A stretch of 27,546 nt of DNA from a virus. Shown piece by piece: positions 1-27,546 of the stretch (position 1 is the stretch's first letter; every line of letters begins with the position of its first letter). The DNA lies in the IMG/VR virus record IMGVR_UViG_3300044730_001309, positions 1 through 27,546 of that record; one strand, written 5' to 3'. Position numbers and translations under genes: made by a program. The notes under the pieces are model-generated. The model saw only the letters and a list, made by a program, of their open reading frames with translations, did not search any database and was not told the origin of the DNA.

Positions 1-1
1 C

Positions 2-919
2 GGGACTGTCGCGGACCTGATCGCTTACGTCACGGGCGTTGATGACAACCTCGGTACTCTCGGAAGCAGCGCGTACGCAACGAGTGTCGGCTTGCAGCAG
101 TTCCTTACGGCGGTCGCAGGTAATCCTGATCCGTCGGCGATCACAATTGCGGGCGGCGGGCTGGTCGCCCTGGCGGTGACCGCCTGGGATGATCTGGTGG
201 CGCAGGTCGCAGGCAACAATCCCGCCGATTTGCAGCCTCTACTTGATCTGCTCGCGGTGAAGCCAGGTGCGACGGTCGCGGACGTGGCGGTCATCTGGCA
301 GGCGTTGTCGGACGGCAGTGTCGCTGTTGCTCAACTGCTGTCGGTGCTGTCAGGTAAGCCGTTGTCGCAGAACCCGACTGCGGCTGATGTGCAGGCTGGG
401 CTGCCGGTGCTGATTCAGGCGATTGTCAAAGATGAGCTTGGTGATCGCGTCACCGCGTTGGAAGCTGCGGCCCTGTCCGGTGAGGGTGTATCGCAGGCTG
501 TTGTGGATTCGCTGCTGGCACGTCTGGACGCCTTGGAGGCCGAGAACGTCACCTTGAAATCGGAACTGGCGAAGAAGATCAGCGAAACCGATATCGCTGC
601 TCTGCGTGAACAGGCCGCGTTCGCGGTTGATGAGACTGTGCGGCTTGAGGCTCAGGACGCCGAGATCGTCGCCTTCGTGACCGAGAAGTACGTGGACAAG
701 GCCTTCTTCGAGCGGTGGGAGAACTCCATAGTTGACCTGTTCAGCGGTGTGTACACCAACCACAACGAATTGCAGAAGTTGGTGCGGGACGTTATGGATG
801 CCATGAACGGGCCGACTGCGACGGTGCAGTCCATCACTCAGATGTTCTGGCTGCTCAACGATCTGCTGATGGCGTTGGTCGAAGCTACTGGCATCGACTT
901 CCCAGCAGGGAGTAAGTGA
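2..919 (+). CDS. Minor tail protein, 5' end cut by the window
   Basis: The reading frame is open from the first bases (codons from position 2), so the true start lies upstream; 305 residues are visible. The N-terminal part is rich in Ala, Val and Leu with short helical repeats. Around visible residues 165-220 there is a heptad-like stretch (SLLARLDALEAENVTLKSEL and following) predicted to form a coiled coil, as in trimeric tail-fibre or tail-tip proteins. The next gene starts on the last base of its stop codon (TGATG). Its place directly before a collar-domain fibre and the endolysin supports a host-contact tail role. No catalytic motif is seen. The function is inferred from position and shape, not from a recognised domain. 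Confidence 0.6.
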   Translation, partial: GTVADLIAYVTGVDDNLGTLGSSAYATSVGLQQFLTAVAGNPDPSAITIAGGGLVALAVTAWDDLVAQVAGNNPADLQPLLDLLAVKPGATVADVAVIWQALSDGSVAVAQLLSVLSGKPLSQNPTAADVQAGLPVLIQAIVKDELGDRVTALEAAALSGEGVSQAVVDSLLARLDALEAENVTLKSELAKKISETDIAALREQAAFAVDETVRLEAQDAEIVAFVTEKYVDKAFFERWENSIVDLFSGVYTNHNELQKLVRDVMDAMNGPTATVQSITQMFWLLNDLLMALVEATGIDFPAGSK

Positions 920-1464
920 TGACGGTTCTGGGTAACAAGGATAGGGCGGGTGAGCCTCAGAAGTTCACCCGCACGCTAACGCCGTTTGATGGTGACTTCA
1001 CCGTGATGGAAGCGGTGATCGCAGCGATGCGTAAAGACCTGGAATCGCTGACCGCCGACAAGGCGGCACCGCCTCCGCTGCCAGCCAGCACCGTCACCGA
1101 GATCCGCAACATTTTCACCGGAGGCAAGTCCGTGCCGCCAAACGTCGACTGGGTGGCTTGCCCACTCAACGGCACGGGCACGGGACTGGTCGAGGCCCGA
1201 CTCATCAACGGCACGGTGCAACTGCGAGGCACCGTGGCTGTCAAGGTGACATCACCGGGGTCGGGGTTGGGTGTCCGAAAATTGAACAGCGCGATCCCGA
1301 ATCCCCAGCTTGAGGTCAACGCCGCCGCGTTCGCGGTGGACACCGGTACGTCGTACCGGCTTGCGGGTGTCCGCATCAGCACAGACGGCGGCATTTCCGT
1401 TTCGGCCCCCACCGGAAAATACGACACCGTGCAATTCGACGGCATCTCGTACCAGGTGTTCTGA
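919..1464 (+). CDS. Putative minor tail / fibre protein with beta-rich C-terminus
   Basis: Start taken at the ATG that overlaps the previous stop by one base; a GTG three bases earlier is possible. The protein has 181 residues. The N-terminus (TVLGNKDRAGEPQKFTR) resembles that of the next gene (TTFGNKDRPGQQAQFPR), which suggests a shared attachment module that docks both proteins on the same tail part. Residues 15-50 look helical; from about 60 on the protein is Gly, Thr and Val rich and probably all beta, like the small C-terminal domains of tail fibres. It overlaps the following gene by one base. The tail assignment rests on context and on the shared N-terminus; the receptor or partner is unknown. 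Confidence 0.6.
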   Translation: MTVLGNKDRAGEPQKFTRTLTPFDGDFTVMEAVIAAMRKDLESLTADKAAPPPLPASTVTEIRNIFTGGKSVPPNVDWVACPLNGTGTGLVEARLINGTVQLRGTVAVKVTSPGSGLGVRKLNSAIPNPQLEVNAAAFAVDTGTSYRLAGVRISTDGGISVSAPTGKYDTVQFDGISYQVF

Positions 1465-2225
1465 TGGCGACAACTTTCGGTAACAAGGATCGCCCCGGCC
1501 AGCAGGCGCAGTTCCCGCGCACGATTCCCGCCGAGACGAAGACGCTCATCTCCGATGCTCTGATGGACCCAGCATTGCCGCTGGCGCAGGTTAGTAATCA
1601 GATGACGGCTTACCTGAACGCCATCTCGGCTCGGATGGACACCGTGCAGGCCGGGTTTACTGATCTGAACGGTAAATCGTCTGCGTTGCAGGGGGTGACG
1701 GTGGCGATGCGGGCCGAGTTGACCAAGTTGCAGCAGGACGATCTTCCCAAACTCAAAGCCGAAGTCGCTGCCATCAAAGCGGAGCCCTCGCCTATTGGGA
1801 CGGTCATCTCGTCGCTGCTCACCGAGGCTGAGATCAGCGGCATGACCGGGGTGTGGGTGCTGTGCGACGGTCGAAATGTGGCTGGCACCGCGTATGCAAC
1901 GCTCACCAAACGCAACACGGTGCCTGATCTGCGTGGGTCGTTTCTGCGCGGTGCAGGGACAAGGACTGGGGTGACTGGTTGGGCTGGTGGCACGGTCAAC
2001 ACTCACGTTGAGGATTCGACCCGGCTACCGCGCACCGACTTCACCGTCACGTCGCGTGACCCGATCCGACAAGGCGACAGCGGACGGGGCATAGCGGGTT
2101 CTGCCTCGTATGCAGCAGGCGAGGCGTACCTGCGTCCCGGTCTGAACACCAACCGTGTAGATGGTGGCGATCCCGAAACGCGGCCGAAGCACTTCGTTGT
2201 GAATTTCTTTGTGCGAGTTGACTGA
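1464..2225 (+). CDS. Tail fibre with phage tail collar domain
   Basis: 253 residues. The N-terminal 20 residues repeat the GNKDR-PG-Q motif of the preceding gene. Residues 40-110 are helical and probably a trimeric coiled coil (two AISARMDTV/TVAMRAELTKL stretches). The C-terminal part has the hallmarks of the phage tail collar family: a GTVI start near 112, VPDLRGSFLRGAG in the middle, and the terminal ETRPKHFVVNFFVRVD, which matches the usual ETRPKN-x-x-x-NY ending of these domains. Such proteins form the distal, host-facing fibre. It overlaps both neighbours by one base, so translation is probably coupled. The collar-domain call is firm; whether it binds the receptor is inference. Confidence 0.85.
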   Translation: MATTFGNKDRPGQQAQFPRTIPAETKTLISDALMDPALPLAQVSNQMTAYLNAISARMDTVQAGFTDLNGKSSALQGVTVAMRAELTKLQQDDLPKLKAEVAAIKAEPSPIGTVISSLLTEAEISGMTGVWVLCDGRNVAGTAYATLTKRNTVPDLRGSFLRGAGTRTGVTGWAGGTVNTHVEDSTRLPRTDFTVTSRDPIRQGDSGRGIAGSASYAAGEAYLRPGLNTNRVDGGDPETRPKHFVVNFFVRVD

Positions 2226-2590
2226 TGCACATTATCAATCCGGAAGGCACGAACGTAGCTGAAATCCCAGACGGTTTAGGCGAAATGATGCTGAAGCGTG
2301 GATGGGTGACGATCAGCGACAGCGAGTATCGGGAGTTCAGGGATTCCGAGGCAACACTGTTGCCCGATCTTGGTGGCGGGAAGCAGTTATACGCGGCAGG
2401 GGTAGACCCTGATACTGCTGTTCCGCAGTCATATATCCCAGGCATGGTCATTGGTGTGACCGCGAGCGGGCTGAAGAAGCTTGTGGGCGCAGGGAAAGTT
2501 CCGTTCTCCCTTCAGGGGAACGCGAAGATGATTAAACCGTCTGATGTGGTCGCAGCCTTGGCGCAGGATCGCGGCCAGCACAATAATTAA
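2225..2590 (+). CDS. Small conserved-looking protein of the tail/lysis junction, function unknown
   Basis: 121 residues, ATG start overlapping the stop of the fibre gene (TGATG). The first 35 residues (MHIINPEGTNVAEIPDGLGE, then a helix and RGWVTISDSEYREF) look like a small globular fold; the middle (residues 50-70) is loop-like, and residues 75-115 include a helical end with VTASGLKKLVGAGKVPF. No membrane segment, no Cys pair, no known catalytic motif. It could be a tail accessory protein or a chaperone for the fibre because it is translationally coupled to it, but nothing in the sequence proves this. A 35-base gap separates it from the endolysin. Confidence 0.55.
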   Translation: MHIINPEGTNVAEIPDGLGEMMLKRGWVTISDSEYREFRDSEATLLPDLGGGKQLYAAGVDPDTAVPQSYIPGMVIGVTASGLKKLVGAGKVPFSLQGNAKMIKPSDVVAALAQDRGQHNN

Positions 2591-2615
2591 GAACTGAATA
2601 CAACAACTGAACAGC

Positions 2616-2621
2616 GGGGAG
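2616..2621 (+). promoter_or_regulatory. Ribosome binding site that fixes the endolysin GTG start
   Basis: GGGGAG lies four bases before GTG 2626. The gene does not overlap its upstream neighbour, unlike most genes here, so this site is what places the start. Confidence 0.6.
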
Positions 2622-2625
2622 AACC

Positions 2626-4053
2626 GTGTTTGAAAAGATCCTGAACTTACCTCCCGTAGACCGCACAACCCAATTGACGATATTCCATTGCGGGCCGGCG
2701 TCAGCCGAGAACATTTTGCTATCAATGGGAATCGATGCCGACGAATTTGATTTGGCCCGTGATTGCCGCACCCATGAGGGTGGAACTGACTGGATAGGCC
2801 AGATCAAGGATGTGCTCCAGGCGAGAGCCCACCATATCGAATGGCGTCTCCAAGAGCTTCCCCGAGATCCGGCGACTCCTGAGGACAAGCGGCAACTGTG
2901 GGACAACGTCTACAACTCAATTGTGTACGCCGAGGCACCATGCGTGTTCAATTTCGTTGCCCCGGTTGGGAATTACCCTAAGGCTTCACGACCGAGCCCT
3001 GTTGACGGGCAGGTTCGTAACCCGAATTACGGCGGGGGAACGGTTTACCACTATGTCACCTGTTACGGAGTTTGCGAAGAGGACAACGGTTCGCGCCATT
3101 TCCTGATCGTGGATAGCGGGTTCCAGCCTGCCGTGTACTGGGTGAATTTCGACGGAAATGGTGGTGCGGCAACGCTGATTCCACCGAAGGGCATCGTGTA
3201 TGGGTACGCCGAGCGTCCTGCTGGCGTTCCTACGCTTCCCGGCCCCGCCGCAGCTATGGAAGAGGTCAAAGCCCTGTCATTCGCGATGGGTGACGCTTTG
3301 CCGATTGAGCGGTACGAGGCTTTGCTTCCGGCTGTGAAGGAGGCTCTGCGGCAGTCTGATTGCTTCACACCTGAGCGGGTTGCTCACTGGTTCAGCCAGA
3401 TTGGTCACGAGAGCGGTGGCCTGAAATTTATGCGCGAGTTGTCTGACGGCCAATACCTTGAGGGCAGAACCGATTTGGGCAATGTTCATCAAGGTGACGG
3501 GCCTAGGTATCGCGGGGCCGGCCCTATCCAAGTAACTGGGCGCAGTAACTTTCGACAGGTAAGCGAGTGGGCTCATGCGCGTAATCTTGTTCCTACGCCG
3601 GACTATTTTGAGCAGAATCCTGATGAGCTTGCGTCGGACACGTTCGCGATGCTTGGCGCTTGCTGGTATTGGACTGTTGCTCGCGGGTCGCAGATCAATG
3701 ATGCGGCAGATCGTGGCGAAGGTGGAATCGAGCAAATCACGAGACTCGTTAATGGCGGAACTCATGGGCTGGATGATCGAATCCAGCGATACCACAAAGC
3801 AATTCAGGTTGCCGCCCAGTTTGTACCTTCAAGAGATCCTGTTGCTCAACATGTACCTGATCCCCAACCGGATCGTGCGAGTACTCCGCTGACGGGTCGG
3901 CCTCGTCATCACGCTGAGGCTGAGGATCTGGAGGGCCAGATTTTGAGCCTGCGTGCCGAGGGGTTGCTGACCCAGGCGATGGTTTTTGCTATTGCGGAGT
4001 CGGTTGGGGTGAATGCGCGGGAGTTGTATGACCATGTGAGAGCGGGCTTCTGA
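2626..4053 (+). CDS. lysA: Endolysin (lysin A): C39-like peptidase plus GH19-like muramidase
   Basis: 475 residues, GTG start with a good ribosome binding site. Domain 1 (about 10-195) looks like a C39_2-type cysteine peptidase: QLTIFHCGPAS with Cys22 as the likely nucleophile, His142 in GGTVYHYVTCYG as the likely general base and Asp163 (LIVDSG) as third residue. Domain 2 (about 215-395) is a GH19/lysozyme-like glycosidase: HWFSQIGHESGG with Glu262, the YRGAGPIQVTGRSNF block at 295-309 and ITRLVNGGTHGLDDR at 371-385. A Pro-rich linker (400-425) leads to a short helical tail (430-475) that may bind the wall. Together they would cut peptide and glycan bonds of peptidoglycan. No signal peptide is present, so release needs a holin. 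The two-domain layout is known from mycobacteriophage lysins; residue roles are inferred. Confidence 0.9.
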   Translation: MFEKILNLPPVDRTTQLTIFHCGPASAENILLSMGIDADEFDLARDCRTHEGGTDWIGQIKDVLQARAHHIEWRLQELPRDPATPEDKRQLWDNVYNSIVYAEAPCVFNFVAPVGNYPKASRPSPVDGQVRNPNYGGGTVYHYVTCYGVCEEDNGSRHFLIVDSGFQPAVYWVNFDGNGGAATLIPPKGIVYGYAERPAGVPTLPGPAAAMEEVKALSFAMGDALPIERYEALLPAVKEALRQSDCFTPERVAHWFSQIGHESGGLKFMRELSDGQYLEGRTDLGNVHQGDGPRYRGAGPIQVTGRSNFRQVSEWAHARNLVPTPDYFEQNPDELASDTFAMLGACWYWTVARGSQINDAADRGEGGIEQITRLVNGGTHGLDDRIQRYHKAIQVAAQFVPSRDPVAQHVPDPQPDRASTPLTGRPRHHAEAEDLEGQILSLRAEGLLTQAMVFAIAESVGVNARELYDHVRAGF

Positions 4054-4619
4054 TGGGTATGCCTTGGGAGAGTCCGCCGCCTCGCCGGGAGCCTTCTCCT
4101 CCCGTCCAGCCATACCAGCCGCCGCCTTATCAGCCGCCGCCACAGCAGTATCAGCCGCCGCCACAGCAGAATTATCAGCATCCGCCTCAGCAGGTGCAGC
4201 CCGACATTCCTTTGGTTGCCCGTAACCCTCAGACGGGGGAGACGGTTCGGGTTGATGTGGGTGCGGAGTTGCGTGAGGCGATCCGTTCTGCGATCACCCA
4301 GTCGGTTGTTGAGGGCCGAGAAGCGATGGGTGTCAGGGCGAATCAGTCGATTGCGCGGATGATTAAGTCCGAGGTCGAAGAAGAAGTTGACGACAAGATT
4401 CTTGAAGAAAAGTTCTCCGGTGGCGCAACCACCCAGAGGACGCTTCTTCAAAATCTGGTCGTGGATATGGGTGTGACCGTAATGGCTGTGGTGACAACGA
4501 TTTCGCAGCCGACGTTCGATATTACGGATCGGGCAGCATGGCTGATAGTGGGCACTTCCCTGATCAAGACTTTGGTCACTACGGCGATGAGTTGGGCGAC
4601 AAGAATTGAGGCGAAGTGA
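4053..4619 (+). CDS. Pro/Gln-rich membrane protein, holin candidate
   Basis: 188 residues, ATG overlapping the lysin stop by one base. Residues 7-50 are almost only Pro, Gln and Tyr in PPPQQ-type repeats, probably a disordered cytoplasmic tail. Residues 68-122 are helical and acidic, perhaps an oligomerising coiled coil. The C-terminus has two hydrophobic stretches, about 133-150 and 160-178, split by a short polar turn and followed by a basic end. Two spans and a place right after the endolysin are what is expected of a holin. Against it: the protein is long for a holin and the charged stretch is large. Another membrane protein two genes downstream is a rival or a partner. Confidence 0.6.
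   Translation: MGMPWESPPPRREPSPPVQPYQPPPYQPPPQQYQPPPQQNYQHPPQQVQPDIPLVARNPQTGETVRVDVGAELREAIRSAITQSVVEGREAMGVRANQSIARMIKSEVEEEVDDKILEEKFSGGATTQRTLLQNLVVDMGVTVMAVVTTISQPTFDITDRAAWLIVGTSLIKTLVTTAMSWATRIEAK
4131..4169 (+). repeat. Tandem 18-bp repeat in the Pro/Gln coding stretch
   Basis: CAGCCGCCGCCACAGCAG occurs at 4131-4148 and again at 4152-4169, three bases apart and in frame. Partial copies precede it. It encodes PPPQQ units and is a likely site of length change by slippage. Confidence 0.85.
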
Positions 4620-4819
4620 GGGTTGTGTGTGCGGCGTGCAATGAGCATTACGCAGACGTGCCAGACGATTCCAGCTTTGAGGAACAGCTTGTTATGTCTG
4701 ATGCTTTGGCCGTGTACCACTTGGCGCACTGTCAGGCTTCAGCCCAAGACAAGGACGATGCTTGGGAGTTGATGGCGGCGATCACTGAGGCTGAGACGAG
4801 CGAAGGGGCTGCGGTTTGA
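4616..4819 (+). CDS. Small Cys/His protein, possible zinc binder
   Basis: 67 residues from GTG 4616, which overlaps the previous stop as GTGA; GAGG lies four bases before it. It contains CAACNEHY near residue 5-12 and YHLAHC near 34-39, giving two Cys pairs and two His that could hold one zinc ion (C-x2-C ... H-x3-H-C). The rest is acidic and helical. It sits between two membrane-protein genes in the lysis region. No known family is recognised; a regulatory or chaperone role for lysis would be a guess. Confidence 0.55.
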   Translation: MRVVCAACNEHYADVPDDSSFEEQLVMSDALAVYHLAHCQASAQDKDDAWELMAAITEAETSEGAAV

Positions 4820-5523
4820 TCCGGTTGCCGGCGGTGAAGAAGTTTCTGTTCACGCAGCCGCCGAGGGGTCACGCTGAGACTATTCCGGAGCGTCGGCAAC
4901 GCTGGTTTGAGAACCTGATGGCGATCATCATGTCGGTGGCCGCTATCTCTGCGACGTGGGCGTCTTTTGAGTCCTCGCGGTGGGGCGGCAAGGCTAACGG
5001 GTTGTGGGATCAGGCGACGATTGTGAGGGCCGACTCTAACCGGTTCGCGGCGAAGGCTGTCGAGGAAACCAGCATCGATTCGGCTGTGTGGTTGGAGTGG
5101 GAGAAGTCGGCGCTGCTGGGGCGCGACGATGTCGCGGCGTTCCTGCGGGATCGGTTCTCCCCGGCGCTGGATACGGCGCAGGGTGTGTGGCTGTCTCGCA
5201 CCACGGTTGACGTGGACGGCAATCCGGTTGCAGGGTCGCTGCCGAAGGGCACTCCGTTGACGCTGGATGAGTATGTTCCGCCTGGGCAGGAGAGGGCCGA
5301 GCAGTATTCGGCCGAGGCCGAGGCGTTGTTGCAGGAGTCCGGTCATTACGGCGATGTCGGCGGCAAGTACACGCTGCTGACGATCATGTTCGCTCTGGTT
5401 CTGTTCTTTGGGAGTGTGGCGACTAAGTTCACCAGCCCGAAGATCCAGTTGGCTTTGGGTTCGCTGTCTTTGGTGTTGTTGTCGGTGGCGGTAGTGAGGA
5501 TGCTTCTGCTGCCCATTATGTAA
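4816..5523 (+). CDS. Three-span membrane protein of the lysis region
   Basis: 235 residues. TTG start 4816 overlaps the previous stop; AGGGG seven bases upstream supports it. One membrane segment lies at about 33-51 (NLMAIIMSVAAISATWASF) and two at the end, about 184-202 and 211-232. Between them is a soluble domain of about 130 residues with the motif ATWASFESSRWGGKA and many aromatic residues, which resembles predicted bacterial membrane proteins of unknown function. With the lysin and the Pro/Gln-rich protein it makes a three-gene lysis cassette candidate, in which it could be the holin or a regulator of lysis timing. Alternatively it acts on superinfecting phage at the membrane. Topology is clear, function is not. 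Confidence 0.65.
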   Translation: MIRLPAVKKFLFTQPPRGHAETIPERRQRWFENLMAIIMSVAAISATWASFESSRWGGKANGLWDQATIVRADSNRFAAKAVEETSIDSAVWLEWEKSALLGRDDVAAFLRDRFSPALDTAQGVWLSRTTVDVDGNPVAGSLPKGTPLTLDEYVPPGQERAEQYSAEAEALLQESGHYGDVGGKYTLLTIMFALVLFFGSVATKFTSPKIQLALGSLSLVLLSVAVVRMLLLPIM

Positions 5524-5534
5524 AAGAGGTATTG

Positions 5535-6485
5535 ATGCCTATTGGGGTAGCTCCGAAACTGGACTCGCTGTATTTGAGTAAGGGTCAGAACTTTATCCGT
5601 AAGGTGCGGCTGTTTAAGGATTACGCGGCGTCCACTAAAGCGGAGATCATCATCACTGATGAGGCCGGTATTGAGTTGGCTCTTTGGTCGGGCAGCGTGC
5701 AAGGCCGGTGGGAAGGCCGGTTCGCTGATTTCGATGACATTGATGGGGCGGATTCCATTCCTCATGGGGCCCGTTTCGTTTTACGGCTGACTGAGGATAA
5801 CGGCGACGTTGTGAATGTTGCTTACGGCCGGGTGGTGCGCGGCGATCACCGCTATCCGCTGATTCCTACTGCTGTGTCTACGAACTTCGCTTTGCAGTTC
5901 TCCGACACGTTCGACCGTAAAGAAGTCGGCAAGTATTGGATTCCGCGTAGCTCCGGTAATGCGATCAGCATTCACAACAATCCGCTGAATATACCGAATA
6001 CTCTTGGCCCTAACTTCTCACTGTTCAACAGTGCTGCCGCATTGTGGTACGCACCTTTGAACACAGATACGTTGACTGTAACTGTGTCGATGATGTATGT
6101 GGGTGACGGTAAATGCACCGTGGTGTTGTGCAGCGACTATTCAATGAAAACGTGGGTAGGTGTTCAGTTCACTACGGGTCTTTTCAATGACAAGGTTCGC
6201 ATTGTTCGGGGGAAGACTCCCACGACTTACGATGATGTTCCTGGTTATAGCCCGGTGAATAACATTGTGCGGAACAACGACATTTACGTCATCCGGTATA
6301 TCCGACAGAACCGGAGTGTTTCCTGTTTTAAGAATTCGGGTGCCACTCCGCTTGCGTATTGGGAAGACACTAATGATCTGATCGCTACGGGGCCGGGTTA
6401 CAGGTACACCGGTTTGGTGTGGAACACGTCGCTGTTCACTCCCGGTGCGGAGCCGTCGTCGTGGTCGGCCAAGGACGGTATGTGA
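5535..6485 (+). CDS. LtfC-like beta-sandwich protein with C-terminal jelly-roll-like domain
   Basis: 316 residues from ATG 5535, preceded by AAAAGAGG at 5522-5529; the in-frame TTG just before is less likely. Residues 1-105 (LDSLYLSKGQNFIRKVRL ... ITDEAGIELALWSGS ... GRVVRGD) fit the LtfC/p132/Gp6 beta-sandwich type found in many actinophage tail-region proteins. Residues 110-316 begin with SDTFDRKEVGKYW and are rich in Asn, Thr, Tyr and Trp, probably a concanavalin-like or carbohydrate-binding jelly roll. Such two-domain proteins are usually virion parts or wall binders. It overlaps the next gene by one base. Family match is from memory of the pattern, so moderate certainty. Confidence 0.65.
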   Translation: MPIGVAPKLDSLYLSKGQNFIRKVRLFKDYAASTKAEIIITDEAGIELALWSGSVQGRWEGRFADFDDIDGADSIPHGARFVLRLTEDNGDVVNVAYGRVVRGDHRYPLIPTAVSTNFALQFSDTFDRKEVGKYWIPRSSGNAISIHNNPLNIPNTLGPNFSLFNSAAALWYAPLNTDTLTVTVSMMYVGDGKCTVVLCSDYSMKTWVGVQFTTGLFNDKVRIVRGKTPTTYDDVPGYSPVNNIVRNNDIYVIRYIRQNRSVSCFKNSGATPLAYWEDTNDLIATGPGYRYTGLVWNTSLFTPGAEPSSWSAKDGM

Positions 6486-6733
6486 TGGTTCGGGTGACTA
6501 TGTTTACGCCGCCGGACGATTGTTCGGCGTGCAGGGCAACGAAGGTCGGTTTCAACAAGGTTGGGGTTGAGTACACGGTTGTTGAGGTTGACGATAAGAC
6601 TGCCGAGGAGTTGCGCCGCGAGGGGCATTCTGCTTTTCCGGTAGTGAAGGTCGATTGCGGTGATGATGCTTCTTGGTCGTGGAGCGGTTACCGGTTCGAT
6701 GACATTAAGAGGCTTGCCCAACTTATTGGGTGA
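6485..6733 (+). CDS. Glutaredoxin / NrdH-like redoxin
   Basis: 82 residues from ATG 6485, which overlaps the previous stop (TGATG). The fold signature is clear: short beta strand VRVTMFT, then PPDDCSAC with the redox pair Cys13/Cys16, helix, beta strand VEYTVVEVD, and the cis-proline region HSAFPVVKVD near residue 55 (FPVV). It ends with the helix RFDDIKRLAQLIG. Usual CPxC or CVQC is replaced by CSAC. Such proteins deliver electrons to ribonucleotide reductase or reduce disulfides; no reductase gene is seen in the window, so it may serve the host enzyme. Last gene of the late block, 10 bases before the terminator stem. Confidence 0.8.
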   Translation: MVRVTMFTPPDDCSACRATKVGFNKVGVEYTVVEVDDKTAEELRREGHSAFPVVKVDCGDDASWSWSGYRFDDIKRLAQLIG

Positions 6734-6740
6734 GAAATAG

Positions 6741-6793
6741 AAAGGGCGGCAGGCTCCCGGTATATCCCCAACCGGTTGAGCCTGCCGCCTTTT
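6741..6793. terminator. Bidirectional intrinsic terminator
   Basis: Inverted repeat GGCGGCAGGCTC (6745-6756) and GAGCCTGCCGCC (6778-6789), 12 perfect pairs, with AAA at the left foot and TTTT at the right foot. Read rightward it ends the late operon (stop at 6733); read leftward it ends the small-gene operon (stop at 6805). The loop holds a second small CCGG/CCGG pair. Confidence 0.92.
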
Positions 6794-6804
6794 CGCTGTT
6801 GGGC

Positions 6805-7077
6805 CTACCTGAGCCCTTTGGGTAGCTGGTAGATGCCGTAGGTGCCTTTTTTCGTCTGCCCTGAGACGATCTGGTTGTGTTGCTGGTCTGCCCGCCGGAT
6901 GATGGCTTGTTCCCGGCCGTGCTGGTAGTCGCGGTTGATGTAGTAGGTGTCTATCCAGCCTTTGAGGAGCCACGCGGCGAACCACACCACAGCTATGCCG
7001 GCAAGGATCTTCCAGCCTTCTAGGAGCAGGGCGAGGACAAGTGACCATCCGAGCACTGTCCACAGCATGGCGATCAT
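6805..7077 (-). CDS. Small membrane protein with basic tail
   Basis: 90 residues. Start taken at ATG 7077, whose ATGA overlaps the stop of the upstream gene; an open frame further upstream is only the antisense of that gene. Two adjoining hydrophobic stretches (about 3-20, MLWTVLGWSLVLALLLEGW, and 24-40, AGIAVVWFAAWLLKGW) form a membrane hairpin or two spans. After them comes a charged cytoplasmic tail with INRDYQHGREQAIIRRADQQ and a Lys/Gly-rich end. It is the last gene of the leftward operon. If that operon is on in the lysogen, a membrane role such as superinfection exclusion is possible, but that is inference only. Confidence 0.65.
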   Translation of the reverse strand: MIAMLWTVLGWSLVLALLLEGWKILAGIAVVWFAAWLLKGWIDTYYINRDYQHGREQAIIRRADQQHNQIVSGQTKKGTYGIYQLPKGLR

Positions 7078-7307
7078 GGTTGCGGCCGGTCTGGGCAGTC
7101 GTGGTGGCCGTAACCGTTGGTTGGGTGCCCGCAGCGGTTGCAGTGCCATCCTGCGCACCTGACGGGGCTGTAGGGCAGCCATTGGTTGCCGTCGAGGTAT
7201 CCCTCTTGGCGGCAGCCGGTGTGGTCAGCACGGGGGAACCTCGCAGCCATCTCAGGGTTCCAGGCGACGGCCAGAATTTCCCCGAGTGCGTAGCGGTCGA
7301 GGCTCAC
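7074..7307 (-). CDS. Small Cys/His-rich protein, likely zinc binding
   Basis: 77 residues. The start is placed at GTG 7307 because it forms GTGA with the stop of the upstream gene; a GTG at 7328 would add seven residues. The C-terminal half carries CAGWHCNRCGHPTNGYGHHDC, that is several Cys and His spaced like a zinc knuckle or a phage-type zinc ribbon. The N-terminal half (SLDRYALGEILAVAWNPEMA) is helical. It overlaps the membrane-protein gene downstream by four bases, so both are translationally coupled. No known family is recognised. Confidence 0.6.
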   Translation of the reverse strand: MSLDRYALGEILAVAWNPEMAARFPRADHTGCRQEGYLDGNQWLPYSPVRCAGWHCNRCGHPTNGYGHHDCPDRPQP

Positions 7308-7531
7308 TGCGCCATCTCCACATCCCACGGCTTGGTGCCGTTGACGATGAGCCGCTGGATCATCCCTTCGGCCCGGTCTAGAGAGTCGTCGGCGTGGGTG
7401 AGATCCGTCCTGGCGGCGCGGAGACTCTGGGCGCGGTCTTCTTCGTAGTCTTTGGTCTGGTCGATCAAAGACCGGATGTGTTTGCGGTTCTGGGCGAGAT
7501 CCGCGAGGAGTTGTTCGATCTCAGTTCGCAT
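7304..7531 (-). CDS. Short coiled-coil protein, function unknown
   Basis: 75 residues from ATG 7531, with GGAGGA just upstream on the minus strand. Nearly the whole protein is one charged helix with heptad spacing (IEQLLADLAQNRKHIRSLI, then DLTHADDSLDRAEGMIQRL), so it probably forms a coiled-coil dimer or binds a helical partner. Third from the end of the leftward operon; it ends in an overlap with the zinc-binding gene. No enzyme motif, no membrane segment. Confidence 0.6.
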   Translation of the reverse strand: MRTEIEQLLADLAQNRKHIRSLIDQTKDYEEDRAQSLRAARTDLTHADDSLDRAEGMIQRLIVNGTKPWDVEMAQ

Positions 7532-7533
7532 GG

Positions 7534-7746
7534 TCAGTCCTCCTCTTCCGGCAGGTATGCCCGCTGGATGTAGATGGTGATGGCGTACAGCGGGATGGCG
7601 ATGTTGACCTCTGCTGCGGCCAGTTCCCGCACAGCTTGGCGGGCTTTGGACAGTTCGGTGAGGCTGCCGGTGTCGGTAAACGCGGCGAGGCTGCGGATCG
7701 CGGTTACGGCGGCGGATTCCACGCTGTCTTTGATTTCTGTGATCAT
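7534..7746 (-). CDS. Small helical protein, function unknown
   Basis: 70 residues, ATG at 7746 with AAGGAG at 7752-7757 on the minus strand, partly inside the stop of the Lsr2 gene. The open frame continues upstream as the antisense of Lsr2 and is ignored. The protein is Ala-rich and helical (SVESAAVTAIRSLAAF, then LSKARQAVRELAAAEV) and ends with a hydrophobic stretch NIAIPLYAITIYIQRAYL and acidic EEED. The hydrophobic end could be a tail anchor or a dimer face. Its neighbours on both sides are two to ten bases away, so it is one operon with them. Confidence 0.6.
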   Translation of the reverse strand: MITEIKDSVESAAVTAIRSLAAFTDTGSLTELSKARQAVRELAAAEVNIAIPLYAITIYIQRAYLPEEED

Positions 7747-7756
7747 CCCTGTCTCC

Positions 7757-8095
7757 TTATCTCGTTCGGTATGCGTCGATGATGTGGGCGGCGATGCGGC
7801 CACGGTATGAGATTTGGTGGCCGTTGCTTTGAGCCCACGCCCGTATCTCCGAGAGGGGGATACCGTCGCCGGTCTTTTCGCCGCCAACCTTGCGGGCCTT
7901 CGCTGCGGGGCGGCTGGCTGCTTTCCGGCCGTTGTGGATGTAGGGCTCCAGCAGTGAGCGGAGTTTGTCGGCGTTCTTCTTGCACAGGTCGATTTCGTAG
8001 TTGTTGCCGTCGAGACCGAATTGGATGCCGGCCACGGTGTTGTCGGTGGTGCCGTCGAGGTCGTCGGTGAGTTGAACAGTGATCTTGCGTGCCAT
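7757..8095 (-). CDS. lsr2: Lsr2-like nucleoid-associated DNA-binding protein
   Basis: 112 residues, the usual size of Lsr2. N-terminal oligomerisation domain: ARKITVQLTDDLDGTTDNTV, then FGLDGNNYEIDL and NADKLRSLLEPYI. Basic linker 56-75. C-terminal DNA-binding domain: EIRAWAQSNGHQISYRGRI with the AT-hook-like Arg98-Gly99-Arg100 that enters the minor groove of AT-rich DNA, and a final helix ending DAYRTR. In the host Lsr2 silences foreign AT-rich DNA; phage copies can hold a prophage silent, mimic or poison the host protein. It is the third gene of the leftward operon, overlapping its upstream neighbour by one base (TAATG), with GGAG nine bases before ATG. Confidence 0.93.
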   Translation of the reverse strand: MARKITVQLTDDLDGTTDNTVAGIQFGLDGNNYEIDLCKKNADKLRSLLEPYIHNGRKAASRPAAKARKVGGEKTGDGIPLSEIRAWAQSNGHQISYRGRIAAHIIDAYRTR

Positions 8096-8277
8096 TAGCA
8101 GTGCTCCATTCCTTGTGCCATGATTCGGGTTTTGCGTTCGATGATGTCATCGATGCAGTTCTCGCAGACCCAACCCTTGACCACCTTCTCGTAGATCAGG
8201 CAGTTTGAGTTGGCGTCTTCGACGCGGCAGTAGTGGCAGGTATCCCCAGCCTTGGGGTAGCGGGTGTCCTTAGCCAT
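8095..8277 (-). CDS. Small zinc-finger protein
   Basis: 60 residues from ATG 8277, with GAGGAG seven bases upstream on the minus strand. It has two Cys pairs, CHYC near residue 14-17 and CENC near 38-41, the spacing of a treble-clef or zinc-ribbon module of about 28 residues, followed by a charged helix. The longer open frame upstream is antisense to the next gene. It is co-transcribed with lsr2, which it overlaps by one base. It may bind nucleic acid or a host regulator; family not recognised. Confidence 0.65.
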   Translation of the reverse strand: MAKDTRYPKAGDTCHYCRVEDANSNCLIYEKVVKGWVCENCIDDIIERKTRIMAQGMEHC

Positions 8278-8278
8278 G

Positions 8279-8542
8279 TCAGTTCTCCTCTTCCCTGAGC
8301 AGCCACGCCGTGGTGATGATCCTGTCGCCGCAGGCCCGCTGAATGGCATTGAGGGCTTGGAGAGCCTCGTCGGCCTGTTTACGGGAGTGCCTGCGGAGAA
8401 CTGGGCGTGCGTCAGCGTGCTCCCTGGCCCGCAGTTCCGCCCGGTAGGCGTGAGCGATGAGTGCGCCCTTGAGGATGAGGAGATCGTCAAATTCGATCTC
8501 CAGCGTCTCCATCATCTTGTTGACTGTTCTGGCTTTTGCCAT
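8279..8542 (-). CDS. Small helical protein, first gene of the leftward operon
   Basis: 87 residues from ATG 8542; AGGA sits about nine bases upstream on the minus strand. The sequence is helical throughout: a first helix (NKMMETLEIEFDDLLILKGA), a second with many Arg and His (AYRAELRAREHADARPVLRR) and a third (QADEALQALNAIQRACGD). It looks like a three-helix bundle. No DNA-binding helix-turn-helix can be identified with confidence. It directly follows the operator-like region at 8588-8652 and is one base from the zinc-finger gene. Confidence 0.6.
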   Translation of the reverse strand: MAKARTVNKMMETLEIEFDDLLILKGALIAHAYRAELRAREHADARPVLRRHSRKQADEALQALNAIQRACGDRIITTAWLLREEEN

Positions 8543-8587
8543 GTGTGAGTTTCCTGTCTCTTGTCGCCCCGGCTGGGGCTGACACCC

Positions 8588-8617
8588 AATGTAAGGCATA
8601 GGTCTGACAAAACGCAA
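8588..8617 (-). promoter_or_regulatory. Candidate leftward promoter of the small-gene operon
   Basis: On the minus strand TTGCGT (8617-8612) and TACATT (8593-8588) are 18 bases apart, giving a start near 8581, about 40 bases before ATG 8542. Both boxes are imperfect but this is the best pair in the 128-base gap between the HNH gene and the operon. Confidence 0.5.
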
Positions 8618-8652
8618 ATCGCGATTAGTGACACTATCCACGATTAGCGTTT
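8610..8652. promoter_or_regulatory. Operator-like inverted repeats at the leftward promoter
   Basis: AAACGCAAATCG (8610-8621) is mirrored by CGATTAGCGTTT (8641-8652) with one mismatch, and a third CGATTAG lies at 8622-8628. AATCGCGATT (8617-8626) is a perfect palindrome overlapping the -35 box. The arrangement fits a repressor that blocks the promoter; the protein is unknown. Confidence 0.55.
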
Positions 8653-8670
8653 ACGCAGCATGTATGCCGG

Positions 8671-9348
8671 TCACCGGCTCTTCCTGCAATGAACCTTCTG
8701 CACTTGACTAGGGGAGACCGATACTTCCGCACCGCTTTGAGTCGAGAGAAAACGCAAAACCGTGCCACCGGCCCGAGCTTCAGCACTGAGAAAGCGGAAC
8801 CGGCCGTCCCTCCCTACTAGGGAGAACTCCGCACCTTCGGGAACCTTGATTCGATCCGCAACGTCCGGTTTAGGCTTCTTCTTTGCCGGCGAAGACGGGG
8901 GATTGGGTTTCGCCTTCTTGGGTTTACGCCCACGCTGGTTGCGCGGAGTGAATTCCGTCTTCGATTCGGCCGATGAGCACGCCCGCCGCCGCCGTTCACC
9001 CGGCTGGCGATCCCCGATACCCCTGGCCGCGTCGTAGCGTTCGGCCCTCGCAACCGCCCCATTCTTCGCCGCCTTCAAAGCAACGTATTGCAGCGTCACC
9101 ATCGTCAGCGACAAGATGCTGCCAGCGGCCTGCCGGTGAACCTCATCGTGGCACTCCTCGCACAGAGGAATCAGATCGGAGTCAAGCTCACTGCCCAACC
9201 TCTCGTAGGTCATGTGGTGCAGATGAACCCGCCGCTTCGACGCGCAAGCAGCGCACCGTTTTGCGTGGCTGCTGTAGTACTCCCTCTTCCTCCATGCCCA
9301 TTGGCAAGAAGCCATGTAGCTGCTGTAGTCCACTCGCGAAGCTGACAT
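8671..9348 (-). CDS. HNH endonuclease fused to an AT-hook and a small C-terminal domain
   Basis: 225 residues from ATG 9348, chosen because AGGAG lies seven bases upstream and because the protein then begins with the usual YSSYMASCQWAWRKREYY lead-in of phage HNH proteins. Residues 30-72 are the HNH/zinc module: CAAC (32-35), HLHHMTYERLG with His44-His45, DLIPLCEECHDEVH with Cys63, Cys66 and His71. Residues 135-163 are basic and Pro-rich with an AT-hook RGRKPKK (139-145). Residues 165-225 form a compact beta-rich domain (VPEGAEFSLVGRDGRFRFL, then GGTVLRFL). Such nucleases nick or cut DNA; the AT-hook suggests a preference for AT-rich DNA. It lies downstream of the integrase, 246 bases away. 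Confidence 0.75.
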   Translation of the reverse strand: MSASRVDYSSYMASCQWAWRKREYYSSHAKRCAACASKRRVHLHHMTYERLGSELDSDLIPLCEECHDEVHRQAAGSILSLTMVTLQYVALKAAKNGAVARAERYDAARGIGDRQPGERRRRACSSAESKTEFTPRNQRGRKPKKAKPNPPSSPAKKKPKPDVADRIKVPEGAEFSLVGRDGRFRFLSAEARAGGTVLRFLSTQSGAEVSVSPSQVQKVHCRKSR

Positions 9349-9587
9349 CTGGAAGCTCCTGTTTGCGACTCTGGCTGGTTTTGGGATACAGCCCTGCTCT
9401 AGCGAGGTGGTAAAAACCTGCAAACTTACGCGCCGCATAGACATCCCAGTCGTTCAGAGACTCCACCTGCCGGTACTGCCTGGGGGAGATGCGGAGGCTT
9501 TCGTTGCCCTCATCTGGGCCACCGAAGCAGCCCATGCGTATCAAGGTACAGCATGCGTGATACCGCACCCAAGGCAATAGTCGAACA

Positions 9588-9599
9588 AATTACGTCAGC
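9588..9599 (+). promoter_or_regulatory. Distant copy of the switch operator motif at the integrase stop
   Basis: AATTACGTCAGC is identical to 11232-11243 at the early promoter and overlaps the integrase stop codon (9597-9595). It may be a repressor or integrase-arm site; no promoter is evident beside it. Confidence 0.45.
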
Positions 9600-10521
9600 A
9601 GGCCCGCGAACTGGGGTTTCCCCTAGAAGCCACCGCTTCAGACACCGCACGCAGATCCGGCGAAGACACCGCCACATACCGCTGCGTCGTCGCCACCGAC
9701 GCATGCCCGAGAGCCTCTTGCACCGCACGCAAATTCTTAGTGCCGGCGAAACCACGAGTCGCGAACCGGTGCCGCAACTTATGCATCGACCAGTCCGGCC
9801 CCATCACCTCACCCACCAACCGGCCAACCCGATCCGCACTCATATGCAAAGCCACCGGATTGCCCCACTGGTCATAGCTTGGGAACAGATACCCTTTCGT
9901 CGGGTATCCCGGCGGCGTCCACGTCGGGCCCCTCTGGATCGCCTCAGCGAGCGAATCGGTGATCGGCACGATTCTCTGCTTGTCGCCCTTGCCGTGGACG
10001 ATCAGTGACCAACCGTCGCCGTCCCAGATCACATCGTCGCGATGAACCTTGCACACCTCCTCGCGGCGCAACCCGGCCTCACCGGCCAAACGGATCATCA
10101 TCTTGGTGCGCGGATCAGCCCGCTGGAGGATCTCCTCCCACAGCCATTCGGGTGCCGGTCGAGGTTTCGGCTGGGACTCAGCGATCTGCGGAAGGCCACG
10201 AGCCGGGTTCTGATCGGTGAGCCCAACCTGCATGCACCAGTCGTAGAACTGAACCAGCGAACAGCGCACTCCGCGCTTGTGTTCCTGGGCCCAGTGCGGC
10301 TGTGTCGCAAACAGCGCAACGAGCCTCTGGGTGCAAACGTCCTTGGGGTGCCGAAGGTCGAGTTCCCTTGCGGCGGAACGGACATGGCTTCTGCGGGTGT
10401 CCTTGGATCGTTTAGCGATCCCAGACGCGGTCATCCAGCGCAGCCAACCATCGACTGCGTTTTCCCAGTCCGGCGCTAGCCGGTACTTGGAAGTCCCTGG
10501 CATCCCTGCTCTCCCGGTCAC
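9595..10521 (-). CDS. int: Tyrosine-family integrase
   Basis: 308 residues from GTG 10521, whose GTGA overlaps the repressor stop; ATG 10503 with GGGAG upstream is an alternative. The N-terminal SAM-like core-binding domain spans about 15-110. The catalytic domain has Arg152 (GEAGLRREEV), Lys178 or Lys181 in HGKGDKQR, the HKLRHRFATRGF box with His247 and Arg250, His273 (EALGHAS) and the nucleophile Tyr282 (TTQRYVAVS). It would recombine attP at 10742-10781 with a host tRNA gene and, with an excision factor not identified here, reverse it. No long N-terminal arm-binding domain is obvious. It is translated right after the repressor. The C-terminus SSRAC is not ssrA-like, unlike that described for phage BPs. 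Confidence 0.95.
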   Translation of the reverse strand: MTGRAGMPGTSKYRLAPDWENAVDGWLRWMTASGIAKRSKDTRRSHVRSAARELDLRHPKDVCTQRLVALFATQPHWAQEHKRGVRCSLVQFYDWCMQVGLTDQNPARGLPQIAESQPKPRPAPEWLWEEILQRADPRTKMMIRLAGEAGLRREEVCKVHRDDVIWDGDGWSLIVHGKGDKQRIVPITDSLAEAIQRGPTWTPPGYPTKGYLFPSYDQWGNPVALHMSADRVGRLVGEVMGPDWSMHKLRHRFATRGFAGTKNLRAVQEALGHASVATTQRYVAVSSPDLRAVSEAVASRGNPSSRAC

Positions 10522-11120
10522 GGTTCAAGACTCCCCAGGTCTTGGGGTGTCAAGTTGGCCGGTGTTTTTATCACGTCCGTCGATTTTTGGAAAGTTTCGG
10601 AGGCAAGGTCTTTTACTTGCCGGCGGAAGGAGTTTGACAACTTTTTGACGCTTGGGCTAGTGTGTCGTCGCTCACTTCGATATGACATGGCGATAGGACT
10701 CACATGACCGCAACCGGCTCTCTGACCTGCACGGGGACAGCAATCGGGCGGTTGATGGTTCGAGTCCATCCGGGGGAGCCAAGCCAATTCGGTGAGGTCA
10801 ACGTAGGTCGGTTCTCCACTAGCGCGGGCCTGAACCGGACGTTCAACCGGTACTGGATCATCCGCGCCCTGCCCGAGCAGCCACGCTGCGGAGACTTTAT
10901 CAGGGAACAGTTCTTCGACGCGGCGTGCGATCCGTTCAGCGAGCCGCAGGTAGGGCTGGGCCCGGTTGCCCTCCCAGGAACTCAAAGTTGCGACGTTCAC
11001 TCCGATCACTTCTGCCATCCCCTCTTGGCTCACTTTGGCGATGTCTCGCCGCACTTTCCTGATCCTGTCGCCCCACGTCCATGCGGGGCCGACGTTGCCG
11101 GCGTTTCTGTTGGTGGTCAT
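10518..11120 (-). CDS. XRE-type immunity repressor containing attP
   Basis: 200 residues from ATG 11120. No ribosome binding site precedes the ATG, and a promoter-like pair ends seven bases before it, so the mRNA is probably leaderless. Residues 15-70 hold a helix-turn-helix of the XRE type (IRKVRRDIAKVSQEGMAEVI, then VNVATLSSWEGNRAQP). Residues 114-127 (WLPRMDSNHQPPDCC) are the antisense reading of a tRNA 3' half, that is the attP core. Integration would therefore replace everything after about residue 126 with host-encoded residues. The viral C-terminal extension is basic (SYRSERRHTSPSVKKLSNSF) and ends in GSLEP. It represses the early promoter at 11204-11233 by inference. Layout resembles repressors of phages with integration-dependent immunity. 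Confidence 0.88.
   Translation of the reverse strand: MTTNRNAGNVGPAWTWGDRIRKVRRDIAKVSQEGMAEVIGVNVATLSSWEGNRAQPYLRLAERIARRVEELFPDKVSAAWLLGQGADDPVPVERPVQARASGEPTYVDLTELAWLPRMDSNHQPPDCCPRAGQRAGCGHVSPIAMSYRSERRHTSPSVKKLSNSFRRQVKDLASETFQKSTDVIKTPANLTPQDLGSLEP
10742..10781 (+). other. attP core: 3' half of a tRNA gene
   Basis: From 10754 the sequence reads as a T-arm (GATGG, loop TTCGAGT, CCATC), then a 3' acceptor strand CGGGGGA, discriminator G and CCA (10779-10781). Upstream AATCGGGCGGTT fits the end of an anticodon loop, its stem and a variable loop. No 5' half of a tRNA is found before it, so it is a crossover core copied from the host tRNA. A G discriminator and U1-type acceptor would fit tRNA-Asn, among others. 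Confidence 0.88.
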
Positions 11121-11123
11121 TGG

Positions 11124-11141
11124 GCTGACGTTACCGATAAC
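11124..11141. promoter_or_regulatory. Operator-like site at the repressor promoter
   Basis: GTTACCGATAAC (11130-11141) is an inverted repeat with four-base arms, and GCTGACGTTA (11124-11133) carries the motif TWACGTCAGC (minus strand) shared with the early promoter. It covers the -10 box, as expected for autoregulation. Confidence 0.5.
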
Positions 11142-11159
11142 CGCGCTGGCCTGCAATCT
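11126..11159 (-). promoter_or_regulatory. Candidate repressor promoter, leaderless
   Basis: On the minus strand TTGCAG (11156-11151) and TAACGT (11133-11128) are 17 bases apart; the -10 box ends seven bases before ATG 11120, so the transcript would start at or beside the start codon. Confidence 0.6.
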
Positions 11160-11160
11160 T

Positions 11161-11182
11161 CCGCCGATTCCCGGCGGGCCGG
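11161..11182. repeat. GC-rich inverted repeats between the divergent promoters
   Basis: CCGCCG (11161-11166) pairs with CGGCGG (11172-11177), and CCGGC (11171-11175) with GCCGG (11178-11182), so two hairpins compete for the same bases. On the minus strand the stretch is preceded by a run of T. Role unknown. Confidence 0.4.
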
Positions 11183-11203
11183 AAAAAAGTTTGGGGAAAG
11201 GTC

Positions 11204-11233
11204 TTGACACGATCTACCGCATACGGATATGAA
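11204..11233 (+). promoter_or_regulatory. Early rightward promoter (PR-like)
   Basis: Perfect -35 TTGACA (11204-11209) and -10 TATGAA (11228-11233), 18 bases apart, about 40 bases before the first early gene. Best promoter in the window. Confidence 0.8.
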
Positions 11234-11249
11234 TTACGTCAGCGTAATT
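11232..11249. promoter_or_regulatory. Operator at the early promoter start point
   Basis: AATTACGTCAGCGTAATT is a perfect seven-base inverted repeat with a TCAG centre, lying across the -10 end and the predicted start of transcription. It shares ACGTCAGC with the site at the repressor promoter, as expected for one repressor acting on both. Confidence 0.7.
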
Positions 11250-11275
11250 ACAACCACGTTGGAGACAGGAATCTG

Positions 11276-11620
11276 ATGGACGTGAAGACAGTGGAGGTGC
11301 TGGGCGAGGCCCGTGACCTCATCGAAAGCGGCTGGTGCAAGGGCACGCTCACTGACGGCGAGGGCAGCTACTGCCTGCGGGCGGCGGTCGGCATTGCGGC
11401 TGGTGTGTACAGCATTGAAACCTCTGGCGATGTTGGCTTCCTGCCCTCCATCGACTGCGGCCTGGAGGCAATGAAGCGGGATCTGCACGCCGTCCAGCTT
11501 CTCAAGGACTTCCTGCCGGAAGGCACCACCTCCATCGTGGTCTTCAACGATCAGAGCGGCACCACCAAAGAGGATGTGCTGGCCGTCATGGACAAGGCGA
11601 TTGCGTCGGTGGCACTGTGA
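11276..11620 (+). CDS. DUF6197-like protein, first early gene
   Basis: 114 residues from ATG 11276, preceded by GGAGACAGGA. An in-frame GTG or ATG further up would overlap the promoter. The sequence fits the DUF6197 pattern: ARDLIESGWCKGTLTDGEGS near the start, YCLRAAVGIAAG, and near the end IVVFNDQSGTTKEDVLAVMD, the place of the usual WND-x-PGRT-x-x-x-V motif. These are small proteins of unknown role common in actinobacteria and their phages. As the first gene after the repressed promoter it is a candidate for a Cro-like, excision or host-takeover role, but no DNA-binding motif is seen. It overlaps the next gene by four bases (GTGA). Confidence 0.7.
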   Translation: MDVKTVEVLGEARDLIESGWCKGTLTDGEGSYCLRAAVGIAAGVYSIETSGDVGFLPSIDCGLEAMKRDLHAVQLLKDFLPEGTTSIVVFNDQSGTTKEDVLAVMDKAIASVAL

Positions 11621-11823
11621 CCGCCGATCAGAAGCTCGCCAAGATCAAGGCGATGTGCGGGCACCCGTCCTATGTGACCGGCACCGGCCACAAGCTGGCC
11701 CACGCGATCAAAACCGTCATCGATGACGAATCTCCCATCCTCTACTCATTGAGCGATATCGATGAGCCCGTGCATTACGAGCTTGTCCATGATGCGGTCT
11801 TTGAGGATGAGGCGGCGGATTAA
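11617..11823 (+). CDS. Small acidic early protein, function unknown
   Basis: 68 residues from GTG 11617 overlapping the previous stop (GTGA). A short basic N-terminus (TADQKLAKIKAMCGHPSY) is followed by an acidic C-terminal half (DIDEPVHYELVHDAVFEDEAAD). No known motif. The strong acid tail is like that of small phage inhibitors or DNA mimics, but at this length that is only a thought. The next 430 bases carry no clear gene. Confidence 0.55.
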   Translation: MTADQKLAKIKAMCGHPSYVTGTGHKLAHAIKTVIDDESPILYSLSDIDEPVHYELVHDAVFEDEAAD

Positions 11824-12254
11824 AGGCTTTTTATCCATCTTCTGTTGGCCTTAACGGCCGATAGGATCGCAGTATCACAACTTCACATTTGAAAATACGC
11901 CTGTGCGAAAAGGAAGATCACGCCGGGTACTCCATATGATTTTTTGGCCTTGATATTCAGGTCTGTACGGTTTCGGCAAGCTTTACCGCCGTTACCCACG
12001 CTTTAGCGTGAAGCACCCGCGAGTGGCTTGCGGAGGTTAGAACCTGTTTATCGCAATGGTCACCCAGCCTCAGGTTCGATTCCTGTGGTTGGGACGACGG
12101 CCAGGGTTGTAGCCGCCCCTTAAATTCGATCTCCTTTCCCATAAGCGTCGGGCAGGGCGAATGGGAATCGTGCGGTGGAGATCGTGTGATGCGTGGCTCC
12201 CCTGGCCGTTCTTCTTTTGTTGAGGTGAATCCGTTTAGAGACAGGAGTCTGTTT
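11824..12254. other. Non-coding stretch with several hairpins
   Basis: No convincing gene is seen on either strand. It holds TTGGCC/GGCCGA around 11845-11861, a run of T at 11940-11945, CACGC-TTTA-GCGTG (11997-12010), CCGC-GAGTGGCTT-GCGG (12017-12033) shaped like a tRNA D-arm, AGGTTAGAACCT (about 12034-12045), and the T-arm-like hairpin at 12063-12093. A structured RNA between the first two early genes and the rest of the operon is possible. An in-frame GTG/ATG near 12186 could extend the next gene into its end. Confidence 0.5.
12063..12094 (+). ncRNA. tRNA acceptor/T-arm-like minihelix
   Basis: CCCAGCC (12063-12069) pairs with GGTTGGG (12087-12093, one G-U), then a T-T mismatch, then CAGG/CCTG around the classic T-loop TTCGATT, then a single A like base 73. 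This equals the 7+5 pair acceptor/T-arm stack of a tRNA without D and anticodon arms. It lacks CCA (CGA follows). No full tRNA can be folded here. Confidence 0.35.
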
Positions 12255-12551
12255 ATGTCGCATTTGTCGCAACGGCAGCTTTGCCTGCTGGGTTACCCGT
12301 CCCGCGAGGAGACGTTGGCCCTCGTGGGCTGGATGGCCTTGTCGAACATGTTCGGTGAGGTGTGCGCCGACGAGGTGGCGTTGACGGAGAAGTTGCCGTC
12401 GCAGTCTGCGTCCCGCTGGATCGGTGACATCAGCATGGTGGCCGGTCTGCGTGGGCGGCGCAGTTCGGATGTGCGCCGCCACAGCCAGGACGTGCCTAAG
12501 GATCGGGTGCGTCAGGTGCGGGCCCGCAAGCGGGTGGGTGCGCTCGCGTGA
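12255..12551 (+). CDS. Small basic protein, function unknown
   Basis: 98 residues from ATG 12255, with AGGAG at 12243-12247, seven bases upstream. An in-frame ATG at 12189 behind a GGAG would add 22 residues that look unlike the rest. The first 60 residues are helical and mildly hydrophobic (REETLALVGWMALSNMFGEV), the last 35 strongly basic with many Arg (GLRGRRSSDVRRH, RVRQVRARKRVGALA), suggesting a nucleic-acid-binding tail. It overlaps the next small gene by four bases (GTGA). No family recognised. Confidence 0.6.
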   Translation: MSHLSQRQLCLLGYPSREETLALVGWMALSNMFGEVCADEVALTEKLPSQSASRWIGDISMVAGLRGRRSSDVRRHSQDVPKDRVRQVRARKRVGALA

Positions 12552-12727
12552 GCCGCCTGCCAAGCATGAGCCGTGTGGAGATGATCTCCGCGCTGCGGTC
12601 GGAACGTCTGACGTTGGCGCAGGAGCGTTTGGATTTGCGCCGCCAGATCGGTGCTCTCCAGAAGGAGATCGACGGCATCGATTCGCGGCTGACCGATATC
12701 GATCACGCAGAAGGACTGCTGGCGTAA
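12548..12727 (+). CDS. Short coiled-coil protein
   Basis: 59 residues from GTG 12548, which forms GTGA with the previous stop; ATG 12566 is an alternative. Almost all of it is one amphipathic helix with heptads (MISALRSERLTLAQERLDL, then QIGALQKEIDGIDSRL), so it is probably a dimeric coiled coil. It falls under common gene-size cut-offs but start overlap, codon use and heptad pattern argue for a real gene. Partner unknown, perhaps the basic protein translated just before it. Confidence 0.6.
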   Translation: MSRLPSMSRVEMISALRSERLTLAQERLDLRRQIGALQKEIDGIDSRLTDIDHAEGLLA

Positions 12728-12757
12728 ACGCCGGCACAAGTAAAAGGAGAAACAGAT

Positions 12758-13108
12758 ATGCCTGCTTTTAACCTGCCGGAACCATCCGGTGAGATCACCT
12801 ATACCCCTGGTATCCAGAACTCGTATGGGCGTTACGGGTGCTTTTACGTCGGTGAGAGCGAGATCGAAGATCCGACTGAGGATGTGAAGTATTTCGCGCA
12901 GATGCTGGCTGACGCTCTAGCTGCGGCGGAATACCAGAACACAACCCACATTGATGTGATTGCCGCTAAGGCCCGAGGGGCTTACTACTTTTCGGAAGAA
13001 GATCCGACTAGTGATTGGCAGTCACTGGGCGAGGATTACCGTAACCGCTGGCGCAGCGTTGTTCGCACGGTTCTGGAAAGTGCAGTTCTGGAAAATGCAG
13101 CGCCCTAG
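12758..13108 (+). CDS. Early protein of unknown function
   Basis: 116 residues from ATG 12758 with AAAAGGAGA upstream, a strong ribosome binding site. The first third is beta-like and Gly/Tyr-rich (YTPGIQNSYGRYGCFYVGE), the rest helical and acidic (EDVKYFAQMLADALAAAEYQ, then DWQSLGEDYRNRWRSVVRTV). No known motif is visible. The end overlaps the next gene by 14 bases. Confidence 0.6.
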   Translation: MPAFNLPEPSGEITYTPGIQNSYGRYGCFYVGESEIEDPTEDVKYFAQMLADALAAAEYQNTTHIDVIAAKARGAYYFSEEDPTSDWQSLGEDYRNRWRSVVRTVLESAVLENAAP

Positions 13109-13331
13109 TGGGGTGACTGCTGCGGAGTATTGGGATAAGCGCACCGCTCTCATCAATTTGCTTAATGAGATTGATGAGAAGATTTTCCATGCCTTGCAAT
13201 TCCCGGCGAGTAAGCGTGCCGCCGATAAGGCTAAGAGTCTTTTCTGGGCCCGCAGTCAGGTGTGCGAGAAGCTGCTGACCTATTACGGCATTGAGTGTGA
13301 CGACCATCCTGCTCTGGAGGATTGCGAATGA
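13095..13331 (+). CDS. Small helical early protein
   Basis: 78 residues, ATG 13095 inside the end of the preceding gene; GTG 13113 is an alternative. Helical: TAAEYWDKRTALINLLNEID, then KRAADKAKSLFWARSQVCEK, and an acidic end. It may be a short helical hairpin. It ends in an ATGA overlap with the next gene. Function not recognised. Confidence 0.55.
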   Translation: MQRPSGVTAAEYWDKRTALINLLNEIDEKIFHALQFPASKRAADKAKSLFWARSQVCEKLLTYYGIECDDHPALEDCE

Positions 13332-13504
13332 GATCCAGAACTGAGTGGGTCATCGAAATGGATTTGATTGGGCAGCTTTTGCCTCATCCGAAAGAGGGGT
13401 GGATTCGGGTTGTGCTTAATCCGGACGTTGCCCGAGATCTTCACAGCGACTTGGGTGTCCTTTTGCGGAGTGGAAAACGCCGGGTGATTGACGATGACGA
13501 ATAA
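13328..13504 (+). CDS. Very small early protein
   Basis: 58 residues, ATG 13328 in an ATGA overlap with the previous stop; a TTG six bases earlier is possible. A beta-like start (RSRTEWVIEMDLIGQLL) and GWIRVVLNPDVARDLHSDLG suggest a small alpha/beta fold; the end is basic then acidic (KRRVIDDDE). No family recognised. It overlaps the next gene by 11 bases. Confidence 0.5.
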   Translation: MRSRTEWVIEMDLIGQLLPHPKEGWIRVVLNPDVARDLHSDLGVLLRSGKRRVIDDDE

Positions 13505-13793
13505 AACTGAGTCGGATATTCAGCAGGAGATCGGTTTCAGTTTCTCTAAACGGTGCGAGGCTCCGGATGGGGATTGTGATGAAAAGGCAACGTGTGTGGT
13601 GTGGTGCGATCACCATAAGCAGGGTTGCGATTACTCCGGTTACCGCTGCGATGTTCACCGCAATTTGCTGGCGTTGGAGACGCGACGGCTGGTCGAGCAT
13701 TTAGGCCGGGGTGGCGCTGCTATGTGCGGCCGGTGCGGCGAGGACATTACCGGCACTGAGATGGGTGACCATTTGAGGTGGATTCCCCTGTGA
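13494..13793 (+). CDS. Cys-rich protein with two probable zinc sites
   Basis: 99 residues from ATG 13494. Cys and His cluster twice: RCEAPDGDCDEKATC with CDHHKQGC and CDVH in residues 20-55, and CGRCGEDITGTEMGDHL in the last 25. The first set resembles a compact zinc-binding fold with six or more ligands, the second a zinc ribbon half. Probably binds nucleic acid or another protein. It is followed without gap by a 22-residue membrane peptide gene (GTGA overlap). Confidence 0.6.
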   Translation: MTNKTESDIQQEIGFSFSKRCEAPDGDCDEKATCVVWCDHHKQGCDYSGYRCDVHRNLLALETRRLVEHLGRGGAAMCGRCGEDITGTEMGDHLRWIPL

Positions 13794-13858
13794 GCATTGT
13801 GTGGGCTTTAGTTGTGGCCTTCGGGACGCTTTCCGTAATCATCATTTTGAACTATTAG
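13790..13858 (+). CDS. 22-residue single-span membrane microprotein
   Basis: GTG 13790 overlaps the stop of the zinc protein (GTGA) and the frame closes at TAG 13856-13858. Apart from a few residues at each end the peptide is one hydrophobic helix (WALVVAFGTLSVIIIL), long enough to cross a membrane. The exact overlap is the one used all over this operon, which supports it as a gene. It may be cleaved or bind a membrane partner; function unknown. Confidence 0.5.
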   Translation: MSIVWALVVAFGTLSVIIILNY

Positions 13859-13870
13859 GGGCTGGTTTCC

Positions 13871-14731
13871 ATTACCGATTATTCGATTGTCCGCGATTAT
13901 TGGGGTCGCCCGTATGTGTCCGCTGATGGCGGGCCGCTGCGTTTTGAGTCTGGCCGTAAGGGCCCGGTGAACGCCGAGCCCTATACCCGCATTTCGACTT
14001 TGTCGGGTGGGCTGGACGACAAGGGCGGTCTGGTTGATTGGGCTGCCGCGATGGCGATGATGGGTGTGGTCAAGTCGAAGTCCATTTACGCCCAGTTGGC
14101 GCATCTGGTGTCGGCGCATGAGTCGCCGTGGTACGTGCCGTCCGCGAAAAAGCCTTTGAAGGAGCTTGTCGCTCAAGCTAAGGAGCTTGGCGGTGCGTCG
14201 GACGCGGCCGGGATGGGCACGGCGCTGCATGGCATCTGGGAGATCATCGATAACGGTGGGACACCTCAGTTTGTGCCTGAGGAGATGCGCCCGTGGATTG
14301 AGGCCCGTCAGGCGGCGCTGGCCGATTTTGAGCCGGTGCTGGTGGAGCCGTTCGTCATCAACGATGACCTGAAGGTTGCCGGCAATCCGGATCGGTTCCT
14401 GCGGCACAAGCCAACCGGCAAGGTTTACGCGGCCGACGACAAGACTGGTGCGGATGAGAACAAGTACCCGTTGAAGGTCACGATCCAGGTGGCTATCGCC
14501 TCGCGGAGCGTTCTGTACAACCAGCAGACGGGGGAGCGCACTCCCATTGAGTGCGATCAGGATCGCGGCCTGTTGATTCATACGCCGATCCGCACTGATG
14601 TTCCTCGCTGCGATCTGTATTGGCTTGATCTGAATGCCGGGTGGGATTTGGCCCGGTTGTCTGCGACGGTTCGCGATTCCAAGCGGATCGACAAGCTGGT
14701 GAAGTTCGGTGAGGAAGCAGATGTTCGATGA
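13871..14731 (+). CDS. RecB/Cas4-like exonuclease, probable ATT start
   Basis: 286 residues if it starts at ATT 13871. The first standard start in frame is GTG 13916, but the frame upstream still reads like the conserved N-terminus of this family (TDYSIVRDYWGRPYVSADGG), the frame is closed by TAG at 13856, and AGGGG (13857-13861) sits nine bases before ATT. Core motifs of the PD-(D/E)XK fold: GMGTALHGIWE (about residue 115), LKVAGNPDRFLR with the acid of AGxxDR, AADDKTGADE with Asp and Lys, and IQVAIASRS with the Gln. It would resect DNA ends 5' to 3' to feed the Erf annealing protein two genes on. Overlaps the next gene by 11 bases. Confidence 0.75.
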   Translation: MTDYSIVRDYWGRPYVSADGGPLRFESGRKGPVNAEPYTRISTLSGGLDDKGGLVDWAAAMAMMGVVKSKSIYAQLAHLVSAHESPWYVPSAKKPLKELVAQAKELGGASDAAGMGTALHGIWEIIDNGGTPQFVPEEMRPWIEARQAALADFEPVLVEPFVINDDLKVAGNPDRFLRHKPTGKVYAADDKTGADENKYPLKVTIQVAIASRSVLYNQQTGERTPIECDQDRGLLIHTPIRTDVPRCDLYWLDLNAGWDLARLSATVRDSKRIDKLVKFGEEADVR

Positions 14732-15188
14732 AGTTGTCCTAAACGAGCATGAACTTGACCTTGCCGGTGGAGTGGGCGTCCGACGCCAAGTTTCCGCACT
14801 AGCTGCTGGCAGAAAAGACCGCCACGGCATGAAGCCAGAAGACGGTTGGAAAGTTCACGTCGAAGGCGCATGCGGAGAGTTGGCCGTAGCGAAATACCTT
14901 GGCAAGTACTGGGATGGCTCCGTTGATACCTTCCGCAGACTGCCCGATCTAGGAAACGTAGAGATACGAACTAGGTCGAAGCATTACTACGAATTGATCA
15001 TCCGCAGAGATGACGATCCAGAGAAGTTCTATGTCCTTGTAACTGGGATCGCACCGCGATACCGGGTTCGGGGATGGATAAAGGGCGCTGATGCGCGTAA
15101 CTCCGATTGGCTCAGGTCGCATGGAAATCGTGAAGAGGCGTGGTTCGTACCGACATCCCAGTTGCAAGCAATGCCGAGGAGGCAATGA
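14721..15188 (+). CDS. PD-(D/E)XK-like protein of the recombination block
   Basis: 155 residues from ATG 14721 with GAGGAAG upstream. It matches a protein often seen in actinophage early regions: DLAGGVGVRRQ, HGMKPEDGWKVHVEGACGEL (Glu48 and Glu53), then WDGSVDTFRRLPDLGNVEIR with Asp76 and Glu81-x-Arg83, and VLVTGIAPRYRVRGWIKG. The E...D...E-x-R spacing resembles a nuclease core in which the usual Lys is Arg, so activity is uncertain. Placed between the exonuclease and Erf, it may be a resolvase, a nickase or an inactive DNA-end binder. Confidence 0.55.
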   Translation: MFDEVVLNEHELDLAGGVGVRRQVSALAAGRKDRHGMKPEDGWKVHVEGACGELAVAKYLGKYWDGSVDTFRRLPDLGNVEIRTRSKHYYELIIRRDDDPEKFYVLVTGIAPRYRVRGWIKGADARNSDWLRSHGNREEAWFVPTSQLQAMPRRQ

Positions 15189-15820
15189 TGGAATTAGATA
15201 AGCTGGCACCGGATTTCGTTGCGCTTCAGGCGGAGTTGGCCCCGGTAGATAAGTCGGCGGCAAACCCATTCTTCAAGAGCAAGTACGCCCCGCTGCCCGA
15301 GGTGCGGGCCGCTATGCAGCCCATCTTCGCCAAGCACAACTTTGGTCTGTCGGTGTTCCCGACAATCATCGTCAACGCGGTGACCGGGGCGGCGCAGAAC
15401 GGGTTGCGCTTCATGCTGATTCACTCGTCGGGCCAGTACATTGACGGCGAGTGGCTGCTTACCCCGGCTAAGAATGATTCGCAGGGCCAGGGTGCTGACA
15501 CCACTTACAAGCGGCGTTTCGGTGAGATGGCGATCACCGGGCTGGTGGCTGACGAGGACGACGACGGGCATGCGGCTTCACGCCCCGCTCCGCAGCAGCG
15601 TCAGCAGCCGGTGTCCAAGCCTGCCCAGCGTTCTGAGGCTGATGTTAAGCGGGATGAGCTACGCACCTTGGCCGCGCAGAAGGGCTGGGATCTGGGGCGC
15701 GTGGCGGCGGCGTTCGCGACGAAAGTGAACGGCGGCGGCGGCGATCTGAAGTCCGCGAGCGTCAAGGACATTGAAGCGTTCATCCTTGGTCTTCAGTCGG
15801 GCGCGATCACCGTTGACTGA
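15188..15820 (+). CDS. erf: Erf-family single-strand annealing protein
   Basis: 210 residues from the second ATG at 15188; GAGGAGG at 15176-15182 is five bases away, too near for the ATG at 15185. N-terminal Erf domain: DFVALQAELAPVDKSAANPF, then FKSKYAPLPEVRAAMQPIFAKH, and GADTTYKRRFGEMAITGL with EDDDGH around residue 115-130, the typical TY-x-RR-x-x-x-x-x-x-GI...DDDG motif. A Pro/Gln linker (135-150) leads to a helical C-terminus with a Gly-rich loop. It anneals complementary single strands, with the exonuclease and SSB of this operon, for recombination and repair of phage DNA. The methylase start lies inside its last codons. Confidence 0.88.
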   Translation: MELDKLAPDFVALQAELAPVDKSAANPFFKSKYAPLPEVRAAMQPIFAKHNFGLSVFPTIIVNAVTGAAQNGLRFMLIHSSGQYIDGEWLLTPAKNDSQGQGADTTYKRRFGEMAITGLVADEDDDGHAASRPAPQQRQQPVSKPAQRSEADVKRDELRTLAAQKGWDLGRVAAAFATKVNGGGGDLKSASVKDIEAFILGLQSGAITVD

Positions 15821-16730
15821 CCTCACGTTGGTGGAGTTGTTCGCCGGTATCGGCGGCTTCTCCTGTGGGTTCGACCGGGTCGCTGAAACCGTTGCGGCGG
15901 TTGAGATCGACCCTGTCGCCCGCCGGATCTTCTCCCGGCACTTCCCAAAGGCAACCCTTTTCGATGACGTGACGAAGGTGGGCGGTGATGACCTACGAGC
16001 AACTGGATTTGTTCCCCAGCGAGGAATACTCACCGCCGGATGGCCCTGCACCGACATCTCCGTCGCAGGGCGACAAGCCGGAATCGCCGGGGAACGGTCA
16101 GGGCTCTTCTCAGAAGTTGTCAGGCTCCTCAACGAGCTTCAGCCCAGATGGTTCGTCTTGGAGAACGTACCTCGTCTCTTGTCAATCAACTCTGGACGAG
16201 ACATGGGAACCGTTGTCGGGGCGCTGGCTGAATGCGGGTACGGGTTCAGCTACCGGGTTCTGGACTCTTCAGGTTTCGGAGTTCCCCAGAAACGCCGACG
16301 AGTGTTCTTTGTCGGACATCTTGGAGACGACGGATCGCGTTGCGCTGAAGTACTTTTTGACGCCGACAGCGTGCGCGGGCCTGCTGAGGAGGACAGCGAA
16401 TCGGGGCCGGAAGATACCGGAGTACCTGGAGTCTGTGATGCGGATGGTGGCTGGGCGGCAATGAAGGCTTCCACCATCCAGGGTGGCGGTAAGCGCGGTT
16501 ACCGCATCGACGCGGAGGGTGTCACGGGTGGGCACCTTCTGGTGTGCCGCCAGGGCGGCGATTTGGGTGTGCGCCGGATGACCGCTGTGGAGTGGGAGCG
16601 CTTGCAGGGCTTTCCGGACGGTTGGACTGCCGGCGAAGCGGACGCGACTCGTTTCCGCACGCTGGGCAATGCGGTTGCGGTGCCAGTTATTGAGTGGATT
16701 GCGAAAAGGTTGGTGCAGGTCAGTGTCTGA
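15813..16730 (+). CDS. DNA cytosine-5 methyltransferase
   Basis: 305 residues from TTG 15813, overlapping the erf stop by eight bases. All core motifs are present: I, ELFAGIGGFSCGFD (9-21); IV, GWPCTDISVAGRQ with the nucleophile Cys79; VI, WFVLENVPR (113-121); VIII, GVPQKRRRVFFVG (156-168); IX/X, ERLQGFPDGW and TLGNAVAVPVIEW (283-295). The target-recognition part (about 170-255) is short. It methylates cytosine at C5 to protect phage DNA from host restriction or to mark it. A complete second protein is encoded in another frame within it (15988-16464), covering motifs IV to VIII. The target sequence cannot be told from this. Confidence 0.95.
   Translation: MTDLTLVELFAGIGGFSCGFDRVAETVAAVEIDPVARRIFSRHFPKATLFDDVTKVGGDDLRATGFVPQRGILTAGWPCTDISVAGRQAGIAGERSGLFSEVVRLLNELQPRWFVLENVPRLLSINSGRDMGTVVGALAECGYGFSYRVLDSSGFGVPQKRRRVFFVGHLGDDGSRCAEVLFDADSVRGPAEEDSESGPEDTGVPGVCDADGGWAAMKASTIQGGGKRGYRIDAEGVTGGHLLVCRQGGDLGVRRMTAVEWERLQGFPDGWTAGEADATRFRTLGNAVAVPVIEWIAKRLVQVSV
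15988..16464 (+). CDS. Protein nested in the methylase gene, +1 frame
   Basis: 158 residues from ATG 15988 with GAAGG nine bases upstream, wholly inside the methylase frame. It is not random: after a Ser/Pro/Gly-rich start (LDLFPSEEYSPPDGPAP, many Ser) it has WRTYLVSCQSTLDETWEPLS, GRWLNAGTGSATGFWTLQVS, ECSLSDILE and KYFLTPTACAGLLRRTANRG, then KIPEYLE. The sequence LSDILE...YxLS/TPxACxGILRRAxxRGKxLP is known as a separate phage protein family that often goes with cytosine methylases. Its role is unknown; it could assist target recognition or inhibit a host restriction enzyme. Both frames thus appear under selection. Confidence 0.75.
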   Translation: MTYEQLDLFPSEEYSPPDGPAPTSPSQGDKPESPGNGQGSSQKLSGSSTSFSPDGSSWRTYLVSCQSTLDETWEPLSGRWLNAGTGSATGFWTLQVSEFPRNADECSLSDILETTDRVALKYFLTPTACAGLLRRTANRGRKIPEYLESVMRMVAGRQ

Positions 16731-17076
16731 GTGGAATCCGGTCAGCGTTGAGAAAGCTGTCCTTGAGGTTGTCAACGATATTGCCAAAGGGGTGGCAGTG
16801 GCTTCTGAAGCCTACGAACGCTACCTGACGTGCAACCGGGACTACGAGCAGGCGTATGCGCGGGCCTACATGCGCTACGAGGGTGCCGCTCATGCCAAAC
16901 GGTATGCAGCGGAGCTTGATACAGAGCAGGAGCGCATGGCACGGGACGCCGCTGACGTGGTGTACCGGCTGGCTGAACGCAGCAACAAGGCTGCGGAGAA
17001 GAAGCTGGATGCTTTGCGTTCAATTGGTGCCTCTGTGAGGCAGGCGTACCAGGACGCGGGAAGGGGCGAGTGGTAG
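16723..17076 (+). CDS. Helical protein of the recombination block
   Basis: 117 residues from GTG 16723, eight bases inside the methylase end. Mostly one or two long helices: VEKAVLEVVNDIAKGVAVAS, YEQAYARAYMRYEGAAHAKR, AERSNKAAEKKLDALRSIG. The Y-x-x-A-x-A-x-A pattern occurs in short actinophage proteins found near annealing proteins. Role is not known; a recombination helper or helical adaptor would fit. It overlaps the next start by a few bases. Confidence 0.6.
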   Translation: MSEWNPVSVEKAVLEVVNDIAKGVAVASEAYERYLTCNRDYEQAYARAYMRYEGAAHAKRYAAELDTEQERMARDAADVVYRLAERSNKAAEKKLDALRSIGASVRQAYQDAGRGEW

Positions 17077-17255
17077 CGGTGACTGGTTTCAAGATTTGCG
17101 GTGCGTCCCATCCTGAGCGGGAGTGGGTGGTCTGCACCAAAGAGTTCGGCCATGAGGGCCGGCACGGCCACCGCGAGATCCCTATGCGGTGCGTTCTGTG
17201 GGATGAGCGGCGTTCGGTTTATTCGGATCGTGAGCGTGAACGAAAAGCGTTGTAG
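17070..17255 (+). CDS. Small Cys/His protein
   Basis: 61 residues from GTG 17070, overlapping the previous stop; GTG 17079 is possible. It has CGASHPEREWVVC and GHEGRHGH, giving Cys10, Cys22 and several His in a treble-clef-like pattern, and CVLWDERR near the end. Possible zinc binder. Its end is overlapped by the HNH gene that follows, which may be an insertion. Confidence 0.5.
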   Translation: MVAVTGFKICGASHPEREWVVCTKEFGHEGRHGHREIPMRCVLWDERRSVYSDRERERKAL

Positions 17256-17550
17256 AGCAATCGTTTCAGATCGAAGCGAGGGGCTCTGTGAACGCTGCTG
17301 CCGACAGGGCCACACCTACCACCACCGCAAGAACCGTTCAGGCGGCGGTAGGTGGAGTCCATCGAACATTGTTTTCCTGTGTGGCGACGGCGTTCGTTTG
17401 TGTCATGGGTGGGTGACAACCCACCCGACTGATGCTGGTGTTGAGGGATTTCATGTTGCGCCGTGGCGTGATCCGCTGGACGTTCCGATCCTCTGGCGCG
17501 GAAGCAACTGGGCGCACTTAGACGACGAGGGAAAAGTGATTGATGTTTGA
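17236..17550 (+). CDS. HNH endonuclease, small
   Basis: 104 residues from GTG 17236 (GTG 17230 also possible), within the end of the previous gene. HNH pattern: GLCERCCRQGHTYHHRKNRS with Cys18, Cys21 and His29-His30, SPSNIVFLCGDG with Asn44 and Cys49, and LCHGWVTTH with Cys56-His57. The C-terminus is Trp-rich (VAPWRDPLDVPILWRGSNW). It is of the type that cuts DNA as a homing enzyme or in DNA packaging and repair; far from the terminase, so homing or host DNA attack is more likely. It overlaps the next HNH gene by eight bases. Confidence 0.8.
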   Translation: MNEKRCRAIVSDRSEGLCERCCRQGHTYHHRKNRSGGGRWSPSNIVFLCGDGVRLCHGWVTTHPTDAGVEGFHVAPWRDPLDVPILWRGSNWAHLDDEGKVIDV

Positions 17551-18022
17551 GGAATGGCGGGAGGTACCCGGCTACGGCGGCAAGTACCTAGTCGGCAGTG
17601 ACGGTTCTGTCGTATCGCTGAAGGGCAAGTCGCCGCGAGTACTCGCCGCATCACCGACCAGTAAGGGCTACCTCGCTGTCTCCCTTTCTGGCCCTGGGGG
17701 GAGGGTTACCCGTTCAGTTCACCGTCTGGTAGCCAGCGTTTTCCTGGCCCAATCTCATTTCATGGGAGCGGAAGTGCGCCACTTGGACGGCGTAAAAACA
17801 AACAACTCTGTCGGCAATCTGAAGTGGGGAACGGCCAAGGAGAACGCCCAAGACCGGATTGTTCACGGCACAAACGCGAGCGCGGCGAAAACCCACTGCA
17901 AGTGGGGTCATGAGTTCAACGAAAAGAACACACACGTTTGGGGCGGCTTCCGCTACTGCCGAGTCTGCGACAGGAACCGCAAACACGCCAAGAGGGAACT
18001 AGGGGTAAGCGGCATTGTTTGA
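17543..18022 (+). CDS. NUMOD4-HNH homing endonuclease
   Basis: 159 residues from ATG 17543. N-terminal NUMOD4 motif (EEWREVPGYGGKYLVGSDGS, 3-22, then VVSL). The HNH_3 core follows: VHRLVASVFL with His60, EVRHLDGVKTNNSVGNLKWG with His80, Asp82, Asn88 and Asn92. A C-terminal CKWGHEFNEKNTH ... YCRVCDRNRKHA stretch adds a zinc site, an extra DNA-binding unit common in free-standing homing enzymes of actinophages. It probably entered the operon as a mobile gene; the operon resumes with overlap on its other side. No intron or intein is seen nearby. Confidence 0.85.
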   Translation: MFEEWREVPGYGGKYLVGSDGSVVSLKGKSPRVLAASPTSKGYLAVSLSGPGGRVTRSVHRLVASVFLAQSHFMGAEVRHLDGVKTNNSVGNLKWGTAKENAQDRIVHGTNASAAKTHCKWGHEFNEKNTHVWGGFRYCRVCDRNRKHAKRELGVSGIV

Positions 18023-18212
18023 AATTGGCGACGACGTATTAGTGGATTTCGATGGGGAAGTCTGCCGGGGCGAGGTTGTGGAGACTCGTAACGGATGGAT
18101 TTTGGCGCGGGTATTGATTGACCCTGCTACCGATTTCGGGGGAATTGGGTCACGGCTGGCCCCGGTGTCGAACGTAATTGTCCGTGAAAGCGCGGTTCAA
18201 TCCTTGGAATGA
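18015..18212 (+). CDS. Small beta-rich protein
   Basis: 65 residues from TTG 18015, overlapping the homing-endonuclease stop by eight bases; AGGGG lies about ten bases upstream. Alternating beta pattern (IGDDVLVDFDGEVCRGEVVE, then GWILARVLID and NVIVRESAVQSLE) suggests an SH3-like barrel. Could be a small nucleic-acid or protein binder. Function not recognised. Confidence 0.55.
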   Translation: MFEIGDDVLVDFDGEVCRGEVVETRNGWILARVLIDPATDFGGIGSRLAPVSNVIVRESAVQSLE

Positions 18213-18221
18213 GGTATCCAG

Positions 18222-18914
18222 ATGCCCGAGTTGAGCAAGATTGACAAACGGTTCTACTGCCACCCAAAGGCAGTTAAGGCGCGGGTATCTGAGCCGGGAG
18301 CTATCTCCCTGTGGCTGTTCGCTAACTGCTTCTGCCGGGATCACCGGCAGCAGGGCTGGTTGAGTCGCGATCAGGCTTTGGACTTGGGCAGTGAGGCTGA
18401 GATTCAGGCTTTGGTCGATGCCGGTTTGTGGCAGGAAGTTGATGGCGGCTATCAGTTCAAGGATTGGCTTGAGTGGAATCCTGACTTTGTCGCTAAGGGC
18501 ACCCGCACGTCGGCTGGCCGGATTGTTTTCAACGTGCTGGGTGATCATCCGGCCGAGATTCAGGCCCGGTTGGCTAAAGAGGTTGAGAAGCTGATCGACG
18601 GTGGGGCCACTAAGCCGGCGATTGAGTTTGCGCTCCGCAAGTGGGCTTCACGTCCGGACGCGAGGGTGACCTGGCTGGCCTACTTTGTGTCCGACGCGAT
18701 CCGCGAGGGTGAAACCGGCGTTCATGCGGCGATTAAGCACGCACGCGAAACCGGCAACATGACTTTGCTTGCGGAGTACGGCTACCGGTGGTCTGCACCG
18801 GATCTGCCGCCCCGAGTGAGCCTGTCGCAGGCGCGGGAGTTCATCAGCCAGAAGAAGCAAGAGTTCCTCAACCATGTAGAGGCAGGTTTACGGAGTGACG
18901 CAGCCGCCCAATGA
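18222..18914 (+). CDS. Replication initiator / helicase-loader candidate
   Basis: 230 residues from ATG 18222 behind GAGG. The N-terminal 90 residues (SKIDKRFYCHPKAVKARVSE, AISLWLFANCFCRDHRQQGW, DLGSEAEIQALVDAGLW, QFKDWLEWNP) fit the winged-helix part of phage replication proteins of the DnaD/replisome-organiser kind. The rest is helical with a basic patch. Its stop codon lies 20 bases inside the helicase gene, so the two are made together, as is usual for an origin-binding protein and its helicase. Whether it binds an origin within this gene, as in lambda O, cannot be decided; no clear iterons were found. Confidence 0.65.
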   Translation: MPELSKIDKRFYCHPKAVKARVSEPGAISLWLFANCFCRDHRQQGWLSRDQALDLGSEAEIQALVDAGLWQEVDGGYQFKDWLEWNPDFVAKGTRTSAGRIVFNVLGDHPAEIQARLAKEVEKLIDGGATKPAIEFALRKWASRPDARVTWLAYFVSDAIREGETGVHAAIKHARETGNMTLLAEYGYRWSAPDLPPRVSLSQAREFISQKKQEFLNHVEAGLRSDAAAQ

Positions 18915-20193
18915 CGAGCTAGCTGAGAAATCCCTCCTTGGGGCGATCTTGACGGCCCCGAAACTGATCCCGTCGATCATCGACACGATCTCGCAGCGTT
19001 CCTACTACCAGCCTAAGCACCAGTTGATTCACGCCGCGATCATCGACATGTTTACTCGCGGTGATGCCATCGACCCGGTGACTGTGGGTGCGGAGTTGGA
19101 GTCGCGTGGTGAGGCTGGGCGTACCGGTGGGGCACCGTATCTGGTGGATCTGATCCAGACGGTGCCTTTGGTGCAGAACGCAAACGAGTACGCCGCCGTG
19201 ATCGTGGAGAAGGCCCGCCTGCGTTCCCTCGCGGAGCTTGGTGTCCGGTTGCAGCAGTTGGCCTACGCGGATGGCTATGACTCCTCTGAGGTGTACGCCC
19301 AGGCGGCGCAGTTCATCCAGAAAATGGAGGAACCGGACTCAACGGGCACATCGACGTTCGACCAGTTGATGAGCGACTGGCGGATGAACGATGGTTCCAG
19401 CGTCGAGTGCATCCCGACACCGTGGTGGCAGGTCAATGACTGGCTCAACGGTGGGCTCGCTAAGGGCCGTCTAGTGACCATTGGTGGCCGTCCCAGCGTC
19501 GGCAAGTCACTGGGCGGGTTGAACATTGCCGCGTTTGCGGCCGAGAACGGTCACCCGGCTGTGTTCTTCTCGTTGGAGATGAGCAGGCCCGAGGTCACCA
19601 ACCGGATCTTGGCGTGCGGCGGCGACGTGGAGTTGGGAAGCCTGATCCGCCGGCGTTTGGAGTCGGACTCGCTGGGCCGCATCGATGAGTACGCCAACCA
19701 GTTCTCCAAGATGCCTCTGTGGGTGGATGACAGGGAGCGGGTCACCGTGGAGCAGATCGCCGCCCGCTGCCGCATGATCCCGAATCTGCAAGTGGCGGTT
19801 GTGGACTACCTCCAGTTGGTGACGGCTTCCGATACACGGGTGTCCCGCGAGCAGCAGGTAGCCCACATCTCGCGGAGCTTGAAGATCATGGCACGCGAGC
19901 TTGATATCGCCGTTGTGGTTGCCGCCCAGTTGAATCGGGGCCCCGTCAAGGACGGCAAGCCCCGCGATCCGACAATCGCGGATCTACGCGAATCCGGTGC
20001 GGTTGAGCAGGATTCGGATCAGGTGCTGCTTTTGCACCGGCCTGAGGACGACGAGGCTGTTGTCAGGATGATCTGCGGCAAGAACCGCACCGGCCGCACA
20101 GGTGTTGCCGATCTGCTCTTTGAGGGCAGGTTCGCGCGCCTGTCTTCACCAGACGAGGAACGAGAGTGTTTAGAGCAGTACGGCTATTTCTGA
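18895..20193 (+). CDS. dnaB: DnaB-type replicative helicase
   Basis: 432 residues, about the usual size, GTG start. N-terminal DnaB domain 5-110 (AEKSLLGAILTAPKLIPSII ... APYLVDLIQTVP). RecA-like core: Walker A GGRPSVGKS (197-205), catalytic Glu228 in FFSLEMS, Walker B AVVDYLQL (301-308), Gln345 in AAQLNRGP, the DLRESGAVEQDSD block (363-375) and the arginine-finger motif GKNRTG (395-400). It forms a hexamer that unwinds DNA 5' to 3' at the fork. The start lies within the loader gene. A small membrane peptide gene starts inside its last 28 bases. Confidence 0.96.
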   Translation: MTQPPNDELAEKSLLGAILTAPKLIPSIIDTISQRSYYQPKHQLIHAAIIDMFTRGDAIDPVTVGAELESRGEAGRTGGAPYLVDLIQTVPLVQNANEYAAVIVEKARLRSLAELGVRLQQLAYADGYDSSEVYAQAAQFIQKMEEPDSTGTSTFDQLMSDWRMNDGSSVECIPTPWWQVNDWLNGGLAKGRLVTIGGRPSVGKSLGGLNIAAFAAENGHPAVFFSLEMSRPEVTNRILACGGDVELGSLIRRRLESDSLGRIDEYANQFSKMPLWVDDRERVTVEQIAARCRMIPNLQVAVVDYLQLVTASDTRVSREQQVAHISRSLKIMARELDIAVVVAAQLNRGPVKDGKPRDPTIADLRESGAVEQDSDQVLLLHRPEDDEAVVRMICGKNRTGRTGVADLLFEGRFARLSSPDEERECLEQYGYF

Positions 20194-20279
20194 GCGATTC
20201 ATTCCTGATCGAAGTGACAGTTCGGGTTTTCATCATCCTGATCTGTTTCGCCCTCTGTTTATTGCTCATCTTCTTTTAA
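20166..20279 (+). CDS. 37-residue single-span membrane protein
   Basis: GTG 20166 with GAGGAA five bases upstream, overlapping the helicase end by 28 bases and closing at TAA 20277-20279. After a short basic start (MFRAVRLF) and a polar SDSF, residues 17-37 are one hydrophobic helix, VRVFIILICFALCLLLIFF, with two Cys. Below usual cut-offs, but the ribosome binding site and membrane span support it. Without it 20194-20292 would be an unusual gap. Function unknown. Confidence 0.5.
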   Translation: MFRAVRLFLSDSFLIEVTVRVFIILICFALCLLLIFF

Positions 20280-20292
20280 GGAGGATCAACTG

Positions 20293-20754
20293 TTGACGAA
20301 GCTGGGACATTTCGATGCCCAAAACCTACGCCGCCGCAGCAACATTCACGAGCTTCACCAGCGCGGCCTATCCAATGAGGATATCGCCGCAAATCTGGGA
20401 TTGGCGATCAAATATGTCCGGTACTGGCTTGCCCGTCCGAAGCCTCGCCTGCGGAGACTTTCCAACGATATTGAGTGGAGGGAGATGGCTGCGTGTAGCC
20501 ACGAGGACACGAGGGTGTTCTTCCCTACTACTCAGGGCCGGGGGAGTGTGAAGCTCAAGGAGCAGGCGATGGGGATCTGCGCTGGCTGCCCGGTGATCGC
20601 GGAGTGCCGCCGGTCGGCGTTGGAGTACTACGAGACGGTGGGCGTGTGGGGTGGGGAGGATTTCTCCCAGTACCGCTACCGCTATGACGAATCGACTGGC
20701 GACGTGTACGTCGAGATTGGCGGCAATGGTGCCTCGCTCCAGAAAGTCAGCTAA
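20293..20754 (+). CDS. whiB: WhiB-family protein with N-terminal helix-turn-helix
   Basis: 153 residues from TTG 20293 with a strong AAGGAGG at 20278-20284. Residues 10-50 look like a helix-turn-helix (NIHELHQRGLSNEDIAANLG, then IKYVRYWLARP). Residues 60-125 are WhiB: Cys68, Cys96, Cys99 and Cys105 as iron-sulfur ligands (EMAACSHEDTRVFF; ICAGCPVIAECRRSALEY), then the turn GVWGG (117-121). A Tyr/Arg-rich tail follows. WhiB proteins bind the host sigma factor and change its promoter choice; a phage copy is known to interfere with septation and growth. The added DNA-binding domain is unusual. Confidence 0.92.
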   Translation: MTKLGHFDAQNLRRRSNIHELHQRGLSNEDIAANLGLAIKYVRYWLARPKPRLRRLSNDIEWREMAACSHEDTRVFFPTTQGRGSVKLKEQAMGICAGCPVIAECRRSALEYYETVGVWGGEDFSQYRYRYDESTGDVYVEIGGNGASLQKVS

Positions 20755-21106
20755 GAACGCGGGCACCCGCACCGAGCGGCAGGTTGCCGATTACCTGGCG
20801 GCAGCTTTGGACGATGACCGGGTGGATCGCCGTGTGAAGCATGGCAGCGCAGACCGTGGCGATATCGCTGGTTTGCGTGTTCGCGGGCAACGCCTCGTGA
20901 TGGAGGTGAAGGACTGTGCGCGAACGGATTTCCCCGGCTGGGTCAGGCAGGCCCATGTAGAGGCAGGAAATGACAACGCTTTGTGTGGGGTAGTTGCGGC
21001 CAAGAGGAGGGGCACTACTGATCCTGGCAGCTACTGGTGCGTCATGGAGCTACGGGATCTTGTCGCTTTGATCACGGGAGAACCGCAAAAGGGGAGATAC
21101 GAGTGA
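20726..21106 (+). CDS. Holliday-junction-resolvase-like nuclease
   Basis: 126 residues from ATG 20726, overlapping the WhiB gene by 29 bases; GTG 20729 is an alternative. Basic start (VPRSRKSAKNAGTRTERQ). Nuclease core of the Hjc/VRR type: GTRTERQVADYLAAAL with Glu17, then KHGSADRGDIAGLRVRG with Asp46, and LVMEVKDC with Glu60-x-Lys62, and a later helix FPGWVRQAHVEAG. It would cut branched DNA made by recombination and replication. It ends in a GTGA overlap with the next gene. Assignment to four-way junctions rests on the family, not on data here. Confidence 0.8.
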   Translation: MVPRSRKSAKNAGTRTERQVADYLAAALDDDRVDRRVKHGSADRGDIAGLRVRGQRLVMEVKDCARTDFPGWVRQAHVEAGNDNALCGVVAAKRRGTTDPGSYWCVMELRDLVALITGEPQKGRYE

Positions 21107-21429
21107 ACGAAGTGGTGCAGAGGATCGCTGAACGTATCCAAGACCACGACATTCTCAACCAGCATGAACTGTGGAAGTGCAAGCACTGCGGTAAGTGGGG
21201 TCAGGGCATGCGCGACTACGCGATTCACCTCGCGGTGGAGCTTGCCGTCGATTTGGGCCTTTCCCATGAGATGCAGTGGATTCCGTTCAAGGATGACGGC
21301 TCCCCGTTGGCAGCGGCAGAGAACTTCTCTCAAGCCGAATACGTCTTCAAGACGGTTAAGGACGTTAACCGTGTTGACCGTGAGTACCGGTTTGTGTCTC
21401 GCTGGTTCCGGCCGTCGAGGGATGGCTGA
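21103..21429 (+). CDS. Protein with a short zinc ribbon, function unknown
   Basis: 108 residues from GTG 21103, with AAAAGGGGAG upstream. An N-terminal helix (NEVVQRIAERIQDHDIL) precedes WKCKHCGKWGQG with one Cys pair and nearby His residues (MRDYAIHLAVELAVDLGLSH), a likely zinc site. The C-terminal half has FKTVKDVNRVDREYRFVSRW, charged. It sits between the nuclease and the second WhiB, overlapping by one base on the right. No family recognised. Confidence 0.55.
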   Translation: MNEVVQRIAERIQDHDILNQHELWKCKHCGKWGQGMRDYAIHLAVELAVDLGLSHEMQWIPFKDDGSPLAAAENFSQAEYVFKTVKDVNRVDREYRFVSRWFRPSRDG

Positions 21430-21863
21430 TGGAGTGGATTAAAGAGGCCGCGTGCGCCGGTCAACCCATCGACATTTTCTTCCCTGCGGACCTTGACGAA
21501 GACGACGGCACCTCAAAGTCGTTCAATGAACGTCGCGCTGAACTGGCGAGGATCAAGAGGGCGGCACTGAAGTTCTGCGATAGCTGCAAGGTTGTCGAGT
21601 CTTGCCTTCAGTGGGCTGTCGAGAACGAGGAAGAGGGCATTTGGGGCGGCACAACGCAGCGGCAGAGAACCAGGGCGGTACAGGAAACCAAGCGGGAGTC
21701 GGATCGGAATGTAGTCGGCATGGAAACCCACGGCACCGAGATTGACTACAACCGGCATCTGCGCTTGAACACGGTTCCTTGCGCGGAGTGCCGGCGGGCA
21801 CACGCTCGTTACGTTGCGGATCGCCGTCGAGCCCGAGCAGCGGCGACTCCCAGTGCCGGATGA
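21429..21863 (+). CDS. whiB: Second WhiB-family protein
   Basis: 144 residues from ATG 21429, overlapping the previous stop by one base. Cys9, Cys50, Cys53 and Cys59 are the cluster ligands (KEAACAGQPIDIFFP; KFCDSCKVVESCLQWAV), then EGIWGG (69-74) and a basic turn TTQRQRTR. The C-terminal part carries DYNRHLRLNTVPCAECRRAH, a Cys pair with an Arg-rich end seen in several phage proteins. Two WhiB proteins in one operon are unusual. Their N-terminal parts differ, so they are not a fresh duplication and may act on different host targets. Confidence 0.92.
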   Translation: MEWIKEAACAGQPIDIFFPADLDEDDGTSKSFNERRAELARIKRAALKFCDSCKVVESCLQWAVENEEEGIWGGTTQRQRTRAVQETKRESDRNVVGMETHGTEIDYNRHLRLNTVPCAECRRAHARYVADRRRARAAATPSAG

Positions 21864-22458
21864 TGATCACCGCTGCCGCGCCGGGAAGCTGTGCTCCGCA
21901 AGATCCGGACAGGTAGCGGCGGCAACCAGGAAACCCGACACACTCTGCGGCACATGCGTTGACGTGACCCAGATGAGGCGCGGCCAGCTTGTCGCGCTGC
22001 AAGACGCAGTCCGCTTGTTCGTCGGTATCAAACCGGTGACGGCGCAGCAGTCGAAGATTTCGGCATCGAAGGAGCCTCAGAGCCCGCTGAACCTTGCGGC
22101 AGACACCATCGTGACCGACATCGATGAGGTGCTGTCGAGGGTTGGGAACTATCTGATCCGCGATTTGGTGAACCGGCCGTCTGAGCGGTTCAAGGCTTGG
22201 CGCGGCGACTGTGAGCAGATCGTGTTTTGGGACGGCGTGGATCTCGCCCTCCAGGTCGGTGCTGTGTATCGGCGGGCAACCAAGCTGCTGGGCTTTGAGG
22301 CTCAGTGGCAGCGACGTTCAGCACCGTGCTGGGCGTGTGGGTTTCCATGCCTGGGCCAGTTCACTGGCTCGCAAACAATTGAATGTTCCAACTGTGGTGA
22401 TCGGAAGACCGACACCGACTATCAGGCGCACTGCCTGGAGATGATTAAGGGGAAATAG
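21853..22458 (+). CDS. Phage zinc-binding protein of unknown function
   Basis: 201 residues from GTG 21853, overlapping the second WhiB gene by 11 bases. It fits a protein common in actinophages: an N-terminal CRAGKLCSARSG ... DTLCGTCV Cys set (residues 8-36), PLNLAADTIVTDIDEVL in the middle, and a C-terminal zinc ribbon APCWACGFPCLG ... IECSNCGDRKTDTDY. Two metal sites frame a helical middle. Such genes often lie close to replication genes, so a DNA-binding or replication role is possible. No enzyme motif. Confidence 0.65.
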   Translation: MPDDDHRCRAGKLCSARSGQVAAATRKPDTLCGTCVDVTQMRRGQLVALQDAVRLFVGIKPVTAQQSKISASKEPQSPLNLAADTIVTDIDEVLSRVGNYLIRDLVNRPSERFKAWRGDCEQIVFWDGVDLALQVGAVYRRATKLLGFEAQWQRRSAPCWACGFPCLGQFTGSQTIECSNCGDRKTDTDYQAHCLEMIKGK

Positions 22459-22461
22459 CAA

Positions 22462-22830
22462 GTGGCTGTGAAAGTTACGATTGACGGAAATCTGGTTGCC
22501 GAGCCCGAGTTGCGGTTCATCCCTTCCGGTGATGCGGTGGTGAAGTTGCGGATCGCCAGCAATGAGCGGAAGAAGGACGCTAACGGCGAGTGGGTCAACG
22601 TCGATTCGGTGTTCTTGGACGTTTCGGCGTGGCGTGACCTCGCGGAGGGTGCCGCCGAGACGCTCAAGAAGGGCAGCAGGGTGGTAATCACCGGCAAGCT
22701 CAAGCAGCGGGAGTACCAGAAGGACGGCCAGACGCGGATCGCGTTTGAGGTGACCGCTGACGAGATCACCACGAGTGTGCGGGCCCGCCGCGCCACCCAG
22801 CCCGTGCAAGGGGAGATGCCAGCATGGTGA
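22462..22830 (+). CDS. ssb: Single-stranded DNA-binding protein
   Basis: 122 residues from GTG 22462. OB-fold signature: VTIDGNLVAEPELRFIPSGD, VVKLRIASNERKKDANGEWV, VDSVFLDVSAWRDLAEGAAE, LKKGSRVVITGKLKQREYQ, FEVTADEI. It ends shortly after the fold (QPVQGEMPAW) and lacks the acidic DDxxPF tip through which bacterial SSB binds partners, so it may coat DNA without recruiting host factors. It would work with the helicase and Erf. Overlaps the next gene by seven bases. Confidence 0.93.
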   Translation: MAVKVTIDGNLVAEPELRFIPSGDAVVKLRIASNERKKDANGEWVNVDSVFLDVSAWRDLAEGAAETLKKGSRVVITGKLKQREYQKDGQTRIAFEVTADEITTSVRARRATQPVQGEMPAW

Positions 22831-23105
22831 CCTTCTTCCACCTCAAAGACACAGTGAAACTCAACGAAGAGTTGGCTGTTCTCGTTTCCACTGTGGACTT
22901 GTCGCTGCCTGAGTTCGGCATTACCGGCAAGGGGTTTGAGACGTGCCTGTTCTTCAACCCTGACCAGGGCGACGACGAAGAGTACTCCCATGTTGTCGGC
23001 TGGTATCCCGACGAGGAGAAAGCCACCGCTGGGCATCAAGCCTTCAGCAATCCGGAGGTGCTGCGCTACGTCCGAGATGCCCTCAGGGCTCTGGAGTCGC
23101 TGTGA
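22824..23105 (+). CDS. Acidic early protein, function unknown
   Basis: 93 residues from ATG 22824, inside the end of ssb. Alpha/beta pattern: VTFFHLKDTVKLNEELAVLV, FETCLFFNPDQGDDEEYSHV, and a final helix EVLRYVRDALRALESL. Acidic overall with a DDEE run near residue 50. No motif recognised. Because it directly follows ssb and overlaps it, a link with SSB (perhaps in place of the missing acidic tip) could be considered, but this is speculation. Ends in a GTGA overlap. Confidence 0.55.
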   Translation: MVTFFHLKDTVKLNEELAVLVSTVDLSLPEFGITGKGFETCLFFNPDQGDDEEYSHVVGWYPDEEKATAGHQAFSNPEVLRYVRDALRALESL

Positions 23106-23422
23106 TTGGGGCCGACAAGTTCGTCAAAGACCTCACTGAGGGCCAGGGGAAGCGTCACGCGACTCAGCGTTACTCGCAGGGTCTTTCGGACATCGACATG
23201 TGGAACTTTGACGTGTTCCTGGCCGACGTGATCGTTGCCGGCTGCGAATGGATGTTGGAAAACAGCCAAACGTCGCCGTGGAAGCCCGGTGAGGACGATT
23301 GGCACGAGATCCTCAAGGAAATCCGCGACGGTTTCGCCTCGCGGAACGAAAACGATGCACCAAACCCGAAGAAGCGGCACTGGAAGCTTCTGCGGGACAA
23401 CTTCCAGCACATGTGGGATTGA
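23102..23422 (+). CDS. Early protein of unknown function
   Basis: 106 residues from GTG 23102 (GTGA overlap). Trp- and acid-rich, mostly helical: DKFVKDLTEGQGKRHATQRY, WNFDVFLADVIVAGCEWMLE, DDWHEILKEIRDGFASRNEN, KLLRDNFQHMWD. No known motif. A ten-base gap with GAGGGG leads to the ClpP-like gene, whose ribosome binding site overlaps this stop. Confidence 0.55.
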   Translation: MIGADKFVKDLTEGQGKRHATQRYSQGLSDIDMWNFDVFLADVIVAGCEWMLENSQTSPWKPGEDDWHEILKEIRDGFASRNENDAPNPKKRHWKLLRDNFQHMWD

Positions 23423-23432
23423 GGGGCTTACT

Positions 23433-24200
23433 TTGTCACGCAACGGAACACCGGTTGAGCTTGACGAGCAGATGCGTGTTGCGGAGATCCGCAAGACGAA
23501 CGCTGAAGCGGCTTTCGCTGAGGCTGGGGTCGAGGATTTCAACTGCGACTCCGCAATCAAGAAGGCGGAAGCCGAGAAGGCCCGCTGGGAAGCCGAATCG
23601 GCACGCTACGAGTCGGAGATGCAGCGCATCACCCGCGACAAGATCGTGCGCCAGGAAGACTTTGACCTCCTGAGCGACTTCTACCATCACGTCTACCGCT
23701 TTGAGGGTGACGTGACTCAGAAGACGGTCAACTCGTGCCTCTGCACGTTGGATGCGTGGCACCGGCAAGACCCTGAGTGCGATATGGAGATCCGGATCAA
23801 CTCACCCGGCGGTTCGGTCATTCACGGCATGTCGCTGGTTGACCAGTTGACGCAGTATTCGTTGCGGGGCAATGGGACGCACAAGTTGACGATCACGGTG
23901 CGTGGGTTCGCGGCTAGCATGGCGGCGATCATTTTGCAGACCGCTGATGTGCGCCGGATGGGCAGCGAAGCTTATCTGCTGGTGCATGAGCCCTCTGGTG
24001 TGGCCGAGGGGTCTACCGGCGACATCAAGGACATGGCCCGCTGGTTTGAGGTTATGTCCTCGCGGATCGCAAGGCTGTTTGTGGCCCGCTCCGAAGGCAA
24101 GATCACGCTGGATGCGTTCCAGACGATGTGGCAGCGGCGTGATGTGTGGCTGGACTCCGCTGAGTCCCTGTCTTACGGCTTCATCGATGAGGTCGGATGA
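23433..24200 (+). CDS. ClpP-like serine protease with N-terminal coiled coil
   Basis: 255 residues from TTG 23433, GAGGGG six bases upstream. Residues 15-70 are a charged helix (AIKKAEAEKARWEAESARYE), not part of normal ClpP. Residues 85-255 are the S14 fold: MEIRINSPGGSVIHGMSLVD (oxyanion loop, 118-137), GFAASMAAIIL with Ser162, AYLLVHEPSG with His185, and QRRDVWLDSAESLSYGFIDE with Asp237. In phages such domains usually act as prohead proteases next to capsid genes; this one is among early genes far from them, so it may process or degrade host or phage regulators, perhaps with host ClpX or ClpC. Next gene overlaps by four bases (ATGA). Confidence 0.88.
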   Translation: MSRNGTPVELDEQMRVAEIRKTNAEAAFAEAGVEDFNCDSAIKKAEAEKARWEAESARYESEMQRITRDKIVRQEDFDLLSDFYHHVYRFEGDVTQKTVNSCLCTLDAWHRQDPECDMEIRINSPGGSVIHGMSLVDQLTQYSLRGNGTHKLTITVRGFAASMAAIILQTADVRRMGSEAYLLVHEPSGVAEGSTGDIKDMARWFEVMSSRIARLFVARSEGKITLDAFQTMWQRRDVWLDSAESLSYGFIDEVG

Positions 24201-24280
24201 TCCGCTACTGGTGGTGGCGTTTCTTGATGCTCTGGCAGCGCCCCGAAGTGCGGCATGCGTTTAAGGATGACTATGAGTGA
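24197..24280 (+). CDS. 27-residue Trp-rich peptide
   Basis: ATG 24197 forms ATGA with the protease stop; the frame closes at TGA 24278-24280, where the next gene starts as ATGAGTGA. Begins MIRYWWWRFLMLWQR, an aromatic amphipathic helix able to lie on or insert in a membrane, and ends basic/acidic. Too short for normal gene finders. The two flanking overlaps support it. Confidence 0.45.
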   Translation: MIRYWWWRFLMLWQRPEVRHAFKDDYE

Positions 24281-24476
24281 CTGTTCGTTGTGCCGGGGAA
24301 CCGGAAAGTGGCAGTACGACGATGTTCATTCTCAGCCGTGCCCTGACTGCTGCCTGCACCGCTCCGGTGTCTGGCTGCTGACCTTTGAGTACGGCGATCA
24401 GGGCAAGTGGTGCTGCCGGTCTGGTTGCGGGACGAAGTGGGACGGTGTTGTGGACTACCAAAGGGCGGTCAAGTGA
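24273..24476 (+). CDS. DnaJ-type zinc-finger small protein
   Basis: 67 residues from ATG 24273 with AAGG six bases before it. DnaJ-like repeats: CSLCRGTGKWQYDD and PCPDCCLHRSG, then CCRSGCGTKWDG, giving two likely zinc sites. Such stand-alone fingers are common in phage early regions and may bind unfolded proteins or nucleic acid. Close to the ClpP-like gene, so a substrate-adaptor role would be conceivable. Ends in a GTGA overlap. Confidence 0.65.
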   Translation: MSDCSLCRGTGKWQYDDVHSQPCPDCCLHRSGVWLLTFEYGDQGKWCCRSGCGTKWDGVVDYQRAVK

Positions 24477-24763
24477 CCGGGGAGATATTGGCTGCGCTGA
24501 TCGTTTGGTCGGTCTTGGTTGTGGCTCTTGCGGTTTCGATGTATCTGCGATTTGGGAAGCGGGACAACATGGTAAGTGAGCCTGAGGGCATCAAGGTGAC
24601 GGTGGACGATGGGAAGGTTCAGCGTTTGTTCGCCCCTTGGGGGGATGTGGTTTACAAGCGCAGCGAAACCCGCGAGGAACGCCCGAGCGTGCCGGGGGAG
24701 CGGTGGCATAAGCGCATCGTCACGCTGCACACGTTGACGTGGGAGTCGATCAGCTATGAGTGA
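24473..24763 (+). CDS. Single-span membrane protein
   Basis: 96 residues from GTG 24473 (GTGA overlap). One N-terminal membrane segment, about 3-25 (GEILAALIVWSVLVVALAVS), followed by a basic stop and a cytoplasmic domain of about 65 residues (IKVTVDDGKVQRLFAPWGDV, then RWHKRIVTLHTLTWESI), beta-like. First of four membrane-protein genes in a row. Function unknown. Confidence 0.6.
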   Translation: MTGEILAALIVWSVLVVALAVSMYLRFGKRDNMVSEPEGIKVTVDDGKVQRLFAPWGDVVYKRSETREERPSVPGERWHKRIVTLHTLTWESISYE

Positions 24764-24911
24764 CCGCTGGACTCTGTGGCGTGTTGGGCTGGTGGCGCGT
24801 GAGAACGTGGCCGCTTTCAGCTTTCTAGCGTTTCTTGTTGGTGTGGTTTTCACGTTCGGGGCTTGCTCCCCGCACATGCAAAACCCTGAGACTGTGGGGT
24901 GTTACAAGTGA
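24756..24911 (+). CDS. 51-residue membrane protein or lipoprotein
   Basis: ATG 24756 overlaps the previous stop as ATGAGTGA, and the stop at 24909-24911 overlaps the next start. A basic N-terminus (SDRWTLWRVGLVAREN) is followed by a hydrophobic helix (AAFSFLAFLVGVVFTFGA) and a Cys with SPHMQNPETVG after it. The FTFGAC end is a poor but possible lipobox, so it might be a small lipoprotein. Missed by size cut-offs. Confidence 0.5.
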   Translation: MSDRWTLWRVGLVARENVAAFSFLAFLVGVVFTFGACSPHMQNPETVGCYK

Positions 24912-25033
24912 TTGCAATTGCGGCTCTTCTTGGTTCGTTGATCCTGGCCGGCGTTAGCGTGTTCGCCTATTTCGGCGGCTACTGGTTTCAGCTTCTATCG
25001 GAGGATTCCGAGGACGTTTGGGGCGAAGATTGA
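24908..25033 (+). CDS. 41-residue membrane microprotein
   Basis: GTG 24908 (GTGA overlap) to TGA 25033. Hydrophobic from residue 2 to 30 (IAIAALLGSLILAGVSVFAY, then FGGYWF), then a short acidic tail with SEDSEDVWGED. One span, N-terminus probably out. Its stop overlaps the TTG of the next gene. Function unknown. Confidence 0.5.
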   Translation: MIAIAALLGSLILAGVSVFAYFGGYWFQLLSEDSEDVWGED

Positions 25034-25266
25034 CCTACCACCACCTGTGTGTGGTTGTTGCGGTCTGGTTGGGGTTGAACTTAGCAGTTGGCGTGTTTCT
25101 GGCCCTGATTTTTGTGCAGGATCGTGTGCGGGAGCGAAAGTTGGCTAGGGGTAGGCATTCCGGCCGTTTCGATTGGCGGCGGCACAGCCGCTATTCGGGG
25201 AATCTGCGGGACTATTGGACTGACGGTGAGAGGAAATCTGGGCATGGCTGGCCGCGAGGCGAATGA
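25030..25266 (+). CDS. Single-span membrane protein with basic tail
   Basis: 78 residues from TTG 25030 (TTGA overlap); an in-frame GTG/TTG further up lies within the previous gene. Membrane helix about 6-28 (CVVVAVWLGLNLAVGVFLAL), then a long Arg/His-rich tail (RVRERKLARGRHSGRFDWRR and on) that could touch nucleic acid or lipid head groups. Fourth membrane gene in the row. Overlaps the first gene of the paralogue array by 23 bases. Confidence 0.55.
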   Translation: MTYHHLCVVVAVWLGLNLAVGVFLALIFVQDRVRERKLARGRHSGRFDWRRHSRYSGNLRDYWTDGERKSGHGWPRGE

Positions 25267-25522
25267 GCACGGTTTGCGTGACCGTGTGGCCGAGGTGTTG
25301 AGGGATTTCGTTCCGGCGATGCGGCCGGGGGAAGTTGCGTGGTGCGCTGACGCGGTGGTTGCCGAGTTGGGCGAGGGCTTTGCGCCGGAACCTAAGAAAG
25401 AGGACTTTCAGGCACGGCTGGTTCTGGCGGTTGTGGAGTCACTCACCGAGGGTGATCCGCGCATTGAGATAGCTGTCGGTAAGTGCCGTATCACGTTGAG
25501 TTGGGGTTCTACTGATGGCTGA
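25244..25522 (+). CDS. Paralogue array member 1 (RIA/ADAVIAEL family)
   Basis: 92 residues from ATG 25244 behind GAGAGGAAA. The first half, GLRDRVAEVLRDFVPAMRPG followed by CADAVVAELG, is the most divergent copy of a motif found in five later genes: (D/S)LRxRIA, a variable stretch, then ADAVIAELGL. The second half (EDFQARLVLAVVESLTEGDP, IAVGKCRITLSWG) is unique. The motif looks like two short helices joined by a variable loop. The role is unknown; such helices are found in small actinophage proteins. Overlaps the next copy by eight bases. Confidence 0.6.
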   Translation: MAGREANEHGLRDRVAEVLRDFVPAMRPGEVAWCADAVVAELGEGFAPEPKKEDFQARLVLAVVESLTEGDPRIEIAVGKCRITLSWGSTDG

Positions 25523-25739
25523 CCTCCGCACCCGTATCGCCACGGTGCTATGCGCCCTGTACTCGCCACGGTGCTGCGACGAGTGCGATCAGCACCGATC
25601 CCAGTTTGAGATTGAGCCGTATCTGGCAGATGCCGACGCGGTGATCGCGGAGTTGGGGCTGCGCCGCGAAAGCACCCGTCAGATCGGCCCCACCGCAGCG
25701 CACCGTTACATCACTGACTGGAAGGCCGACGATGAGTGA
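25515..25739 (+). CDS. Paralogue array member 2
   Basis: 74 residues from ATG 25515. MADLRTRIATVLCALYSP, an inserted CCDECDQH that may bind metal, then ADADAVIAELGLRRES, and the end YITDWKADDE shared with three other genes. DNA identity with other copies is high in three blocks (DLRTRIA, ADAVIAEL and the tail) and absent between, as expected for recombination among copies. Its tail codons also contain the start of member 3. Confidence 0.65.
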   Translation: MADLRTRIATVLCALYSPRCCDECDQHRSQFEIEPYLADADAVIAELGLRRESTRQIGPTAAHRYITDWKADDE

Positions 25740-25977
25740 CCTAGTCGAGAGGATCGCGACGATCATCGACGCCCATCCTCAAGGGATAAGCCGGGGCGCA
25801 CCAGATGACCAATGCGCGAACTGTCCAGATCATCCAGATCGGTGGATCAGCCATGTATCCCGTGCGCTCATCAGCGAACTAGGGCTGAAACGTGAAATGA
25901 CCAACGAACTTGGGTGGCAGCGATCCGGCCCGATCTATTACCGCTACGTCACCGATTGGAAGGCCGACGATGAGTGA
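25732..25977 (+). CDS. Paralogue array member 3
   Basis: 81 residues from ATG 25732 in the junction repeat. MSDLVERIATIIDAHPQG, then a Cys pair (DDQCANCPDHPDRW), HVSRALISELGLKRE in place of ADAVIAELGL, an extra stretch shared in part with member 2 (GPIYYRYVTDWKADDE against GPTAAHRYITDWKADDE). The common tail and variable middle again suggest module exchange. Function unknown. Confidence 0.65.
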   Translation: MSDLVERIATIIDAHPQGISRGAPDDQCANCPDHPDRWISHVSRALISELGLKREMTNELGWQRSGPIYYRYVTDWKADDE

Positions 25978-26095
25978 CCCGCTAGGCCCGATTCAGAGGG
26001 CCGTCCTACCGCTGCTGTGGGCGCGGATTGCAGAGTTCTGGCGATTGCCAGATGACCCTTTCGACCCTGCCGACTGGAAGGCCGACGATGAGTGA
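25970..26095 (+). CDS. Paralogue array member 4, short form
   Basis: 41 residues from ATG 25970 in the junction repeat to TGA 26095. It keeps the start MSD and the end ADWKADDE but lacks the RIA and ADAVIAEL helices; instead it has LGPIQRAVLPLLWARIAEFW. Probably a copy with its middle deleted or replaced, still framed by the two junction repeats. It may be degenerate or a genuine mini-protein. Confidence 0.5.
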   Translation: MSDPLGPIQRAVLPLLWARIAEFWRLPDDPFDPADWKADDE

Positions 26096-26384
26096 TGATC
26101 CGACACCTGATGAGTTCGCCGATCCGGCAAATTGGCATCCCATTGAAGAACACCCGTACCTGAACGACCCGCCGAAAGTAACTCCGGTTCCTGAACCCGA
26201 CGACCTCCGCACTCGTATCGCCGCCGCCGTGGTGTCAGTGATTGGCAACACGTTGGGTAGTGGCACAGAACTGGGCCTAGACGTGGCCGACGCGGTGATC
26301 GCGGAACTGGGACTGCACATCGACAGTCCCGCTAATGGGTGGTTGCAGGCGAGAACAGCTATGTGGAAGGCCGACGATGAGTGA
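26088..26384 (+). CDS. Paralogue array member 5
   Basis: 98 residues from ATG 26088. A unique Pro/Asp-rich N-terminus (SDDPTPDEFADPANWHPIEE) precedes DDLRTRIAAAVVSVIGNTLG and DVADAVIAELGLHIDS, and the tail MWKADDE. So the module can sit internally as well as at the start. No other motif. It ends in the junction repeat that starts member 6. Confidence 0.65.
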   Translation: MSDDPTPDEFADPANWHPIEEHPYLNDPPKVTPVPEPDDLRTRIAAAVVSVIGNTLGSGTELGLDVADAVIAELGLHIDSPANGWLQARTAMWKADDE

Positions 26385-26595
26385 CAGCCTGCGTGACCGC
26401 ATCTCGCAAATAATCTGGCAGCGGTGGGTTACCGATATGGGCATGTCTATGCCCACAGGTATGGCCGACAAGTTGGCCGACGCGGTGATCGGGGCCCTAG
26501 ACCTACGCATCGAAGACAAGTACAAAACAGCCAGCGGGCAAAAGCAGCTTTTTGGGGTGTCTGGCTTTTTTGCGGTGGAGGTAGACGGTGATTGA
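26377..26595 (+). CDS. Paralogue array member 6
   Basis: 72 residues from ATG 26377. SDSLRDRISQIIWQRWVTDM, a Met-rich loop, then KLADAVIGALDLRIED. The tail differs (KQLFGVSGFFAVEVDGD) and its DNA contains an inverted repeat followed by six T (26529-26571), so the usual WKADDE end may have been replaced. Its stop overlaps the start of a 31-residue gene. Confidence 0.6.
   Translation: MSDSLRDRISQIIWQRWVTDMGMSMPTGMADKLADAVIGALDLRIEDKYKTASGQKQLFGVSGFFAVEVDGD
26529..26571 (+). terminator. Terminator-like hairpin inside member 6
   Basis: AGCCAG (26529-26534) and CTGGCT (26561-26566) can pair, with six T at 26566-26571 and a small inner AAGC/GCTT stem. Weak because the loop is long and because it is within a reading frame; it might give partial termination. 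Confidence 0.3.
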
Positions 26596-26683
26596 TCTTT
26601 TAAGCCGACCCAAACGCCGTGTCCGGCAGTTCCTGAAAGGTCAGCAGAAGCTTATCGACCGTCGAAGGAGTCATTTTGAGTGA
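26588..26683 (+). CDS. 31-residue basic peptide
   Basis: GTG 26588 overlaps the stop of array member 6 and the stop 26681-26683 overlaps the start of member 7. Very basic: LLSRPKRRVRQFLKGQQKL, then DRRRSHFE. It carries AAGGAG for the next gene in its own end. Could bind nucleic acid, or may only be a coupling leader. Low but real support from the overlaps. Confidence 0.4.
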   Translation: MIDLLSRPKRRVRQFLKGQQKLIDRRRSHFE

Positions 26684-26924
26684 CCTCCGCACCCGTATCG
26701 CCGCCACCATTTACCACACCGCCGCAGCATGGGATCAGGACTGGCCGTGGGAGTCGCTGGTCGATCACGTCAAGGTCATCTACCTGGAGCAGGCCGACGC
26801 GGTGATCGCTGAACTGGCGCTGCAACCAGTGGAAACCCTAGACCGCCGATACATGCGCTGGGCAACCAAATGGCGCAACAACCCAGAGTGGAATCCGCCG
26901 GCAAAAGGCTCCACTGATGACTGA
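26676..26924 (+). CDS. Paralogue array member 7
   Basis: 82 residues from TTG 26676 with AAGGAG five bases upstream. SDLRTRIAATIYHTAAAWDQ, a loop, then EQADAVIAELALQPVE, and a different end (RYMRWATKWRNNPEWN). The DLRTRIA block matches member 2 almost base for base (21 bases). Probably a regulator or adaptor helix pair like the rest; function unknown. Overlaps the last gene by eight bases. Confidence 0.65.
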   Translation: MSDLRTRIAATIYHTAAAWDQDWPWESLVDHVKVIYLEQADAVIAELALQPVETLDRRYMRWATKWRNNPEWNPPAKGSTDD

Positions 26925-27225
26925 CGTTCTGCGCTGGGTGGCCGACTCCTACCGGCGGCGACTCCTAGAAGTCGATCCCGAATACTGCCGAGAACTAGAC
27001 GAACAGATGATCCACGCTGGGCAGGGCTGGATCTGCGACAGCACAGTGGTAGATCCCGAAGAACTGGTCACTACCCAAGACATGCAAGACCGCTACGGGA
27101 TTACCGCTACAGCCCTAAGGGCATTCATCCGCCGCAATAACCTTTCGCCGCGAGGACGCAGCGGAAACTCAAGGCTTTACCGGCTGGGTGACATTCTGGC
27201 CGCGAGAGCGAATTCAACAAAATAG
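26917..27225 (+). CDS. Helix-turn-helix DNA-binding protein, last gene
   Basis: 102 residues from ATG 26917. The N-terminal half (VLRWVADSYRRRLLEVDPEY and CRELDEQMIHAG) is helical. Residues 50-95 fit a MerR/excisionase-like winged helix: LVTTQDMQDRYGITATALRA, FIRRNNLSPRG, then SRLYRLGDILAA, with the aromatic Tyr and Gly of the wing. It could be an excisionase, a small regulator of the early operon, or a control protein for the right-end promoter 27227-27255. No data here decide. The operon ends here. Confidence 0.75.
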   Translation: MTDVLRWVADSYRRRLLEVDPEYCRELDEQMIHAGQGWICDSTVVDPEELVTTQDMQDRYGITATALRAFIRRNNLSPRGRSGNSRLYRLGDILAARANSTK

Positions 27226-27226
27226 T

Positions 27227-27255
27227 TTGCGTATTGGGTTGAATTTCGTTACATA
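27227..27255 (+). promoter_or_regulatory. Candidate right-end promoter
   Basis: TTGCGT (27227-27232) and TACATA (27250-27255) are 17 bases apart, directly after the last gene. The -35 box equals that of the leftward operon promoter. Confidence 0.45.
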
Positions 27256-27263
27256 ACATGTTA
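27254..27263. promoter_or_regulatory. Palindrome at the right-end promoter
   Basis: TAACATGTTA is a perfect ten-base palindrome overlapping the -10 box and start point, flanked by GTTAC on both sides. Operator candidate. Confidence 0.45.
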
Positions 27264-27332
27264 CCTTGATTTGGGGCATAACTTTGTCCTTTTTCAAGGT
27301 TGCCTCACTTGCCTCTAGTGGGTGAGGGTTTT
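27262..27332 (+). ncRNA. Candidate small RNA at the right end
   Basis: After the promoter, ACCTTGA (27263-27269) pairs with TCAAGGT (27294-27300), and CCTCAC (27303-27308) with GTGAGG (27322-27327), followed by GTTTT. This gives a two-hairpin transcript of about 70 bases ending in a terminator. No reading frame fits. The second hairpin may simply end the early operon. Confidence 0.4.
27303..27332 (+). terminator. Terminator after the early operon
   Basis: CCTCAC/GTGAGG stem with a 13-base loop and a short T run (GTTTT). Moderate strength; position after the last gene supports it. Confidence 0.5.
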
Positions 27333-27546
27333 GGGTGTGTTGTCACCGGCCGACTTAATATTGTTGCTATTTGCGAAACGCGGCGACAGGTCAGCATTGC
27401 CCAACATTTCTTGAGAGGTAGTCCAGGGGATTAACTCTCAGGGTTGCCGCGCTCCCCATTAGCCCCGGCACTTTAGGGTCGGGTTTGGGTTCGTAGCGTG
27501 GCAGTCCCAGGTTTGAGCGGCCAGTATCCTCCCTTAACGCTGCGCG
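27333..27546. other. Non-coding right end
   Basis: No gene is supported on either strand. The base composition is like the rest. It could approach a genome end, but no cos site can be shown from one window. Confidence 0.5.

Follow-up and report, generated by a model that had tools for sequence, protein, structure and literature searches.

A probable integration-dependent immunity module without ssrA-like tags on a viral contig with a tRNA-Asn attachment core

The location of an attachment site within a phage repressor gene is a layout already published as integration-dependent immunity (PMC9262239, PMC4557955). In BPs and the other cluster G phages, attP lies in the repressor open reading frame, a tyrosine integrase gene is adjacent and attB is located in a tRNA gene (PMC4557955, PMC9262239). 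In such systems, integration shortens the repressor by a stop at or close to attL, the short form being stable and active and the long one unstable or inactive; a Cro-like gene diverges from the repressor, with an operator between the two, and both a recombination directionality factor and arm-type attP sites are lacking. An ssrA-like tag on the viral repressor is typical, as is one on the integrase; tagless systems are counted as members, and the integrase tag is likewise absent in several published ones (PMC8092301). Among the latter types are the Mycobacterium abscessus prophages MabC, MabN, MabO and MabH, which harbor attP inside the repressor gene and whose repressors and integrases lack ssrA-like tags, other signals being presumed for the repressors (PMC8092301). 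Integration-dependent immunity has also been predicted for the group of the Gordonia phages Obliviate and CaptainKirk2 (PMC4929511, PMC5559632).

The window analyzed here, a 27.5-kb IMG/VR contig (IMGVR_UViG_3300044730_001309, 27,546 nucleotides), carries a locus by which a temperate phage of mycobacteria quite probably makes its immunity dependent on integration (Table 1). By its layout, which it shares with BPs, the window belongs to the integration-dependent immunity systems, with the ssrA-tag features absent; this membership is kept despite the repressor and integrase ends GSLEP and SSRAC because the ssrA tag is no requirement in PMC8092301. That neither end is ssrA-like had been correctly recognized in an earlier sequence-only reading. 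The contiguity of repressor, core and integrase shows that attP is present in the viral arrangement and that the contig is no prophage end. It further encodes an endolysin, a minor tail protein, a DNA methyltransferase, a DnaB-like helicase and a head maturation protease, and a DNA similarity search of the window against 50,697 phage records gave no matches.

Table 1. Coordinates of the features of the immunity locus in the window.
Feature	Coordinates	Strand	Remarks
Tyrosine integrase gene int	9595..10521	-	308 aa from GTG (alternative ATG at 10503); ends SSRAC
Repressor gene, viral form	10518..11120	-	200 aa; HTH domain at about residues 12-90
Viral-only tail	10518..10742	-	74 residues plus stop; ends ...TPQDLGSLEP; predicted disordered
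Junction, codon 127 (TGC, Cys, 10740-10742)	10739..10742	-	in silico attL
attP common core, 40 bases	10742..10781	+	equals tRNA-Asn(GTT) positions 37-76, 40/40 bases
Divergent regulatory region between repressor and rightward gene	11121..11275	.	putative function
Rightward gene, ORF from ATG at 11276	11276..11620	+	matches phrog_762 only; function unknown

The core corresponds to the part of tRNA-Asn 3' of the anticodon. The proposal that attP lies inside the repressor gene is upheld by this exact match, which is situated antisense and in frame in the 200-residue ORF. After 113 preceding codons, the core encodes residues 114-126 and the first base of codon 127 (its last base, 10742), so that the tRNA 3' half is indeed read antisense in frame. 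A search for the core in host tRNA genes, which had been suggested as a check, covered 84,980 species genomes and retrieved the exact 40 bases from four contigs, always as positions 37-76 of tRNA-Asn(GTT). Because the exact core sits in tRNA-Asn genes of Mycobacterium/Mycolicibacterium (three of the four contigs), the host is very likely a mycobacterium. The fourth contig (L006, 5.4 kb) comes from a MAG that bears the label Bifidobacterium breve and was probably misbinned. Given the exact core and the prophages of relatives at tRNA-Asn, integration elsewhere is highly improbable.

At the predicted attL, host AA directly follows the core and converts the Cys127 codon TGC into TAA, a stop to which the core contributes its last base and the host two bases, the antisense of the anticodon. 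All four host tRNA genes (L004-L007) yield the identical product in silico, a prophage repressor ending in ...WLPRMDSNHQPPD after 126 residues, followed by TAA. The shortened form, earlier put at about 126 residues, has exactly 126, and the few host-coded residues expected behind it are reduced to zero in all four hosts, as the junction itself generates the stop. Similarly, a Cys codon becomes TGA at attL in BPs (PMC9262239), and in MabC, MabN and MabO, as in MabK, the first bacterial base forms the attL stop (PMC8092301). In contrast to the tRNA-Asn used here, the site is tRNA-Arg in BPs, with a different reading frame through the core, and tRNA-Thr or tRNA-Arg in the Obliviate/CaptainKirk2 group (PMC4929511, PMC5559632), whose repressors are distantly related to that of the window (37% over 91 residues). 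Searches of about 800 genomes with the integrase and of 397 with the repressor yielded no lysogen of this phage.

The repressor matches the PHROG transcriptional repressor families phrog_4 and phrog_2328 (E about 6e-8), and its HTH_3 match (E 3e-4) falls just under the Pfam cut-off. In an AlphaFold model built from a shallow alignment (n=7), helices spanning residues 16-81 reach a pLDDT >90 in most blocks, and the whole protein beyond about residue 91 is predicted to be disordered. As the HTH domain, predicted with high confidence, lies before the attP core and the remainder is predicted to be disordered, the 126- and 200-residue forms should both be able to bind DNA. The long and short repressors of BPs also bind the operator region alike (PMC4557955). 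If both forms can bind DNA, the switch, provided that it works, would act on stability or a later step. A candidate operator is the perfect inverted repeat ATTACGTCAGCGTAAT at 11233-11248 within the divergent region. Beyond it, the rightward gene occupies the place of the Cro-like gene in BPs, although its own match is restricted to phrog_762.

Int (PF00589, E 7.5e-22; phrog_1, E 2.3e-38) is 44% identical to the integrase of cluster G phages. It adjoins the repressor gene in the same direction, and the anticipated GTGA overlap is borne out by the two ORFs, which share these four bases. Repeats in 10480-11300 comprise short two-copy pairs only, none of them convincing as arm-type integrase sites. 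Just downstream of the integrase, a gene at 8671-9444 (-) shows weak HNH-endonuclease-like matches.

The same arrangement recurs in viral contigs and bacterial chromosomes. Frame and core position in two viral contigs (L002 and L003) equal those of the window. L002 (IMGVR_UViG_3300042860_002533) is the nearest sister, with an integrase 74% and a repressor 60% identical to those of the window and the same stop/start overlap with int; its viral repressor has 185 residues and a tail ending DLGGAA, whereas that of the window ends DLGSLEP. The two contigs also align in a non-coding stretch (window 11830-12190 (+), L002 2340-2780 (-)) that contains a tRNA T-arm-like GGTTCGATTCC, then GACGGCCAGGGTTGTAGC; ARAGORN detected no tRNA there, Rfam gave no matches at E up to 1, and the folding z-score is -1.9.

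Related integrases came up when 397 genomes from the genus were searched. In three of them (G306, G241 and G190), a single contig carries both the integrase and the sole tRNA-Asn match, separated by 46-51 kb, as would be expected of the two prophage ends. Outside these three the ends are on different contigs, and we infer their pairing. Seven mycobacterial genomes with an integrase-side core possess an open frame that runs antisense into tRNA-Asn and ends at offset 37, on the same TAA derived from the anticodon (L048, L049, L050, L052, L055, L057 and L058). In an eighth (L053), the frame is a different one and extends to tRNA offset 14. Phage-repressor PHROGs match seven of these eight proteins including L053, i.e. 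six of the seven in the offset-37 set, the exception being L057. It is these profile matches that make the case, as openness alone carries no weight: the comparison locus L054, with a related integrase about 0.49 Mb away, also has a long open frame to offset 37, without any family match. Taken together, the exact core, the in-frame attL stop and the lysogen repressors of relatives cut at the same tRNA position substantiate the integration-dependent layout recognized in the earlier reading. Another repressor at the same tRNA-Asn site, whose frame through the core is a different one (APPPGLEPGTYR), is encoded in genome G270 by L019 and L053, which are on different contigs; its presumed viral tail ends LALAA and its prophage form ends ...LTAERSAN, including host-coded residues.

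The viral tail, earlier put at about 75 residues, comprises 74, with 12 K/R and 6 D/E, and ends in GSLEP. It is longer than the 33-residue tail of BPs, whose AA/AS-type end is missing here, and than the 20-35 residues by which the M. abscessus prophage repressors are truncated (PMC8092301). Third-position GC drops from 0.68 before the core to 0.50 in the tail, and this low value together with the predicted disorder suggests weak selection on the tail residues. The chance of an open tail frame is 0.06 in the window and 0.09 in L002, which is suggestive only. Among the viral-form C-termini of 19 systems, including the window, in which either a repressor ORF upstream or a matching attL determines the repressor frame, 13 end in -AA, one in VA and two, the cluster G/BPs group, in AS. 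The other three are the window, L021 (AVSGF) and L022 (AASGM). In the other two frames, 2/38 end in AA, both being integrase C-termini where the frame runs into int. The related systems L021 and L022 (genomes G312 and G201) have presumed viral tails ending DLPAVSGF and EFPAASGM, similar non-AA ends that perhaps constitute a shared other signal. No sigma-70 consensus matches for promoters acting against the viral form were found in the tail, and a single terminator-like site was located outside the repressor gene. For a TTGACA-like stretch near 10635 (+), no counterpart in L002 was apparent by eye.

In the proposed mechanism, repressor and integrase would be expressed in the infecting phage from an overlapping, presumably co-transcribed leftward unit, the repressor bearing the 74-residue unstructured tail. 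Recombination by integrase between the core and the tRNA-Asn gene of the host would then rebuild the tRNA and let the repressor frame continue into the anticodon antisense of the host, where it meets TAA. The lysogen would thus produce the 126-residue repressor with an intact DNA-binding domain, while tail and int would be left at the opposite prophage end. On balance, the 200-residue form is expected to be inactive or unstable, most likely via a tail signal that is not of the ssrA type. The need for another way of turning off this form, as raised in the earlier reading, presupposes that it is inactive; the degron may also have simply disappeared. Besides the core, the attL stop and the chromosomal loci, the module reading draws on the two viral contigs with equal frame and core position, on the -AA ends of 13 of the 19 viral forms and on the order of HTH domain, core and predicted disorder. 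The absence of an ssrA-like tag from both repressor and integrase counts against the module reading, as do the tag on the repressor of the nearest sister and the lack of a lysogen of this phage among the genomes searched.

The leading reading, turnover or inactivation brought about by a tail signal of non-ssrA type, stands ahead of three rivals. More specifically, it is tentatively proposed that the viral repressor of this lineage is turned off by a signal at its C-terminus, or by an effect of the tail, that differs from the ssrA-like -AA tag of the nearest sister and most relatives; this would represent an unmapped mycobacterial degron type. It is less probable, though still to be reckoned with, that the layout was inherited and the degron lost, leaving a stable and active 200-residue repressor and immunity independent of integration. 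Such a loss would fit the change from QDLGGAA in L002 to QDLGSLEP in the window and the AA, VA or AS ends in 16 of the 19 relatives; yet the tail frame is still open over 74 codons and still overlaps int, which would occur by chance at the above 0.06, and tagless members exist among the M. abscessus prophages (PMC8092301).

A tail that is not a degradation signal but blocks the repressor directly, for example in multimer formation or operator binding, is very unlikely. Its length (74 residues vs 33 in BPs), charge and predicted disorder would be in keeping with such a role, but the BPs forms do not differ in operator-region binding (PMC4557955) and the -AA end recurs among relatives despite widely varying tail length. 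Even less credible is a sequencing or assembly error that conceals a real -AA end. Here, the single metagenomic contig and the AA end of the sister have to be set against an intact stop/start overlap with int, as in L002, and against the two other tail frames, neither of which offers an AA or other ssrA-like end.

In the comparison, the tRNA-Asn cases mostly obtain a ready in-frame TAA from TTAAC, the GTT anticodon read antisense, and they do so with several divergent repressors. The repressors of the window and L002, which are 60% alike, share core and frame and end in GSLEP and -AA, respectively, form a natural pair, which allows a direct test of whether the -AA tag makes immunity depend on integration.
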